From: Lysobacterales bacterium
GTDB taxonomy: Bacteria; Pseudomonadota; Gammaproteobacteria; Xanthomonadales; Xanthomonadaceae
DNA length: 64,000 nucleotides
NCBI GenBank assembly: GCA_019510125.1
Contig: JAEKKX010000003.1
Span: forward strand, 372,001 to 436,000
Reading direction: 5' to 3'
Translations under genes and position numbers: made by a program
Shown here: positions 1-64,000 of the stretch, piece by piece
Layout: each line of letters opens with the position of its first letter
How positions within the stretch are numbered: the first letter of the stretch is position 1
The notes under the pieces: generated by a model
Seen by the model: the letters and a program-made list of their open reading frames with translations, nothing else
The model's database searches: none
Told to the model about the DNA's origin: nothing

Positions 1-575
1 AGCACGCCGGTCAGCAGCGTGGCGGTGAGCAGCGCGAACCCGACCGTGATCGTCCGGAACAGCAGCGTCTCCAGTTCCACCAGCGGCGGCAGCGCGCGCA
101 GCCAGCCGTGGAGGCGGCGCCGGCGCAGCGCGCGCTCCTGCGCCCACAGCAGCACCGCGAGCAGGGTGGCGACCGCCAGCGTGGCGTAGGCCAGCAGCGC
201 GCACCAGGCGTGCAGCAGCAGGCGCCAGTCCAGCGCCTGCACGTCGTGGCGGCCGAACGCGCCGTACAGCAGCAGGCAGCCGGCGGAGATCGGGAACACG
301 ATCACCCCCAGCGCCGCCATCCGTCCGCGCAGGCCCATCAGCACCGTGACCACGGCCATGCCGACGCCGACGATCGACAGCGCCGAGAAGAAATGCAGGT
401 TCTCGCCGCCGGCCGCGTGCCAGGCCATCGCGTGGACGCCCAGGTGCAGCGCCGCCGCGGCCGCCGGCAGCAGCCACAGGGCCGCCGGCACGGCCGGACC
501 GGCCGTCGCCAGCCGGCGCGCGAGCAGGCCGGCGGACGCCAGGTACAGGGCGATCGCGATCAGGACGAGGGTCAT
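1..575 (-). CDS. Cytochrome c assembly (CcsA/YpjD-like) inner-membrane protein, partial
   Basis: The first 191 residues of a polytopic membrane protein that runs off the left edge. It begins MTLVLIAIALYLASAGLLAR and has about five hydrophobic segments. The segment LLLHAWCALLAYATLA carries a His in the place typical of the heme-binding CcsA/CcmC-type cytochrome assembly family. In Xanthomonadaceae a YpjD-type gene lies divergent from ffh, which is the arrangement here (65 bases between the starts). Start taken at the ATG (cat on the + strand, 573-575). The family call rests on hydrophobicity, the conserved His segment and context. The exact role (heme delivery or an unrelated YpjD role) cannot be told. 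Confidence 0.72.
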   Translation of the reverse strand, partial: MTLVLIAIALYLASAGLLARRLATAGPAVPAALWLLPAAAAALHLGVHAMAWHAAGGENLHFFSALSIVGVGMAVVTVLMGLRGRMAALGVIVFPISAGCLLLYGAFGRHDVQALDWRLLLHAWCALLAYATLAVATLLAVLLWAQERALRRRRLHGWLRALPPLVELETLLFRTITVGFALLTATLLTGV

Positions 576-615
576 CGCGCCAGTGTCGCACACGGCGGCG
601 GCGGCGCGCACCGCT

Positions 616-621
616 TATAAT
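616..621 (+). promoter_or_regulatory. Probable -10 box of ffh
   Basis: A perfect TATAAT lies 30 bases before the ffh ATG. No convincing TTGACA-like -35 is visible. The bases after it (cgcc, then gcccTTACCGTCG with one extra T) resemble those after the -10 boxes of rpsP and rplS. Confidence 0.6.
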
Positions 622-650
622 CGCCGCCCTTTACCGTCGCGGTGCCCGCC

Positions 651-2018
651 ATGTTCGAGTCCCTCACCCAGCGTCTGTCCGGCACCATCGAGCGCCTGCG
701 CGGGCGCGGCCGGCTGACCGAGGAGAACATCCGCGAGGCGACCCGCGAGGTCCGCATCGCCCTGCTCGAGGCCGACGTCGCGCTGCCGGTGGTCCAGGCG
801 CTGATCGAGCGGATCAAGGTCCGCGCGGTCGGCCAGGAAGTGCTGAAGTCGCTGACCCCGGGCCAGGCGCTGATCAAGGTCGTCCGCGACGAGCTGACCG
901 CGGTCATGGGCTCGTCCGCCGCCGACCTCAACCTGAACGTGCCGGCGCCGGCGGTGATCCTGATGGCCGGCCTGCAGGGCGCGGGCAAGACCACCACCGT
1001 CGGCAAGCTGGCGAAGCACCTGAAGGAGCGGCGCAAGAAGAAGGTGATGGTGGTGTCCGCCGACGTCTACCGCCCGGCCGCGATCGAGCAGTTGAAGACT
1101 TTGGCGCAGCAGGTCGACGTGCTGTTCTTCCCGTCCAGCGCCGACCAGAAGCCCGAGGCGATCGTGAAGGCCGCGATCGAGGACGCGAGGAAGTCCTACG
1201 TCGACGTGCTCATCGTCGACACCGCCGGCCGCCTCGCCATCGACGCGGCGATGATGGCCGAGATCAAGGCGCTGCACGCGGCGGTGAACCCGGTCGAGAC
1301 CCTGTTCGTGGTCGATTCGATGACCGGCCAGGACGCCGCCAACACCGCCAAGGCCTTCAGCGAGGCCCTGCCGCTGACCGGCGTGGTGCTGACCAAGACC
1401 GACGGCGACGCCCGCGGCGGCGCGGCGCTGAGCGTGCGCTACGTCACCGGCCGGCCGATCAAGTTCATCGGCACCGGCGAGAAGACCGACGGCCTGGACG
1501 TGTTCCACCCGGATCGCGTCGCCAGCCGCATCCTCGACATGGGCGACGTGCTGTCGCTGGTCGAGCAGGTCGAGCAGCAGGTCGACAAGGACAAGGCCGC
1601 GAAGCTGGCCGAGAAGGTCGTGAAGGGCAAGAAGTTCGACCTCAACGACATGAAGGACCAGCTCGAGCAGATGCAGAACATGGGGGGGCTGCACGGGCTC
1701 ATGGACAAGCTGCCGGGCATGGGCCAGATCCCCGACAACGTGAAGAACCAGGTCACCGGCAAGGAAGTGCCGCGGATGATCGCGATCATCAACTCGATGA
1801 CGAAGAAGGAGCGCCGCCATCCCGACCTGCTCAACGGCTCGCGTCGCGCCCGCATCGCCCGCGGCGCCGGGATGACCCCGGCCGACGTCAATCGCCTGAT
1901 GAAGCAGTACCAGCAGATGGAAAAGATGATGAGCAAGCTCAGCCAGGGCGGCATGAAGGGGCTGATGCGGGGCATGAAGGGCATGATGGGCGGGCGCGGC
2001 GGCATGCCGTTCAGGTGA
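651..2018 (+). CDS. ffh: Signal recognition particle protein Ffh
   Basis: 455-residue GTPase of the signal recognition particle. With 4.5S RNA it binds signal sequences of nascent inner-membrane proteins and docks with FtsY. Visible: an N-terminal helical bundle starting MFESLTQRLSGTIERLRGR, the P-loop GLQGAGKTTT (about residues 105-114), DTAGR (G3), TKTDGDARGG (G4), and a Met-rich M domain ending in repeated GMKG/GMMGGRGGM. Length is normal for the family. A GTG at 642 in the same frame would add three residues, but the ATG at 651 matches the conserved N-terminus. The stop codon lies inside the first of a row of small hairpins. Confidence 0.97.
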   Translation: MFESLTQRLSGTIERLRGRGRLTEENIREATREVRIALLEADVALPVVQALIERIKVRAVGQEVLKSLTPGQALIKVVRDELTAVMGSSAADLNLNVPAPAVILMAGLQGAGKTTTVGKLAKHLKERRKKKVMVVSADVYRPAAIEQLKTLAQQVDVLFFPSSADQKPEAIVKAAIEDARKSYVDVLIVDTAGRLAIDAAMMAEIKALHAAVNPVETLFVVDSMTGQDAANTAKAFSEALPLTGVVLTKTDGDARGGAALSVRYVTGRPIKFIGTGEKTDGLDVFHPDRVASRILDMGDVLSLVEQVEQQVDKDKAAKLAEKVVKGKKFDLNDMKDQLEQMQNMGGLHGLMDKLPGMGQIPDNVKNQVTGKEVPRMIAIINSMTKKERRHPDLLNGSRRARIARGAGMTPADVNRLMKQYQQMEKMMSKLSQGGMKGLMRGMKGMMGGRGGMPFR

Positions 2019-2178
2019 TCGGCTGCGCCGATCACCCCAACGTTTGCTTCGCCAAACTTTGGGCCCCGGTCGTTGCGCTTCCAGACCCCATTCGTGCCTG
2101 CGGCACGAATCGCCCCTGACTCAGGGGCTGGGCCGTCCCCCGGGCCAATCATTGCCTTCCAGCGGCCTGAAGGCCGCT
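2016..2178. repeat. Row of five short tight inverted repeats between ffh and rpsP
   Basis: Five small stem-loops in 163 bases: TGATCGGC-TGC-GCCGATCA (2016-2034, includes the ffh stop), GTTTG-N6-CAAAC (2042-2057), ATTCGTGCC-TGC-GGCACGAAT (2090-2110), GCCCCTG-ACT-CAGGGGC (2113-2127 core, arms from 2112 to 2128) and AGCGGCCT-GA-AGGCCGCT (2161-2178). The stems are unrelated in sequence but alike in design (5-9 bp, loops mostly of 2-3 bases), and none is followed by a T run. The first could act as the ffh terminator. The rest of the 272-base gap holds the rpsP promoter. Confidence 0.75.
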
Positions 2179-2236
2179 CTACCGGGGGAGTGGGGCCCGG
2201 ACGGCGCCCGGGGTTCCTTGGGGCGGGGGCAGCCGC

Positions 2237-2242
2237 TATACT
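2237..2242 (+). promoter_or_regulatory. Probable -10 box of rpsP
   Basis: TATACT, 48 bases before the rpsP ATG, followed by tgccGGCTTACC. The inferred leader contains a small hairpin CTGCC-attcc-GGCAG (2255-2269) shortly before rpsP. Confidence 0.5.
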
Positions 2243-2290
2243 TGCCGGCTTACCCTGCCATTCCGGCAGCTGGGCAACACCGAGAGACTC

Positions 2291-2551
2291 ATGGTCAAGA
2301 TCCGCCTCACCCGTGGCGGCGCGAAGAAGCGCCCCTTCTACCACATCATCGTCACCGACAGCCGCAGCTCGCGCGATGGCCGCAACATCGAGCGCCTCGG
2401 GTACTACAACCCGATCGCCGCCGGCAACGAGAAGCGGGTCGAGCTCGACCTCGAGCGCGCCAAGCACTGGATCGGCACCGGCGCCCAGATGACCGACAAG
2501 GTCGCCGACCTGTACAAGCAGGCCGTCAAGGCCGCGGCCCCCGCCGCCTGA
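2291..2551 (+). CDS. rpsP: 30S ribosomal protein S16
   Basis: 86-residue small-subunit protein S16, which binds 16S rRNA in the lower body. The N-terminus [20 protein letters not shown] and the motif IERLGYYNP are diagnostic and the length is normal. First gene of the rpsP-rimM-trmD-rplS cluster; rimM begins 35 bases downstream. The first three genes probably share a transcript. rplS also has its own promoter-like sequence. Confidence 0.98.
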
Positions 2552-2586
2552 TCCCCGGGCCGCGCGCCGCGCGGCCCATTGCCTGC

Positions 2587-3099
2587 ATGAAAGACCCGAC
2601 GCGCCGCATCCTCGTAGGCAGGATCCACGGCGCGTTCGGCGTGCGTGGCGAAGTGAAGCTCGAGTCGCTGACCGAGCCCGAGGGCAATCTCCTGCGCTAC
2701 CAGCCGTGGACCCTGCGCGACGCCCAGGGGCGCGAGCGCACGGTCGCCGGCGCCCGCGCCCGGCCGGGCGGCAAGGGGCTGATCGGCACCTTGCCCGGGG
2801 TCGAGGACCGCGACGCCGCCGAGGCCCTCCGCGGCGCCGAGCTGTTCGTCCCGCGGAGCGCGCTGCCGCCGCCCCGCGACGGCGAGTTCTACTGGATCGA
2901 CCTCGAAGGCCTGCGCGTCGCCAACCTCGAGGGCGTCGACTTCGGCACGGTGGCGTCGGTGTTCTCCAACGGCGCCAACGACGTGCTGGTGGTCCGCGGC
3001 GACCGCGAACGCATGATTCCCTGGCTGCGCCCCGACTACGTGCGCACGCTGGATTTCGACGACGGCCGCATCGTCGTCGACTGGGACGCGGATTTCTGA
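2587..3099 (+). CDS. rimM: Ribosome maturation factor RimM
   Basis: 170-residue 16S rRNA processing factor that helps assemble the 30S head near S19. The N-terminal RimM barrel starts MKDPTRRILVGRIHGAFGVR (motif GRIxGxFGVRGEVK), and a C-terminal PRC-barrel domain ends in MIPWLRPDYVRTLDFDDGRI. The reading frame is open upstream to 2044, but the ATG at 2587 fits the conserved start and lies 35 bases after rpsP. 15 bases separate it from trmD. Confidence 0.96.
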   Translation: MKDPTRRILVGRIHGAFGVRGEVKLESLTEPEGNLLRYQPWTLRDAQGRERTVAGARARPGGKGLIGTLPGVEDRDAAEALRGAELFVPRSALPPPRDGEFYWIDLEGLRVANLEGVDFGTVASVFSNGANDVLVVRGDRERMIPWLRPDYVRTLDFDDGRIVVDWDADF

Positions 3100-3114
3100 C
3101 GACCGGCGGCCGCG

Positions 3115-3882
3115 ATGCGCATCGACCTCGTCAGCCTGTTCCCCGAATTCGTCGCCCAGCTCGCCGGCCACGGCGTGGTCGGGCGCGCGCAGGAGCGCGC
3201 GCTGCTGGCGCTGCACGGCTGGAACCCGCGCGACCATGCCGAAGGCAACTACCGCCGGGTCGACGACCGGCCGTTCGGCGGCGGTCCCGGCATGGTGATG
3301 CTGATCGACCCGCTGCGCGCCGCGCTGCAGGCCGCCCGCGCCGCCGACCCGGCTCCGGCGCGGGTGATCTACCTCAGCCCGCAGGGCGCGCCGCTGACCC
3401 AGGCGAAGGCGCGCGAGCTGGCCGGCCTGCCGCGGCTGATCCTGCTGTGCGGCCGCTACGAGGGCGTCGACGAGCGGCTGCTGGCCGCCGAGGTCGACGA
3501 GGAGCTCTCGATCGGCGACTACGTGCTGTCGGGGGGCGAACTGGCCGCCGCGGTGGTCGTGGACGCCGTCGCCCGGCTGCTGCCGGGGGCGCTGAACGAC
3601 GCCGAATCGGCCGCCCAGGACAGCTTCGAGGGCGAGGGCGGCCTGCTCGACTGCCCGCATTACACCCGGCCGGTGGAACATCCCCTTGGCAGCGTTCCAC
3701 CGGTGCTGTTGTCCGGCAACCACGCCGAGATCGCCCGCTGGCGGCGGCAGCAGTCGCTGGGCCGGACCTGGCTGCGCCGGCCGGACCTGATCGACCGGGA
3801 CCGCCTGTCGAAGGCCGACCGGGCCCTGCTCGACGCCTTCCTGGCCGAGCGCGGGGGCCGCGGGGCGCCGCCGGAGGCCTGA
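3115..3882 (+). CDS. trmD: tRNA (guanine-N1)-methyltransferase TrmD
   Basis: 255-residue SPOUT methyltransferase making m1G37 in tRNAs with G36, which guards the reading frame. The start [13 protein letters not shown], the AdoMet-binding trefoil-knot segment [15 protein letters not shown] and [12 protein letters not shown] are all present. The C-terminal domain follows ([19 protein letters not shown]). Normal length. Third gene of the ribosomal cluster. Confidence 0.98.
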
Positions 3883-3917
3883 GCGCGGGCCTCTGGCGCC
3901 GCGGGGGAAATTCCCTT

Positions 3918-3923
3918 TACAAT
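3918..3923 (+). promoter_or_regulatory. Possible -10 box of rplS
   Basis: TACAAT 36 bases after the trmD stop, followed by gtgcGGCTTACCGTCG. The downstream bases match those at the rpsP and ffh promoters. It would give rplS its own transcript with a leader of roughly 118 bases; no leader fold of a known class was recognised in it. Confidence 0.4.
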
Positions 3924-4047
3924 GTGCGGCTTACCGTCGAACAGGATGGTAAGACAGCTCTGCCATGACGCGGGTCCACGCGCACTCGCGCAATTACAGC
4001 TTCGGCCCACGACGGCCGGGCGCCAACAACAAAGGCTCATCGCAACC

Positions 4048-4446
4048 ATGAACAAGCCCTCGCTCAACACGCTGCTGCAGCAGTTCGAAGCCGAACAGGT
4101 CCAGCGCCAGCTCCCGGACTTCGGTCCCGGCGACACCGTCATCGTCAACGTCAAGGTCAAGGAAGGCAACCGCGAACGCGTCCAGGCCTACGAAGGCGTG
4201 GTGATCGGCAAGAAGAACGCCGGCCTCAACTCGTCGTTCACGGTGCGCAAGATCTCGCACGGCTACGGCGTCGAGCGCGTGTTCCAGACCCACAGCGCCG
4301 CGATCGACTCGGTCACGGTCAAGCGCCGCGGCGCGGTCCGCGCCGGCAAGCTGTATTACCTGCGCAACCTCGAGGGCAAGAAGGCGCGCATCAAGGAAGA
4401 CCTGTCGATGTACGCCAAGGCGAAGAGCGAAGCCAACGCCGGCTGA
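4048..4446 (+). CDS. rplS: 50S ribosomal protein L19
   Basis: 132-residue large-subunit protein L19, at the 30S-50S interface. The start [17 protein letters not shown] and the segments [35 protein letters not shown] and KLYYLRNL are typical. The frame is open back to 3922, but conservation puts the start at the ATG at 4048. It lies 165 bases after trmD and is followed by a clear hairpin terminator. Confidence 0.97.
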
Positions 4447-4471
4447 TCGGCGCCGCTTCCGTCGCATCCGC

Positions 4472-4495
4472 AACGGCCGCCGCAGGGCGGCCGTT
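4472..4495 (+). terminator. Hairpin terminator of the rpsP-rplS cluster
   Basis: AACGGCCGCC-gcag-GGCGGCCGTT, a perfect 10-bp stem with a 4-base loop, starting 25 bases after the rplS stop and followed by cgcgtttcc. Confidence 0.75.
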
Positions 4496-4571
4496 CGCGT
4501 TTCCGGGATCGCGCGCCTGCCTGTTCGCCTGTTCCGCCGATGCGCTTGCGGCTCCGGGCGCGCTCCGCGGG

Positions 4572-5351
4572 TCAGGGTTTCGCGCCCGCCTGCATCGCCA
4601 TCGCGATCCCGGCCGCCAAGCCGACGAGCATCGGGATCGCCATGTAGCCGAAGACGGTCAGCAGCGCGCGCAGCAGGGGGCCGAACGGGCGCCCCGGCGT
4701 GCGGAACGTGTCCCACAGCGCGAACGTCTGGTACGCCAGGAACAGCAGGCCGCTGCCGAGCAGCGCCAGGGGCATCCACGCGCCGCCGTTGGCGATCATG
4801 TGGACCGGCATCCAGGCCAGGTTGATCACGCACATGAAGGCGAAGATGAAGGCGTTGATCGCGAGATGCTCGCCGTAGCTGCGCTGTCCGCCCATGAACC
4901 ACCGGCTCAGCAGCGCGACGATCGGCAACTGGACCATCAGCCCGAGCGAGTAGTTGACCATCAGCGTCTTCACGAACGCGACGGTCTCGGCGGCCTCCTT
5001 CGCCGGCAATCCCGCGGCCATGGGCGCATAGTCGAACGGGAACTTCGAGTACACCAGCGCGCACAGGCCTGCGAGCAGGACCAGCATCGACAGCGGATTG
5101 AAGTAGCGGATCCGGTGGCCGTCGAGGTAGGCGTTGATCGTGCGGCCGGGATGCAGCGCGAGGGCGCGGATGGTCACCAGCAGCCCGCGATCGACGTGGA
5201 AGATCGCGTGCGGGATCTCGTGCAGCAGATGGGGCAGGGTGAGCCTGTGGACCTCGCCGCGCTGTCCGCACTGGTGGCAGAACGCGCCGCGCAGCGCCGT
5301 GTCGCAGTTGGCGCAGGTTCCGGCGTGCGCGATCGGGTGCGGGTTCGTCAT
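4572..5351 (-). CDS. DUF3667-type zinc-ribbon membrane protein
   Basis: 259 residues. The N-terminus has a four-Cys zinc ribbon (C13, C16, C25, C28: TCANC...FCHQCG). The motif LLVTIRALALHPGRTINAYL and then RIRYFNPLSMLVLLAGLCAL follow, which are characteristic of the DUF3667 family. Four or five further hydrophobic segments fill the rest. Family members are uncharacterised inner-membrane proteins. It is encoded convergent to rplS and divergent from hslR (146 bases between starts). No function is assigned. Confidence 0.8.
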   Translation of the reverse strand: MTNPHPIAHAGTCANCDTALRGAFCHQCGQRGEVHRLTLPHLLHEIPHAIFHVDRGLLVTIRALALHPGRTINAYLDGHRIRYFNPLSMLVLLAGLCALVYSKFPFDYAPMAAGLPAKEAAETVAFVKTLMVNYSLGLMVQLPIVALLSRWFMGGQRSYGEHLAINAFIFAFMCVINLAWMPVHMIANGGAWMPLALLGSGLLFLAYQTFALWDTFRTPGRPFGPLLRALLTVFGYMAIPMLVGLAAGIAMAMQAGAKP

Positions 5352-5431
5352 CTGGGGTCGATCGGCGTGCGGAGGGCGACACTATAGCCCAGCGTCGGGC
5401 GCGATCATCGCCCGACGCGCGCCGGCGGCGC

Positions 5432-5437
5432 TACACT
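5432..5437 (+). promoter_or_regulatory. Possible -10 box of hslR
   Basis: TACACT followed by cgcccg, 60 bases before the hslR ATG. No clear -35. Only a candidate. Confidence 0.3.
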
Positions 5438-5497
5438 CGCCCGATATTCCCTCCGCTCGCCACGGGTCGCGATGACGACCTGCCATGAAGGCCCGCC

Positions 5498-5899
5498 ATG
5501 CAGGCTAGCGATTCCGCCAACGTCCGTCTCGACCTGTGGCTGTGGGCCGCGCGCTTCTTCCGCACCCGCAGCCTCGCCAAGCACGCGATCGAGACCGGCA
5601 AGGTCGAGGTCGACGGACAGCGCGCGAAGGCCTCGCGCGGGGTGCGCGCGGGCGACGCGCTGCGCATCGTGCGCGGCGACGAAGTGTTCGAGATCGCGGT
5701 GCTGGCGCTCAGCGACCAGCGCGGCCCGGCGTCGATCGCGCAGACCCTGTACGCCGAATCCGACACCTCGAAGGCGCGGCGCGCGGAGACCCTGGCGACC
5801 CTGCGCGCCGCGCGCGCCGGCTACCAGCCGCCGGAGAGCAAGCCCGACAAGCGCGCACGGCGGCTGATCCGCGCGCTGGGCGACATCGACGCGACCTGA
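5498..5899 (+). CDS. hslR: Ribosome-associated heat shock protein Hsp15 (S4 domain)
   Basis: 133-residue S4-domain RNA-binding protein. Hsp15 recognises 50S subunits carrying a stalled nascent chain and peptidyl-tRNA after premature dissociation. The S4 signature RLDLWLWAARFFRTRSLAKH and GKVEVDGQRAKASRGVRAGD is clear. A basic C-terminal tail (KPDKRARRLIRALGD) matches the family. Normal length. Convergent to katG, with a long shared hairpin between them. Confidence 0.93.
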   Translation: MQASDSANVRLDLWLWAARFFRTRSLAKHAIETGKVEVDGQRAKASRGVRAGDALRIVRGDEVFEIAVLALSDQRGPASIAQTLYAESDTSKARRAETLATLRAARAGYQPPESKPDKRARRLIRALGDIDAT

Positions 5900-5925
5900 G
5901 GCGGGACGGCAGCGCCCGCGCGAAC

Positions 5926-5956
5926 GCGGCGCGGGGCCCGTCGTGCCCCGCGCCGC
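5926..5956. terminator. Bidirectional terminator between hslR and katG
   Basis: GCGGCGCGGGGC-N7-GCCCCGCGCCGC, a perfect 12-bp stem in the 64-base gap between two convergent genes. No T run. Confidence 0.65.
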
Positions 5957-5963
5957 ACCCTGC

Positions 5964-8234
<2,271 letters not shown>

Positions 8235-8260
8235 CTATGCCCCTTTTTTTGAAAGGGAAA

Positions 8261-8297
8261 ATCGAATGATGCGATCCATTCGATCGATGAAAACTAT
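8261..8297 (-). promoter_or_regulatory. OxyR-type operator upstream of katG
   Basis: Read toward katG the site is ATAG-N7-CGAT-N7-ATCG-N7-CGAT, 37 bases. This is the tetrameric OxyR consensus ATAG-N7-CTAT-N7-ATAG-N7-CTAT with exact spacing and three single-base changes. The first half-site also has the consensus T and A inside the N7 (tTttcAt). Its near edge is 62 bases before the katG start codon. A candidate -10, CATAGA (8234-8239 on the minus strand), lies downstream. A small inverted repeat CCCTTT-N5-AAAGGG (8241-8257) sits between site and -10. Confidence 0.8.
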
Positions 8298-8353
8298 CGA
8301 TCTGCGGCGTCCGGCCGAGGTCCGCGGCCCCGGGCCGGACGCCGGAAGGCGAC

Positions 8354-9001
8354 TCAGCGACGCCCGCCGAGCAGGCCGCCGCCGAGCTTCAGCAGGTCGC
8401 CGAGGCCGAGCTGGCCGTCGCCGTCCTGATCGAGCACCGCGCCGAGCAGGCCGCCGCCGAGGCCGCCCTGCTGGCGGACCGCCTGCTGTTCCTGGCCGAG
8501 GATGGCGCCGAGCACGCCGGCGCTGGGATTGCCGCCGCCCAGGCCCGTCGCCGCGCCGCCGCCGCCCTGGTTGCCGGAGAACATCTGCTTGGCGAGATAG
8601 GCCAGGACGATCGGGGCGAGGATCTTCATCAGTTGTGCGGCGCGATCGCCGCCGAGGCCGGTCGCTTCGCCCAGGTGCTGCTCGGCACGGGCCTGCTGGC
8701 CGCCGAAGATGTGGCCGAGCATGGCGGCGCCGTCGGTCTGCGGGGTCTGCGCGCCGCCCAGCACCATGCCCAGCAGACCGCCGAGGTCGGGACCGGCGGC
8801 GTGGTCGCGCTGCAGCGCGCCGAACAGCGCCTCGGCGCCCTGCGGCTGGCTGGCGTTGCGGCCGAGCGCGCCGATCAGCAGCGGCAGCGCCGCGCTGACC
8901 GCCCCGGCAGTCTGGGTGCGGCCGACCCCGAGCTGTTGCGCGATCTGCTGCAGCGGCGCGCCCTCGAGTTGCGAAAAGAGGTCGTCGGTCAATGTGCTCA
9001 C
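8354..9001 (-). CDS. DUF937 (YidB-like) protein with a terminal calcium-loop motif
   Basis: 215 residues. The N-terminal half fits the DUF937 family: MSTLTDDLFSQLEGAPLQQI, GAVSAALPLLIGALGRNA, and a helical region MKILAPIVLAYLAKQMF. Gly-rich linkers follow. The C-terminus has DQDGDGQLGLGDLLKL, which reads as an EF-hand/dockerin-like DxDGDG loop, a common ending in this family. No signal peptide; function unknown. Divergent from the giant oxidase gene, with a 315-base regulatory gap between them. Confidence 0.75.
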   Translation of the reverse strand: MSTLTDDLFSQLEGAPLQQIAQQLGVGRTQTAGAVSAALPLLIGALGRNASQPQGAEALFGALQRDHAAGPDLGGLLGMVLGGAQTPQTDGAAMLGHIFGGQQARAEQHLGEATGLGGDRAAQLMKILAPIVLAYLAKQMFSGNQGGGGAATGLGGGNPSAGVLGAILGQEQQAVRQQGGLGGGLLGAVLDQDGDGQLGLGDLLKLGGGLLGGRR

Positions 9002-9149
9002 GGAGGGCTCCTTGGAGATGTCGTTCGGGGACGGATCGTCGAATCGGCACTGTAGACCGTGGCGCGATCGGGCGGGGGCCCGGGTCGCGCTTTTTTGCGT
9101 GCCCGCCGCGGGGTGCGGGGCGGTTTCTGTCGCGGCGCACCAATGGCAT

Positions 9150-9219
9150 CGGCAAAAAAACCGCTTGTCGGTAAAAAACAGCCTTTCATCGGTAGAAAAG
9201 TCTGTTTTCCGTGAAAAAA
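9150..9219. repeat. Four A-tracts in phase, about 20 bases apart
   Basis: Units cggcAAAAAAA (9150), cggtAAAAAA (9169), cggtagAAAA (9190) and ccgtgAAAAAA (9209) recur every 19-21 bases, which is two helical turns. Phased A-tracts bend DNA. They lie 100-170 bases before the giant oxidase gene. The flanking DNA is GC-rich, so the stretch stands out. The fourth unit is also the left half of a Clp-type site. Confidence 0.75.
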
Positions 9220-9225
9220 CTCACG
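9210..9225 (+). promoter_or_regulatory. Clp/CRP-type binding site
   Basis: CGTGA-aaaaac-TCACG, a perfect inverted repeat with the GTGA-N6-TCAC core bound by CRP and by its Xanthomonas homologue Clp (consensus TGTGA-N6-TCACA). It is centred about 99 bases before the oxidase start codon. Confidence 0.6.
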
Positions 9226-9232
9226 TTTCAAG

Positions 9233-9248
9233 ATTAACAAATGTTAAT
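9233..9248. promoter_or_regulatory. 16-base palindrome, possible operator
   Basis: ATTAACA-AA-TGTTAAT is a perfect 7-2-7 palindrome, centred 23 bases downstream of the Clp-type site and about 76 bases before the oxidase start. Its AT content allows it to overlap a -10 region. The binding protein is unknown. Confidence 0.5.
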
Positions 9249-9316
9249 AGTCGGACAGGCGAGAAAGGGATTCATTCGCAACCGCATCATCCATGGACCC
9301 GTGGGGAGGACTTCCC

Positions 9317-12300
9317 ATGTTGAAGCAGTGCCGTCTGGCCGCCGTCGTCGCGATCACGTCCGCATGCACGCTCTGGGCGGGGCTCCCGCAGGCGCAGCCC
9401 AGGCCCGCCGGGCCGAACGCCTCCGCGACACGCCTGCCCCCGCGGGCCGCGTTCGATCCCCGGATCGTGGCCGCCGTCGGCATCTCCTCGAACTGTCCGC
9501 CCGATGCGGTGGTCGCCGACGTGGTGGCGATCGACCACCCGATGGTGTTCAACCGTCTCGGCGCGCAGAACGTGAACTGGATGATGTACGCGCTGCGGCA
9601 CGACATCATCGATCTCAAGACCCAGTACCCGCTGAACTACACGGCCCTGGGCGAAGAATTGTTCAAGAGCGCGCTGAGCCGCAACGCCAGCCGCGGGATC
9701 GCGCTGCGCCCGGACCTGCGGCCGAGGCCGCTGGTGCTGCGCGTCTCCGCCGGCCGTCACCTGCGCGTGCGCTTCTCGAACCTGCTGGAACTTGAAGCCG
9801 TGCCGCCGCACGTCTCGCGGGGCAATCCGTACAACTCCGAGCCCGATCCGCTGCCGGGCGTCGATCATCCGCTCGAGCATGCGGCCAAGGACCCGGCCGG
9901 CACGCCGAGCGACCAGCGCATCTTCCAGATCGACGACCAGGTCGAGAGCCGCACCGTGGGCTTCCACCCGCAGGGCCTGCAACTGGTCAGCAGCAGCGCC
10001 GACGACAGCTCCGACGTCGGCAGGAACGCCAGTTCGCTGGTCGCGCCCGGCAAGACCGTCGAATACTGCTTCTACGCCCCCGACGAGGGCGGATTCCTCG
10101 TGACCAACGATGGCGCCGTCTTCGGCGGCGAGGGCAGCGCGGGCGACACCGGCGTGGGCCTGTTCGGCTCGGTCACGGTGCAGCCGCAGAACGCGCGGTT
10201 CTTCCGCGGCCAGGTGACCGAGGAGGAAATGCGCCTCGCCACCCGCGGCAGCACCGCGGGCGGCCAGCCGGTGATCGACTACGATGCGGTCTACCCCGAC
10301 GACTGCCCGAACGGCATCTGGTGCAGCGAAGGCAAGGCCGGCATGCCGATCCTCGACGTGTTGATGAAGGGCCGGATCGTCCATGGCGACATCAACGCGA
10401 TCGTTGTCGGCCCCAACGGCGACGGCAGCTTCCCCGCGAAGACCTATCCGCTCGAATCCGTCGGCAAGCGCAACCCGACCCTGCCGAACCGGCTCGAACC
10501 GTTCCGCGAGTTCGTGTCGATCTTCCATGACGAGAACGCCGCAACCCAGGCGTATCCGTACTTCTTCGGCCATCCGGAACTCGGCCACACGCTGCACGGC
10601 GTGCGCGACGCGTTCATGATCAACTATGGCTCCGGCGGCATCGGCGCCGAGATCATCGCCAATCGCCTGCAGACCGGTCCCATGAACGACTGCATCGACT
10701 GCGCATACGAGGAGTTCTTCCTGTCCGCGTTCGCGGTCGGCGATCCGGCGATGCTGGTCGACAAGCCCGCGAACCTGGCGACCGGGCTGTGCCAGCCGGA
10801 GTACATCGCGCTCGACGGCAGCGGTCACCTCAACACCACCTACGCGGCGGAGCGGGCCAAGCACTGCGCGTTCACGGCGGACGGCAGCGCGCCGGACTGG
10901 CGCAACAAGACCGACCGCGCCGGCAATTCGCTGTGGACCGCGACCACCGCCTACTATCCGCACGATCCGGCGAACGTCCACCACAGCTACATCGGCGATT
11001 TCGTGAAGTTCCGAAACCTGCATGCGGGCAAGGAACAGCACATCTACCACTTGCACAATCACCAGTGGCTGTTCGATCCCAACGACGACAACGCCAACTA
11101 CATCGACGCCCAGGGCATCGGCCCGGGCTCGGGCTACACCTACGAAATCGCGTTCGGCGGATCGGGCAATCGCAACAAGACCGTCGGCGACGCGATCTTC
11201 CACTGCCACTACTATCCGCACTTCGCGCAGGGCATGTGGTACATGTGGCGCAACCACGACGTGATGGAAACCGGCACGCCGCTGGCGGTCAGCCAGACCG
11301 GCAGCGGTTTCCACGAGACCCGCTGGGCGCTGCGCGACGGTCGTCCCGCGGACAAGGTCAGGGCGCTGCCGGACGGCGAACTCGCGGCCGGCGCGCCGAT
11401 CCCGGCGCTGGTGCCGCTGCCGGGCAAGGGCCTCGCGCCGATGCCCGAAGGCGTCCACGTGGCGGCCAAGCCCAACGGCGTGGGCTCGGTGGCCCGGCTC
11501 GACGGCGGCTTCCAGAGCGGGGCGACGCGCAATCCCGGCTATCCGTTCTTCATCGCGGGCGTGACCGAGCACGCGAACGTCGAGTCCTCGATCGGCACCC
11601 GCCCGACCACGCCTCCGCTCGACATGGTCGTCAGCGCCGGCGGATTCGACGGCGGCCTGCCGCGGCACGCGCTCTCCGGCTACACGCAGGGCGCGCAGGA
11701 CCATTCGGAACTCGACCGTCTCACCGCCAGGAAGGAAATCCTCGCCGCCCGCCCGGTGTACTACGACCAGCAGGGCACGCCCCTCGAACAGGTGGCGATG
11801 AAGTTCCATGCGACCCGGCATCATCCGACCAGCGCGTTCGACATGGCCGGCAACGTCACGCCGGCGGTGTTCGTGCTCAACGGCGCAGATCCGGTCGCGG
11901 GCTCGCCGTACAACGACCCCTGCATCGACGACGAAGGCACGCCGCTGCGGCGCGGCGGCAACGGTCGTTTCTTCGGCGGCGCCGGCATGGGCGCGATGAT
12001 CTCGGTCACCGACGCGCTGCCGGGCGGCCTCCAGTTCGGCGGCGACAATCCGCGCATCTACAAGGGCGCGAACATCCAGCTCGACGTGGTCTTCAACAAG
12101 CTCGGCTACCACTATCCGCAACAGCGCATCCTCTCGCTGTGGGAGGACGTGGCGCCGACCCTCGACAAGAAGCGCGCGCCGGAACCGCTGGTGCTGCGCA
12201 TGAACACCTTCGACTGCGCGCAGTACGCGCACACCAACCTGGTGCCGAAGGAGTTCCATGCCGACGACTACCAGATCACGACGCCGACCGACGTCATCGG

Positions 12301-15300
12301 CCAGCACATCCACCTGCCGAAGTGGGACCTGACCTCCGGCGACGGCAGCGCCAATGGCTGGAACTACGAGGATGCGACCTTCTCGCCCGGGGCCGTGCGT
12401 GAGCGCATCCACGCGATCAACGCCTGGAACGCCGCCCGCGCCGGCGCCGGCCAGCCGACGGTGCCCAATCCCTACGACGGCTCGTCCGCCGCGCTCGTGC
12501 CGCAGCCGCATCCCTATTTCGGCACGCTCGCCGGTCACCAGCGCACCGATTGCGTCGCGCTGTGGAACGCCCTCGGCGGCGACGTCCACAAGTTCGACCA
12601 CGACTACGGCTTCCCGGGCGCCTGCGACTGGCTCGGCGCGCGCACGACCCTGCAGCGCTGGTTCTCCGACCCGATCGTGAACGCCGGCGGCGTGCATCGC
12701 GGCCTCGGCATCACCTTCACCCACGATCACCTCGGCCCCTCGACCCACCAGCAGATCGGCCTGTACGCGACGATGCTGACCGAGCCGCCGGGTTCGGAAT
12801 GGCGCCACAACGAGACCGGCGTGCTGCTCGGCACGCGCGCCGACGGCGGTCCGACCACGTGGCAGGCGATCATCACCGGCAAGGGCAGATCGAAACTCGA
12901 AGTGGACGGCGACGGTCGCGATGACGCCCACCGCGAATTCTTCCTGCAGTTCGGCGACTTCCAGCACGCCTACCACAAGGGCGTCTACGTCGGCGTCAGC
13001 AAGGACGGCAAGCCGTCCACGATCGACCCCGCCGCCGCACCGACCGCGGAGACCTTCCGCAAGGCGATCAACCCGTCGGTGCGCAAGCCGGCGTCCTCGT
13101 CGCCGACCGGCCTGCCCGACATCGTCGAGCATGCGCCGGACTGCCCCGGCGGCAAGGATGCGGCGCGACTTCCCGGCGCGGTGTACGGCAGCGCCGCCAG
13201 GCCGCCCAGGCCCTGCCCGGAAGCGATTTCAGCCGACGACGTGGGGATGATGGTCGTCAATTACCGCAACGAGCCGATCGGCGCGCGTGTCTACGACCCC
13301 GGTCGGACCGGGCCGGACGGCAAGTCCGGCATGCAGGCCGATGGCCTGGCCGGCGACATGGCGTTCGCCCTGCAGACGCGCACTGACCGCAAGTGCGCGC
13401 CGATGAACTACGCCGACGGCAACGTGCCGTTCGCCGCCGCCAGCCCCAATCCGGTGTGTGCGACCGACGGCTCGCCGAACACGCCGTATCCGGTGCAGAC
13501 CAACGCCCACCTGGGCGATCCGTTCACGCCGATCATGCGCGCCTATTCGGGCGACCTGGTCCGGGTGAAGGTCCAGGCCGGTTCGCACGAGCACGAACAC
13601 AATGGCAGCATCAACGGCATCGGCTGGACCCAGGGCGGGTCCGGCTTCGGCCAGGCGCCGAATTCGGGCTGGCGCAACGCCCAGAGCACCGGCCTGTCCG
13701 AGCAGTTCACCTTCGGGGTGCGGATCACCGACTACAACACCCGCAATCACCAGAACGACCGCATGTACACGATGGACAGCAGCCAGGACGGCATGTGGAA
13801 CGGCGTCTGGGGCGTGCTGCGCAGCCTCAACCGGCGCGCGCCGCTCGCCGACCGCCTGCAGACCCTGCCGAGCAATCCGATCCCGAGCCTGCTCGACCCG
13901 AACCAGGGCGCGGTCGTGCTCAACGATTGCCCGAAGAATGCGCGGGTCAGGGCCTATGACGTGAGCGCCGTGCTCGCGAACCACGCGCTCGACAATCCGC
14001 TGTCGGCCTACATCGACAAGGGCCCGCCGGGGACCGTGCTCGATCCCGATGGCGGAACCCTGGTCTACAACCCGCGCGCGACCGGTATCTTCATCGAAAT
14101 CCATGACGCAGAAGGGAAACCGATCCGCAAGGAACACTACGGCGCCGGTCCGTTGCACGACCCCACCGCGATCCTGTTCGTGCGCACCGAGGACATCGAC
14201 CGGGCCACCGGCAAGCTCATCGGCGGACGCCCGATCGAGCCGCTGGTGCTGCGCGCCGCCGCGGGCGAGTGCCTGCGGATGACCCTGCGCAACAGGCTGC
14301 CGCCGCGCCGCGACCGCATGCCCGATCTCGACGGCTACACCATGCTGACGCCGATGATCCCGCGCAGCGAAGGCAAGCCGGGCAGCGGTGCGACGTCCTT
14401 CAACAACAACCTGATCCGTCCGTCGAACCGCGTCGGCCTGCACCCGCAGTTGGTGCATTACGACGTGCAGTCCTACGACGGCAACAACGTCGGGGTGAAC
14501 CGTCGCAGCACGATCGCGCCCAACCGCACGATGATCTACCAGTGGTACGCGGGCCTGCTGCAGACCGTGGCGTCGGCCGAGAGCTGCCCGATCACGACGG
14601 TCGCGGGCGGACATGCCGTCCTCAGCGAAATCGGCGGAAAGCCCTACCTGCGGCCGTTGGCCGAGGTCTACGACGAACCGGCGTTCCGGCAGACCGCGAC
14701 CCTGCTGCTGCTCGCCGCCGACACGACGCCCGTGACCGCCACGCGCTCGCCCGAACGACTGCAGCCGCAGCGCCTGGCCGCCACCCGGGTATCGCCGCAG
14801 CGGATGCGGCAGACGTCCTCGCTGACCCAGGCCGAGAGCGCGCTGATCCAGTCGCTGGTCGATCTGGCGAACAATGCGCAGTGCCTGGAATCCGCGGAGG
14901 CCGGACTGGATCCGCTGACCGTGCGCCGGCTCGCCGGCAACGAGGCGCTGGATTCTGCGCCGCTGGTCGTGGACGACAAGGCGGTCTTCGACCGCAACGC
15001 CGTCCACCAGCGTCGCCAGGGGTGCGCGAACGACGCCACCCTGCGCGGCGCGATGCGCGATCGCATCGAGGCCTACAACCGGGCGGAGTCGAAAGCGCTC
15101 GACGTCGACCTGCTCGCCGGGCAGGCGACCGCGAGCTTCCAGTACGACATCGGCGGCATCGACGACAGCGACGACGGCAGCGGCGACGCGTACCGATGGG
15201 TCGACGAGAAGGGCTATCCGGTGCTGTCCACGGACACTACGCGGCTGGTGGCGTTCCGGCCGTCCTCGGAGATCAACAACGCCTGCCGTTTCGTGGACGT

Positions 15301-16378
15301 GGAATACGGCGGCACCAACCTGACGCCGCCGGACCGGATCAAGCAGGGCCAGAAGGCCGCGGTCGGCGCGCTGGTGATCGAGCCGTGGCTGTCGACATGG
15401 CTCGAATACACCGACGACACCGCGATCGACCGCCAGGATCCGGGGCCGACCCAGGCCAACCTGCGCCGCAGCCGCGCCACCGCGACCGTGACCTATCCGG
15501 CCCACGACCTCGGCGCCAGTCGGCCACGCAGCCAGGTCATGCGCGACCTCGTGGTCGTCCACCAGAAAGGACTGAACCTGCGCTACGGCAACAAGCCCTT
15601 CGTCGACAACGGCGTGAACCGCATCAACGCCATCCCGAATCTCGCCGCGGAGAAGGAGACCGCCGACGCGCCGTTCCTCGCCACCGCGCCCGAGGACGCG
15701 CACGACTCCGGGCACATGGCGGTCAACTACGGCACCGAGCCGATGTGGTTCCGCTTCGGACTTCCCGCCGACGCGCCGTTCGGCCGCGAAGGCTTCGGCG
15801 GCGTGGAGCATGCCTGGCAGGCGTTCTCCAACCGCTGCTGCGACAATGGCGGCACCGCCATCTCGGCCACGCCGGACGTGGGCGAACCGTATGTGCCGGT
15901 GATGCTCGCCGAAGCGGGCCAGGAAACCAGGATGCGCGTGCTGCTGCCGACCGGCAGCGGGCGCGGCACCACGTTCACCCTGCACGGGCACGACTGGTCG
16001 CGCGCGCCGTATCTCGCCGAAAGGCTCGATGCGAACGGCTTCCCGGTGGGCAGCAAGCCGGCGGATTGGGGCGTCGCGTCGCAATGCCTTGGCGGCAGCA
16101 CGCTCGGGTTCGCACTGGGCGGACAGGAGAGCGTCAGCCCGATGGCGCATTTCGACATCGTCCTGGGCCTGACGCCGAAGTACGCCTTCCTGTCCGACCT
16201 GGCCTATCCGGACCTGCGGGTGCATCGCGAAACCGGCGGCCTGCATCGCGTGGCCGGCGATTACCTGTGGCGCGACGTGGCCGGATTCGGCATCACCAGC
16301 GGCCTGTGGGGCATCGTGCGCGTCGAGCCGCCGAAGTCGGGCGCGGTGTCGATCCTGCCCGGTCGTTGCCATCCGTGA
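9317..16378 (+). CDS. Giant secreted multicopper oxidase, putative Mn(II)-oxidase family
   Basis: 2353 residues with a Sec signal peptide (MLKQCRLAAVVAITSACTLW, then LPQAQ). The start is set by GGGGAGGA six bases before the ATG at 9317. It has several cupredoxin regions. Copper-ligand clusters: HPQG (H217), HLHNHQW (H578/580/582), HCHYYPHFAQGM (H629-M640, the classic type 1/3 motif), HIH (997-999), HDHLGPSTH (1136-1144), HEHEH (1424-1428), LHPQLVH (1709) and HGHDW (2223-2225). The pattern, including GDAIFHCHYYPHFAQGMWYM, resembles the very large manganese oxidases MofA, McoA and MnxG, which as I recall are shorter (about 1,200-1,700 residues). Segments near 1308 (MVVNYRNEP) and 2131 (MAVNYGTEP) open similar units, suggesting internal duplication. 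Mn(II) oxidation is an inference; another metal or an organic substrate is possible. Confidence 0.8.
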   Translation: MLKQCRLAAVVAITSACTLWAGLPQAQPRPAGPNASATRLPPRAAFDPRIVAAVGISSNCPPDAVVADVVAIDHPMVFNRLGAQNVNWMMYALRHDIIDLKTQYPLNYTALGEELFKSALSRNASRGIALRPDLRPRPLVLRVSAGRHLRVRFSNLLELEAVPPHVSRGNPYNSEPDPLPGVDHPLEHAAKDPAGTPSDQRIFQIDDQVESRTVGFHPQGLQLVSSSADDSSDVGRNASSLVAPGKTVEYCFYAPDEGGFLVTNDGAVFGGEGSAGDTGVGLFGSVTVQPQNARFFRGQVTEEEMRLATRGSTAGGQPVIDYDAVYPDDCPNGIWCSEGKAGMPILDVLMKGRIVHGDINAIVVGPNGDGSFPAKTYPLESVGKRNPTLPNRLEPFREFVSIFHDENAATQAYPYFFGHPELGHTLHGVRDAFMINYGSGGIGAEIIANRLQTGPMNDCIDCAYEEFFLSAFAVGDPAMLVDKPANLATGLCQPEYIALDGSGHLNTTYAAERAKHCAFTADGSAPDWRNKTDRAGNSLWTATTAYYPHDPANVHHSYIGDFVKFRNLHAGKEQHIYHLHNHQWLFDPNDDNANYIDAQGIGPGSGYTYEIAFGGSGNRNKTVGDAIFHCHYYPHFAQGMWYMWRNHDVMETGTPLAVSQTGSGFHETRWALRDGRPADKVRALPDGELAAGAPIPALVPLPGKGLAPMPEGVHVAAKPNGVGSVARLDGGFQSGATRNPGYPFFIAGVTEHANVESSIGTRPTTPPLDMVVSAGGFDGGLPRHALSGYTQGAQDHSELDRLTARKEILAARPVYYDQQGTPLEQVAMKFHATRHHPTSAFDMAGNVTPAVFVLNGADPVAGSPYNDPCIDDEGTPLRRGGNGRFFGGAGMGAMISVTDALPGGLQFGGDNPRIYKGANIQLDVVFNKLGYHYPQQRILSLWEDVAPTLDKKRAPEPLVLRMNTFDCAQYAHTNLVPKEFHADDYQITTPTDVIGQHIHLPKWDLTSGDGSANGWNYEDATFSPGAVRERIHAINAWNAARAGAGQPTVPNPYDGSSAALVPQPHPYFGTLAGHQRTDCVALWNALGGDVHKFDHDYGFPGACDWLGARTTLQRWFSDPIVNAGGVHRGLGITFTHDHLGPSTHQQIGLYATMLTEPPGSEWRHNETGVLLGTRADGGPTTWQAIITGKGRSKLEVDGDGRDDAHREFFLQFGDFQHAYHKGVYVGVSKDGKPSTIDPAAAPTAETFRKAINPSVRKPASSSPTGLPDIVEHAPDCPGGKDAARLPGAVYGSAARPPRPCPEAISADDVGMMVVNYRNEPIGARVYDPGRTGPDGKSGMQADGLAGDMAFALQTRTDRKCAPMNYADGNVPFAAASPNPVCATDGSPNTPYPVQTNAHLGDPFTPIMRAYSGDLVRVKVQAGSHEHEHNGSINGIGWTQGGSGFGQAPNSGWRNAQSTGLSEQFTFGVRITDYNTRNHQNDRMYTMDSSQDGMWNGVWGVLRSLNRRAPLADRLQTLPSNPIPSLLDPNQGAVVLNDCPKNARVRAYDVSAVLANHALDNPLSAYIDKGPPGTVLDPDGGTLVYNPRATGIFIEIHDAEGKPIRKEHYGAGPLHDPTAILFVRTEDIDRATGKLIGGRPIEPLVLRAAAGECLRMTLRNRLPPRRDRMPDLDGYTMLTPMIPRSEGKPGSGATSFNNNLIRPSNRVGLHPQLVHYDVQSYDGNNVGVNRRSTIAPNRTMIYQWYAGLLQTVASAESCPITTVAGGHAVLSEIGGKPYLRPLAEVYDEPAFRQTATLLLLAADTTPVTATRSPERLQPQRLAATRVSPQRMRQTSSLTQAESALIQSLVDLANNAQCLESAEAGLDPLTVRRLAGNEALDSAPLVVDDKAVFDRNAVHQRRQGCANDATLRGAMRDRIEAYNRAESKALDVDLLAGQATASFQYDIGGIDDSDDGSGDAYRWVDEKGYPVLSTDTTRLVAFRPSSEINNACRFVDVEYGGTNLTPPDRIKQGQKAAVGALVIEPWLSTWLEYTDDTAIDRQDPGPTQANLRRSRATATVTYPAHDLGASRPRSQVMRDLVVVHQKGLNLRYGNKPFVDNGVNRINAIPNLAAEKETADAPFLATAPEDAHDSGHMAVNYGTEPMWFRFGLPADAPFGREGFGGVEHAWQAFSNRCCDNGGTAISATPDVGEPYVPVMLAEAGQETRMRVLLPTGSGRGTTFTLHGHDWSRAPYLAERLDANGFPVGSKPADWGVASQCLGGSTLGFALGGQESVSPMAHFDIVLGLTPKYAFLSDLAYPDLRVHRETGGLHRVAGDYLWRDVAGFGITSGLWGIVRVEPPKSGAVSILPGRCHP

Positions 16379-16426
16379 AGGGACACGGCCCGGGGTGTTT
16401 CGCGACGCCCCGGGCGACTGGAGGCG

Positions 16427-16504
16427 ATGTGGACGACCGAGTCCCCGACCCGCCGGAGCATCGCAATCAGCACATGTGCGGCGGCGCGCGCACGTGGCGC
16501 ATGA
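16427..16504 (+). CDS. Possible 25-codon leader ORF coupled to the next gene
   Basis: A good ribosome site (GGAGG, 16420-16424) precedes ATG at 16427. That frame reads MWTTESPTRRSIAIS... for 25 codons and stops at TGA 16502-16504, which overlaps the ATG at 16501 of the beta-propeller gene (ATGA). A GTG at 16429 in the propeller frame would use the same ribosome site, so this may instead be that gene's extended 5' end. Kept as a candidate only. Confidence 0.3.
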   Translation: MWTTESPTRRSIAISTCAAARARGA

Positions 16505-18450
16505 TCCGCATGCAGTGCGTGGCGCTCGCCGCGCTGCTGTGCTGGGGCGGCGTCCCGGCGATGGCCGTGGAGCCCTACCTGGACCGGCGACTCGATGTCG
16601 AGGGCGTGTCGATGCGTCTGCAGGTGCTGCCGCGCGAAGACACCGGGCGTCGCAGTGCGGTGATGGGCGAGGAGGTCGATCTGCGCGTGGAGGTCCGCCG
16701 GCTCGCCGACGACCAGCCGCTTTCCAACCTGCCGATCGGGCTGTGGCTGGACCGGCGGATTTCGCCGATGTCCGGCGCGATCCCGGTCTGCGGCCAGCGC
16801 GTCGCTTCGTTCCTCGGTGGCGGATTGATGAACCGGCCGCTGCTGGACCTGACCGGCTACTGGGTGGTGACCCTCGATCGCGAGGGCAGCGTGTCGGTCC
16901 TCGATCCCGCGGTCCAGTTCGCCGGGCGCTCCAGCCTCTACTCGGCGATCCAGCTCGGCGGCGTGCCTTTCGACTGGGTCAAGACCGTCGACGACGCGCT
17001 GATGTTCGTGGCGCTGCCGGGCCGTCGCGAAGTGGCGTCGATCGATCTGCGGACATTGACGCTGCAGCGGCGCATCGAGGTCGCCGGCGAACCCACCCGG
17101 CTCGCGCTGCAGCCCGACGGCCGGCTGCTGTGGGCGGCCTACCGCGGTCGGGCCGACGGGGACGACGGGGTCGCGGCGATCGACGTCGCCGACGGCAGGG
17201 TCCTGCACGTGGCGGCGCTGCCGCCGGGGCATCACGAACTGGCCTTCAGCGAAGACAGCCGCTACGTCTATGCGAGCAGCCGCGACAGCGGCGTGGTCAG
17301 CGTGATCGATACGGCCGACGGCAGCGCGATCGCGCGGACCGAACTCGGCGGCCAGCCGATCGGGCTGCTCTCGCTCGATGCGCAGGGCCAGGTCTGGGCG
17401 ATCGACGGGGCGCAGGGCGTCATCCACCGCCTCGACCGGCGCGGCGCGCAGCTCGATCGCATCGTGGTGTCGCCGGGGATCGGCCCCGCGCGGCTCACGC
17501 CGGACGGCCGCCACGTGCTGATCGTCAATCCGTCGCAGCACCGGCTGGAGGTCGTCGACACCGCGAGCGCCCGCGTGGTCCGCCAGCAGACCGTTTCGGG
17601 GCGTCCCTACGACATCATGTTCAGCGCGTTGTTCGCCTACGTGCGCCCGCTCGACATCGAACAGGTGGCGATCTTCCCGATCGGCCGCCTGCCGGAGATC
17701 GACCTGCAATACCTGCCGGTCGGTTCCTCGGCGCTGAGCGCGACCCCCGATCTGCCGATCGCCTCGACGATGGCGACCACGCTGGAGCGCAACGGCGCGT
17801 TCTTCGTGTCGCCCTCGGAGCGCACGCTGCACCACTACATGGAAGGCATGAACGCGCCGGACAGCAGCGTGCGCGCGTTCGGCCACACGCCGATGGCAGT
17901 CACGGTGGTGCAGCGCGGCCTGCGCGAAGTCGCGCGCGGCAGCTACGCCACGCGCTTCCGGCTGCCGTCCTCGGGGCCCCTGGTGCTCGCGCTGGCGGCG
18001 GAATCGCCGCGCATCCGCGAATGCATCGGATTGGACGTCGGCAACTCCCGGGACACGCCTCCCGCGGGGTTGCGGGTGGTCTGGGAAGTCGAGGCGTCGA
18101 AACGGGCAGTCGCGGGCGAGCCGCTAGAACTGCGCTTCGGCATCGCCGGTCCCGACGTGTCGCGCGCGCTGCTGGCCCGGGTCGTCGCGAGCAGCGGCGG
18201 CCACGCCGAGCGCTGGCCGGTGGAGCGGCTCGGCGCGGGCGAATATCGCGTGCGCGGGACGCTGGCCGAGCCCGGCGGCTATTACGTCCATGTCGAGAGC
18301 CGCGCGTCGTCGCTCGCGATCGATGCGATGAACGCCCCGGCGGCGATCCTGGTGTCCGCAGCGCCGCTGTCCGCCGCGCCTGCGCAAACCGGCGACGCCA
18401 GTCCTGCGGCCGGGCCCGTCCGTCCTCCGCTTCCGGGAGCAAGCCCATGA
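16501..18450 (+). CDS. Secreted beta-propeller (YVTN-type) protein of the oxidase locus
   Basis: 649 residues from the ATG at 16501, which gives a clean signal peptide (MIRMQCVALAALLCW...PAMA). Starts at 16474 or GTG 16429 are also open. The first 200 residues are unlike known folds to my eye. Residues of about 160-420 hold propeller blades such as ELAFSEDSRYVYASSRDSG and VSVIDTADGS, typical of YVTN/cytochrome-d1-like repeats. The last 130 residues form a beta-rich, Ig-like stretch (VVWEVEASKRAVAGEPLELR). There is no CxxCH, so it is not a c-type cytochrome. It lies 122 bases after the oxidase and overlaps the SCO gene by ATGA. A periplasmic partner of the oxidase is inferred. Confidence 0.75.
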   Translation: MIRMQCVALAALLCWGGVPAMAVEPYLDRRLDVEGVSMRLQVLPREDTGRRSAVMGEEVDLRVEVRRLADDQPLSNLPIGLWLDRRISPMSGAIPVCGQRVASFLGGGLMNRPLLDLTGYWVVTLDREGSVSVLDPAVQFAGRSSLYSAIQLGGVPFDWVKTVDDALMFVALPGRREVASIDLRTLTLQRRIEVAGEPTRLALQPDGRLLWAAYRGRADGDDGVAAIDVADGRVLHVAALPPGHHELAFSEDSRYVYASSRDSGVVSVIDTADGSAIARTELGGQPIGLLSLDAQGQVWAIDGAQGVIHRLDRRGAQLDRIVVSPGIGPARLTPDGRHVLIVNPSQHRLEVVDTASARVVRQQTVSGRPYDIMFSALFAYVRPLDIEQVAIFPIGRLPEIDLQYLPVGSSALSATPDLPIASTMATTLERNGAFFVSPSERTLHHYMEGMNAPDSSVRAFGHTPMAVTVVQRGLREVARGSYATRFRLPSSGPLVLALAAESPRIRECIGLDVGNSRDTPPAGLRVVWEVEASKRAVAGEPLELRFGIAGPDVSRALLARVVASSGGHAERWPVERLGAGEYRVRGTLAEPGGYYVHVESRASSLAIDAMNAPAAILVSAAPLSAAPAQTGDASPAAGPVRPPLPGASP

Positions 18451-19127
18451 ACCTGACGTTGCGCACGCTGTCGCCGATCCTGGTGGCGCTGGCCGCCGCC
18501 TGTGGCCCGGCGCACGCCGGCGACGATCCGCACGCCGCCCATCGCGCCGCGATGCAGGCCGCGTCCGGCGGCGCCGAAACCCGCGTCGCGCTGCCCGATG
18601 TGGTGCTGCGCGACGCCGACGGCCGGCCGTTCCCGCTGCGCCCGGACAGCTTCGGAGGCAGGGTGGTCGTGGTCGATTTCGTGTTCACCACCTGCACCAC
18701 GATCTGCCCGGCGCTGACCACGCTGATGGCGTCGGTCAAGCGCGGACTGGGCGAGCGCATGGGCCGCGAGGTCGTGCTGGTGTCGATCTCGGTGGACCCG
18801 GCCCGCGACACCCCGGAGGTGCTGCGGGCGTATGCGCGCCGCGTCGGCGCCGGCGACGACTGGATCTGGCTGACCGGCAGCAGCGGCGACATCGCCCGGG
18901 TGCTGCGCGCGTTCGGCCTGGCGCCGGGCGCGCCGGACGATCATCCGCCGCTGATCATGGTCGGCGACCCCGCCCGCGATCTTTGGCTGCGCTGGGTGGG
19001 CGTGCCTTCGCCGGCGACGCTCGTCGAGCGCGCGCGCGAGTTGTCCGCGCAGCGCCGCGCCTCGCCGGAGGCCGCCGTCCACGACCGCCCGGGAGCATCG
19101 AATGACCATTCCTCCGCGTCGCCCTGA
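18447..19127 (+). CDS. SCO1/SenC-family copper chaperone, first copy
   Basis: 226 residues with a hydrophobic N-terminal segment (LSPILVALAAACGPAHAG). The Cu-binding set of the SCO family is complete: C83 and C87 in CTTICP, and H166 in DDHPPLIMVGD. SCO proteins are thioredoxin-fold, membrane-anchored or periplasmic and load copper into oxidases. The start overlaps the propeller stop (ATGA), and the 3' end overlaps the next SCO gene by 26 bases, so the genes are translationally linked. Copper delivery to the giant oxidase is the simplest role. Confidence 0.9.
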   Translation: MNLTLRTLSPILVALAAACGPAHAGDDPHAAHRAAMQAASGGAETRVALPDVVLRDADGRPFPLRPDSFGGRVVVVDFVFTTCTTICPALTTLMASVKRGLGERMGREVVLVSISVDPARDTPEVLRAYARRVGAGDDWIWLTGSSGDIARVLRAFGLAPGAPDDHPPLIMVGDPARDLWLRWVGVPSPATLVERARELSAQRRASPEAAVHDRPGASNDHSSASP

Positions 19128-19725
19128 TCGCGCCATGCGCGCGATGACCCGCCTGCTGTCGGTAGCGATGGCGGTGGCGTCCATGCCGGCCATCGCCGAC
19201 GATGCGCCGGTCGCGACCGCCGACGCGGCCACGGCGGAGCGCAGCGCCCGCGCCCGCGAATATTTCGGCGACGCACGCCTGCTGGACCAGGACGGCAGGC
19301 CGCACCGGTTCTACAGCGACCTGCTCGACGGACGCGTGGTGCTGATCAACGTGGTCTTCACCCACTGCCAGAGCGCGTGCCCGATGATGACCGAACGGCT
19401 GAAACTGGTGCGCCGCCAGCTCGGTCCGGCGTTCGGGCGCGAGGTGAATTTCCTGTCGCTGTCGATCGACCCGGCGCGCGACACCCCGGATGCGCTGAAG
19501 CGCTTCGCGCAGCGCCACGGCGTCGACGAGCCCGGCTGGCGTTTCCTGGTCGCCGAGCCCGCGGTGCTGAAAGCCCTGCTCGGCCGCCTCGGCCAGTGGA
19601 CCGACGATCCGGAAAACCACACGACCCTGCTGATCGCCGGCAACGCCGCGAAGGCGCACTGGATCAAGCTGCGCCCGGATGCGCCGCCGGAACGGCTGGC
19701 CGCCGACATCGAGCGGTTGAAATAG
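19102..19725 (+). CDS. SCO1/SenC-family copper chaperone, second copy
   Basis: 207 residues, a second and quite different SCO protein: C89 and C93 in CQSACP, H173 in DPENHTTLLIAGN. A signal-like segment (LLSVAMAVASMPAIA) lies near the N-terminus. The ATG at 19102 has GGGAG six to seven bases upstream and lies inside the end of the first SCO gene. The two copies share the fold and motifs, but the surrounding sequence differs enough to suggest distinct partners (for example different copper sites, or one acting as a thiol reductant). Confidence 0.9.
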   Translation: MTIPPRRPDRAMRAMTRLLSVAMAVASMPAIADDAPVATADAATAERSARAREYFGDARLLDQDGRPHRFYSDLLDGRVVLINVVFTHCQSACPMMTERLKLVRRQLGPAFGREVNFLSLSIDPARDTPDALKRFAQRHGVDEPGWRFLVAEPAVLKALLGRLGQWTDDPENHTTLLIAGNAAKAHWIKLRPDAPPERLAADIERLK

Positions 19726-19727
19726 CC

Positions 19728-21293
19728 GTGGACCGTCGCGGCCGGTGCGTGGCCGTGCCGATTGATGCCGCGGCCTCCGTGCGCGTGCCGCCGAAGCGCC
19801 GCGCGCGCGCGTGCCGGTCGCGCGTCGCATCGCTGCGGAACGCAAGCGCCGTCGTAATTGCCGCCGTCCTCATCGTCATCGTCACGCTGGCCATGCCGGC
19901 GATCGCGCAGACGGCCGCGCAGACGACGACGCAAACGACGACGCAAACGACGACGCAGACGACCGACCCCGCGCTTGGACGCCGCATCTTCGACGCGGGC
20001 GTCGGCCGCGACGGACGCCAGGTGATCGGGCGCGCGGCGGGCGGCAGCCTGCCGATGCAGGGGGGCGCGGTCGCCTGCGCCAACTGCCACGGCGCGAACG
20101 GCGGCGGGGGCGGCGAGGGCTGGATCGAGGCGCCGGACATCCGCTGGTTCGCACTGAGCAAGCCCTACGGGGCGCGCCGCGCGGGCGGCGACGCGCGTCC
20201 GCCCTACGATCGCGCCGGTTTCGCGCGCGCACTGCGCAGCGGGATCGCTGCGGACGGCGTTGCGCTCGACCCGGCGATGCCGCGCTTCGATCTGGCCGAG
20301 GACGAAATCGATGCGCTGGTGGCGCATCTGCAGTCGCTGAGCGACGCGGCCGCCGGCGGAGGCGAACGCCCGCTGCTGGTGACCCTGATGCCGCACTCGG
20401 CGCCGGCCGCCGCCGAGCGCCTGCTGCGCGGGCTGCAGACCTGTCCCACCGCCGGCGCCAGTGCGCGCGCGGTGCAGACCCTGCCGGCGCTGCGCGTGAT
20501 CCGCTACGGCGCGGCGGACGATCTCGACACACGGCTCACGGCGCTCGCCGGTTCCGGGAGCGTCGCGGCGCTGTTCGCACCGTATCTCGTCGGGGCCGAG
20601 GCCGCGTTCGCCGGCAACGACGCCGCGCACCGCCTGCCGGTGCTGCTGCCGATGGCGATGCGCGATCTCGGCGACGATGCGCAGGTGCTGTTCGCGCTGC
20701 CCGGACTCGGCGCGCAGGCGCAGGCGCTGCTCTCGGCGCCGGAACGGCGCGGCGAACGCCTCGCGATCGCGATCGATCCGGAGATCGCCGGGCGCGAGGC
20801 GCTCGCGCAGCGACTGCGGACGCGCGCCGTGCGCAAGGGCTGGGAGGTCGAGGTGCGTATCGGCGCCGACGCAGTGTCGATGTCGGCGGGTGTCGACGCG
20901 ATCCTTGCGCTGACCGGGCCCGGTGAGCCCGTCGCTCCGGTCTCGCCGCGCCTGCGGCTGTGGGTGCCCGCGGCGTTCGTGCGACCGGCGGCGCTGGACG
21001 CCTGGCGCGCCGCCGGCGCACGCGTCCGCATCGCGCTGCCGTACCCGCCGCGCGTGGGCGGCGACCCGCGCTGGATCCCGCCCGCCGATGCCTGGGTCGC
21101 GGCCGGGTGCGAGCTGATGGCGCGACTGCCGCCGCTGCCGCAGCGACCGGATGCGATCGACGCCTGGAGACGCGAGGTCGCGGCACTGGCGCCGCTGCGC
21201 CTGGGTGACTGGATCGATCTGCCGGCGGACGCGGACGCCGACGCGGCGATCCGGCGCGTCCACCTCGACGACTGGCCACCCGACGGCCGCTGA
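19728..21293 (+). CDS. Periplasmic c-type cytochrome fused to a large unknown domain
   Basis: 521 residues from a GTG at 19728, two bases after the preceding stop; the start is uncertain because the next 40 residues are basic and poorly constrained. A hydrophobic segment VVIAAVLIVIVTLAMPAIA ends in a likely signal cleavage site. A TTTQ repeat linker follows, then one heme c site CANCH (C117, C120, H121) in a small cytochrome domain to about residue 205. The remaining 310 residues have alternating strand/helix features (LLVTLMPHSAPAAAERLLRG, GSVAALFAPYLVGAEAAF) reminiscent of a type 1 periplasmic-binding fold, though I cannot name the family. Probably the electron acceptor of the oxidase locus. 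Confidence 0.75.
   Translation: MDRRGRCVAVPIDAAASVRVPPKRRARACRSRVASLRNASAVVIAAVLIVIVTLAMPAIAQTAAQTTTQTTTQTTTQTTDPALGRRIFDAGVGRDGRQVIGRAAGGSLPMQGGAVACANCHGANGGGGGEGWIEAPDIRWFALSKPYGARRAGGDARPPYDRAGFARALRSGIAADGVALDPAMPRFDLAEDEIDALVAHLQSLSDAAAGGGERPLLVTLMPHSAPAAAERLLRGLQTCPTAGASARAVQTLPALRVIRYGAADDLDTRLTALAGSGSVAALFAPYLVGAEAAFAGNDAAHRLPVLLPMAMRDLGDDAQVLFALPGLGAQAQALLSAPERRGERLAIAIDPEIAGREALAQRLRTRAVRKGWEVEVRIGADAVSMSAGVDAILALTGPGEPVAPVSPRLRLWVPAAFVRPAALDAWRAAGARVRIALPYPPRVGGDPRWIPPADAWVAAGCELMARLPPLPQRPDAIDAWRREVAALAPLRLGDWIDLPADADADAAIRRVHLDDWPPDGR
19920..19967. repeat. Four 12-base tandem repeats coding a Thr/Gln linker
   Basis: Units of cagacgacgacg or caaacgacgacg repeat four times in frame and encode QTTT repeats between the signal peptide and the heme domain. 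Such repeats can gain or lose units by slippage without a frameshift. Confidence 0.85.
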
Positions 21294-21341
21294 ACCGACC
21301 GCTTCGGCGGGCCGTTCCGGGGAGCGGTTCCGCGACCCAGC

Positions 21342-21821
21342 TCAATCGTGATCGTGTCGTGCGATGGTCGAGGGCAGGCCGGTGTTGCGATGGAACTCGA
21401 AGATCAGGTGGGTCTGGATGTGGACGACTTCCGGCCGTTCGGTGAATGCGGCGAGCGCGAACTCGCGCAGGTGCGCGCTGTCGCGCACGCCGACGTGCAC
21501 GAGGAAATCGTCGGCGCCTGCGACGTGGTAGAAGGCCAGCACTTCCGGCAGCTCGCACAGGTGCGCGTGGAAGCCCTCGACCAGTCCGCGCGAATGCTGC
21601 TGCAGCCGCACCGCGACCAGCGCCTGCAGCCCGATCCCGATCGCCTCCGGCGCGATCTCGGCGTGGAACCCCAGGATCGCCTTCGATTCGCGCAGGCGCC
21701 GGATCCGTTCCAGCGCGGTCGAAGGCGCCACGCCCGCTTTCTCCGCGAGGTCCTTGTTCGGCAGCCGCGCGTTCTTCCGCAGCAGCCGCAGCAGGTCGAA
21801 GTCGATTCGGTCGAGCAGCAT
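21342..21821 (-). CDS. Lrp/AsnC-family transcriptional regulator
   Basis: 159 residues from the ATG at 21821 (an upstream in-frame ATG at 21872 would add 17 less typical residues). N-terminal HTH: MLLDRIDFDLLRLLRKNARL, DLAEKAGVAPSTALERIRRL. The C-terminal ligand-binding RAM domain (VEGFHAHLCELPEVLAFYHV, GADDFLVHV) follows. It is divergent from a PLP lyase acting on methionine or cystathionine, and in Pseudomonas putida an Lrp-type regulator (MdeR) controls methionine gamma-lyase in this same arrangement. Local control of that lyase is the natural inference. Confidence 0.9.
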   Translation of the reverse strand: MLLDRIDFDLLRLLRKNARLPNKDLAEKAGVAPSTALERIRRLRESKAILGFHAEIAPEAIGIGLQALVAVRLQQHSRGLVEGFHAHLCELPEVLAFYHVAGADDFLVHVGVRDSAHLREFALAAFTERPEVVHIQTHLIFEFHRNTGLPSTIARHDHD

Positions 21822-21844
21822 CGCCGGGCCTCGTCGCGAAATAA

Positions 21845-21902
21845 TATTCGGAATACAGTCTAGCAGGCGCATGAGGTTTCACGGATCGGCCATGATTCCG
21901 AA
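21845..21902. promoter_or_regulatory. Inverted pair of TTCGGAAT motifs between lrp-like gene and lyase
   Basis: TTCGGAAT occurs on the + strand at 21847-21854, within the palindrome TATTC-G-GAATA (21845-21855), and on the minus strand at 21895-21902, within GATTC-cgaac-GAATC (21894-21908). Both are in the 104-base divergent promoter region. Candidate binding sites of the adjacent regulator. Confidence 0.45.
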
Positions 21903-21925
21903 CGAATCCGCCGCGAGGAGCCGCC

Positions 21926-23140
21926 ATGGCCGCCACCGATCCGACCCGCACCGAGACCCTGGCCGTCCATGCCGGCCGCGAGGATTTCGTCGAGCTCGGC
22001 GTCCATGCGCCGCCGATCGACCTGTCCAGCACCTATCCCGTGCGCGACCTGGACATCGGCACCGCCAGCTTCGACGCGCTGGTCGCCGGCGACGCCGCGG
22101 CCGCCAATCCGGTCTACGCCCGCCTGCACAACCCGACCGTCGCCCGGGTCGAGCGCGCGCTGGCCACGCTGGAAGGCACCGAGGCCTGCGTCGCCTACGC
22201 CTCGGGCATGGCCGCGATCACCGCGCTGCTGCTCGCCAGCCGCGCGCGCGGCGCGCACGTGCTGGTGGTGCGGCCGCTGTACGGCACCTCGGACCACCTG
22301 TTCGCGAGCGGCCTGGCCGGGCTCGAAGCGCAGTTCGTCGAAGCGCACGAGATCGCCGCGCATCGCCGCCCCGACACCGCCCTGGTCTTCATCGAAACCC
22401 CGGCCAATCCCACCCTGGACCTCGTCGACATCCGCGCCGTGGTCGCGGCCGCCGGCGACGTGCCGGTGGCGGTCGACTCGACCTTCGCAACGCCCATCCT
22501 GCAGCGTCCGTCCGAACTCGGCGCGACCTACGTCGTCCACAGCGCGACCAAGTTCCTCGGCGGCCACGGTGACGTCGTCGCCGGCATCGTGTGCTGCCCG
22601 GAGGCGGACGCGAAGGCCTTGCGCCAGGTGCGCGCCGCGACCGGCGGATTGCTGCACCCGCTCGCGGCCTATCTGCTGCATCGCGGCCTGCCGACGCTGG
22701 CGCTGCGGGTCGAACGCGCGCAGGCCAGCGCGATCGAACTCGCGCGTCGCCTCGCCCGGCATCCCGCCGTCGCCCGGGTGTGCTTCCCCGGCCTCGGCAC
22801 CGTGCGCGGCGCGCACCTGCACACCACGCAGATGCGCGGACCGGGCACGCTGATCGCCTTCGAGGTGCGCGGCGGCCACGACGCGGCCGCCGCGGTGATG
22901 CGCCACGTCGCGCTGCTGACGCCGGCGGTGAGCCTGGGCTCGGTCGATACGCTGATCCAGCATCCGGCGGGGCTCACCCACCGCGTGCTCGACGACGCCA
23001 CCCGCGAGCGCTGCGGCATCACCCCGGGCCTGTTGCGGCTGTCGGTCGGCATCGAACACGTCGAAGACCTCTGGGCGGACCTCGCCCAGGCGCTGGCGGC
23101 GACCGACGACGGCTCAGGCCGCCTGCGCGACGCCGCCTGA
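21926..23140 (+). CDS. PLP-dependent Cys/Met metabolism enzyme (methionine gamma-lyase or cystathionine lyase type)
   Basis: 404 residues of the Cys/Met gamma-family. The PLP lysine is K209 in HSATKFLGGHGD; AYASGMAAI and the aspartate in VDSTFATPILQRP are also typical. At the active-site loop it reads PLYGTS (Y119, T121), where methionine gamma-lyase of Pseudomonas putida has Tyr114 and Cys116 (PLYGCT). The Thr therefore argues against a classical MGL and leaves cystathionine gamma-lyase/synthase or an MGL-like enzyme open. Length and fold are normal. The divergent Lrp-type regulator favours a catabolic role. Confidence 0.85.
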   Translation: MAATDPTRTETLAVHAGREDFVELGVHAPPIDLSSTYPVRDLDIGTASFDALVAGDAAAANPVYARLHNPTVARVERALATLEGTEACVAYASGMAAITALLLASRARGAHVLVVRPLYGTSDHLFASGLAGLEAQFVEAHEIAAHRRPDTALVFIETPANPTLDLVDIRAVVAAAGDVPVAVDSTFATPILQRPSELGATYVVHSATKFLGGHGDVVAGIVCCPEADAKALRQVRAATGGLLHPLAAYLLHRGLPTLALRVERAQASAIELARRLARHPAVARVCFPGLGTVRGAHLHTTQMRGPGTLIAFEVRGGHDAAAAVMRHVALLTPAVSLGSVDTLIQHPAGLTHRVLDDATRERCGITPGLLRLSVGIEHVEDLWADLAQALAATDDGSGRLRDAA

Positions 23141-23171
23141 GCCGGCGCGCCGGCGACGCCGGCGACGCCGG

Positions 23172-26100
23172 TCAGGCGTCGGCGACGATCACGTCGAACT
23201 CGCCGGCCATCACCCGGTCGTAGCGGCCCGTGCGCCAGCCGCGGACGCTATCGCGTACCAGCGGCGAGGGCTCGGCGCGATAGCGCCGGGCGATGCGTGG
23301 ATCGTCGTCGTGGCCGAGGCGGACCGGGCGCGCGCGACCGGGCGCGTCGGGAGCGACGCGCACGGCGACGGCGACGCGACGGGTAGCGCCATCGCTGCCG
23401 TCGAATTCGGACTGGTGCAGGCCCTGTTCGCCCTCGAGCAGCGCCAGCGCGCCGAATCCGCCGACCGCCAGCCGCGCGAAGCCGCGTTCGGCGTCCTGTT
23501 CGAGCACTTCGACGCGCATGTTGCGGCGCTCGGCCCAGGCCATGTACATCGCGAGCAGGCGCTGCCACCACAGCCGGGTCTGCGCGGGATCGCGCCTGAG
23601 GTCGGCCTCGCCGGCGACCAGCCACAGCAGGGCGTCCTGCGGGCGCTGCTGCGACACCGCGCCGATCGCCATCCGCAGCAGCCACAGCAACTGCGCGTGG
23701 CGGGCGACGAAACCGGCGTCGGCGCCGTCGCGGCCCAGGCGCTCGTCGAGCCGCTGCGCGCTTTCGAACGCGCCTTCGATGCGATGCCGGCGCTCGATCC
23801 GGTCCAGCACCTCGAACCGCTCCGGGCGGGTCCAGAAATCGCGCGCGTCCATCGCCGCGTAGTCGGCGTCGCGGGCCTGCGTCCACGCGTCGGCGGAGAG
23901 GGCGTCGGCCACCGCGTCGAACTCGGCGCGCAGGGTGGCGATCGCCGCCGGCGATGCGTCCGGGGCGTAGAGCAGGCTGCGGATGTCGACGGCGTCGCCC
24001 GCTGCGCTCGGCGTGGCGGCCGGCGCGGGCGGGTTCGGATCGACGAACTCGACCTCCAGTCGATCGCCGGCGCTGCGCACGAACAGGAACTGGTCGCCCT
24101 GCGGCGTGCGGTGTTCGACGATGCTGCGCGCCAGCGGCGCGAGCAGGTGCTGCTCGATCGCGCGCCGCAGCGGGCGCGCACCGAGGTCGGGGGTGAAGCC
24201 GCGGTCGAGCAGGAATTCGATCGCCGACGGCTCCCATTCCACCGCCCAGTCCCGGTTGCGCAGGCCGCGGCGGGTCATCGCGCGCTGCAGTTCCTTGTGC
24301 AGGATTTCCCGCATGAGGGTGCGGTCGAGCGGGTGGAACAGCACGATCCGGTCGAGCCGGTTGAGGAATTCGCGGCGGAAGGTCTCGAACAGCGCCTTCT
24401 CCACCGCGCCGCGCGACCAGCCGCCGGCGGCCGAGGTGAAGCCCGGCCCGGCGCCGCGCGACAGGGTCGAACCGACGTTGCTGGTGAGGATCACGATGCT
24501 GTGGCGGAAGTCGGCGACGTTGCCGCTGCGGTCGCCGAGGCGGCCGTCGTCGAACACCTGCAGGAACAGGTCCCAGACCTTCGGATGCGCCTTCTCGAAC
24601 TCGTCCAGCAGCACCACCGAGAACGGCTGCTCGCGGATGCGCGCGACCAGCGAACGCGCGCTGCCGTCGCGCGAGACGTCGGTCAGCCGCCACGCGCTGT
24701 CCTCGGACTGGTATTCGCTCATGTCCAGCCGCAGCAGGCGCTCGGCGCTGCCGAACAGCAGTTCGCCCAGCGCCTTCGCCAGTTCGGTCTTGCCGGTGCC
24801 GGTGGGCCCGGCGAACAGGAACACGCCGATCGGCCGGCCCGGATCGACCAGGCCGGCCTTGAGCATCGCGATCCGGTCGACCAGGCATTCGACCGCCTCG
24901 TCCTGGCCGAGCACGCGCTTGCGGAAGAAACCGCGCAGGGCGTCGAGGTCGAGGCTCTGGCGATCGTCGATGACCTCCAGCGGCAGGCCGCTGCGCCGGG
25001 CGATGCCCTGCAGCAGCGCGTCGGCGGTCAGCGGCAGGCCGGGCGGCGCTTCGGCCAGCGCGGTGCGCAGGCTGTCGTCGAGCAGGCGCAGGCTGCGCCC
25101 GGGTTCGTGCTGGTCGGGGAAGAACTGCGCCGCCATGCGCCGGGCTTCGTCGAGGGTGCGCGCGTCGGCGACCGCGCCGCCGGTGGCGGCTTCGCGCGCG
25201 TCGCGCCAGCGCACCAGCAGGTCGCGCATTTCCTCGGCCGAGAGCGTCGGCAGCGCCAGCGCCTTGGTCAGGTGGCGCAGCGCCGGTCGCGCCAGCAGCA
25301 GTTGCGCGTGCTGCGCCGGGGTGAGTTCGCCGATCATGCGCAGCCGGCCGCGCTCCATCGCCGGCAGCAGCAGATCGAGCATGCCGCGCGGGTCCTGGTC
25401 GTGCGCGCCCTTGTGCAGCAGGTCGTGGAAATCCTGCACCCGCCACAGCGCCTTCGGCCGGTCGAGCGCGGCCAGCAGTTCGCGCATGCGCTCCTCGAGC
25501 TGGCCGATGTACTTCTGCCCGGCCAGCACGTCCGCAGCGGAGGCCTCGAACAGCAGCCAGCCCTCGTCTTGCAGCCGCGCGAACAGTCGATCGACCAGCG
25601 TCGTCTTGCCGGTGCCGCCGTCGCCGACCGCCAGCACCGATGCCGCCGGCGTCGCGTGGAGCAGCTCGTGCAGGCGCTCGACCTCGCGGGCCAGCACCGG
25701 GTAGTCGACGATGTCCGACGCGGCGTCGCCGGCCGCCGGCGTCCACAGCCGGCCGACGCCGCCGAGGGTGCGGTGCTCGTTGCGGCGCGCGGCCTCGGCC
25801 TCGACCTGGGCCACGTACGGGGCGAGGACCGGCGCCTGCAGCGATTTCAGGCCCTCGGACAACTGTTCGAGTTCGCGGTCGTCCAGGTCGGCCACCGCGA
25901 TCGGCGCAGCGCCGGGCGCGTGCGTTTCCGCCCACGCCAGGACTTCCTGCATCCGCTTGCGCAGCGCGGGCGCGTCCCACCACCACTTGCGCACGTGGCG
26001 CAGGAAGCCGGGCAGGGCGGACGCGTCGTCGCGGCTGCGCAGGTAGTCGAGCATGTACCAGGCCGGGTAGCGGCCGACGTTGGCGCTGGCGGCGAACGCG

Positions 26101-26546
26101 GCCTGCGCCGGGATGTCGTCGCGCGCCGGCAGCGCGGCGTAGATCATGCTCGCCAGCACGTAGCCGTCGCCTTCGAGCAGTTCCAGCACTTCGCGCGGCG
26201 CCAGCGCCGGTCCCGACAGCAGCGCCACGGCTTCGCGGAACTGCGCGAACCCGGCCAGGTCTTGCGGCCGCTGGATGCGTTCGTCCTCGGCCTCGATCTC
26301 GCGGCGCAGGCGGTGCAGGCGATCCGCGGACGGCTCCTGCGGCGGCGTCGGTACGGCGTCCGTCGCGGCATCGACCGACGGAGCGTCCGTCGTCGGCGCG
26401 TCGAGCGCCGGCGTGTCGGAGGCTTCCTCCGCGGGCGGGTCCGCGGTCGTGGCGGTGGCGGCGCCGGCGCCGCCGGGCGGACGGCGCAGCCACAGGGTCA
26501 GTACGACGCCGAACAGCAGGCCGGCGATGAAGGGGACGAGACTCAT
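23172..26546 (-). CDS. Membrane-anchored ClpA/B-like AAA+ ATPase fused to an RF2-like domain without GGQ
   Basis: 1124 residues from the ATG at 26546. Residues 4-20 form one membrane anchor; an acidic/Pro linker and a helical region follow. D1 has Walker A GDGGTGKTT (about 305-313) and AGQKYIGQLEER, but its Walker B position reads VQDFHDL where ClpB has IDEIHTL. D2 has GPTGTGKTE (about 578), VVLLDEFEKAHP and LTSNVGS, but lacks the aromatic GYVG pore loop (RLTDVSRDGSARS). From about 900 the protein follows release factor 2: AMDARDFWTRPERFEVLDRI (domain 1), LLAMYMAWAERRNMRVEVLE and EGEQGLHQSEFD (PCRF domain; RF2 has SPF where this has SEF), then directly the RF2-like end PLVRDSVRGWRTGRYDRVM. 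The GGQ domain is absent. Neither a Clp N-domain nor a ClpP-docking loop was seen. Function unknown; a ribosome-linked unfoldase is inferred. Confidence 0.85.
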   Translation of the reverse strand: MSLVPFIAGLLFGVVLTLWLRRPPGGAGAATATTADPPAEEASDTPALDAPTTDAPSVDAATDAVPTPPQEPSADRLHRLRREIEAEDERIQRPQDLAGFAQFREAVALLSGPALAPREVLELLEGDGYVLASMIYAALPARDDIPAQAAFAASANVGRYPAWYMLDYLRSRDDASALPGFLRHVRKWWWDAPALRKRMQEVLAWAETHAPGAAPIAVADLDDRELEQLSEGLKSLQAPVLAPYVAQVEAEAARRNEHRTLGGVGRLWTPAAGDAASDIVDYPVLAREVERLHELLHATPAASVLAVGDGGTGKTTLVDRLFARLQDEGWLLFEASAADVLAGQKYIGQLEERMRELLAALDRPKALWRVQDFHDLLHKGAHDQDPRGMLDLLLPAMERGRLRMIGELTPAQHAQLLLARPALRHLTKALALPTLSAEEMRDLLVRWRDAREAATGGAVADARTLDEARRMAAQFFPDQHEPGRSLRLLDDSLRTALAEAPPGLPLTADALLQGIARRSGLPLEVIDDRQSLDLDALRGFFRKRVLGQDEAVECLVDRIAMLKAGLVDPGRPIGVFLFAGPTGTGKTELAKALGELLFGSAERLLRLDMSEYQSEDSAWRLTDVSRDGSARSLVARIREQPFSVVLLDEFEKAHPKVWDLFLQVFDDGRLGDRSGNVADFRHSIVILTSNVGSTLSRGAGPGFTSAAGGWSRGAVEKALFETFRREFLNRLDRIVLFHPLDRTLMREILHKELQRAMTRRGLRNRDWAVEWEPSAIEFLLDRGFTPDLGARPLRRAIEQHLLAPLARSIVEHRTPQGDQFLFVRSAGDRLEVEFVDPNPPAPAATPSAAGDAVDIRSLLYAPDASPAAIATLRAEFDAVADALSADAWTQARDADYAAMDARDFWTRPERFEVLDRIERRHRIEGAFESAQRLDERLGRDGADAGFVARHAQLLWLLRMAIGAVSQQRPQDALLWLVAGEADLRRDPAQTRLWWQRLLAMYMAWAERRNMRVEVLEQDAERGFARLAVGGFGALALLEGEQGLHQSEFDGSDGATRRVAVAVRVAPDAPGRARPVRLGHDDDPRIARRYRAEPSPLVRDSVRGWRTGRYDRVMAGEFDVIVADA

Positions 26547-26743
26547 GTCGGCAGGCGCTCGAATACCAGACTCACGCGGCGGGTCCTTGTCGGTGGCGAC
26601 GGGCGGCACAGTGTAGGCGCAAGCCGGCGCGGGAGCCGCGACCGGCGCGCCGCCGGCCGAGGGGAAGAACCCCTGTCGAGGGCGTCCCCGCGCCGGGCCG
26701 CCGCCGCTGTCCTGCGCCGGCGTTCCGTCCCCGGGGCGGGACC

Positions 26744-29314
26744 TCACTCCAGTGCTTTCAGCCGGTACAGCGCCTCCAGCGCTTGCTTGGGCGTGAGCTC
26801 GTCCGGGTCGATGCCGGCGAGGGCGTCCAGCGCGGCCGACGACGGCGCGAACAGGCCGAACTGCTGCGGGCCGTCGAGCGCCTGCGCGGTGAGCACCGGC
26901 GCGGGATCGCTGCGGCGCTGTTCGAGTTCGGCCAGCCGGCCGCGGGCCTCGCGCACCACCGCCTTCGGCAGGCCGGCGAGGGCCGCCACCTGCAGGCCGA
27001 AGCTGCGGTCGGCGGGGCCGTCCTTGACCGCGTGCATGAACACCAGCGAATCCCCGTGCTCGACGGCGTCGAGGTGCACGTTGGCGATGCCGCTGCCGGG
27101 CTGCGCCAGCGCGGTCAGCTCGAAGTAGTGGGTGGCGAACAGGGTGTAGCAGCGGTTCGCGTTCGCCAGGTGCCGGGCGCAGGCCTCGGCCAGCGCGAGG
27201 CCGTCGTAGGTCGAGGTGCCGCGGCCGATCTCGTCCATCAGCACCAGCGACTGCGACGTGGCGTGGTGCAGGATGTAGCTGGTCTCGCTCATCTCGACCA
27301 TGAAGGTCGACTGGCCGCGGGCGAGGTCGTCGCCGGCGCCGATGCGGGTGAGGATGCGGTCGATCGGGCCGAGCTCGGCCCGCGACGCGGGCACGAAGCT
27401 GCCGATGTGCGCGAGCAGCACGATCAGCGCGTTCTGGCGCATGTAGGTCGATTTGCCGCCCATGTTCGGGCCGGTGATCACCAGCATGCGGCGGTCGGCG
27501 TGCAGGTCGAGGTCGTTGGGCTCGAACGGATCGTCGCGCACCGCCTCCACCACCGGATGGCGCCCGCGCTCGATGCGCAGCACCGCGTCCTCGACCAGCC
27601 GCGGCCGCGACCAGTCGAGCTCGCGCGCGCGGTCGGCGAAGCACACCAGCACGTCGAGTTCGCTCAGCGCCGCGGCGCAGCGCTTCAGCGGTTCGAGGTG
27701 GACGTTGAGTTCGTCCAGGACCTGCTCGTACAGCAGCTTCTCGCGCGACAGCGCGCGCTCGCGCGCCGACAGCACCTTGTCCTCGAACGCCTTGAGCTCC
27801 TCGGTGATGTAGCGCTCGGCGCCGGTCAGCGTCTGCCGGCGGGTGTAGTGGACCGGCGCCTTGTCGGCCTGGCCCTTGCTGATCTCGATGTAGTAGCCGT
27901 GGACGCGGTTGTAGCCGACCTTCAGGGTCGCGATGCCGCTGCTTTCGCGCTCGCGGGCTTCGAGGTCGATCAGGAACTGGTCGGCGTTCGTGCTGAGCTG
28001 GCGCAGTTCGTCGAGTTCGGCGTCGTAACCTTCCGCGATCACGCCGCCGTCGCGGGCGAGCAGCGGCGGCTGCGGCACGATCGCGCGCTGCAGCCACGCG
28101 GCCTGCGCGTCGTGTTCCCCGAGTTCGGCGACCAGCGCCAGCAGCCGCGGCGAATCGATCCCGTCCAGCGCGGCGCGCACCTGCGGCAGCAGCGCCAGCG
28201 CGTCGCGCAAGGTCGACAGGTCGCGCGGGCGCGCGCTGCGCAGGGCCACGCGCGAAAGGATGCGTTCGACGTCGCCGAGGCCGCGGAACGCCTCGCGCAC
28301 GTCACTGTCGGCGCGGGTGTCGAGCAGGCGCTCCACCGCGTCGTGGCGTTCGCCGACGACGCGGCGGTCGCGCAGCGGGCGGTGCAGCCAGCGCCGCAGC
28401 AGGCGGCCGCCCATCGGCGTGATCGTGGTGTCGAGCACGCCCAGCAGCGTGTGCCGGGTATCGCCGTCGATGCGGGTGTCGAGTTCGAGGTGGCGGCGGG
28501 TCGCGGCGTTCATCGCGATCGCGCCGTCGCTGGTCTCGACCCGGATCGAGGTCAGGTGCGGCAGCCGCTGCTTCTGGGTTTCCTCGACGTAGCCCAGCAG
28601 CGCGCCGGCGGCGGCGATCGCGAGCGGCTTGTCCTCGATGCCGAAGCCGGTGAGGTCGTGCAGGTCGAAGAAGCGCAGCAGCAGACGATGTCCGCTGTCG
28701 GGGTCGAACAGCCACGGCGCGCGCCGGCGGACGCCGCCGCGATCGACGACGAAGGCCGGCCAGCCGTCCTCGTCGGGCACCAGCAGTTCGGCCGGATCGA
28801 GGCGCGCCAGTTCGGCGTCGAGCTGGTCGTCGTTGGCGATCTCGTTGACCAGGAAGCGGCCGCCGGCGAGATCCGCCCACGCCAGGCCGTATCCCGACTT
28901 GCCGCGCGCGACCGCCATCAGCAGCGTGTCGCGTCGATCCTGCAGCAGCGCCTCGTCGGTGACCGTGCCCGGGGTGACGATCCGCACCACCTTGCGTTCG
29001 ACCAGGCCCTTCGCCAGCGCCGGGTCGCCGATCTGTTCGCAGATCGCCACCGATTCGCCCAGCGCCACCAGCCGCGCGAGGTAGCCCTCGTAGGCATGCA
29101 CCGGCACCCCGGCCATCGGGATCGGCTGGCCGGCGGACGCGCCGCGCTGGGTCAGGGTGATGTCGAGCAGCCGCGCGGCCTTGCGCGCGTCGTCGTAGAA
29201 CAGTTCGTAGAAGTCGCCCATCCGGAAGAACAGCAGCACGTCCGGATGCTCCGCCTTGGCGGCGAAGAACTGACGCATCAACGGGGTGTGTTCCTGCGGG
29301 GACTGGGGCTTCAT
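26744..29314 (-). CDS. mutS: DNA mismatch repair protein MutS
   Basis: 856-residue mismatch sensor. The mismatch-reading Phe-x-Glu motif lies in [20 protein letters not shown], followed by connector and lever domains. The ATPase P-loop [13 protein letters not shown] and [18 protein letters not shown] (Walker B) are intact. The C-terminal stretch [20 protein letters not shown] matches the family ending. Full length. It is encoded upstream of, and in the same direction as, the ATPase-RF2 fusion, with a 197-base gap in which no other gene or clear terminator was seen. Confidence 0.98.
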
Positions 29315-29462
29315 CGAGGCATCGTGGCGGCGGGGGAGGCGTCCGCGACGGCGGCGGGACGCGCCGCGGGCCGGGGCATCCCCGGCGCGTCCGCGGAGCC
29401 GCCCATGATAGGGAATCCTGCGCGGCGCCGGGCGCGCACCGCGCTCGCGGCCGCGCGCGACC

Positions 29463-30368
29463 TCATTCGTCGTGCATCTGCGCGAAGCGTTCGGCCAGGA
29501 AGTCGATCAGTGCGCGTACCGACGGCAGTTGCCCGCGGCGCGAGGGGAACACCGCGTGCACGATCTCCTCGCGCGGCGCCCAGCCGTCCAGCACGTGGAC
29601 CAGCCGACCCTCGGCGACGAGGTCGTGGGTGACCATCATCGGCAGTTGCACGACGCCCACGCCGGCGACCGCGGCGTCGCGCAGGGCGAGCATGCCGCGG
29701 GTGACGAACCGCGGCTGGTGGTGGATCGCCACGTGCGCGCCGTCCGGGCCGTGCAGGTCCCAGACGTGCTGGTTCTGCGGCAGGCCGAGATCCATGCTGG
29801 GCCAGCCCATCAGCGCGGCCGGGGCGTCGGGGCGGCCGAGCCGGGCCAGCAGCGCGGGGCTGGCGACCAGGCACTGCTTGCGGGTCGCCAGGGTGCGCAT
29901 GGCGAGGTCGGAATCGGCCAGCGGCGGCGGCCGTACCCGCAGCGCGAGGTCCAGCCCCTCGCCGAGCACGTCGACCCGGCGGTTGGTGGCGTCCAGGTGC
30001 AGTTCGATCTGCGGATGCTGGCGCAGGAAGTCGGCCAGCATCGGCCCGACGCGGACGTCGAGCAGGGTGGTCGGGCAGCTCATGCGCACGATCCCGCGCG
30101 GTTCGGCGCGGGTGCGCTGGATCGCTTCCTCGGCGGCCGCCGCCTCCACCAGCGCGGCACGGGCATGGCCGTAGTAGGTGCGGCCGAGATCGGTGACCAC
30201 GAACTTCCGGGTCGAACGCTGGATCAGGCGTACACCCAGCCGCTCCTCCAGCAGCGCGATCCGCCGACTCAGCTTGGACTTGGGCATGCCCAGCGCGCGC
30301 CCGGCCGGGGCGAAGCCGCCGTGGTCCACCACCTGCACGAAATAGAAGAGGTCGTTGAGGTCCTGCAT
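29463..30368 (-). CDS. LysR-family transcriptional regulator
   Basis: 301 residues: N-terminal winged HTH ([46 protein letters not shown]) and a periplasmic-binding-type effector domain ([20 protein letters not shown]). It is divergent from a pirin and FMN reductase pair. Such LysR/pirin/NADPH-FMN-reductase neighbourhoods are common in proteobacteria and usually concern electrophile or redox stress. Local regulation of the pirin gene is inferred from the divergent layout. Confidence 0.92.
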
Positions 30369-30391
30369 GTCGGCGCCCGGGTTCGGAGGTC

Positions 30392-30450
30392 ATCGTTCAT
30401 TCAATGGGACGATCATTCCACGAATCGGCGACTACCGGCGAGATCGTTCA
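30392..30450. promoter_or_regulatory. Candidate LysR-type operator region
   Basis: An inverted repeat ATCGT-N12-ACGAT (30392-30413) lies 24 bases before the regulator start. The octamer ATCGTTCA recurs as a direct repeat at 30392 and 30443, 51 bases apart, on the pirin side. Repeats of this size in a LysR-divergent region are plausible binding sites. Confidence 0.4.
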
Positions 30451-30505
30451 AAAAATAAGGTGTGCACCCAGAAGGCAATTCCGCCTCCAGACACCGGAGC
30501 GACCC

Positions 30506-31390
30506 ATGAGCGCCCGCACCAGCAAGCAGATCCTCGGCATCACCCAGGCGCCCGGCCGGCATTGGGTCGGCGACGGCTTCCCGGTCCACGGCATGTTCGG
30601 CTACAGCGGCCCGGGCGTGGCCCAGCGCAGCCCGTTCCTGATGCTCGACTACGCCGCGCCCACGACCTTCACCCCGAATCCCGGCGGCCGCCGCGGCGTC
30701 GGCCAGCACCCGCACCGCGGCTTCGAGACGGTCACGATCGTCTACGCCGGGGAGGTCGAGCACCGCGATTCGACCGGGCAGGGCGGGGTGATCGGCCCCG
30801 GCGACGTGCAGTGGATGACCGCCGGCAGCGGCATCCTCCACGAGGAGTTCCACTCCGAGGCCTACAGCCGCAGCGGCGGCCCGTTCGAAATGGTCCAGTT
30901 GTGGGTGAACCTGCCGGCCAAGGACAAGATGACCGCGCCCGGCTACCAGGCGGTGCTCGGCACGGCGATCCCCGAGGTGGCGCTGCCCGACGGCGCCGGC
31001 CGGGTGCGGATCATCGCCGGCGAATACGACGGCGCGCATGGCCCGGCCCGCACCTTCACCCCGATCAATGTCTGGGACCTGCGGCTGGTCGCGGGCGGCA
31101 CCGCCGAGCTGCCGCAGCCCGACGGCTGGACGAGCCTGCTGGTGGTGCTCGAAGGCACCGTGCAGGTCAACGGCGAGGCGGTGCTGCGCCAGGCGGAGAT
31201 GGCCACGCTGTCGACCGCGGGCGAGGGCATCGTCATCGAGGCGAACGCCGACGCCAAGGTGCTGCTGCTGGCCGGGGCGCCGATCGACGAGCCCGTGTTC
31301 GGCTACGGCCCGTTCGTGATGAACAGCCAGGCCGAGATCGCCGAGGCGATCCGCGATTTCAACGCCGGCCGATTCGGCCGGATGGGCTGA
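30506..31390 (+). CDS. Pirin-family cupin protein
   Basis: 294 residues, double cupin. The metal-binding set is seen in VGQHPHRGFETVTIVY (two His), TAGSGILHEEF (His, Glu) and the second barrel KVLLLAGAPIDEPV. Bacterial pirins such as YhhW can act as quercetin 2,3-dioxygenases; the physiological substrate here is unknown. The ATG at 30506 has GGAG six bases upstream. A strong 9-bp hairpin (31397-31417) follows the stop, and an FMN reductase gene comes next. Confidence 0.92.
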   Translation: MSARTSKQILGITQAPGRHWVGDGFPVHGMFGYSGPGVAQRSPFLMLDYAAPTTFTPNPGGRRGVGQHPHRGFETVTIVYAGEVEHRDSTGQGGVIGPGDVQWMTAGSGILHEEFHSEAYSRSGGPFEMVQLWVNLPAKDKMTAPGYQAVLGTAIPEVALPDGAGRVRIIAGEYDGAHGPARTFTPINVWDLRLVAGGTAELPQPDGWTSLLVVLEGTVQVNGEAVLRQAEMATLSTAGEGIVIEANADAKVLLLAGAPIDEPVFGYGPFVMNSQAEIAEAIRDFNAGRFGRMG

Positions 31391-31533
31391 TCCAGCGCCG
31401 GCCGCCCCGCGGCCGGCGTCGCGGGGCGGCACGTCGTCCGGCAGCGCGCCGGTCGGTGGCGCGCCGTCCCGTGGATCGCGCATCCTTCGGGCGTCCATCC
31501 TTTCATCCCCGAGTCCTTCCCAGGAGCATCACC

Positions 31534-32091
31534 ATGACGCGCCTCGTCGCACTGTCCGGCAGTCTGCGCGCCGGTTCGTTCAACACCGCCCTGGCGCGCG
31601 CCGCGCAGCGCCAGGCTCCCGACGGCGTCGAGGTCGAGGTCGCGACCCTGCACGGCATCCCGCTGTACGACGGCGATCTCGAAGCCGCCTCCGGCATCCC
31701 GGAGGCGGTGCAGGCGCTGCGCGCGAAGGTCGTCGCCTGCGACGGCCTGCTGCTGGTCACGCCCGAGTACAACAACGGCATCCCCGGCGTGTTCAAGAAC
31801 GCGGTGGACTGGCTGTCGCGCACCGGCGACGCGGTGTTCGCCGGCCGGCCGGTGGCGCTGGTCGGCGCCTCGCCCGGCGGTTTCGGCACGATCCTGTCCC
31901 AGGCGCACTGGCTGCCGGTGCTGCGCACCCTCAAGACCCGGTTCTGGACCGACGGCCGGCTGATGGTGTCGCGGGCGCACACATTGATGGACGCGGAAGG
32001 CGAACTGGCGGACGCCGCCACCCTGGCGCAGGTGCGCCAGTTCGTCGAGGGATTCGCCCGGTTCGCTGCCGAATCGCGCCCCCCGCACTGA
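31534..32091 (+). CDS. NAD(P)H-dependent FMN reductase (azoreductase/chromate reductase type)
   Basis: 185-residue flavodoxin-like reductase. The FMN phosphate loop SGSLRAGSFNTALA and the motif LLVTPEYNNGIPGVFKNAVDWLSR are signatures of the YieF/ArsH-like FMN reductases, which reduce quinones, azo dyes or chromate with NAD(P)H. AGGAG lies before the ATG at 31534. It probably acts with the upstream pirin in redox or electrophile defence, although the two are 143 bases apart with a hairpin between. Confidence 0.9.
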   Translation: MTRLVALSGSLRAGSFNTALARAAQRQAPDGVEVEVATLHGIPLYDGDLEAASGIPEAVQALRAKVVACDGLLLVTPEYNNGIPGVFKNAVDWLSRTGDAVFAGRPVALVGASPGGFGTILSQAHWLPVLRTLKTRFWTDGRLMVSRAHTLMDAEGELADAATLAQVRQFVEGFARFAAESRPPH

Positions 32092-32303
32092 CCTCCACGC
32101 CGGGCGTTCCCCCCTGCCGGACCGGACTCGTGCCCGGCGCTCGGGCTGTGTTACCGTCGCGCGGCTGCGCCATTGTTCGTCGAAGGGTCGCCCGGTCGTT
32201 CGTTTCCCCCCACGCCCGCCGGGGCGGTATCCGTCCCCCTCGACGAACCGGCGCGGCCACGACAACGACGAGACACGGTCCACCAATCGCGACGAGGGGA
32301 ACG

Positions 32304-34814
32304 ATGATGCATCGCCATGTACCGCAGCGCACGCGACTGAGCCATGCGCTGCTGATCGCCATGATCGGTGTTTGCCAGGCGCCGCTCGCGCTGGCCGCCG
32401 AGCCTGCCGCAGACGACGAGCAGGCGGCCACGCTCGACCGGATCACGGTCACCGCGCAGAAGCGCGAAGAGGCGCTGCAGGACGTGCCGGTGGTGGTCAC
32501 CGCACTGTCGCGGCGCGCCCTGGAGCAGAGCGGCGTCCACGACATCAAGGACCTGCAGACGCTGGTGCCGGGCCTGACCGTGACCAGTACCCAGAGCGAG
32601 TCGCAGACCGTGGCACGCATCCGCGGCATCGGCACGGTGGGCGACAACGCCGGCCTCGAATCCTCGGTCGGCATCGTCGTCGACGGCGTCTACCGCCCGC
32701 GCAACGGCGTCGGCTTCACCGACCTGGGCGAACTCGACCGGATCGAGGTGCTGAAGGGGCCGCAGGGCACGCTGTTCGGCAAGAACACCTCGGCGGGCGT
32801 GATCAACGTCGTCACCCGCCGCCCGACCTTCCAGCAGCATGCGGAGGCCGAGCTCACGGTCGGCAACTACGGCGCGCTCGGCGTGGCCGGCGCCTACAGC
32901 GACGGCCTCAACGACGTCGCGGCGTTCCGGGTGTACGCGGCGCAGCGCCAGCGCGACGGCTTCATGGACGTGCACGTCGGCGCCGGCCCGCGGACCGACC
33001 GCGAAGACCAGGACCAGAACTTCCACACCTTCCGCGGCCAGTTGCTGCTGCAGCCGACCGACACCCTCGAGATCCTCCTCACCGGCGACTTCACCAACCG
33101 CGACGAGCACTGCTGCACCAACGTCACCACGATCCGCGGCCCGACGGCGGCGATCATCGACGCGCTGGCGGCCGATTCCGGCGTCGCGCCGGTCGCCGAC
33201 CCGTTCGCGCGGCAGTCCTGGGCCAACCGCGGCACCGAGCAGTACATCAAGGACCGTGGCATCTCCGCGCAGGTCGACTGGGAGACGCCGTGGTTCGGCG
33301 GCGCCAAGCTGACCTCGATCACCGCGCAGCGCGACTGGCAGTCGATCAACGGCATCGACTTCGACTACAGCTCGGCGGACGTGCTCTACCGCAACGCCCA
33401 GAAGGGCGACAACTACACCGCGTTCGACACCTTCAGCCAGGAAGTGCGCCTGACCGGCGGCGGCGACAGGGTCGATTGGCTGGTGGGCGCCTTCTACGCC
33501 GACGAGAAACTCTCTCGCAACGAGGCCTACCGCGTCGGTTCGGCCTACGAGCCGTACCTGTCGATCGCACTGCTGTCGCGGATCAACCCCGCGCTGGGCG
33601 CCAGCCCGACCGCGCCGCTGTTCCTGTCGCAGGCGTCGGGGCGTCCGTTCGGCACCGTGTTCGCCGGCCACGCCGCGGCCGACCGCTACAAGCAGGACGC
33701 GCGGAGCATGGCGCTGTTCACCAACAACACCTGGCACGCCACCGACGCGCTCGACCTCACCCTCGGCCTGCGCTACACGGTCGAGAAGAAGGACCTGTCG
33801 TCCCGTTACAGCAACCCGAACGGCGGCCTCGGCTGTGCGGCGATGCTCGCCAATCCCGCGCAGGTCGTGTCGGCGCTGGTCGCGCGCGGGCTCACGGTGG
33901 CGCAGGCTTCGGCCGCGGCGCCGACCGTGGTCGGCTTCTCCTGCCTGCCGTGGACCAACGTCCGCCACAACGGCCGCGCCACCGAGCAGAGCCGCGACGA
34001 GCGCGAATGGTCGGGCACCTTCAAGGCCGCCTACCGCTTCAACGAGCACGCGATGGCGTACTTCTCGGCCGCGCGCGGCTACAAGGCGGGCGGTTTCAAC
34101 CTCGACCGCGTGCAGTCCAACACCGGCCTGTCCAGCGGCACCTCGGGCATCATCCCGGTGGACGACACCTCGTTCGCGGCGGAATTCGTCGACAGCTACG
34201 AACTCGGCGCCAAGACCACCTGGCTGGGCGGCAACCTGCTGCTCAACGCGACCCTGTTCCACCAGGAATACTCCGACTTCCAGCTCAACAGCTTCCTCGG
34301 CACCAGCTTCGTGGTCCGTTCGATCCCGAAGGTGACCTCGCAGGGCGTGGACGCGGAACTGCTGTGGAAGACCGGCGGCTGGATGGTGCAGGGCGGCCTG
34401 ACCTACGCCGACACCCGCTACGGACACGATCCGCTGCCCGACACCGATCTCGCGCTGCTGCCCGGCAGCCGCCCGAGCTTCGCGCCGGAGTGGTCGGCCA
34501 CGGCGTCGGTGGGCTACGACTGGCGGATCGGCACGCTCAAGGCCGGTGCGCACGTCGGCGCCAAGTACATGTCGTCCTACAACACCGGTTCCGATCTCGA
34601 TCCGCAGAAGGTGCAGGACGCCTATACCCTCGCGAACGCGCGCTTCACCCTGGGGTCGGCCAACGACCGCTGGAGCGTCGACGTCTGGTCGCAGAACCTC
34701 ACCGACGTCGAGTACTACCAGGTCGTGATCGATGCGCCGCTGCAGACCGGTTCGTGGAACGGCTACCTCGGCGCCCCGCGCACCTACGGCGTGACGTTCC
34801 GGCTGAAGTACTGA
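32304..34814 (+). CDS. TonB-dependent outer-membrane receptor
   Basis: 836 residues: signal peptide ending PLALAAEP, a TonB box-like segment LDRITVTAQKREEALQDVPV, a plug domain (RIRGIGTVGDN, LKGPQGTLFGKNTSAGVINV) and a 22-strand-type barrel ending in an aromatic residue (YGVTFRLKY). GAGGGG precedes the ATG at 32304. It imports a ligand across the outer membrane using TonB energy. Nothing nearby identifies the ligand. The TonB box variant and plug resemble the large Xanthomonadaceae/sphingomonad receptor group. A TTCG-loop terminator follows. Confidence 0.95.
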   Translation: MMHRHVPQRTRLSHALLIAMIGVCQAPLALAAEPAADDEQAATLDRITVTAQKREEALQDVPVVVTALSRRALEQSGVHDIKDLQTLVPGLTVTSTQSESQTVARIRGIGTVGDNAGLESSVGIVVDGVYRPRNGVGFTDLGELDRIEVLKGPQGTLFGKNTSAGVINVVTRRPTFQQHAEAELTVGNYGALGVAGAYSDGLNDVAAFRVYAAQRQRDGFMDVHVGAGPRTDREDQDQNFHTFRGQLLLQPTDTLEILLTGDFTNRDEHCCTNVTTIRGPTAAIIDALAADSGVAPVADPFARQSWANRGTEQYIKDRGISAQVDWETPWFGGAKLTSITAQRDWQSINGIDFDYSSADVLYRNAQKGDNYTAFDTFSQEVRLTGGGDRVDWLVGAFYADEKLSRNEAYRVGSAYEPYLSIALLSRINPALGASPTAPLFLSQASGRPFGTVFAGHAAADRYKQDARSMALFTNNTWHATDALDLTLGLRYTVEKKDLSSRYSNPNGGLGCAAMLANPAQVVSALVARGLTVAQASAAAPTVVGFSCLPWTNVRHNGRATEQSRDEREWSGTFKAAYRFNEHAMAYFSAARGYKAGGFNLDRVQSNTGLSSGTSGIIPVDDTSFAAEFVDSYELGAKTTWLGGNLLLNATLFHQEYSDFQLNSFLGTSFVVRSIPKVTSQGVDAELLWKTGGWMVQGGLTYADTRYGHDPLPDTDLALLPGSRPSFAPEWSATASVGYDWRIGTLKAGAHVGAKYMSSYNTGSDLDPQKVQDAYTLANARFTLGSANDRWSVDVWSQNLTDVEYYQVVIDAPLQTGSWNGYLGAPRTYGVTFRLKY

Positions 34815-34848
34815 GCCGGGGACGGTCCGCGCCTTCCGCGCCACCGCG

Positions 34849-34870
34849 ACGGCCCGCTTCGGCGGGCCGT
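34849..34870 (+). terminator. Terminator after the TonB receptor gene
   Basis: ACGGCCCGC-TTCG-GCGGGCCGT, a 9-bp stem closed by a stable TTCG loop, followed by tcgcgtt. Confidence 0.75.
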
Positions 34871-34931
34871 TCGCGTTGCGGCCGGCATTTCCGGCGGGTC
34901 CCGGACGCGGCCGGCGCAGGCGGCGACTCGC

Positions 34932-34937
34932 TATCAT
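34932..34937 (+). promoter_or_regulatory. Possible -10 box of pncC
   Basis: TATCAT, 38 bases before the ATG of the CinA-like gene and just after the previous terminator. No clear -35. Confidence 0.35.
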
Positions 34938-34975
34938 GCCGGCATGCCCGGCCCCCGCCGGCGCCGGGAAGCCGC

Positions 34976-35479
34976 ATGACCCTGCCCACCGATTCCGATC
35001 TTCGCATCCGCGCCGAGGCCCTGGGCGAACGGTTCCGCGCCCACCGCCTGAGCCTGGTCACCGCCGAGAGCTGCACCGGCGGCTGGATCGCCAAGACCGT
35101 CACCGACATCGCCGGCTCGTCCGACTGGTTCGACTGCGGCATGGTCGCCTACAGCTACGAAGCCAAGCAGGCGATGCTCGGCGTGCGCCCGGAGACGCTG
35201 GAGCAGCACGGCGCGGTCAGCCGCGAGACCGTGATCGAGATGGTCTCCGGCGCGCTCGTCCACTCCGGCGCGGGCGTGGCGGTCGCGGTCACCGGCATCG
35301 CCGGTCCCGGCGGCGGCGCGCCCGACAAGCCGGTCGGCACCGTGTGGATCGGCTGGAAACGCCGCGGCGGCTACGCCCGCGCGCAGGTTTTCCAGTTCGC
35401 CGGCGACCGCGAAGCGGTGCGGCGACAGACCGTGGCCGCGGCGCTGGAAGGGCTGGACGATCTGATCGGCAGGAAGTGA
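34976..35479 (+). CDS. pncC: Nicotinamide-nucleotide amidohydrolase PncC (CinA C-terminal domain family)
   Basis: 167 residues corresponding to a stand-alone CinA C-terminal domain: LVTAESCTGGWIAKTVTDIAG with the catalytic Ser region, and VAVTGIAGPGGG. The enzyme deamidates NMN to NaMN, salvaging the product of NAD-dependent DNA ligase. In many gammaproteobacteria it sits just before the lexA/recA genes, as here. The stop overlaps the ATG of the next gene (TGATG). Confidence 0.92.
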   Translation: MTLPTDSDLRIRAEALGERFRAHRLSLVTAESCTGGWIAKTVTDIAGSSDWFDCGMVAYSYEAKQAMLGVRPETLEQHGAVSRETVIEMVSGALVHSGAGVAVAVTGIAGPGGGAPDKPVGTVWIGWKRRGGYARAQVFQFAGDREAVRRQTVAAALEGLDDLIGRK

Positions 35480-36528
35480 TGGCGTCTTCCCCCGCGCGCA
35501 GCGGGCGCGTCAAGGTCTGGGCGATCGCCGCCGCCTGCGCCCTGTGGGTCGCGCTCTGGCCGCTGTCGCTGCTGGAAGGCACCCGCGGATCGCCCGGGCT
35601 GCTGGACCTGTCCCGCGATCGCGGCGCCTACGACTTCGTCGCCATCCTCTATCGCGGCCCGGACGTCGTGGTCCATCTGTCGCTGTTCCTCGTGGCGTGG
35701 CTTGCGTTCCGCGCGATGTTCGGACTGGCGCTGTGGCTGGACCGCGAGCGGCGCATGGTGGCCGCGGCGCGCTGGGCGCTGCGGGTGCACTCGGTGCGCT
35801 GGAGTTTCGCCCTGGTCGCGATCTGGGCCATCGTGGTCGGCGTCGCCCCGGCGACCTGGCGCGAGCCGCTGGGCCGCGTGGCGGCCGTCCTGGTGTTCCT
35901 GCCCATGCTCGCAGCCCACTTCATCACCGGACGTCCGCAGACGCTGTTGCAGGCGGGCGATGTGGGCGGCTGGCGGCCCTGGTGGCCCGGCTGGCGCGCC
36001 GCCGTGCTCGTCGTGGTGGGGCTGCCCCTGCTTTCGGACGGGGTCGAGGTCCTGGGGGCGATCGTCGCAGGCCCCGGGGGCTGGGCGGTCGAAGCCGTGA
36101 GCGCGTCCGCGGTGTTCCCGCTGCAGATCGCGATCGACCTGATGGCCGCGGCGGTGTGGTTCGGTTACGGCCGTACCCCCGCGTTCGCGCGGGCGTGGCG
36201 CGGCCTTTGCCGCCCGGACTTCCTGCGCAGCTACCTCGCGGGATACGTGTTCCTGGGCATCGCGACCTGCCTGGCCTTGGCCCCGATCCTGGTCCTGGGC
36301 GTCCTGCTCGTTTACATCGCCCCGCAATACGAGGACATGGCGCGCACGACGGGGTCGGAGCTGCCCGCCGTCCTGCAGGCCTTGCTGCGATTGGCCCATC
36401 GTTTCGACGGTCCAGCAGGACATCTCCTCCTGCTTCCGCTCCTGCTGGCGTTCGGGTTCGCCGAGCGCCGCCTGGTCTTCGTGAACGGCCTGGGTGGCGA
36501 GCTTGGCCCGGAGGCAGGATCGCGTTGA
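35479..36528 (+). CDS. Uncharacterised polytopic membrane protein
   Basis: 349 residues with about seven hydrophobic segments (VWAIAAACALWVALWPL, VVVHLSLFLVAWLAFRAMF, YVFLGIATCLALAPILVLGV). Charged, Arg-rich loops lie between. No enzyme motif or family recognised. It overlaps the pncC stop by one base and ends 33 bases before lexA, just ahead of the LexA operator, so it is probably co-transcribed with pncC. Confidence 0.75.
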   Translation: MASSPARSGRVKVWAIAAACALWVALWPLSLLEGTRGSPGLLDLSRDRGAYDFVAILYRGPDVVVHLSLFLVAWLAFRAMFGLALWLDRERRMVAAARWALRVHSVRWSFALVAIWAIVVGVAPATWREPLGRVAAVLVFLPMLAAHFITGRPQTLLQAGDVGGWRPWWPGWRAAVLVVVGLPLLSDGVEVLGAIVAGPGGWAVEAVSASAVFPLQIAIDLMAAAVWFGYGRTPAFARAWRGLCRPDFLRSYLAGYVFLGIATCLALAPILVLGVLLVYIAPQYEDMARTTGSELPAVLQALLRLAHRFDGPAGHLLLLPLLLAFGFAERRLVFVNGLGGELGPEAGSR

Positions 36529-36540
36529 CGACCGGGGTCG

Positions 36541-36559
36541 TTAGTAGTAATACTACTAA
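36541..36559. promoter_or_regulatory. LexA operator (SOS box) before lexA
   Basis: TTAGTAGTAATACTACTAA, a perfect 8-3-8 palindrome of the type reported for Xanthomonas LexA. It ends two bases before the lexA ATG, leaving no room for a Shine-Dalgarno sequence. Confidence 0.92.
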
Positions 36560-36561
36560 CC

Positions 36562-37206
36562 ATGGACCTGACCGATACCCAGCACGCCATCCTCGCCCTG
36601 ATCGCCGAGCGCATCGCCGCCGACGGGGTGCCGCCCTCGCAGACCGAGATCGCCCATGCCATGGGCTTCAAGGGCGTGCGCGCCGCCCAGTACCACCTGG
36701 AGGCGCTGGAGCAGGCCGGGGTCATCCGCCGCGTGCCCGGACAGGCGCGCGGCATCCGCCTGGTCCACGAACCGGCCAACGACGCGCTCGACCAGCCGCC
36801 CGCGCCCGCGCTGCCGGACCACGCCCTGCACCTGCCGGTGCTGGGTCGCGTCGCCGCCGGCCTGCCGATCGGCGCCGACCTGCGCTCCGACGACTACGTC
36901 CTGCTCGATCGCGCGCTGTTCTCGCCCGCGCCCAACTACCTGCTGAAGGTGCAGGGCGACTCGATGATCGACGAAGGCATCTTCGACGGCGACCTGATCG
37001 GCGTGTACCGCACCCGCGAGGCGCGCGACGGCCAGATCGTGGTCGCCCGCATCGACGACGAGATCACCGTGAAACTGCTGAAGAAGGGCAAGGACCGCAT
37101 CCGCCTGCTGCCGCGCAATCCGGACTACCGGCCGATCGAGGTGCTGCCGGACCAGGATTTCGCGATCGAGGGCCTGTACTGCGGCCTGGTGCGGCCCAAC
37201 CGCTGA
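36562..37206 (+). CDS. lexA: SOS repressor LexA
   Basis: 214 residues. Winged HTH at the N-terminus ([40 protein letters not shown]). The self-cleavage site is A99-G100 (GRVAAGLP), and the Ser/Lys dyad is S134 (QGDSMIDEG) and K171 (ITVKLLKKG). All parts for RecA-stimulated autoproteolysis are present. The start is fixed by conservation; the operator directly abuts it, so the mRNA may be leaderless or nearly so. Autoregulation is expected. recA follows after 170 bases. Confidence 0.97.
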
Positions 37207-37286
37207 GCGCGATGCGGACTTTCCCGACCCCGCGAGCCGCCGTTCCCCGATCCCCGCAGCGCGCGCCGCGCACTAATTTTCCGGAT

Positions 37287-37303
37287 GTCGCAGGTTTTGC
37301 GAC
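37287..37303. promoter_or_regulatory. Palindrome in the recA promoter region
   Basis: GTCGCA-ggttt-TGCGAC, a perfect 6-5-6 inverted repeat 73 bases before the recA ATG. No TAGTAATACTA-type LexA box is seen in the 170-base lexA-recA gap, so this may be an alternative control element. Confidence 0.45.
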
Positions 37304-37376
37304 GGGCGCTCCCTAACCTGACGCCACTCCGGATCCACCACATCCACTTTCCACATCCACTGACGAGGATTCCACG

Positions 37377-38414
<1,038 letters not shown>

Positions 38415-38423
38415 GATTGCGGA

Positions 38424-38465
38424 GGGGGCGGGCCCGGAAACCTCGTCAGTGGACGGCCCGCCCCC
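38424..38465 (+). terminator. Terminator after recA
   Basis: GGGGGCGGGCC and GGCCCGCCCCC form a perfect 11-bp stem around a 20-base loop, beginning nine bases after the recA stop. Confidence 0.65.
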
Positions 38466-38593
38466 GAAGCGCCCGCATGGACGAGCATGCGGACGCGCCC
38501 CAGCGACACGGTGCGCCAGGGAGGATGCACCGGCGTTCCGGCACCCCAAGGCCGGAACGCACCGCGACGCTGCTCGCCGGCGGCGTCGCACGC

Positions 38594-38627
38594 CGCGGAA
38601 TCGTACGGAGACGATTCCGCGGTTTTT
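38594..38627 (+). terminator. Strong intrinsic terminator in the recA-DUF4440 gap
   Basis: CGCGGAATCGT-acggag-ACGATTCCGCG followed directly by GTTTTT: a perfect 11-bp stem with a T run. It lies 180 bases after recA in a 364-base region (38415-38778) with no convincing ORF, so it may end read-through from recA or an unseen small RNA. Confidence 0.7.
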
Positions 38628-38778
38628 CCTGCGCGGCCTGCCGACATTCTCCGCCCGCACCGGGGGCGCCACCGCGGACTTCCGCGGCCGGGGCACCGCT
38701 GCCCCGACGCCTGACGTGGCCTGTCGCCGAGGCCGGCATCCGGCTAGGATGCCCGCACCTCACCGGCCGGAGCGCGCC

Positions 38779-39309
38779 ATGCATCGTCTGTCCCTCGCGG
38801 GCCTCCTGCTGCTCGCCTGCGCGGGCGTTCGCGCCGGCGAGCCGCCGAAGGCGGAGATCCATCTCACGCCGGGCGCCGCACCGCCGTCGCCGGAGGTCGT
38901 CGCCGCCCTCGCCGAAAAGGACCGCCAACTGTTCGATGCGGTGTTCGGCTGCAAGCTCGACGTGCTCGCCACCCTGGTCGCGGACGACTTCGAGTTCATC
39001 CACGACAAGTGGGGGCGCAACGCGGATTCCGGCGCCGCGTTCATGCAGAGCATGCGCGACAACTGCAAGGCGCAGGAGACCGGCGAGAACTTCCGCGCCC
39101 GACGCGAACTGGTCGAAGGCAGCATGCGCGTCTACATGCTCAACGGTTTCGGCGCGATGCAGATGGGCGAACACCGTTTCTATGCGCTGCAGCCGGGCCA
39201 GCCCGATCGGCTGACCGAGGCCGGCAGGTTCATCGACGTGTGGCGCCAGATCGACGGCGACTGGAAGCTGGCGCGGGTGATCAGCTACGACCACCAGTTG
39301 GCCGAGTGA
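38779..39309 (+). CDS. Secreted NTF2-like (DUF4440) protein
   Basis: 176 residues with a signal peptide (MHRLSLAGLLLLACAGVRAG). The mature part matches the SnoaL/NTF2-like DUF4440 pattern: LAEKDRQLFDAVFGCKLDVL, LVADDFEFIHDKWG and a C-terminal strand VWRQIDGDWKLARVISYDHQ. The fold is a small alpha+beta cone that binds small molecules; most members have no known role. Convergent to purU. Confidence 0.8.
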   Translation: MHRLSLAGLLLLACAGVRAGEPPKAEIHLTPGAAPPSPEVVAALAEKDRQLFDAVFGCKLDVLATLVADDFEFIHDKWGRNADSGAAFMQSMRDNCKAQETGENFRARRELVEGSMRVYMLNGFGAMQMGEHRFYALQPGQPDRLTEAGRFIDVWRQIDGDWKLARVISYDHQLAE

Positions 39310-39333
39310 ACCGGCGCCGCGTCCGGTGGCGGC

Positions 39334-40197
39334 TCAGACCGAGAACACCACCGTCCGCTGGCCGTTGAGCAGCAGGCGATCGTCCAGCCAGCAGCGCAGC
39401 GCCTGCGCCAGCACGCGGCGCTCGATGTCGCGGCCGATGCGGATCAGGTCGGCCGGCGTGTCGTGGTGGCTCACGCGCTGCGTGTCCTGCTCGATGATCG
39501 GCCCCTCGTCGAGGTCCGCGGTGACGAAGTGCGCGGTCGCGCCGATCAGCTTCACGCCGCGGGCGTGCGCGCTGTGGTAGGGCTTGGCGCCCTTGAAGCT
39601 GGGCAGGAACGAGTGGTGGATGTTGATGCAGCGGCCGGCGAGTTTCGCCGACAGGTCGTCCGACAGCACCTGCATGTAGCGCGCCAGCACCACCAGTTCG
39701 GCGCGGGTGTCCTCGACCAGCGCCCACAGCCGCGCTTCCTGCGCGGCCTTGCCGCCGGGCGGCAGCGGCAGGTGGTGGAAGGGGATGCCCTCGAAGTCGA
39801 GGTGCCGGTAGGTTTCGCGCGGATGGTTGGAGACGATCGCCACGATGTCCATCGCCAGTTCGCCGTTGCGCCAGCGGTAGAGCAGGTCGGCGAGGCAGTG
39901 GTCGAACTTCGAGGCCATCAGCAGCACCCGCCGGCGCTCACTGCGATCGCGCATGGTCCACTGCATGCCGAAGCGCCCGGCCGGCACCGCGAACGCTTCG
40001 CGCAGCGCCTCGAACGACGCGCCGGCCTCGACCAGCGCGAAGACGGTGCGCATGAAGAACCGGCCGCTGTCGGGGTCGCTGTACTGCTGCGATTCCAGGA
40101 TGTTGGCGCCATGCCCGAACAGGTGGCCCGAGACCGCGTTGACGATGCCGGGCCGGTCCGGGCAGGAGAAGGTCAGGACGTACTGGCGCGGGGACAT
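39334..40197 (-). CDS. purU: Formyltetrahydrofolate deformylase PurU
   Basis: 287 residues. N-terminal ACT domain ([20 protein letters not shown]) and C-terminal formyltransferase-fold hydrolase domain with [20 protein letters not shown] (catalytic Asn/His) and [15 protein letters not shown] (catalytic Asp). Releases formate and tetrahydrofolate from 10-formyl-THF, balancing one-carbon pools; formate feeds PurT. The ATG at 40197 begins [10 protein letters not shown]; the frame is open further upstream but conservation supports this start. Confidence 0.95.
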
Positions 40198-40300
40198 GCG
40201 GGCATCGCGGACGGTGGCGGGACCGTGACTGTACACGCTGGCGGCCGCCTCCTGCGGCTGGCGTCGTTTGCAGCCCGCGCCGCCGCGCCGGTCCGGCCGG

Positions 40301-41383
40301 TCAGCGCTCGGCATCCACGGCCCGGCGGCCGAGCGCCGGGTCGTCGGTGAAGAACGCGTCGATGCCCAGCGCCAGCGCATCGCGGATCTGCCGCATCGAA
40401 CCCGCCTCGTCGCGCGCGGCCGGGCCACCGCCGCCGGCGTAGGTGCCGAGGAAGTGGTTCTCGGGCCGGAACGTGTAGACGATCACCTGCAGCCCGGCGT
40501 CGTGGGCCGCGTCCACCAGCGCGCTGCGGCCGTCGCGCGGGTCGAGGTCGCGGTGGGCCGGGCCGATGGCGTCGGCGTACGCCGCTGTCTCGCGCAGGCC
40601 GTCGGCCCGCATCAGCTCGCCATAGGTGCGTGGACGACCCGCGGCGACGGTGTCGTACGGCCGTTCGTGCGCGCCGCCGAACAACTGCAGCAGGCGCACG
40701 TTGCCGCCGCGCGCCAGCTTCGCCCGCAGTGCGCGCAGGTTCGCGGTCTCGAACGATTGCACGATCACTGGCGCGGTGCGCGTGTACGCATTCGCCCGCA
40801 GCGCGTCGAGCAGGCGGTCTTCCATCGCCAGGCCGGCCTGTGCGAAGTACGTCGGATGCTTGATTTCCGGCGCCAGCCCGACGACGCGGCCGCGGCGCGC
40901 GGACTCGGCGGCGACGAGGGCGACGATTTCGTCGAAGGTCGGAATCTCGTATTGCCCATCCCGTGAGGTGCCGCGCAGTTCGGGCAGGCGCTCGCGTGCG
41001 CGCAGCGTCTTCAGCTCGGCCAGCGTGAAGTCCTCGGTGAACCAGCCGCTGACGCGCTCGCCGTCGATGGTCTTCGTCGCCCTGCGCGCGGCGAATTCCG
41101 GATGCGCGGCCACGTCGGTGGTGCCGGAGATCTCGTTCTCGTGCCGCGCCACCAGCACGCCGTCGCGGGTGCTGACCAGGTCCGGCTCGACGATGTCCGC
41201 GCCGTCCTCGATCGCCTTGCGGTAGCTCTCCAGCGTGTGTTCCGGCCGCAGCGCGCTGGCGCCGCGGTGGCCGATGACGAGGGCGCGCGATGGGCGCATC
41301 GGGGCGGGTTCCGTCGGGGGAGTCGTGGCGCATCCCGCCAGTACGAGCAGCAGGCAGAGTGCGGGCGGCAGCAGTCGGGACAT
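40301..41383 (-). CDS. Glycerophosphodiester phosphodiesterase lipoprotein
   Basis: 360 residues with a lipoprotein signal ([10 protein letters not shown], lipobox LAGC). GDPD catalytic elements are visible: [15 protein letters not shown] (general acid/base His and substrate Arg) and [21 protein letters not shown]. The enzyme cleaves glycerophosphodiesters to glycerol 3-phosphate and an alcohol in the periplasm (GlpQ/UgpQ group). The metal position has EPDL rather than the usual ExD; the effect is unclear. It is 103 bases upstream of purU on the same strand. Confidence 0.9.
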
Positions 41384-41581
41384 GCGGAGGCCGGGAGCGG
41401 GCGGGCGATGCCAGCATGCCGGCGGCGCGTTTCAGCGCGGTGTCCGCGATCCGCGCGCAGCGGCCGGGCGAAGCGTTCGCGGCCTGTTCGCGCCGGGCCG
41501 GGGACAGGATAAGCTTGCCCGGCGCGGGAACGCCAGCGCACCGCCGTCGAACGGATTTCGACGACCCAGGGAGATCGATGC

Positions 41582-42451
41582 ATGTCGCAGTACGTGCCAT
41601 GGAGCAGCCAGCCGCTCGAGGACTGGGCCGAACGCCATGCGGCCGGGGCCTTCATCGAGCTCGACGGCAGGAAGACCCATTACATCGAGCGCGGCGAAGG
41701 CGAACCGCTGATCCTGCTCCACGGGTTCTTCTACGACAGTTTCCTGTGGGCGCGGAACATCGATGCGCTGGCGAAGCGCTACAAGGTCCATGCGATCGAC
41801 CTGTGGGGGTGCGGCTACAGCACGCGCGAACCGCTGGATTACGGCTATCCGCTGTTCGCACGGCAACTGCGCGCGTTCATGGACGCCAAGGGCATCGCGC
41901 GCGCCTCCCTGGTCGGGCAGTCCATGGGCGCGGGCACCGCGATCCGGTTCTGCGTCGAACATCGCGAACGCGTCGACAAGCTGCTGTTCGTCTCCGCGGC
42001 CGGCATGCCCAATCCGCTGCCGCCGATGGCGAAATTCTTCAACCTGCCGGTGATCGGCGAGTTCTTCCTGGGCCTGAAGACCGACGCCATCCGGAAAAAG
42101 GCGCTGACCGACGTCTTCATCCACGATGCGTCACTCGCCACTGACGCCTACTTCGAGCAGGTCACCCGGGCGCAGAAGATCCTCGGCAGCAACGAGTCGG
42201 GCCTGCGCATGCAGCGCAACGCGTTCTTCGACACGCTCGAACCGGAAATCCGCCGCCTCGGCGCGCTGCAGGTGCCGATCCAACTGGTCTGGGGACGCCA
42301 GGACAAGGCGATCCCGCTCGCCCGCGGCGAGGCCATGCAGGCGCTGCTGCCCGGCGCGCGCCTCGAAGTGCTCGACCCGGCCGGCCACGTCTCGAATTTC
42401 GAGCAGGCCGAACGCTTCAACGCACTGGCGCTGGCGTTCCTCGGCGAGTGA
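41582..42451 (+). CDS. Alpha/beta-fold hydrolase
   Basis: 289 residues. Oxyanion segment LILLHGFFYDSFLW, nucleophile elbow GQSMGAG, acid in VWGRQDKAIP and catalytic His in DPAGHVSNFEQ. Resembles haloalkane/ester hydrolases of the MhpC/BphD type (GRKTHYIERGEGEPLILLHG). Substrate unknown. It stands alone between the divergent glpQ-like gene and the convergent epimerase gene. Confidence 0.85.
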   Translation: MSQYVPWSSQPLEDWAERHAAGAFIELDGRKTHYIERGEGEPLILLHGFFYDSFLWARNIDALAKRYKVHAIDLWGCGYSTREPLDYGYPLFARQLRAFMDAKGIARASLVGQSMGAGTAIRFCVEHRERVDKLLFVSAAGMPNPLPPMAKFFNLPVIGEFFLGLKTDAIRKKALTDVFIHDASLATDAYFEQVTRAQKILGSNESGLRMQRNAFFDTLEPEIRRLGALQVPIQLVWGRQDKAIPLARGEAMQALLPGARLEVLDPAGHVSNFEQAERFNALALAFLGE

Positions 42452-42466
42452 GGGCGGTCGCGGACC

Positions 42467-43474
42467 TCAGACGCCGTAGAACCCGCGATACCACTCGACG
42501 AATTTCTTCACGCCCACTTCCACCGGCGTCGTCGGCTGGTAGCCGGTGTCGCGGGTGAGGGCGGACACGTCGGCGTAGGTGTCGGGCACGTCGCCCGGCT
42601 GCAGCGGCAGCAGGTTCATCGTCGCCTTGCGGCCGAGGCAGTCTTCCAGGACTTCGATGTAGCGCAGCAACTGCACCGGGCGGTTGTTGCCGATGTTGTA
42701 GACGCGGTACGGCGCGGACGACGTGGCCGGACTCGGCACGAGCGGATCGTAGTCGGGGTCGGGGCCGGGCGCGCGATCGAGGGTGCGGATCACGCCCTCG
42801 ACGATGTCGTCGATGTAGGTGAAGTCGCGGGTGTGCCGGCCGTGGTTGAACACGTCGATCGATTCGCCGGCGAGGATCTTCCGCGTGAACAGGAACAGCG
42901 CCATGTCCGGCCGGCCCCACGGGCCGTAGACGGTGAAGAAGCGCAGCCCGGTGGTCGGCAGGCCGAACAGATGGCTGTAGGTGTGCGCCATCAACTCGTT
43001 CGACTTCTTGCTGGCCGCGTAGAGGCTCACCGGATGGTCGACGCTGTCCTCGACCGCGAACGGCAGCTTGCGGTTGGCGCCGTAGACCGAACTGGACGAG
43101 GCGTAGACCAGGTGTTCGACGCCGCGATGGCGGCAGGCTTCGAGGATGTTGAGGAAGCCGACGATATTGCTGTCGATGTAGGCGCGCGGGTTCTCCAGCG
43201 AATAGCGCACGCCGGCCTGCGCGGCGAGGTTGACCACGCGGTCGGGCTTGAAGGCGTCGAACGCGGCTTCCAGCGTCGGGCGATCCTCCAGCGAGCCCTT
43301 CACGAACGCGAATCCGGGCAGCGGCAGCAGCCGCGCGAGGCGCGCGTCCTTCAGCGTCGGGTCGTAGTAGTCGTTGAGGTTGTCGTAGCCCAGCACCTCG
43401 TCGCCGCGGGCGAGCAGACGGTGGCTCAGGGTCGAACCGATGAAGCCGGCGGCGCCGGTGACGAGGATGCGCAT
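42467..43474 (-). CDS. NAD-dependent epimerase (UDP-glucuronate 4-epimerase type)
   Basis: 335-residue short-chain dehydrogenase. NAD loop [20 protein letters not shown], catalytic YAASKKS, and segments [20 protein letters not shown] and [16 protein letters not shown] that match the UDP-glucuronate 4-epimerase (CapI/LpsL) group. It would make UDP-galacturonate for LPS or exopolysaccharide. The frame is open upstream, but the ATG at 43474 is the conserved start. It shares its neighbourhood with a UDP-sugar dehydrogenase and galE. Confidence 0.9.
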
Positions 43475-43573
43475 GGGGCGTCCGGGAGGGGCGGATGCGG
43501 TAATTCTAGGCGCGAACGGGGCGGGTCGCGAGAACGCGCCGGGATGCGGTCGGGACATCGTGGTGGGGACTGC

Positions 43574-43692
43574 GGTTCTCGGAGCCGTCGTTCTCGAAGC
43601 TCCGCTTTCGGAGCCCCGCTCTCGCAGCCCTCGCCGTCGGGGTCACCGTTTTCGAAATCGCCGCTCTCGAAACCACCGTTCCCTAAACCACC
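43574..43692. repeat. Degenerate 15-base repeat tract
   Basis: About eight imperfect units related to gttctcgaaaccacc (for example gttctcggagccgtc, gttttcgaaatcgcc, gctctcgaaaccacc, gttccctaaaccacc) run head to tail up to the first large repeat copy. The period would encode pentapeptide repeats, but no frame has a credible start, so it is read as noncoding. Confidence 0.6.
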
Positions 43693-44072
43693 GTCAATCC
43701 CGCGCAAGCGGGGACCCAAGCGTGATCGGAGGTGAGGGTTGGGTCCTCGCATTCGCGAGGATGACGGGGGGTGGGGGGATGACGGGACGAGGGGTGTGAC
43801 GGGGGATGGGATGAAGGGCAGTGCGGTGCCGGCCCGTTTTTTTGCCGTCATCCCCGCGCAGGCGGGGACCCAAGCGTGATCGGCGGTGAGGGTTGGGTCC
43901 TCGCGTTCGCGAGGATCACGGGGTATTGGGGGATGACGGGACGAGGGGTGTGACGGGGGATGGGATGAAGGACGAATGCGATGCCGCCCTTTATTTGCCG
44001 TCATCCCCGCGCAGGCGGGGACCCAAGCGTGATCAGCGGTGATGGTTGGGTCCTCGCGTTCGCGAGGATGAC
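43693..44072. repeat. Three copies of a 73-base cruciform-forming repeat in 153/154-base tandem units
   Basis: Copies at 43693-43765, 43847-43919 and 44000-44072. Each begins GTCATCCCCGC...GGGGACCCAA and ends TTGGGTCCTCGC...GAGGATGAC, so the ends are mutually inverted and internal hairpins (TCCTCGCG-TT-CGCGAGGA) also form. The 80-base spacers repeat too (ggggatgacgggacgagggg...gggatgaagg). This accounts for most of the 622-base gene-free gap 43475-44096. The sequence style is that of dispersed Xanthomonadaceae intergenic repeats. Confidence 0.88.
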
Positions 44073-44096
44073 GGGTGTTGTGGAGGAGGGGGCGGG

Positions 44097-45386
44097 TTAG
44101 AGTCGCCCGTCCACCCCATCCCGCGGCAGCACGCCTTTCACGTCGAACAGCACTGCGCCGGGTTTGCCGAAGCGGCGGATGCCGTCGGCGCCGAGGGCGA
44201 CGAATTCGCGGTGGGCGACGGCCAGGATCACCGCGTCGTAGGCGCCTGCGGCCGGGGCGTCGGTCATCGCGAGGCCGTATTCCTCATGGGCGAGGTGCGC
44301 ATCGACCCACGGGTCGTGCACGTCGACCTGCGCGTGGTAGCTGCCCAGTTCGGCGAGGATGTCGACCACCCGGGTGTTGCGCAGGTCCGGGCAGTTCTCC
44401 TTGAACGCCAGGCCCAGCACGAGGATGCGCGCGCCGGCGGTGGGCAGGCCGCGCCGGGTCATCTCCTTCACCGTGCACTGGGCGACGTGCGGGCCCATGC
44501 CGTCGTTGATGCGGCGGCCGGCGAGGATCACGTCCGGGTGGTAGCCGATCTGCTGCGCCTTGTGGGTCAGGTAGTACGGGTCGACGCCGATGCAGTGGCC
44601 GCCGACCAGTCCGGGCTTGAACGGCAGGAAGTTCCACTTGGTGCCCGATGCCGCCAGCACTTCGTGGGTGTCGATGCCGAGGCGATGGAAGATCAGCGCC
44701 AGTTCGTTGATCAGCGCGATGTTGACGTCGCGCTGGATGTTCTCGATGACCTTGGCGGCTTCCGCGACGCGGATGCTGCTGGCCTTGTGCGTGCCGGCGG
44801 TGATGATGTCGCCGTACAGCGCGTCGACGAAATCGGCGACCTCCGGCGTGGAGCCGGAGGTGACCTTCATGATCGTTTCCAGCCGGTGCTGGTGGTCGCC
44901 CGGGTTGATCCGCTCGGGGCTGTAGCCGGCGTAGAAATCGACGTTGAACGTCAGCCCGGACTCGCGCTCGACGATCGGCACGCAGGCTTCCTCGGTCGCG
45001 CCGGGATACACCGTCGATTCGTAGATCGCCACGCCGCCCCTGCGGATCGCGCGGCCGACGGTGCGGCTGGCCGATTCCAGCGGGCGCAGGTCGGGGCGCT
45101 TGTATTCGTCGATCGGGGTGGGCACGGTCACGATGAAGACGTTGCAGCCTTCGAGGTCCTTCGGGTCGCAACTGAAGCGCAGCCGCGTCGCGGCGCGCAG
45201 TTCGGCCTCGGTGGTCTCGAGGGTGCGGTCGTGGAAGCGTCCGAGCTCCTCGACGCGCTGGGCGTCGATGTCGAAACCGACCACCGTATGGCGCTTGCCG
45301 AACGCGGCGGCGAGCGGCAGGCCGACGTAGCCCAGGCCGATGATGGCGATGCGGATGTCGTCGCGGGCGGGAAGGCTGGCCTGCAT
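44097..45386 (-). CDS. UDP-sugar 6-dehydrogenase (TviB/WbpA-like nucleotide-sugar dehydrogenase)
   Basis: 429 residues. NAD loop [20 protein letters not shown], catalytic Cys C265 in [19 protein letters not shown], and [20 protein letters not shown]. These features, particularly the [10 protein letters not shown] form, match Vi-antigen TviB/WbpO-type UDP-GlcNAc/GalNAc 6-dehydrogenases rather than UgdH. It would oxidise a UDP-HexNAc to the uronic acid for surface polysaccharide. ATG at 45386 ([10 protein letters not shown]). Divergent from galE (283-base gap, no other gene seen). Confidence 0.9.
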
Positions 45387-45669
45387 CGTGCGGGTATCCG
45401 GGTCCGTGAAAGCGGGGAAGTCTACCAGCCGTGCAGGCCGGGGCCGGCGCGGCGTGGACGGGGCCGGCGGCGCAGGGAATGCGATAGCATGGCGCCCGCC
45501 GCCGCGGGTCCGGTCGCGCCTTCCCCCGGTCGGCGTCGGCAGTGAGGACGCGGAAAACGCGGCGTTCCGGACAGTCGCCGCGGTCGTGCGCGGCCGCTCG
45601 GGCCCGTCCACCGCGTTGTCGCACGGCGACCCGCCTCCTTCCCGCCCCCGACTCCCGCCCCGAGGTTCC

Positions 45670-46716
45670 ATGCGCATCCTGGTTGCCGGCGGCGCCGGCT
45701 ACATCGGCAGCCACACCTGCGTCGCCCTCGCCGAGCGCGGCCACCAGGCGGTGATCGTCGACAACCACTGCAACAGCGCGCCGACGGTGCTGGACCGCAT
45801 CGCGCGCCTGACCGGCGGCGCGCCCGAGGCGCACCGCGTCGACCTGCGCGATGCCGCCGCCCTCGACCGGGTGTTCGCCGACGGCGGTTTCGACGCGGTC
45901 ATCCACTTCGCCGCGCTCAAGTCGGTCGGCGAATCCTGCGTGCGGCCGCTGGATTATTTCGAGAACAACCTCGGCGGCACCGTCGGGCTGCTGCAGTCGA
46001 TGCAGCGGCATGGCGTCGACCGCCTCGTCTTCAGCTCGTCGGCGACCGTCTACGGCGAGCCCGAGGCGCTGCCGCTGGACGAGTCGGCGCGGCTGTCGGT
46101 GACCAACCCCTACGGCCGCACCAAGCTGATCGCCGAGCAGATCATCGCCGACGCCTGCGCCGCGGACGTCCGCCTGTGCGCGATCAGCCTGCGCTACTTC
46201 AATCCGGTCGGCGCGCATCCCTCGGGCCTGATCGGCGAGGCGCCCAGCGGCGTCCCCAACAACCTGATGCCCTACATCTGCCAGGTCGCGGTCGGCCAGC
46301 GCGCGCGGCTGCAGGTGTTCGGCGGCGACTGGCCGACGATCGACGGCACCGGGGTGCGCGACTACATCCACGTGGTCGATCTCGCCCGCGCGCACGTGCA
46401 TGCGATCGAGGCGCTGGCGGGCGAGGGCGGGTCGGCGCCGGCAGCGGGCCATCCGCTGCACGGCCACACCGCGATCAACCTCGGCGTCGGCCGCGGGATC
46501 AGCGTGCTGGAACTGGTGCGCGCGTTCGAGGCGGCGAGCGGCCGGTCGATTCCCTACGACATCGTCGCCCGCCGTCCCGGTGACGTGGCCGAGGTCTACG
46601 CCGATCCGCGCCTGGCCGAAGCGCTGCTCGGCTGGCGCGCCGCGCTCGACGTCGATGCGATGTGCCGCGACGCCTGGCGCTGGCAGTCGATGAACCCGGG
46701 CGGCTACGCCGGCTGA
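45670..46716 (+). CDS. galE: UDP-glucose 4-epimerase GalE
   Basis: 348 residues. NAD loop [40 protein letters not shown], catalytic YGRTK and [19 protein letters not shown] are diagnostic of GalE. Interconverts UDP-glucose and UDP-galactose for glycan synthesis. It forms a nucleotide-sugar neighbourhood with the two preceding genes. The 3' end overlaps the convergent hydrolase gene by 13 bases. Confidence 0.95.
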
Positions 46717-47582
46717 AGCCCAGCCGCGAGCGCGTCGGCGACCGCATCGGGCCGGCGCATCCAGGCGAAATGATCGGCGCGGACGCCGAGCCGCGCGGCG
46801 TCGAGCACGGTGTGGCGCACCGCGGTCGGCTGCAGCTTGCCGAGCAGCCAGTCCAGCGATCCCGGCGGCACCAGCCAGTCGTCGGCCATCCGCACCGCAT
46901 CGACCGCGACCCGCACGCCGCGGAGGGCGGATTCCAGGTCGATCGCCATGCCCGCCGCCGCGTAGCGCCCGCTCAGGCCGCTGCGGGCCCAGTCGCGGAT
47001 CACGCCGCGGGCCTCGCGTCCGCCGAAGCCGATCGTCCGTCCCGGCAGGTGGCCGCGGCGATCCGCCAGCCACGGCGCGAAGCGGTAGGCCAGCGGCAGC
47101 AGCCAGCCGCGCGGCCCCGGGAACGTGCGCCAGTACGGTGCGCCGCCGGCGACCAGCCACAGTCGCTGCGCGGCGTCCGGGGAGCGGGCGAGCAGGCACG
47201 TCGCCAGTTGCGATCCGAGACTGTGGCCGCCGACGATCCGCGGCAGGTCGGAGCAGGCGGCGCGCAGGGCCGCCAGCGCGGCCGGCAGGTCGTCTTCGAG
47301 CAGGCTGCGGTAGCCCCAGTCGCGATCGCGTCCGGCGCGCACGTCGCTGCTGCCGTGTCCGCGCCATTCGTGGACGAAGACCGCGACGCCGCGGGCCGAC
47401 AGCGCCTCGGCGAGGGGCAGGTAGTGTTTCGCGGCCACGCCCAGCGCCGGCAGCCACAGCAGCGCCGCGACCGGGGCCGCCGGGCGGCGCACGAGCAGCC
47501 GGAAGCGGTGTCCGTCGGCAGAGACGACCGCCAGGCCGTCGTCGTCCGCCGGGGCGTCCGCATCGCCTGGCGCTGCGGTCAC
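46704..47582 (-). CDS. Alpha/beta-fold hydrolase (serine aminopeptidase/lysophospholipase-like)
   Basis: 292 residues from a GTG at 47582 that overlaps the thiD stop (GTGA). Features: VFVHEWRGHGSSD, nucleophile elbow GGHSLGSQLA, and late His in VRADHFAWMRR. The pattern fits the Hydrolase_4-like esterase group (YheT/lysophospholipase relatives). Substrate unknown. Last gene of an HTH-sulP-thiD-hydrolase chain. Confidence 0.8.
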   Translation of the reverse strand: MTAAPGDADAPADDDGLAVVSADGHRFRLLVRRPAAPVAALLWLPALGVAAKHYLPLAEALSARGVAVFVHEWRGHGSSDVRAGRDRDWGYRSLLEDDLPAALAALRAACSDLPRIVGGHSLGSQLATCLLARSPDAAQRLWLVAGGAPYWRTFPGPRGWLLPLAYRFAPWLADRRGHLPGRTIGFGGREARGVIRDWARSGLSGRYAAAGMAIDLESALRGVRVAVDAVRMADDWLVPPGSLDWLLGKLQPTAVRHTVLDAARLGVRADHFAWMRRPDAVADALAAGLQPA

Positions 47583-48397
47583 GCCGGGTCCGCGGCGCCG
47601 AAGTGGTCGAGCACCAGGACGTCGCCGCGTCCGGGCCGGATGCCGCTGCGCAGGGCGCGGTGGACGTAGTCCGAGGCGCCGCTGCAGGCGGTTTCGAGAT
47701 CGTCGCCCAGCGCCAGCCGCGCGGCGATCGCCGCGGCGAGCGTGCAGCCGGTGCCGTGGGCGTTGAGCGACAGACGCGGGTGCGCGATCTCGCGATGCAG
47801 CCTGCCGCCGCTGTCGCGCCGCTGCGCGAACAGGTCGGTCACGGTGTCGCCGTGGTCCAGGTGCCCGCCCTTGAGCAGCACCGCGCCGGCGCCGAGATCG
47901 AGCAGGTCGTCGCAGGCGCTGCGCATCGCATCCAGATCCGGGATCGTGCGGCCGAGCAGCAGTTCGGCCTCGTGCAGGTTCGGGGTGATCACCGAGGCCA
48001 TCGGCAGCAGGCGTTCGCGCAGCACTTCGATCGCGCTGTTGGCGAGCAGTTGCGCGCCCGAGGTGGCGACCATCACCGGATCGACCACGATGTGGTGCGG
48101 GTCGTGCTGGTCGAAGGCCTTGACCACCGCCTGCACGGTGTCGGCGTTGCCGAGCATGCCGGTCTTGACCGCACCGATCCTGAAATCGTCGAAACAGGCC
48201 GCGATCTGCGCGCGCAGGAACGGCAGCGGTGGCGATTCCACCGCGACGACCCCGCGCGTGTGCTGCGCGGTGAGCGCGGCGATCGCGCTCAGACCGTGGA
48301 CCCGGTGCGCGGCGAAGGTCTTGAGGTCGGCCTGAATGCCGGCGCCGCCGCCGGAATCCGAGCCGGCGATGGTGAGGGCGGAAACGGGACGGGTCAC
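47579..48397 (-). CDS. thiD: Hydroxymethylpyrimidine/phosphomethylpyrimidine kinase ThiD
   Basis: 272-residue ribokinase-fold enzyme phosphorylating HMP and HMP-P for thiamine synthesis. LTIAGSDSGGGAGIQADLKT, VDPVMVATSGAQLL, and the ATP/anion-hole motif NAHGTGCTLAAAIAA are present. It starts at a GTG (48397) overlapping the sulP stop and ends overlapping the hydrolase start. No other thiamine gene is near and no TPP riboswitch was recognised upstream. Confidence 0.95.
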   Translation of the reverse strand: MTRPVSALTIAGSDSGGGAGIQADLKTFAAHRVHGLSAIAALTAQHTRGVVAVESPPLPFLRAQIAACFDDFRIGAVKTGMLGNADTVQAVVKAFDQHDPHHIVVDPVMVATSGAQLLANSAIEVLRERLLPMASVITPNLHEAELLLGRTIPDLDAMRSACDDLLDLGAGAVLLKGGHLDHGDTVTDLFAQRRDSGGRLHREIAHPRLSLNAHGTGCTLAAAIAARLALGDDLETACSGASDYVHRALRSGIRPGRGDVLVLDHFGAADPA

Positions 48398-50097
48398 GAG
48401 GGGGCATCCTCCGTTGCGGTGCCGGCCAGCAGCGCCTGGGCCAGGCTCAGGGCGGCATCGTAACCGGGAACGATGTGCAACATGCCGTGTCGCGGGTGCA
48501 GGCGCATCTGCGCGAACACCCGCCGCGGCTGCGCCTGCAGCCCCGAGACGATCAGCACGATGCCGCGCCGCTGGCAGCGCTCCAGCAGCGCCTCCAGGGC
48601 GTGCATGCCGCTGGCGTCGATCACCGGCACCAGGCGCATGCGCAGGATGAACACCCTGGGCGGCGTCCGGAACTGGTCGAGCAGGTCGTCCAGCCGGTTG
48701 GCCGCGCCGAAGAACAGCGGCCCGCTGATCTGGAACGCCTCCACCCCCGCCGGCAGGCGCTCGCGCTGGGTCGGGTCGGCGCCCCGGTCCTCGTCCGCAT
48801 CCTCGTCGCCATCCGCGCTGCCCTGGATCTCCACCGCCTCGGCCATCCGGAACATGAAGACGAACGCGGCCATCACCACGCCGACCTCGATCGCCACGGT
48901 CAGGTCGAAGAACACCGTCAGCAGGAACGTCGACAGCAGCACCAGGCGATCGCCCTTCGGCGCCGAGAGGGTGTGGCGGAAGGCTTCGACCTCGCTGATG
49001 TTCCAGGCCACGATCAGCAGGATCGCCGCCAGCCCGGCCAGCGGCACGTAGCCCATCAGCGGCGCCAGCAGCAGCATGAACAGCAGCAGGAACGCCGCGT
49101 GCAGCATTCCGGCGAACGGGGTGCGGCCGCCGGCGCGGATGTTGGTGGCGGTGCGCGCGATCGCGCCGGTGGCGGGCAGGCCGCCGAACAGCGCGGACGC
49201 CGAATTCGCCACGCCCTGCGCGACCAGCTCCATGTTCGAGCGGTGGCGGCCGCCGGTCATGCCGTCGGCGACCACCGCCGACAGCAGCGACTCGACGCCG
49301 GCGAGGAAGGCGATGGTGAACGCGCTGGGCAGCAGTTCGCGGGTGCGCTCGAACGGGATGTGCGGGAAGTCGAAGCTCGGCAGCGCCGAGGGCAGGCCGC
49401 CGAACTTGCTGCCGATGGTCTCCACCGGCAGCGCGGCGCCGGCCGCCGCCAGCGTGCACAGCAGCAGCGCGATCAGGAACCCGGGCCACGCCGGGCGCCA
49501 GCGGCGCAGGCCGAGGATCGCGACCAGGCCGAGCACGGTCAGCGCGATCGCCGCCGGCTGCGCGCTGCCCAGATGCTCGGCATAGGCCTGCCAGCGCGGC
49601 AGGAAATCGGCCGGCACCTGGCCCATGCGCAGGCCGAGCGCGTCCTTCACCTGGCTGGAGAAGATGCTGACCGCGATGCCGGCGGTGAAGCCGGTGACCA
49701 CCGGCTGCGGCATGTATTTCATCAGCGTGCCGAGCCGCAGCAGGCCGGCGGCGATCAGCATCAGCCCCGCCAGCAGCGTGCACAGGATCAGCCCGCCGTA
49801 GCCTTCCTTCTGGATGATCGCGAACACCACCGGGATGAAGGCCGCGGTCGGCCCGCCGATCTGCACCTTCGAGCCGCCGAGGAGGGAAATCAGGAAGCCG
49901 GCGATGATCGCCGTGTGCAGGCCCTTCTCCGGCGTGGTGCCGCTGGCGATCGCCAGCGCCATCGCCAGCGGCAGGGCGACGATCGCGACCGTCAGCCCGG
50001 CGACCGCATCGGCGCGCAGGTCGGCCAGCCGGTAGCCGTCGCGCAGCACCGTCAGCGTCTTCGGCGTGAAGCCGCGACGCCAGCTCGCGGCGCTCAC
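48394..50097 (-). CDS. SulP-family anion permease with STAS domain
   Basis: 567 residues from a GTG at 50097 overlapping the HTH gene stop. The SulP core has 10-14 membrane segments (LRADAVAGLTVAIVALPLAM, GGPTAAFIPVVFAIIQ, TNIRAGGRTPFAGMLHA) and a C-terminal cytoplasmic STAS domain (VFILRMRLVPVIDASGMHAL). The family carries sulfate, bicarbonate or dicarboxylates; the substrate cannot be read from the sequence. An acidic insert (DGDEDADEDRGADP) precedes the STAS domain. Confidence 0.93.
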   Translation of the reverse strand: MSAASWRRGFTPKTLTVLRDGYRLADLRADAVAGLTVAIVALPLAMALAIASGTTPEKGLHTAIIAGFLISLLGGSKVQIGGPTAAFIPVVFAIIQKEGYGGLILCTLLAGLMLIAAGLLRLGTLMKYMPQPVVTGFTAGIAVSIFSSQVKDALGLRMGQVPADFLPRWQAYAEHLGSAQPAAIALTVLGLVAILGLRRWRPAWPGFLIALLLCTLAAAGAALPVETIGSKFGGLPSALPSFDFPHIPFERTRELLPSAFTIAFLAGVESLLSAVVADGMTGGRHRSNMELVAQGVANSASALFGGLPATGAIARTATNIRAGGRTPFAGMLHAAFLLLFMLLLAPLMGYVPLAGLAAILLIVAWNISEVEAFRHTLSAPKGDRLVLLSTFLLTVFFDLTVAIEVGVVMAAFVFMFRMAEAVEIQGSADGDEDADEDRGADPTQRERLPAGVEAFQISGPLFFGAANRLDDLLDQFRTPPRVFILRMRLVPVIDASGMHALEALLERCQRRGIVLIVSGLQAQPRRVFAQMRLHPRHGMLHIVPGYDAALSLAQALLAGTATEDAPS

Positions 50098-50348
50098 GCC
50101 CCGGACTCCTTCAGGCGCACGCCCCGACCCTGGCCCTGTCCGGGCTGGCCGTTGCCGATCAGCTCGACGCCGGCGGCGTCCAGCGCTTCGACGATCTTGG
50201 TGAGGGTGCCGACCATGCCGCGCACGTGGCCGGGACTGGCCTCCATGCGCTGGATGGTCGGCAGCGAAACGCCCGAGAGTTCGGCCAGCCGGCGCTGGTC
50301 GATCCCGAGCAGGGCGCGCGCGGCGCGCATCTGGGCGGCAGTGATCAT
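50094..50348 (-). CDS. Small XRE-type HTH protein upstream of sulP
   Basis: 84 residues with an HTH: MRAARALLGIDQRRLAELSG and VSLPTIQRMEASPG. Small proteins of this kind often sit directly upstream of SulP genes in proteobacteria. Its stop overlaps the sulP GTG (GTGA), so it leads the operon and may regulate it. Confidence 0.85.
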   Translation of the reverse strand: MITAAQMRAARALLGIDQRRLAELSGVSLPTIQRMEASPGHVRGMVGTLTKIVEALDAAGVELIGNGQPGQGQGRGVRLKESGA

Positions 50349-50431
50349 GCGGACTCCTTCGGAGGACCGCAGTATCCATGTCCCAGATCGCGCCGATCAA
50401 GTATCAGATGGTCTAAATGATGTATTGAACA

Positions 50432-50992
50432 TCAATCGACCCGTCCCTCCCAAAGCGCAATGTCCGCCGGGATCAGCGAGTACACGATGGCCTCGGCCGG
50501 GCCATCGGGTGTCGCCAGGCCATTGCGGGCGATGCCTTCGCAGACCGCGCCGAGCTTCATCGCCACGTGCTGGCTGGCGTGGTTGTCCGGCGCCACCTGG
50601 ATCGCGATCCGCTGCAGGCCCAGCGTCTGGAATCCATGGCGTGCGGCCTGGCGCGCGGCGGCGACGGCCACTCCGCGGCCGCGGGCGGTCTCAGCGACCC
50701 AGTAACCGAGGTTCGCGGCGCGATTCGCGCGGATCCGCTGATTGAGGCCGACGCTGCCCAGCAGCGCGCCCGACGCGTCGTCGAACACGCCGAAGTGATG
50801 CTCGTCGTCGGCCTCCTGCATGCGCATGCAGTGCGCGATCCACGCCTGCGCGCGCGCGAGGTCGTAGTCCGGCGTCGCCCACGGCAGCCAGCGCGACAGG
50901 GTGGACAGCGAATCGGCGACCGCGGCGAACAGCGCGGGCGCATCGTCGCTGCGCCAGTGGCGAATGCGTGGATGCAAGGCGATGTCGGTCAT
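50432..50992 (-). CDS. GNAT acetyltransferase (RimJ/RimL type)
   Basis: 186 residues from the ATG at 50992 (MTDIALHPRIRHWRSDDAPA). The pattern of GNAT N-acetyltransferases of the RimJ/RimL group is seen: LGSVGLNQRI, the acetyl-CoA loop ETARGRGVAVAAARQAARHG, and LQRIAIQVAPDNHASQHVAMKLG. These acetylate protein N-termini or small amines. It is 83 bases upstream of the sulP-operon HTH gene on the same strand, separated by an AT-richer stretch that could hold that operon's promoter. Confidence 0.88.
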   Translation of the reverse strand: MTDIALHPRIRHWRSDDAPALFAAVADSLSTLSRWLPWATPDYDLARAQAWIAHCMRMQEADDEHHFGVFDDASGALLGSVGLNQRIRANRAANLGYWVAETARGRGVAVAAARQAARHGFQTLGLQRIAIQVAPDNHASQHVAMKLGAVCEGIARNGLATPDGPAEAIVYSLIPADIALWEGRVD

Positions 50993-51249
50993 GCGGGATC
51001 CGGTGGGGGTGTCGCGCGATGGTAGCGCCCGCACGCGACGCCGTCGCGGATCGCGGGAACATGCGGCGATGAGCGCAGGGAAGAAGACGGGCGACCGCGC
51101 ATCGCGACCCCGCTTCGCAGCCGCAGGCGACGGCCACCCCCGCTGGCCCGCGCCGCGATCCGGCGAAGCCGCCGCCGGCGGCGATCAGGGACCGGCTCGA
51201 CGCGACCTTCTGCAGCGCAACGGGACGCGGATGCCCGTGCGCGCTTCGC

Positions 51250-51609
51250 TCATCTGGCGATCGACCGCATCAGTGCGGCCAGTTGCTCGCGCACGCGCCG
51301 GGGCATGCGGCGCAGGCAGCGCAGGCATTCGAGTTCGAGATCGTTCTCCGCATGCGCATCCGGATCGGTCGCCGCGGCCGTGGTCATGGCCTCGCTCCGC
51401 GGTGCGCCCAGGCCGAGCGCCAGCCATTCCACCTGGGTTCCGGTGCTGCGCGCGATCTCGATGAGGTGGCGCGTGCTCGGCGCGTTGCCGGCGGGATGTT
51501 CCCATCGCGTGACCGTGCCGCGGCCCACGCCCACGCGCGAGGCGAGTTCGCTCTGGCTCATGCCGCAGAGGCTGCGTGCGCGTCGAATCCGGTCGCTCAG
51601 CGTCGGCAT
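51250..51609 (-). CDS. XRE-family transcriptional regulator
   Basis: 119 residues. N-terminal HTH_XRE: LSDRIRRARSLCGMSQSELA, SRVGVGRGTVTRWEHPAGNA, STRHLIEIARSTGTQVEWLA. The C-terminal tail contains ELECLRCLRRMPRRVREQL. cI/Cro-like regulators of this size occur both in phages and as chromosomal regulators; nothing phage-like is nearby. It is divergent from a secreted protein gene. Confidence 0.85.
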   Translation of the reverse strand: MPTLSDRIRRARSLCGMSQSELASRVGVGRGTVTRWEHPAGNAPSTRHLIEIARSTGTQVEWLALGLGAPRSEAMTTAAATDPDAHAENDLELECLRCLRRMPRRVREQLAALMRSIAR

Positions 51610-51917
51610 CGGTTGCTCCTTGCGTCATGCAATGCGCCTCCGTCGCCAAACTTGTATCAAATCGCCCGCCTGCGCAAGCGCGAAGACAGTCGGACCTCAT
51701 CGTCGATCCGTGTTCTCGATCATGCGCTTCCTCGTCGTGCGACGGAGCGCCACATGCGGCGATTCCGGCATCGACGCATCCTATCGTGCGCGGCGACGCA
51801 TCCCGCGGGCCCGCCGCGCCGTGCGCGCATGTGCGCTGCTTGCGACATTGCCGTCGCGATGCGGTTTTTCCAGATTCGCCGTGCATCGCCTTCGATGCGA
51901 CGAAAAGGAGCTTCGCC
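51610..51917. other. 308-base divergent intergenic region
   Basis: Between the XRE gene and the secreted-protein gene. It has a short inverted repeat TTGC-N5-GCAA (51620-51632), 11 bases before the XRE start, and TTGTATCAA (51652-51660), which are possible operators. No convincing small gene or RNA was found. Confidence 0.4.
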
Positions 51918-52946
51918 ATGCGTTCGATCGTCCGGAAGTCGCTTCTCCTTGCCGCCGCGTGCATCGCGCCGGTGGCCGTGGCCGGTGTCTCGTGGTGGTC
52001 GGCGACGATCACCAGCGACGGACGCGCGCCGGAGTCGATGCGCGCCGAACTCGCCTCGGACATCGTCGGCACCTGGTCCGGCGCCGCCGCCGCGCGCCAC
52101 GGCGTGTCGCCGCAGGCCTGGGCCGCGCGGATGGCGCCGACCCTGCGCCAAGTCGACATGGCCAATCTCGAGCGCGCCGCCGGCGAGCCCACCTTCGACG
52201 GCATGCAGGCCGCGCTGCTCGGCGCGTCCGCAGTGAGGCGCGCGGGTGCGCCGACCAAGCTGGGCGCGGCCGGCGCGGACCTGGTGTACACGCCGCTCAC
52301 GCCGTGCCGGATCGCCGACACCCGCGTCGCCGGCGGGCCGATCGCGGCCACCGGTTCGCGCAGCTTCATCGCCTACAGCGCGTCGGGCTTCGCGTCGCAG
52401 GGCGGCGATCCCAGCAACTGCGGCATCCCGCAGAACGCGTCCGCGCTGCAGGTCAAACTGACCGCCTCGCGGCCCGCGCTCGACGGCTATTTCACGGCGT
52501 ATGCCTCCGACGTGGCGCGGCCGCTGGTGTCCTCGCTGAACTACCTCGCCGGCAAGGACACGTCCAACGGCGAGATCGTCTCGCTCTGCCGTCCGGGCTG
52601 CGCCACCCAGTTCACGCTCTACACCTTCGCGCAGAGCGACGCGGTGATCGACGTCGTGGGCTACTACATGGAGCCGGTGGCCACCGCGCTGGACTGCACG
52701 GTGGCGCAGCAGACCGGCACCCTCGACCTCCTGGGCGGCGTGCAGATGCGCTCGGTGAGCTGCCCGGCCGGCTATGCCGCCGCGAGCGGCGGTTGCGGCG
52801 GGCCGCTGGGCATCGGCATCAGCAATTCGCAGCCGCTGGTCACCTCCGGGCAGCCCACCGGCTGGCGCTGCGACCTCGTCGGTTCGCTGCTGTCGGCGCT
52901 CAGCTACCAGGTCAGCGCGACCTGCTGCCGCACCGCGGGACGCTGA
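51918..52946 (+). CDS. Secreted protein of unknown function (TPCRIADTR-type domain)
   Basis: 342 residues. AAGGAG lies seven bases before the ATG at 51918. Signal peptide (SLLLAAACIAPVAVAG). The middle part has TPLTPCRIADTRVAGGPI, CGIPQNASALQVKLTASRP and AVIDVVGYYME, a beta-rich pattern that recurs in secreted proteins of Xanthomonadaceae, Acidobacteria and actinobacteria, but I know no function for it. Cys-rich C-terminus (SCPAGYAAASGGCGG, TCCRTAGR). Followed by a strong bidirectional terminator. Confidence 0.75.
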   Translation: MRSIVRKSLLLAAACIAPVAVAGVSWWSATITSDGRAPESMRAELASDIVGTWSGAAAARHGVSPQAWAARMAPTLRQVDMANLERAAGEPTFDGMQAALLGASAVRRAGAPTKLGAAGADLVYTPLTPCRIADTRVAGGPIAATGSRSFIAYSASGFASQGGDPSNCGIPQNASALQVKLTASRPALDGYFTAYASDVARPLVSSLNYLAGKDTSNGEIVSLCRPGCATQFTLYTFAQSDAVIDVVGYYMEPVATALDCTVAQQTGTLDLLGGVQMRSVSCPAGYAAASGGCGGPLGIGISNSQPLVTSGQPTGWRCDLVGSLLSALSYQVSATCCRTAGR

Positions 52947-53005
52947 GTCGCCGCCCCGGCCGGCGGGCAAGGGCCGGCCGAAGGCTTCCGCGCAGGGACG
53001 CGCAG

Positions 53006-53037
53006 CGAAAACGCCCGCCGGTCGGCGGGCGTTTTCG
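53006..53037. terminator. Bidirectional terminator between the secreted-protein gene and phoH
   Basis: CGAAAACGCCCGCCG-GT-CGGCGGGCGTTTTCG, a perfect 15-bp stem with A runs before and T runs after, so it can work in both directions for the two convergent genes. Confidence 0.9.
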
Positions 53038-53055
53038 TGGCCGACGCGGAGGCGG

Positions 53056-54459
53056 TCAGAGCACTTCCGACGCGTAGTCCGCGAGCCGCGAACGCTCGCC
53101 GCGGCGCAGGGTGATGTGCGCGCTGTGCGCCCAGCCCTTGAAGCGGTCGACGGCGTAGGTCAGGCCGGACGTGGTCTCGGTGAGGTAGGGCGTGTCGATC
53201 TGCTCGACGTTGCCCAGGCAGACGATCTTGGTGCCGGGGCCGGCGCGGGTGATCAGCGTCTTCATCTGCTTGGGCGTGAGGTTCTGGGCCTCGTCGAGGA
53301 TCAGCCAGCGACTGAGGAAGGTGCGGCCGCGCATGAAGTTCAGCGAACGGATCTTGATCCGCGAGGCGAGCAGGTCGTTGGTCGCCGCGCGGCCCCAGCT
53401 ACCGCCTTCGGCGTTGTTGGGCATCAGCACCTCGAGATTGTCGGTCAGCGCGCCCATCCACGGCGTCATCTTCTCCTCCTCGGTGCCGGGCAGGAAGCCG
53501 ATGTCCTCGCCCACGCTCACCGTGGCGCGGGTCATGATGATCTCGCGGTAGCGCTGCGCGTCCATCGTCTGCGCCAGCCCCGCCGCCAGCGCGAGCAGGG
53601 TCTTGCCGGTGCCGGCGGTGCCGAGCAGGGTCACGAAGTCGATGTCCGGGTCCATCAGCGCGTTGAGCGCGAAGTTCTGCTCGCGGTTGCGCGCGGCGAT
53701 GCCCCACACCGCGTGCTGGTGGCTGCGGTAGTCGTCGACGATCTGCACGGTGATGCGGTCGCCCTCGACCCGCGCCACGCGCATCTCCGCCTCCTCGTCG
53801 CCGGGCAGGTACAGGAACTGGTTCGGGAACCACTCCTCGTCGCCGTCGCGCGAGAATTCGTAGAACGTGCGGCCCTTCTCGGTCCACGACCGCAGGTCGT
53901 CGCCGTGGCGCTGCCAGAAATCCTCCGGCAGCGCGGAGACGCCGGTGTAGAGCAGGCTGAAGTCGTCCAGCGCACGGTCGTTCTCGTAGTCCTCCGAGGC
54001 GATCCCGGCGATCGAGGCCTTGATCCGCAGGTTGATGTCCTTGGAGACGAACACCACCGGCACCCCGGCCTCGGTCTCCTGCAGCACCAGGATCGCGCCG
54101 AGGATCTGGTTGTCCGGCATCACCGCGCCGAACTTCTTCGCCGAATCGAAGCTGCCGGTCTGGAAGCGCAGCCGGCCGATGCTTTCGGCCGCGCGCAGTT
54201 GCAGCCCCTTCGGCCGGGTCAGCGGGATGCCGGTGACCAGCTTGTCGGTGCCGTGGGCCTCGATCAGCTCGTTGATGAAGCGGCTGACCTGGCGCGCGTT
54301 GCGGCTGGCTTCGGAGGTGCCCTTCTTGGCGTTGTCCAGTTCCTCGATGACCTGCATCGGCAGGAAGACGTCGTGCTCCTCGAACTTGAACAGCGCCGTC
54401 GGGTCGTGCATCAGCACGTTGGTGTCGAGGACGTAGATGCGCTTGCCTTTGGTCATCAT
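53056..54459 (-). CDS. PIN-PhoH family ATPase/ribonuclease
   Basis: 467 residues. N-terminal PIN nuclease domain (IYVLDTNVLMHDPTALFKFE with acidic metal ligands; VFVSKDINLRIKASIAG). C-terminal PhoH ATPase: Walker A LLGTAGTGKTLLALAAGL (about residue 275) and Walker B WLILDEAQNLTPKQMKTLIT. The PhoH2/YlaK-type fusion is an RNA helicase-nuclease in characterised cases. In Xanthomonadaceae it follows bcp and gcvR, as here. Either of two adjacent ATGs (54459, 54456) may be used. Confidence 0.93.
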   Translation of the reverse strand: MMTKGKRIYVLDTNVLMHDPTALFKFEEHDVFLPMQVIEELDNAKKGTSEASRNARQVSRFINELIEAHGTDKLVTGIPLTRPKGLQLRAAESIGRLRFQTGSFDSAKKFGAVMPDNQILGAILVLQETEAGVPVVFVSKDINLRIKASIAGIASEDYENDRALDDFSLLYTGVSALPEDFWQRHGDDLRSWTEKGRTFYEFSRDGDEEWFPNQFLYLPGDEEAEMRVARVEGDRITVQIVDDYRSHQHAVWGIAARNREQNFALNALMDPDIDFVTLLGTAGTGKTLLALAAGLAQTMDAQRYREIIMTRATVSVGEDIGFLPGTEEEKMTPWMGALTDNLEVLMPNNAEGGSWGRAATNDLLASRIKIRSLNFMRGRTFLSRWLILDEAQNLTPKQMKTLITRAGPGTKIVCLGNVEQIDTPYLTETTSGLTYAVDRFKGWAHSAHITLRRGERSRLADYASEVL

Positions 54460-54502
54460 GCGGATGCGGGGCCTCGGTCGGGACTGGGTTGCGGGGAGGG
54501 GG

Positions 54503-54550
54503 GCGAAGTCGGAAGCGAAGTCGGAAGCGAAGTCGGAAGCGAAGTAGCGA
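54503..54550. repeat. 12-base tandem repeat between bcp and phoH
   Basis: gcgaagtcggaa three times exactly, then gcgaagtagcga, just upstream of the phoH start (44 bases). Noncoding. Copy number could change by slippage near a promoter or leader. Confidence 0.88.
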
Positions 54551-54625
54551 GCGCGTGCCGCAGGCGCGACCGAACCGTCGCGACCCGCGGGGCGGGGCGA
54601 CCGGACGGCGTCGCGGAAAGGGGGA

Positions 54626-55123
54626 TCACTGGCCTTGGGCCGCCTTCAGCGCATCGAACACGGCCTGGGCGTGGCCCGGGACCTTCACCCCGCGCCATTC
54701 GGCCGCGAGTTTGCCGCCGGGGGCGATCAGGAACGTGCTGCGGACCACGCCGAGCACCTTCTTGCCGTACATGTTCTTCTCGCCGATCACGCCGAAGGCG
54801 TGGCACAGCGCCTCGTCGCCGTCGCTGACCAGCGGGAAGCGGAAGCCCTGCTTCGCGCAGAAGTTCTGGTGCGACTTGATCGAATCGCGCGACACCCCGA
54901 GCACGTCGGCGCCGAGCTTGCCGAACTTCGGCAGCAGCGCGTTGAAGTCCAGGCCCTCGGTGGTGCAGCCGGGCGTGGAATCCTTCGGGTAGAAGTACAG
55001 CACCAGCCAGCGGTCGGCGTAGTCCGACAGCGTCGCGGTCGAACCGTCCGACAGCGGGAGGGGCAGGGCGAGGGTGGATTTCGGAAGCGTCTTGCCGAGG
55101 ACGGGGAGTTTCGCGTCGGTCAT
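54626..55123 (-). CDS. bcp: Thioredoxin-dependent peroxiredoxin Bcp (PrxQ)
   Basis: 165 residues. Peroxidatic Cys C53 in YPKDSTPGCTTEGLDF. The resolving Cys five residues later, found in E. coli Bcp, is absent (Leu instead). Another Cys, C89 (HQNFCAKQG), lies 36 residues on, the same spacing as C47/C83 in Xylella PrxQ, so this is probably an atypical 2-Cys enzyme of the helix-alpha3 type. Reduces peroxides using thioredoxin. Starts two bases after the gcvR stop. Confidence 0.95.
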   Translation of the reverse strand: MTDAKLPVLGKTLPKSTLALPLPLSDGSTATLSDYADRWLVLYFYPKDSTPGCTTEGLDFNALLPKFGKLGADVLGVSRDSIKSHQNFCAKQGFRFPLVSDGDEALCHAFGVIGEKNMYGKKVLGVVRSTFLIAPGGKLAAEWRGVKVPGHAQAVFDALKAAQGQ

Positions 55124-55125
55124 CG

Positions 55126-55692
55126 TCAGAACTTCATCGGGTCCATGATGGCGTCGAGGTTCAGGTGGTCGCAGAACTCGAGGAAATCGTCGCGCAGCGC
55201 CGCGATGTGCATGTCCGCCGGCACCCCGATCGTGACCTGCGCGGAGAACATGTCCGCGCCGGTCTGCATCGCGCGGTAGCGGGCGCAGTGCAGGCTTTCG
55301 ATGGTGATGCCCTGGCGGTCGAAGAAGTCGGCGAGCTGGTAGAGGATGCCGGGCTTGTCGGCGGCCACCACCTCGACCACGTACGGCAGCAGGTTCGACT
55401 GCATCGGCTTGGGGCCGGTGCGGTACCAGTTGAGCTTGACGCCTTCCTCGCGCTCCAGCCGGGTCAGCATCGCCTCGAGCTTGGCGATCGCGTCCCACGG
55501 GCCGATCGCCAGCGCCGTGACCGAGACGTCGCGGCCGACGGTGGACAGGCGGGCGTCGACGAGATTGCAGCCGCTGTCCGAGATCCGCCGGGTCACCGAC
55601 AGCAGCGGCGACTGCGGATGCGTCGTGTAGGCGTTGATCAGCAGGTAGTTCTCGTTCGGCGCTGGTCGGGCGGCGGTGGAAGGTTCGGTCAA
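55126..55692 (-). CDS. gcvR: Glycine cleavage system regulator GcvR (two ACT domains)
   Basis: 188 residues with two ACT repeats: LLINAYTTHPQSPLLSVTRR and YVVEVVAADKPGILYQLADF. GcvR-type proteins antagonise GcvA in response to glycine in E. coli; here the genes for glycine cleavage are not in the window. The gene order dapA/gcvR-bcp matches E. coli and Xanthomonas. Coupled closely to bcp. Confidence 0.9.
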   Translation of the reverse strand: MTEPSTAARPAPNENYLLINAYTTHPQSPLLSVTRRISDSGCNLVDARLSTVGRDVSVTALAIGPWDAIAKLEAMLTRLEREEGVKLNWYRTGPKPMQSNLLPYVVEVVAADKPGILYQLADFFDRQGITIESLHCARYRAMQTGADMFSAQVTIGVPADMHIAALRDDFLEFCDHLNLDAIMDPMKF

Positions 55693-56004
55693 GGCGGCGT
55701 CCGCGGCGGGAAAGTGTTGCGAATCGGGAATGGCGCGGTCCTGCCAACGCCATGCGCCGGGGACACTGCGCCAGCATACTGGTCCGCGGTTTCATGCCGC
55801 AAGGCGCGCACGCGGGACCGCCGCCGCCGCGACGGCGGCGATGCGCCGGCGACCGCCGCGGCAAGTGGTTGATTCCCATGGCGGCCGCCGGGACGGGCGC
55901 GTGCGGAGGATGGCCTGTTCAGACCTTCCCAAGTAACATCGCCGGGTCGTCGCCGCACCCGGCGCGATCCCCCTCCGGCCTCACACAGTTTCCAGGGCAT
56001 CCGC
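55693..56004. other. 312-base divergent gap between gcvR and dapA
   Basis: GC-rich, with a small hairpin CCGCCGCCGCgacGGCGGCG region and no ORF, RNA or recognised operator. Presumably holds both promoters. Confidence 0.4.
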
Positions 56005-56925
56005 GTGCATCCTTCCGGCAGCATCACCGCGCTGGCCACGCCGTTCACGGCGTCGGGCGCCCTCGATTTCGACGCCTGGGACCGTCTCCTCGCCGCGCAG
56101 ATCGCCGCCGGCACCCAGGCGGTGGTGGTGGCCGGCTCGACCGGCGAGGCCAATGCGCTGGACGACGCCGAATACGATGCGCTGCTGCGCCGCGCGGTGG
56201 CCGTGGTCGCCGGCCGCCTCCCGGTGCTCGCCGGCACCGGCACCCCCAACACCGCCAAGACCATCGCGCTGACCCGGCGCGCCGCCGACTGCGGCGCCGA
56301 CGCCGCGCTCGTGGTCACGCCGCCGTACGTGCGGCCGACCCAGCCCGGGCTGTTCGCCCACTTCAACGCCGTGGCCGGGGAGGGCGGGCTGCCGGTCGTC
56401 CTCTACAACGTCCCGGGCCGTACCGGCTGCGACCTGCTGCCGGAGACGGTGGCCGCGCTGGCGCCGCATCCGCGGATCGTCGGCATCAAGGAAGCGCGTC
56501 CGGAGCCGGAGCGGATGCAGGCGCTGCTCGCGCTGCGTTCGCCGGGGTTCGCGATCCTGTCCGGCGACGACCCGACCGCCGCCCGGGCGATGCTGGCCGG
56601 CGCCGACGGCCTCATCTCGGTCGCCTCCAACGCGGCGCCCGCGGCCATGCGCCGGCTCTGCGACCTCGCCCGCGACGGCCGCCGCGCCGAGGCCGAGGCG
56701 CTCGACGCCGCGCTGCAGCCGGTCTTCGACTTCATGGGCGTCGAGCCCAACCCGATCCCGGTCAAGGCGATCCTCGCGCGCCAGGGCATCGGCCACGGCC
56801 TGCGCCTGCCGCTGACCCCGCTGTCGTCGGCCCACGCCGCGGCGGCCGACGCCATGACCACCCGCATCGCCGGCCTCGAGCGCGACGCCGCCGACGCCGC
56901 CCACCGTTTCGCTGCCGCCGGCTGA
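56005..56925 (+). CDS. dapA: 4-hydroxy-tetrahydrodipicolinate synthase DapA
   Basis: 306-residue TIM-barrel lyase of lysine/diaminopimelate synthesis, condensing pyruvate with aspartate semialdehyde. Start is a GTG (56005) matching the conserved N-terminus [19 protein letters not shown] replaces the common GTTGE. Tyr134 and Arg139 ([12 protein letters not shown]) and Schiff-base Lys162 (VGIKEARPE) are in place. Followed after 35 bases by a bamC-like gene, as in E. coli. Confidence 0.96.
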
Positions 56926-56960
56926 GCCCGCGACCGCGCCGTTTCCCGTCAGGAGTCCGC

Positions 56961-57491
56961 ATGTCCCCGATCCGCCAGAACGTCCGTCCCGCCCTGTCCC
57001 GCGCCGCGCGGTTCGCGACCTTCGCCGTGCTGGCCGTCGCGCTGCTGGGCGCGTCGGGCTGCCGCTGGTTCCACAAGAAGGACATGTATGCCGCCGAAGG
57101 CGACCAGCGGCCGCTGGAGTTCCCGCCGGCCTTCGACCAGGCGGCGGCCGATCGCGCCGCCGCGCCGACCGGGCCGGTGACCCGCTCTTCGCTGGCGGGC
57201 GACCCGGTGGTGCGTGCGTCCAGCTTCGCCGTCGCCGGCGACCGCGCGGCGGTGTTCGCGAAGGTCGGCGAGGCGCTGGCCAATGTCCAGGGCGCCAAGG
57301 TCGCCAACCGCGCCCAGTTGCTCGGCGCCTACGACATCGACTACGCCGGCGAGACCTTCCTGGTGCGCATCACCGATCTCGACGGCGGCCGCAGCCAGGT
57401 CGCCGCGGTCGATCCGCGCGGCCAGCCCGCCACCGGCGCCGGCGCGACCAAGCTGGTCGCGGCGCTGAAGACGGCGCTCGGCGGACAGTAA
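56961..57491 (+). CDS. Small BamC-like outer-membrane lipoprotein
   Basis: 176 residues with a lipoprotein signal (FAVLAVALLGASGC). The mature part starts RWFHKKDMYAAEGDQRPLEF, then one helix-grip-like domain (FAKVGEALANVQGAKVANRA, YAGETFLVRITDLDGGRSQV). BamC (NlpB) follows dapA in E. coli and many relatives and contains two such domains; this one has only one and is about half the length. AGGAG lies before the ATG at 56961. Role in the Bam complex is inferred from position and fold. Confidence 0.75.
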   Translation: MSPIRQNVRPALSRAARFATFAVLAVALLGASGCRWFHKKDMYAAEGDQRPLEFPPAFDQAAADRAAAPTGPVTRSSLAGDPVVRASSFAVAGDRAAVFAKVGEALANVQGAKVANRAQLLGAYDIDYAGETFLVRITDLDGGRSQVAAVDPRGQPATGAGATKLVAALKTALGGQ

Positions 57492-57587
57492 GTCCGCTCC
57501 CCGGGATCTGCCCCAGGGGGATCTGCCCCGGGGTGATCCGCGCCGGGACATCCCGTCCCGGACGTCCGGTCCGGGGGCGGAAACGAA

Positions 57588-57608
57588 ACGGGCGCCGATG
57601 GCGCCCGT
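57588..57608. terminator. Terminator between bamC-like gene and fdxA
   Basis: ACGGGCGCC-gat-GGCGCCCGT, 9 bp with a 3-base loop (10 bp counting the outer A-T), in the gap between convergent genes. Confidence 0.75.
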
Positions 57609-57631
57609 TCTTCGTTGCGGACCGCGGGCGC

Positions 57632-57955
57632 TCAGCGCTCCAGCATCGACAGCTTGCCGGGCTTGCCGTCCCACTCCTTGGCGTCGGCGAGCGGTTCCTT
57701 GCGGGTAGTGATCACCGGCCACTGCGCGGACAGCTCCTTGTTCAGGGCCACGAAGGCTTCCTGGCCGGCCGGCACGTCGTCTTCCGGATAGATCGCGTTG
57801 ATCGGGCATTCCGGCTCGCACAGCGTGCAGTCGATGCACTCGTCCGGGTCGATGACCAGGAAATTCGGGCCTTCGTGGAAGCAGTCGACCGGGCAGACTT
57901 CGACACAGTCGGTGAATTTGCACTTGATGCAGTTTTCGGTGACGACGAAAGGCAT
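57632..57955 (-). CDS. fdxA: 7Fe-8S ferredoxin FdxA
   Basis: 107 residues. Nine Cys in the Azotobacter FdI pattern: C9, C12, C17, C21, C25 and C40, C43, C46, C50 ([32 protein letters not shown]), giving one 3Fe-4S and one 4Fe-4S cluster. The C-terminal extension ([20 protein letters not shown]) is typical. Small electron carrier of unknown partner; in Xanthomonadaceae it lies near mutS or tRNA genes as a single gene. Confidence 0.96.
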
Positions 57956-58106
57956 GGGGCGGCCGGATCCTGGAACGCAGTGCGACTAGTGTAAGCCCGA
58001 CGCGCCCCGGGGCGAAGCCGGACATGGCGTCGTGGCGGGTTCCGGGCCGCCGCGGGCAGGCCGGATCGCGCCAGGCGTCCCTGTCGGACCCGGAATCGGA
58101 ACCCCC

Positions 58107-58185
58107 TGTCCGAACCCTGCGGTCGCGCAAAGAAAAACCCGCGCCTTGCGGCGCGGGTTTTCGGAATTGGCGCTCCCTGCGGGAT
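58107..58185. repeat. Duplicated tRNA-Glu tail plus terminator (upstream copy)
   Basis: 79 bases nearly identical (one mismatch) to 58266-58344, offset 159. The copy includes a full terminator hairpin (AAAACCCGCGCC-ttgc-GGCGCGGGTTTT, 58134-58161) and the last 18 bases of the tRNA gene, CCA included. Between the copies lie small hairpins such as GCGGCGC-gtcgt-GCGCCGC and GGGTCGC-tccgg-GCGACCC. The rest of 57956-58326 has no gene. Confidence 0.92.
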
Positions 58186-58292
58186 GGATGCGGCGCGTCG
58201 TGCGCCGCACCCTGCGGGCGGCCTGCGGCCGTCCAGGGTCGCTCCGGGCGACCCTGTCGAACCCGTGTCCGAACCCTGCGGTCGCGCAAAGA

Positions 58293-58320
58293 AAAACCCG
58301 CGCCTTGCGGCGCGGGTTTT
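58293..58320 (-). terminator. Terminator of tRNA-Glu
   Basis: AAAACCCGCGCC-ttgc-GGCGCGGGTTTT, a perfect 12-bp stem, six bases after the tRNA 3' end in its direction. A second identical hairpin lies 159 bases further on (58134-58161). Confidence 0.9.
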
Positions 58321-58326
58321 CGGAAT

Positions 58327-58402
58327 TGGCGCTCCCTACGGGATTCGAACCCGTGTTTTAGCCTTGAGAGGGCCACGTCCTAGGCCTCTAGACGAAGGGA
58401 GC
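58327..58402 (-). tRNA. tRNA-Glu (anticodon CTC)
   Basis: 76 bases on the minus strand, GCTCCCTTCGTCTAGAGGCC... to ...GTAGGGAGCGCCA, with CCA encoded. The acceptor stem GCTCCCT/AGGGAGC, D-arm CGTCTAGAGGCCTAGGACG, T-arm CGGGTTCGAATCCCG and anticodon loop CTCTCAA (anticodon CTC) are all clear. Decodes GAG. Confidence 0.96.
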
Positions 58403-58500
58403 ATTGAAACGGTTGCGGTCTCCGAGGGAATCCCGGCGCCCGGGCCACCCCCGGCGCGACGCGCCTGCGGGACCGGACGGTCGGAGCCGACAGGCCTGCT

Positions 58501-58506
58501 AGTATA
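58501..58506 (-). promoter_or_regulatory. Possible -10 box of tRNA-Glu
   Basis: TATACT on the minus strand, about 98 bases before the tRNA 5' end, implying a 5' leader of about 90 bases. The region also carries the start of pcnB on the other strand. Confidence 0.4.
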
Positions 58507-58567
58507 GCGGGTCACCTGACGTTTTGACCAACTTCCCGTCCGAACCGAGTCCGCGATCACCGTTCCG

Positions 58568-59917
58568 ATGACCGAGTCCACCACGCCCCCGACCGAGACA
58601 CGGACGATCCCCCGCGATCGGCATGCGATTTCGCGCAAGGACATCAGCCCCAGCGCGCTCCGCGTCCTGTACCGATTGCACGAATCCGGCTATGCCGCCT
58701 ACCTCGTCGGGGGGGCCGTCCGCGACCTGCTGCTCGGCGAGCATCCCAAGGATTTCGACGTCGCCACCGACGCCACCCCGGAGCAGGTCAAGCACCTGTT
58801 CCGCAACTGCCGCCTGATCGGTCGCCGGTTCCGCCTCGCGCATGTCGTCTACGGGCGCGAGATCATCGAAGTGGCGACCTTCCGCGCCAACAGCGACGAC
58901 GGCAGCGGCGACCGCGAGACCGACGAGGACGGTCGCGTGCTGCGCGACAACGTCTACGGCACCATCGAGGACGACGCGGTCCGCCGCGACTTCACCGCCA
59001 ACGCGCTGTACTACTCCATCGCCGATTTCTCGGTGCGCGACGACGTCGGCGGCTTCGAGGACGTCGGCAACCGGGTGCTGAAGCTGATCGGCGACCCGGA
59101 GACCCGCTACCGCGAAGACCCGGTGCGCATGCTGCGCGCGGTGCGCCTCGCCGCGAAGCTGAAATTCACCATCGATCCGGCGACCGCCGCGCCGCTGCCG
59201 GTGCTGGCGCCGCTGCTGCGCGAAGCCGCGGCGGCGCGCCTGTTCGAGGAGTGCCTCAAGCTGTTCCTGTCGGGCCATGCCGAGGCCAGCTTCCTCGGGC
59301 TGGAGGCGCATGGCCTGCTGTCGGCGCTGCTCCCGGAGACCGCGAAGGCGCTGGCCGCCAACCGCAGCGGCGCGCTGCGGCGGATGCTGCTCGAAGGCCT
59401 GCGCGCGACCGACGCGCGGGTGGCCGCGGACGAGCCGGTGTCGCCGGCGTTCCTGTTCGCGCTGCTGCTGTGGCCGGCCTACTGCCGCACCCTGGCGATG
59501 CTGCAGGCGCAGGGCGTGCATCCGGTCGAGGCCGAGCGCCGCGCCGCCGATCGCGTGACCCTGCACCAGGTCGAGACGGTCGCGCTGCCGCGCCGGTTCT
59601 CGCTGCCGATGCAGGAGATCTGGCTGCTGCAGTCGCGGTTCCCGCAGCGCCAGCGCAAGCGCGTCGTGCGCCTGCTGGCGCAGCCGCGGTTCCGCGCCGC
59701 CTTCGATTTCCTGCAGTTGCGGCAGGCGGCGTCGCCCGACCATGCGGCCGACATCGCGTTCTGGGCCGAGGCCCAGCGCGATCCCGACCACGCCCTGGCG
59801 GTGGCCGCGCTGCGGCCGGTCGCCGACGGCGACGAGGAAGGCGAGAGCGAAGGCGGCGAGGCGGCGCGCGGTTCGCGCCGACGCCGGCGCCGCCGCCCGG
59901 CCGCCGTCGGCCACTGA
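58568..59917 (+). CDS. pcnB: Poly(A) polymerase I PcnB
   Basis: 449 residues of the class II nucleotidyltransferase family. The catalytic motif [20 protein letters not shown] (GGxVRD and DxD) is followed by [13 protein letters not shown] and the RNA-binding [19 protein letters not shown] basic C-terminal tail ([10 protein letters not shown]) fits PcnB rather than CCA-adding enzyme. It adds poly(A) to RNA to promote decay. folK follows after 21 bases, as in other gammaproteobacteria. Confidence 0.95.
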
Positions 59918-59938
59918 AGCGGATCCCGGAGGCTTCGC

Positions 59939-60451
59939 GTGGTGGCGCAGCGTCGCGACCCGGTGGTCGCCCATGTCGGTCTCGGCAGCAACGTCGGCGA
60001 CAGCCCGGGCACGCTCCGCGCCGCGGTGCATCGGCTGATGACCGTGCCGCGCAGCCGCTATCTCGGGGTGTCGCGCCTGTATCGCACGCCGGCCTGGGGG
60101 CTGGAGGACCAGCCCGACTTCGTCAACGCCGTGGTGGCGCTGGAGACGATGCTGACCCCGCAGGCGCTGCTCGAGGAACTGCTGCGCATCGAGCGCGAGT
60201 TCGGCCGCCGGCGGGTGCCGGGGCGGCGCTGGGGACCGCGCACCCTCGATCTCGACCTGCTGCTGCACGGCGACGCGGTCGTGGACACGCCGGGCCTGCG
60301 GGTGCCGCATCCGCACCTGCACGAGCGCGCCTTCGCGCTGGTGCCGCTGCTCGACCTGGTCGAAGACATCGAGATTCCGGGGCAGGGCAGCGCGCGCGCC
60401 GCCGTGCAGCGCCTGGGGCGCGCCGGGATCGCACCGCTGCCGGAACGCTGA
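59939..60451 (+). CDS. folK: HPPK, 6-hydroxymethyl-7,8-dihydropterin pyrophosphokinase
   Basis: 170 residues starting at a GTG (59939; GTG 59942 also possible). [36 protein letters not shown] and [14 protein letters not shown] (metal-binding DxD) are diagnostic of HPPK, the pyrophosphoryl transfer step before dihydropteroate in folate synthesis. Normal length. panB follows. Confidence 0.95.
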
Positions 60452-60525
60452 GGCGCGACGGCCGGACCGGACGACCTGCTACCCTTGGCGCCCCGCTGCC
60501 GTTCCGGCGGCGAATCCGCGATGCC

Positions 60526-61341
60526 ATGGCCCTTTCCGACGACAAGCCCTGGACCGTCCCCGCGCTGGCCGAGGCCAAGCGCGCCGGCCGCCGGCTGGCG
60601 ATGCTCACCGCGTACGACGCCGTGTTCGGTCGCGTGCTCGACCGCAGCGGGGTCGACCTGATCCTGGTCGGCGATTCGCTGGGCATGGTGGTGAAGGGCC
60701 ACGATTCGACGCTGCCGGTGACGGTGGACGACATCGCCTACCACACCGCCGCGGTCGCATCGCACCTGCAGCGCGCGCTGCTGGTCGCCGACCTGCCGTT
60801 CCAGGCCGACGCCACCCCGGAGCGTGCGCTTGACGCCGCGACCCGGCTGCTCCAGGCCGGCGCGCAGATGGTCAAGCTCGAAGGCGCCGGCCCGCACAAG
60901 CTCGAGGTGATCCGGTTCCTGGTCGAACGCGAGATCCCGGTGTCCGCGCACCTCGGGCTCACCCCGCAGTCGGTGCTGCGCTTCGGCGGCTTCAAGGTCC
61001 AGGGACGCGAGGAGCGCGCGGCGGCGAAGCTGCGCGAGGACGCCCGCGCCGTCGCCGACGCCGGCGCCGCGCTGCTGGTGCTCGAATGCGTGCCGACCGC
61101 GCTGGCGCAGGCGATCACCGCGGCCAGCCCGATCCCGACCATCGGCATCGGCGCCGGCCCGCACTGCGACGGCCAGGTGCTGGTGCTGCACGACCTGCTC
61201 GGCCTCGACGGCGGCCATCGCCGGCCGAAGTTCGTGAAGGACTTCCTCGCCGAAGGCGGCTCGGTCGCGGGTGCGGTGCAGGCCTACTGCGCCGCGGTGC
61301 GCGACGGCGCATTCCCCGATGCGGAGCACGCCTACTTATAG
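60526..61341 (+). CDS. panB: 3-methyl-2-oxobutanoate hydroxymethyltransferase PanB
   Basis: 271 residues. [40 protein letters not shown] (Mg and ketopantoate site), HLGLTPQSV and [20 protein letters not shown] are diagnostic. Transfers a one-carbon unit from methylene-THF to alpha-ketoisovalerate for pantothenate. Its last codon is TTA and its stop TAG, both unusual in this GC-rich DNA and lying at the edge of the AT-rich insert, so the insertion may have replaced the gene's last codon and stop. Confidence 0.97.
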
Positions 61342-61355
61342 GCGGTGAGTTAGTT

Positions 61356-62027
61356 ATGGCCACAGAAAATCAAGTTGCAAAGGTTCATTGCAGTTCATGT
61401 GGCGGGTTGCGCAATCACTACGTCTTGTTAAACATTTCTCAGCCATGGGCTGAGGATATGCTGGAAGGCGGTTATCAAGTTCACGGATGTCGCACTTACA
61501 TCATCTTCAAGTGCGCTGGATGCGATGATGTAAAAATGAAAATGGAGATATGGAATAGCGAAATAACCGATGTCGATAATAATCCCATCGTGACCGATTT
61601 TTTCTATCCGCCCTCTATTTACCGACCGAAACCGAAATGGTTTTGGTTGATTGACAGAAATTGGCATATCGCCAAGCTTTTTGATGAGGTTTACATGGCG
61701 ATACACAATTCTGCAAATGCGTTGGCTTCGATGGGAATCAGGTCAATAATTGAATCTGTAATGATAGACAAGGTTTCCGACTCGGGAACCTTTGCCAAGA
61801 ATCTAAAGAACTTTCAAGAGAAAGGTTATGTCTCTAGAATTCAGGTGGATGCGCTAACTGTTGCGCTTGAATTAGGGCATGCGAGTATTCATCGCGGCCA
61901 TGTGCCGGAAGAGTATCAGGTTTCGATTGCACTCGATATAACAGAAGCTCTTGTCCATCAATTGTATGTGGTCCCAGAGACGGCGGAGTTTGCCCGTAAA
62001 AATATCCCTGCAAGAAATTCTGTTTAA
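61356..62027 (+). CDS. AT-rich Zn-ribbon plus DUF4145 (HEPN-like) protein inserted between panB and panC
   Basis: 223 residues. An N-terminal treble-clef/zinc-ribbon (CSSCGG near residue 12, FKCAGC near 54) precedes a DUF4145-type helical domain: GIRSIIESVMIDK, NFQEKGYVSRIQVDALTVAL, ELGHASIHRGH, DITEALVHQLYVV. I recall DUF4145 as related to the HEPN superfamily of RNA-acting domains. Base and codon use (TTT, ATA, AAT, TTA) are wholly unlike the neighbours. It starts 14 bases after panB, so it rides on the panBC transcript. No transposase, inverted repeats or partner gene lie beside it. Defence function is possible but not shown. Confidence 0.8.
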   Translation: MATENQVAKVHCSSCGGLRNHYVLLNISQPWAEDMLEGGYQVHGCRTYIIFKCAGCDDVKMKMEIWNSEITDVDNNPIVTDFFYPPSIYRPKPKWFWLIDRNWHIAKLFDEVYMAIHNSANALASMGIRSIIESVMIDKVSDSGTFAKNLKNFQEKGYVSRIQVDALTVALELGHASIHRGHVPEEYQVSIALDITEALVHQLYVVPETAEFARKNIPARNSV

Positions 62028-62030
62028 TTT

Positions 62031-62057
62031 TTGTCTAAATTAAAATTTATTTATAAT
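62031..62057 (+). promoter_or_regulatory. Promoter-like sequence carried by the insert, reading into panC
   Basis: TTGTCT (62031) and a perfect TATAAT (62052) separated by 15 bases, directly after the inserted gene's stop and 10 bases before the panC ATG. The spacing is short, and the short leader would contain a run of six Gs as ribosome site. Confidence 0.4.
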
Positions 62058-62067
62058 CGGGGGGCAA

Positions 62068-62916
62068 ATGATCGAAACCATCACCGACCTGTCGCGCCTG
62101 CGCGAACGCATCCTCGGCTGGCGCCGCGAAGGCCTGCGCATCGGTTTCGTGCCGACGATGGGCAACCTCCACGCCGGCCACTATTCGCTGGTGGCGCTGG
62201 CGCGGAGGCACGCGGACCGGATCATTTCCAGCGTGTTCGTCAACCCGACGCAGTTCGGCCCGAGCGAGGACTTCACCCGCTACCCGCGCACGCCGGAGGC
62301 CGACACCAGCGGCCTCGAAGCCGCCGGCTGCGACGCGCTGTGGCTGCCGACGGTGGAGTCGATGTATCCGTTCGGGGTCGACCTCGCGGTGCGGATGCGC
62401 GTGCCGGGCGTCGCCGACGTGCTGGAGGTCGCGCATCGCCCGGGGCATTTCGACGGCGTCTGCACGGTGGTCGCGCGCCTGTTCAACCAGGTGCAGCCGG
62501 ACGTGGCCGCGTTCGGCAAGAAGGACTACCAGCAGCTCGCGGTGATCCAGCAGATGGTCACCGACCTGGCGTATCCGCTGGCCCTGCTGCGCGGCGACAT
62601 CGTGCGCGAGGACGACGGGCTGGCGATGAGTTCGCGCAACCAGTACCTGTCGCCGGACGAACGCCGGACCGCCGCCGAGATCCACCGCACGCTGCAGTTC
62701 ATGCGCGAGCGGCTGCAGGCCGGCGCGCCGCGCGCGGAGGTCGAGGCCGAGGCGTCGCTGCGGCTGGTGCGCGCCGGCTTCGCGGTCGATTACGCGGCCG
62801 TCCGCCTGCCGAGCCTCGACGAACCCGCCGACGCCGCCGGTCCGCGGGTGGCGCTGATCGCCGCGCGGCTCGGCCGCACCCGCCTGATCGACAACCTGGA
62901 ATTCGTCGTCGGCTGA
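62068..62916 (+). CDS. panC: Pantothenate synthetase PanC
   Basis: 282 residues. The nucleotide-binding HIGH-type motif FVPTMGNLHAGHYSL, PGHFDGVCTVVARLFNQVQP, AFGKKDYQQLAVIQQM and the KMSKS-like SSRNQYL are intact. It joins pantoate and beta-alanine. It needs beta-alanine, usually from PanD, but no panD gene lies between panC and pgi. Start ATG 62068, GC-rich again from there. Confidence 0.97.
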   Translation: MIETITDLSRLRERILGWRREGLRIGFVPTMGNLHAGHYSLVALARRHADRIISSVFVNPTQFGPSEDFTRYPRTPEADTSGLEAAGCDALWLPTVESMYPFGVDLAVRMRVPGVADVLEVAHRPGHFDGVCTVVARLFNQVQPDVAAFGKKDYQQLAVIQQMVTDLAYPLALLRGDIVREDDGLAMSSRNQYLSPDERRTAAEIHRTLQFMRERLQAGAPRAEVEAEASLRLVRAGFAVDYAAVRLPSLDEPADAAGPRVALIAARLGRTRLIDNLEFVVG

Positions 62917-62948
62917 CCTCCCACGCCGGCCTGGCCGGACGCACGCGC

Positions 62949-63000
62949 GCCCGATTCGCACGCCCGATTCTCATGCCGGATTCGCTCGCTGGATTCGTAT
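62949..63000. repeat. Four 13-base tandem repeats between panC and pgi
   Basis: GCCCGATTCGCAC, GCCCGATTCTCAT, GCCGGATTCGCTC, GCTGGATTCGTAT follow each other exactly. They occupy the middle of the 158-base gap where panD often lies in relatives. Confidence 0.85.
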
Positions 63001-63074
63001 GCAGCGACGGCACTTCGGTTCCGTCGCGATGCGTTCTGGCAAGATGACGGCCTGCGCACGTTTCCGAGGTCGTC

Positions 63075-64000
63075 ATGTCCCTGCCGTCCGATGCCCTGTC
63101 CGCCGCGCTGCTGCCGCACGCCCGGCGTCTCGGCGAAACGCCCATCGCCCGGCTGATCGCGGACGACCCGGCGCGGCCGCGCGATTTCGCGCTGCGGGTC
63201 GGTCCGCTGTACGCGAACTTCGCCCGCCAGCACGTCGATCGCGCGGCGCTCGACGCGCTGTTCGATCTGGCCGAAACCGCCGACCTGGGCGACGCGATCC
63301 GGCGCCTGTTCGCGGGCGTGCAGGTCAACGCCACCGAAGGCCGCGCCGCGCTGCACACCGCATTGCGCAGCGACCTCGCCGACAGCGTGCAAGCGCGCGA
63401 GGCATCGGCGCAGGCGCGCGCGGCGCGGGAGCGGATGGCGGCGCTGGTCGATGCGGTGCGCGCGGCCGGCGTCACCGACGTGGTCAGCGTCGGCATCGGC
63501 GGTTCCGACCTCGGTCCGCGGCTCGTGGTCGATGCGCTGCACGACGCCTTCGCCGACGCCACCGGGCTGCGGGTGCATTTCGTCTCCAACGTCGACGGCA
63601 ACGCGGTGCGCCGCGCGCTGGCGCCGCTGGACCCGGCGACGACCGCCGCGGTGCTGATCTCGAAGACCTTCGGCACCCAGGAGACGCTGCTCAACGGCGG
63701 CGTGGTCCGCGACTGGCTCGGCGACGACGCCCGCGTCTACGCGGTCAGCGCCAACGTCGATCGCGCCGCCGCCTTCGGCATCGACGCCGGCCGCATCCTG
63801 CCGATGTGGGACTGGGTCGGCGGACGCTATTCGCTGTGGTCGGCGGTGGGCTTCCCGATCGCGCTGGCGATCGGCATGGACGGCTTCGAGCGCCTGCTCG
63901 CCGGCGCCGCGCTGATGGACGCGCACGTCCACGCGGCGCCGCTGCGCGGCAACCTCGCGGCGTGGCACGCGCTCATCGCGGTCTGGAACCGCAACGCCGA
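63075..64000 (+). CDS. pgi: Glucose-6-phosphate isomerase, 5' part
   Basis: The first 308 residues; the gene runs off the right edge. [40 protein letters not shown] (sugar-phosphate site), [20 protein letters not shown] and [20 protein letters not shown] (PGI signature) are present. Interconverts glucose 6-phosphate and fructose 6-phosphate. panB-panC-pgi linkage is usual in Xanthomonadaceae. Confidence 0.96.

Follow-up and report, generated by a model that had tools for sequence, protein, structure and literature searches.

As described in excerpts of the published work, the Trp319 switch loop of RF2 contacts the decoding centre (PMC5378476), PrfH, a release-factor-like factor that lacks the GTPase-interacting domain, works on damaged ribosomes (PMC9223846), the paralogue Dom34 is inactive (PMC6514570), and an LGF loop tells the unfoldase ClpC from ClpB (PMC10149685). 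Searches of the open literature for a protein that fuses a release factor to a Clp-type motor returned no description, and no known system in which an AAA+ motor is coupled to a class-I release-factor fold came up in the literature searched, in agreement with the initial annotation of this DNA, which knew of no described system of this design.

Within the window (the whole 64,000-nucleotide stretch of Lysobacterales DNA analysed here), positions 23172-26546 of the minus strand hold one intact open reading frame, which runs from an ATG at 26546 to a stop codon at 23172 and encodes 1124 amino acids (Table 1). By sequence and model, the product represents a family of Clp-type double AAA+ proteins, usually with a membrane helix, that end in an RF1/RF2-type arm without GGQ and with the codon-reading residues replaced. 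From the N- to the C-terminus, its parts are the membrane helix, a HEAT-like helical domain, two Clp-type AAA+ modules (D1 and D2) and the arm of RF1/RF2 fold that has no GGQ domain.

Table 1. Features of the fusion gene and its product (window coordinates; residues of the 1124-aa protein).
Feature	Residues	Coordinates	Strand	Basis
Whole gene, membrane-anchored AAA+/RF2-like fusion	1124 aa	23172..26546	-	ORF; 11/11 genus genomes; alignment of 12
Predicted N-terminal transmembrane helix	2-21	26484..26543	-	hydropathy 2.24 over 19 residues
Helical HEAT-like N-domain	73-264	25755..26330	-	AlphaFold all-helical, block pLDDT 86-97; profile match to alphaRep
AAA+ module D1	283-505	25032..25700	-	Pfam AAA 304-401; model
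D1 pore-loop-type segment GQKYIGQLEER	343-353	25488..25520	-	aromatic kept: Y 39 or F 15 of 56 rows
D1 Walker B position, acidic pair lost	366-373	25428..25451	-	56 rows
AAA+ module D2, ATPase site intact by signature	508-735	24342..25025	-	56 rows
D2 segment at the ClpA/ClpB GYVG pore-loop place; shortened, no such aromatic	613-636	24639..24710	-	56 rows; side by side with own-genome ClpA, ClpB
Tripeptide at ClpA's ClpP-docking position, PGF in window	701-703	24438..24446	-	56 rows
D2 small domain	740-836	24039..24329	-	Pfam ClpB_D2-small 6.8e-16
RF2-like domain 1, helical, DFW motif	855-968	23643..23984	-	profile match to RF2; model
RF2-like domain 2/PCRF core	969-1070	23337..23642	-	PCRF 1.5e-5; profile vs PDB 1.1e-18
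Place of stop-codon-reading loop, rebuilt	about 1045-1056	23379..23414	-	63 rows
RF2-like domain 4	1084-1118	23193..23297	-	conservation scores; aligns with RF2 C-terminus

In all 11 genomes searched of the genus (window included), the match runs without interruption from residues 1-35 to residues 1120-1124, which rules out a frame error or pseudogene; the initial annotation had named a frame error and a lack of homologues with the same architecture as evidence that would speak against it. The fusion was also found in 15/299 genomes of the order, and the search for this architecture extended the family from the genus to about a dozen phyla, with 80 relatives fetched, mostly from MAGs. Its presence is patchy (3/398 in a phylum sample and 4/199 in the phylum to which an acidobacterial relative belongs), and a profile search of another phylum sample added three members that share the features of both motor and arm. 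Since one architecture extends from Lysobacter to Acidobacteria-, Planctomycetes- and Calditrichia-labelled records and others, the family looks like a real, selected protein class. The comparisons below rest on a 70-row alignment (full.aln; the window and 69 of the 80 loci), on 56 full-length rows (A6; the window and 55 loci) and on 63 rows covering the arm (A5; the window and 62 loci). A5 leaves out nine ORFs cut at the 5' end, two short ones, one with a broken frame, one with masked bases, one repeat of a genome already used and four near-copies.

The derivation of the arm from a release factor, claimed earlier from the single sequence, is borne out by profile and model. Searched against the PDB, the 63-row profile matched 41 sequences at E<=1, all of them RF1, RF2 or mitochondrial RF (best 1.1e-18), and a 12-row profile gave 27 matches at E<=10, namely 26 release factors and one designed filament (0.17). 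The AlphaFold model of the arm (pLDDT 94) matched only release factors at E<=0.001; its global superposition on them was only moderate (TM by query 0.29-0.53 and rmsd 4.9-26.5 A among the 50 matches listed). The PCRF domain was matched by 12/12 rows (window included; best 2.7e-8). In the window, it scored 25.3 bits (1.5e-5) with the C-terminus alone, above the gathering score of 24, and 22.8 bits (8.9e-5) with the whole protein, slightly below it. This shortfall could point to a frame error, a pseudogene or a chance resemblance, a reading that is extremely improbable given that the gene is intact across the genus, that every one of the 12 rows matches PCRF and that both the 63-row profile and the arm model point to release factors.

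The arm consensus is identical to RF2 at 71/224 positions and to RF1 at 53/224, and of the 27 columns conserved over the sampled RF1 and RF2, the arm retains 12. The F and W of the DFW motif are invariant in the 63 rows; the prfB family score is 22.6 bits against a cut-off of 370. In a tree that took 33 of the 34 chosen fusions (L135, which has no RRY, was left out), the arms form their own clade with support 100 on a long branch (1.49) between RF1 and RF2, a placement that is weak owing to the branch length. By sequence conservation, domain 4 ranks first within the arm and is about level with D2. Among 12 rows found without domain-4 patterns, domain 4 scored 0.928 and D2 0.927, compared with 0.766 for arm domain 1 and 0.814 for domain 2; among 20 rows found in the same way, domain 4 scored 0.867 and arm domains 1 and 2 scored 0.637 and 0.677. 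The value of 0.807 for domain 4 over 56 rows is inflated, as the locus-finding scan used two peptide patterns that both lie within this domain. Conservation close to that of D2 and far above that of arm domains 1 and 2 suggests that the arm has retained a partner and has not simply drifted. These scores also bear on whether the arm could mimic a release factor, competing with RF2 partners (such as RF3 or the L11 stalk) or capturing them and so tuning termination near the membrane. The RF2-type DFW motif is retained in domain 1, which in RF2 contacts the L11 stalk according to an excerpt of PMC5378476, yet in both samples domain 1 has the lowest conservation within the arm, and such mimicry is very unlikely.

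The GGQ domain is missing, as had been noted earlier: 33-61 residues separate the conserved His from the final R-x-Y in 60 of the 63 rows (three were not measured), where 30/30 RF1/RF2 have 125-126. Two GGQ strings occur elsewhere in the arm rows. The SPF tripeptide was found in 0/63 rows and a P-x-T string in 2/63. The reading of SEF as the counterpart of SPF had to be abandoned, since SEF spans His+2 to His+4, which is upstream of where SPF would stand, and L/F/Y-E-x is found at these positions in most other rows; His+3 is acidic in all 63 rows (E 59, D 4). The GGxE-type string at the start of helix 5 was found in 1/62 rows, the Thr of the HTS strand has become Arg in 91% of 33 rows and its Ser is not kept, and the Trp319 switch loop is not present in the shortened stretch of the arm. 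The Arg at His+4 is also lost; its RF1 equivalent (E. coli Arg186) has been reported, in an excerpt of PMC3974865, to matter for ribosome binding. Because the tested codon-reading elements and this Arg are lost, a contact with the decoding centre in the manner of RF2 cannot be assumed, and docking on the A site is not supported as it was first put forward. The fold of domains 1, 2 and 4 is still there, with domain 4 well conserved, so contact of the arm with the ribosome, including A-site docking, is possible by sequence.

An RF1-type and an RF2-type protein, one each, are encoded beside the fusion in 14/14 chosen fusion-bearing genomes, and the genome of the window carries a prfB above the cut-off, which excludes the fusion as a replacement for RF2. 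A conserved gene neighbour tying the fusion to translation was looked for and none was found. In the Pfam tallies of neighbours (37/38 same-strand near neighbours; 114/125 others) no family occurred in more than three, and the RtcB family was not among the Pfam families listed for them (25 of 62 and 25 of 161). A shared operon outside Lysobacterales was rejected, as the largest neighbour cluster without Lysobacterales comprised only 7/49 loci. A defence system was also rejected, since the PADLOC matches (best DolB, 2.3e-25, and PDC-M37B, 2e-23) cover the AAA+ D2 region only. Carriage by plasmids or phages was rejected as well: searched against 72,556 plasmid and 50,697 phage records, the window arm gave no hit at E<=1e-5, a search that could miss distant relatives, and in viral contigs, relatives were encoded by 0/62 pattern stretches.

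The missing tie to translation genes fits a reading in which the release-factor fold serves as a protein-binding or self-assembly module of a membrane AAA+ remodeller, whose HEAT-like domain and arm would bind a non-ribosomal client or partner. The testable codon-contacting residues are lost while core residues stay, and domain 4 has conserved arginines, not found in sampled RF2, that would fit a new partner or a contact with D2. On the other hand, a full domain 1/2/4 fold kept across phyla is probably more than a generic scaffold would need, and this reading, though it deserves serious consideration, falls short of being probable.

The membrane tether proposed earlier is supported by an N-terminal helix predicted in 60/70 family rows (hydropathy threshold 1.6), and the RR directly after this helix suggests a cytoplasmic C-terminus. 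A 48-row profile of the N-domain matched alphaRep proteins (best 1.8e-11), which are HEAT-type. The conservation score of 1.0 for residues 23-72 in the 56-row alignment is an artefact of rows trimmed there. Two AAA+ domains in one polypeptide, as first annotated, were recovered by Pfam (AAA_2, 6e-37; ClpB_D2-small, 6.8e-16; AAA, 1.3e-14), and all 50 Foldseek matches listed for the full AlphaFold model are ClpC, ClpB or ClpA entries. The curated family cut-offs were missed (290 of 1232 bits for ClpB and 272 of 993 bits for ClpA), and the secondary-structure string of the model, looked at for a ClpB-type M-domain, shows no long coiled coil in D1. The changed Walker B of D1, first seen in the window, extends across the 56 full-length rows, with D in 1/56 (P 45, Q 7) at the Asp position and E in 5/56 at the Glu position. 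By comparison, the Walker B D and E, the Arg-finger-type N-R-x-D and the GAR signature of D2 are each kept in 56/56. The GYVG aromatic pore loop of D2 was found in none of these 56 rows, which confirms the earlier observation in the window and makes unfolding doubtful; of the motor that was proposed to unfold proteins, the motor stands by signature.

At the ClpP-docking position, the G and F of the tripeptide are kept in 56/56 rows, with [LIV]GF in 37/37 non-Lysobacterales rows and 0/19 Lysobacterales rows (PGF 16, MGF 2, AGF 1). The tripeptide lies 8 residues after a TSN-x-G motif in 54/56 rows, the same spacing as in ClpA of the own genome, and is absent from the own-genome ClpB. The three AAA+ proteins of another locus, L141, also carry [MLI]GF. 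The family could consist of membrane-tethered ATPase partners of ClpP, with [LIV]GF docking ClpP, the D1 pore loops feeding it and the arm selecting clients, perhaps chains on stalled ribosomes. The spacing, the [LIV]GF that recurs in 3/3 further profile-found members, the reported separation of ClpC from ClpB by the LGF loop and the ClpP encoded in the own genome agree with this. The proposal is nevertheless unlikely, as all 19 Lysobacterales rows, window included, depart from [LIV]GF, D2 has no pore loop, D1 has no Walker B pair, and the [MLI]GF of the L141 proteins suggests that the GF motif may have a structural role among AAA proteins of this clade.

The best explanation of the whole, held tentatively, is a membrane hexamer whose release-factor-like arms would place the ring on ribosomes, where D2 would act on a partner. 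The fusion protein would hexamerise at the cytoplasmic membrane, with D2 as the working ATPase and with D1 binding ATP without hydrolysing it and carrying the only aromatic pore loops. Six arms, on the D2 face turned from the membrane, would bring the ring to the A site of ribosomes or to the entrance where factors bind. Codon reading and peptidyl-tRNA hydrolysis would be no part of their role, a non-catalytic use of the release-factor fold for which Dom34/Pelota, an inactive paralogue within its own release-factor superfamily, could offer an analogy. With ATP turnover in D2, a partner bound to the ribosome might be dislodged, remodelled or held at the membrane. This mechanism is favoured by the kept fold and 12/27 release-factor columns, the conserved domain 4, the membrane helix, the D2 signature, the same-featured further members, the presence of RF1 and RF2 alongside and the PrfH and Dom34 precedents; it is weakened by the lost codon-reading elements and His+4 Arg, the missing Trp319 loop and translation neighbour, the patchy presence and the moderate superposition. 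A combined form, in which a membrane-anchored hexameric ATPase would reach ribosomes via six inactivated release-factor arms with no part in codon reading or peptide release and, outside Lysobacterales, pass extracted material to ClpP, is improbable.

The fusion joins a translation-termination fold to a molecular motor, and the family fails tests that define its two parents, the release factors and the Clp unfoldases. If the arm binds ribosomes, it would represent a new route of membrane-linked ribosome control; if it does not, the recruitment of a release-factor fold outside translation would also be surprising. Ribosome-bound arms together with a hand-over to ClpP would mean that bacteria have a proteolysis pathway linked to ribosomes at the membrane.

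Among the systems compared, the three tandem AAA+ proteins of L141, encoded beside a DUF3686 ATPase, share the Clp-type double AAA+ arrangement, a D2 without GYVG and [MLI]GF; unlike the fusion, the two whose C-termini were compared are not recognisably release-factor-like there (hhalign probability 1.2 and 6.2), and the third is shorter. Dom34/Pelota, as described in an excerpt of PMC6514570, resembles the fusion in that it is a release-factor-superfamily paralogue, lacks the catalytic glutamine and acts together with a nucleotide-driven partner. It belongs to another, structurally unrelated release-factor superfamily, has a GTPase partner and no AAA+ fusion, and is similar in principle alone. 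PrfH, from what excerpts of PMC9223846 and PMC6514570 report, is an RF1/RF2 paralogue with a role apart from ordinary termination, as the fusion may be. PrfH keeps GGQ and has no domain 1; the fusion shows the reverse. With ClpA, ClpC and ClpB (Hsp100), the fusion shares two AAA+ modules, the D2 small domain and the active D2 signature, and with ClpA the GF tripeptide at the same position. It differs from them in the loss of the aromatic pore loop from D2 and of the Walker B pair from D1, in adding the N-terminal membrane helix, the HEAT-like domain and the release-factor-like arm, and in falling far below the ClpA and ClpB equivalog cut-offs. Finally, compared with RF2 (prfB, TIGR00020; PCRF PF03462), the fusion has no GGQ domain, SPF or GGxE, has the T-S of HTS replaced and is joined to AAA+ modules, whereas domains 1, 2 and 4 are alike by profile and model, and DFW, MY..W, G.H, R.Y and the D-G-D positions of domain 4 are shared.

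The open reading frame that the initial annotation had described as a ClpA/B-type ATPase fused to part of release factor 2 (RF2) is an intact gene and not the product of a frame error, as the fusion was found without internal stops in 11/11 genomes of the genus (the window's included; 39 genomes searched). Pfam recognizes domains of both halves. None of the 25 best NCBIfam models (of 45 matched) reached its cut-off; scores against cut-offs were 290/1232 bits for ClpB, 272/993 for ClpA and 22.6/370 for prfB. The anatomy of the fusion protein was established from its N-terminus, where a membrane helix is predicted in 60/70 family rows, to its C-terminal RF-like arm. A full-length AlphaFold model based on the 56-row alignment (pLDDT 85.8, pTM 0.61) has low confidence up to residue 69, a helical N-domain at residues 73-264, followed by the ATPase modules D1 and D2, and a low-confidence linker (841-851) that precedes the arm. 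The N-domain resembles alphaRep proteins (1.8e-11), which consist of HEAT-type repeats.

Location of the fusion gene and of the Pfam domains of its product
Feature	Position	Strand	Note
Fusion ORF	26546-23172	minus	1124 residues
AAA	residues 304-401		Fusion protein
AAA_2	residues 571-733		Fusion protein
ClpB_D2-small	residues 740-819		Fusion protein
PCRF	residues 991-1045		Fusion protein

All 41 PDB sequences matched by the arm profile at E<=1 are release factors (best RF2, 1.1e-18); this match spans domains 1 and 2, and the RF2 C-terminal end was matched separately and weakly (11.9 bits). Modelled alone (pLDDT 94.2, pTM 0.89), the arm yielded at least 50 Foldseek matches at E<=0.001; judged by their titles and the PDB profile matches, the 50 listed are all RF1, RF2 or mitochondrial RF chains. 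The superpositions are moderate (TM by query length 0.29-0.53, rmsd 4.9-26.5 A), which would be expected with one domain missing and domain 1 moved and does not prove an identical arrangement. The proposed absence of the GGQ domain (domain 3) was borne out by the distance from the conserved His to R-x-Y, which is 33-61 residues in 60/63 fusion rows (3 unmeasured) compared to 125-126 in 30/30 RF1 and RF2 sequences. In a tree, all fusions group together with support 100, and their long branch joins between RF1 and RF2. Their consensus is identical to RF2 at 71/224 positions and to RF1 at 53/224; derivation of the arm from RF2 is therefore likely, but not proven.

Using the C-terminal profile, the fusion was found in 15/299 genomes of the order sample at E<1e-60 (own genome counted), in 3/398 genomes from the phylum sample at E<=1e-20, each of them from Lysobacterales, and in 4/199 genomes from the phylum of one acidobacterial relative. 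A pattern scan of species genomes matched 200 stretches, yielding 83 relatives, of which 80 were kept. Their taxon names are record titles, mostly of metagenome-assembled genomes, whose labels can be wrong; they include Lysobacter, Xanthomonas, Luteimonas, Pseudoxanthomonas, Rudaea, Tahibacter, Acidobacteria, Planctomycetota, Calditrichia, Gemmatimonadetes, Eisenbacteria, Krumholzibacteriota, Latescibacterota, Desulfobacterales, Rokuibacteriota, Schekmanbacteria, Thermoleophilia, Rhodospirillales and others. Among the 71 ORFs that are not truncated 5', the D2 Walker A motif precedes the RF-like part in 70, the exception (L121) having a broken frame, and a strict pattern recognizes both Walker A motifs in 63. 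Since both scan patterns fall within domain 4, three extra members that had been found by profile, without use of these patterns (L189-L191), were examined; each carries both Walker A motifs, [LI]GF and the domain 4 tail, and has neither GYVG nor, in the arm, the RF2 stop-codon tripeptide SPF.

The fusion occurs alongside ordinary release factors. In 14/14 genomes selected outside Lysobacterales for carrying the fusion (two of these have no title beyond "bacterium"), the C-terminal profile matched three proteins and no more: the fusion itself and two others, whose open frames measure 344-492 aa. By their codon-reading loops, one of these two is RF1-type and the other RF2-type in every genome. 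The window's own genome also encodes prfB above cut-off, an RF1-type protein and ClpP. At locus L153 (G000:C44:164446-164709), a short match to prfB positions 221-283 lies in a 269-aa frame, possibly an ArfB-like protein.

The fusion gene appears to be chromosomal and to stand alone. In the window, mutS (26747-29314) is located upstream and on the same strand, as it is in 24/31 Lysobacterales-type loci; in three of them (L071, L075 and L076) the gap is 1.5-2.2 kb, and some of the seven others have little upstream sequence. mutS was found there in 0/49 other loci, across which no common neighbour family was found, and no copy of the arm was found on plasmids, phages or viral contigs at the sensitivity used. 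Within the window (21345-23137), an AsnC/Lrp-type regulator gene is divergent from that of a Cys/Met-metabolism PLP enzyme, which is convergent with the fusion gene.

Among 27 columns at least 90% conserved in 15 RF1 and 15 RF2 sequences, the fusion family keeps 12 and loses 15. Among the losses are the G-x-G-G that opens helix 5, the two Arg of HRxxR, Thr and Ser of HTS, and the domain 4 Arg in D-x-R. The codon contacts reported for E. coli RF1 are Gly120, Glu123, Gln185, Thr190, His197 and Thr198, and a change of Arg186 inhibited ribosome binding (PMC3974865). On the own-genome RF1 loop, Gln185 and Arg186 map three (His+3) and four (His+4) positions past the conserved His; the fusion family has Glu or Asp at His+3 in 63/63 rows and is variable at His+4. 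Judged from these residues, the arm cannot read stop codons in the RF1/RF2 way.

The domain 4 tail and the D2 ATPase core are conserved to about the same degree. In 12 rows found without domain 4 patterns, conservation was 0.928 for domain 4, 0.927 for D2, 0.944 for the D2 small domain, 0.809 for D1, 0.814 and 0.766 for arm domains 2 and 1, and 0.738 for the N-domain; in 20 such rows, domain 4 scored 0.867 against 0.637 and 0.677 in the rest of the arm. In the 56 pattern-selected rows it scored 0.807 (0.689 and 0.822 in the stretches outside the two patterns). The tail (window:23193-23297) also has arginines absent from sampled RF2, and these, together with the conservation of domain 4, give the strongest hint of a conserved partner, either on the ribosome or on D2. 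Retention of the fold and conservation of domain 4 suggest that the arms could dock a membrane-bound AAA+ ring on ribosomes; the main evidence against such docking is that the codon contacts examined, and the His+4 Arg, are lost. We infer a hexamer, its orientation, ribosome binding, ATP use and a client for the fusion protein. No description of an AAA+/RF-fold fusion was found in open PMC texts. Section 2.4 of a survey of release-factor diversity covers RF1, RF2, ArfB and PrfH as bacterial RF-type variants; in its main text "clpb" is absent, and three "AAA+" passages deal with CDC48 or its partners (PMC6514570).

In the motor, the D2 Walker B Asp and Glu, N-R-x-D and GAR are each present in 56/56 rows, and the D1 aromatic pore loop and Walker A Lys each in 54/56. 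Both anomalies initially noted held across the family: D1 Walker B is altered (Asp kept in 1/56 rows, Glu in 5/56), and D2 lacks the aromatic pore loop (GYVG in 0/56 rows), its loop being shorter than in own ClpA and ClpB. These motifs predict ATP hydrolysis in D2 only and a D2 without an aromatic grip on substrate, which makes ordinary threading doubtful. At the ClpP-docking position (D2 residues 701-703), 37/37 non-Lysobacterales rows have [LIV]GF and the 19 Lysobacterales rows have PGF (16), MGF (2) or AGF (1), as if docking function had been lost in this lineage. L141:46-14360 (G032:C8) holds a cluster of a DUF3686 ATPase, three tandem Clp-type double AAA+ proteins and a GDSL-type hydrolase, with a protein-kinase-like ORF, judged by eye, nearby. 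The AAA+ trio, which has [MLI]GF but lacks GYVG in D2, looks related to the fusion's motor half; as all three share the tripeptide, it may characterize the clade instead of indicating a partnership with ClpP. A loop at the tripeptide position has been used to tell ClpC from ClpB (PMC10149685). In the fusion family, the tripeptide lies 8 residues past TSN-x-G in 54/56 rows; own ClpA shows identical spacing, and own ClpB lacks the tripeptide.
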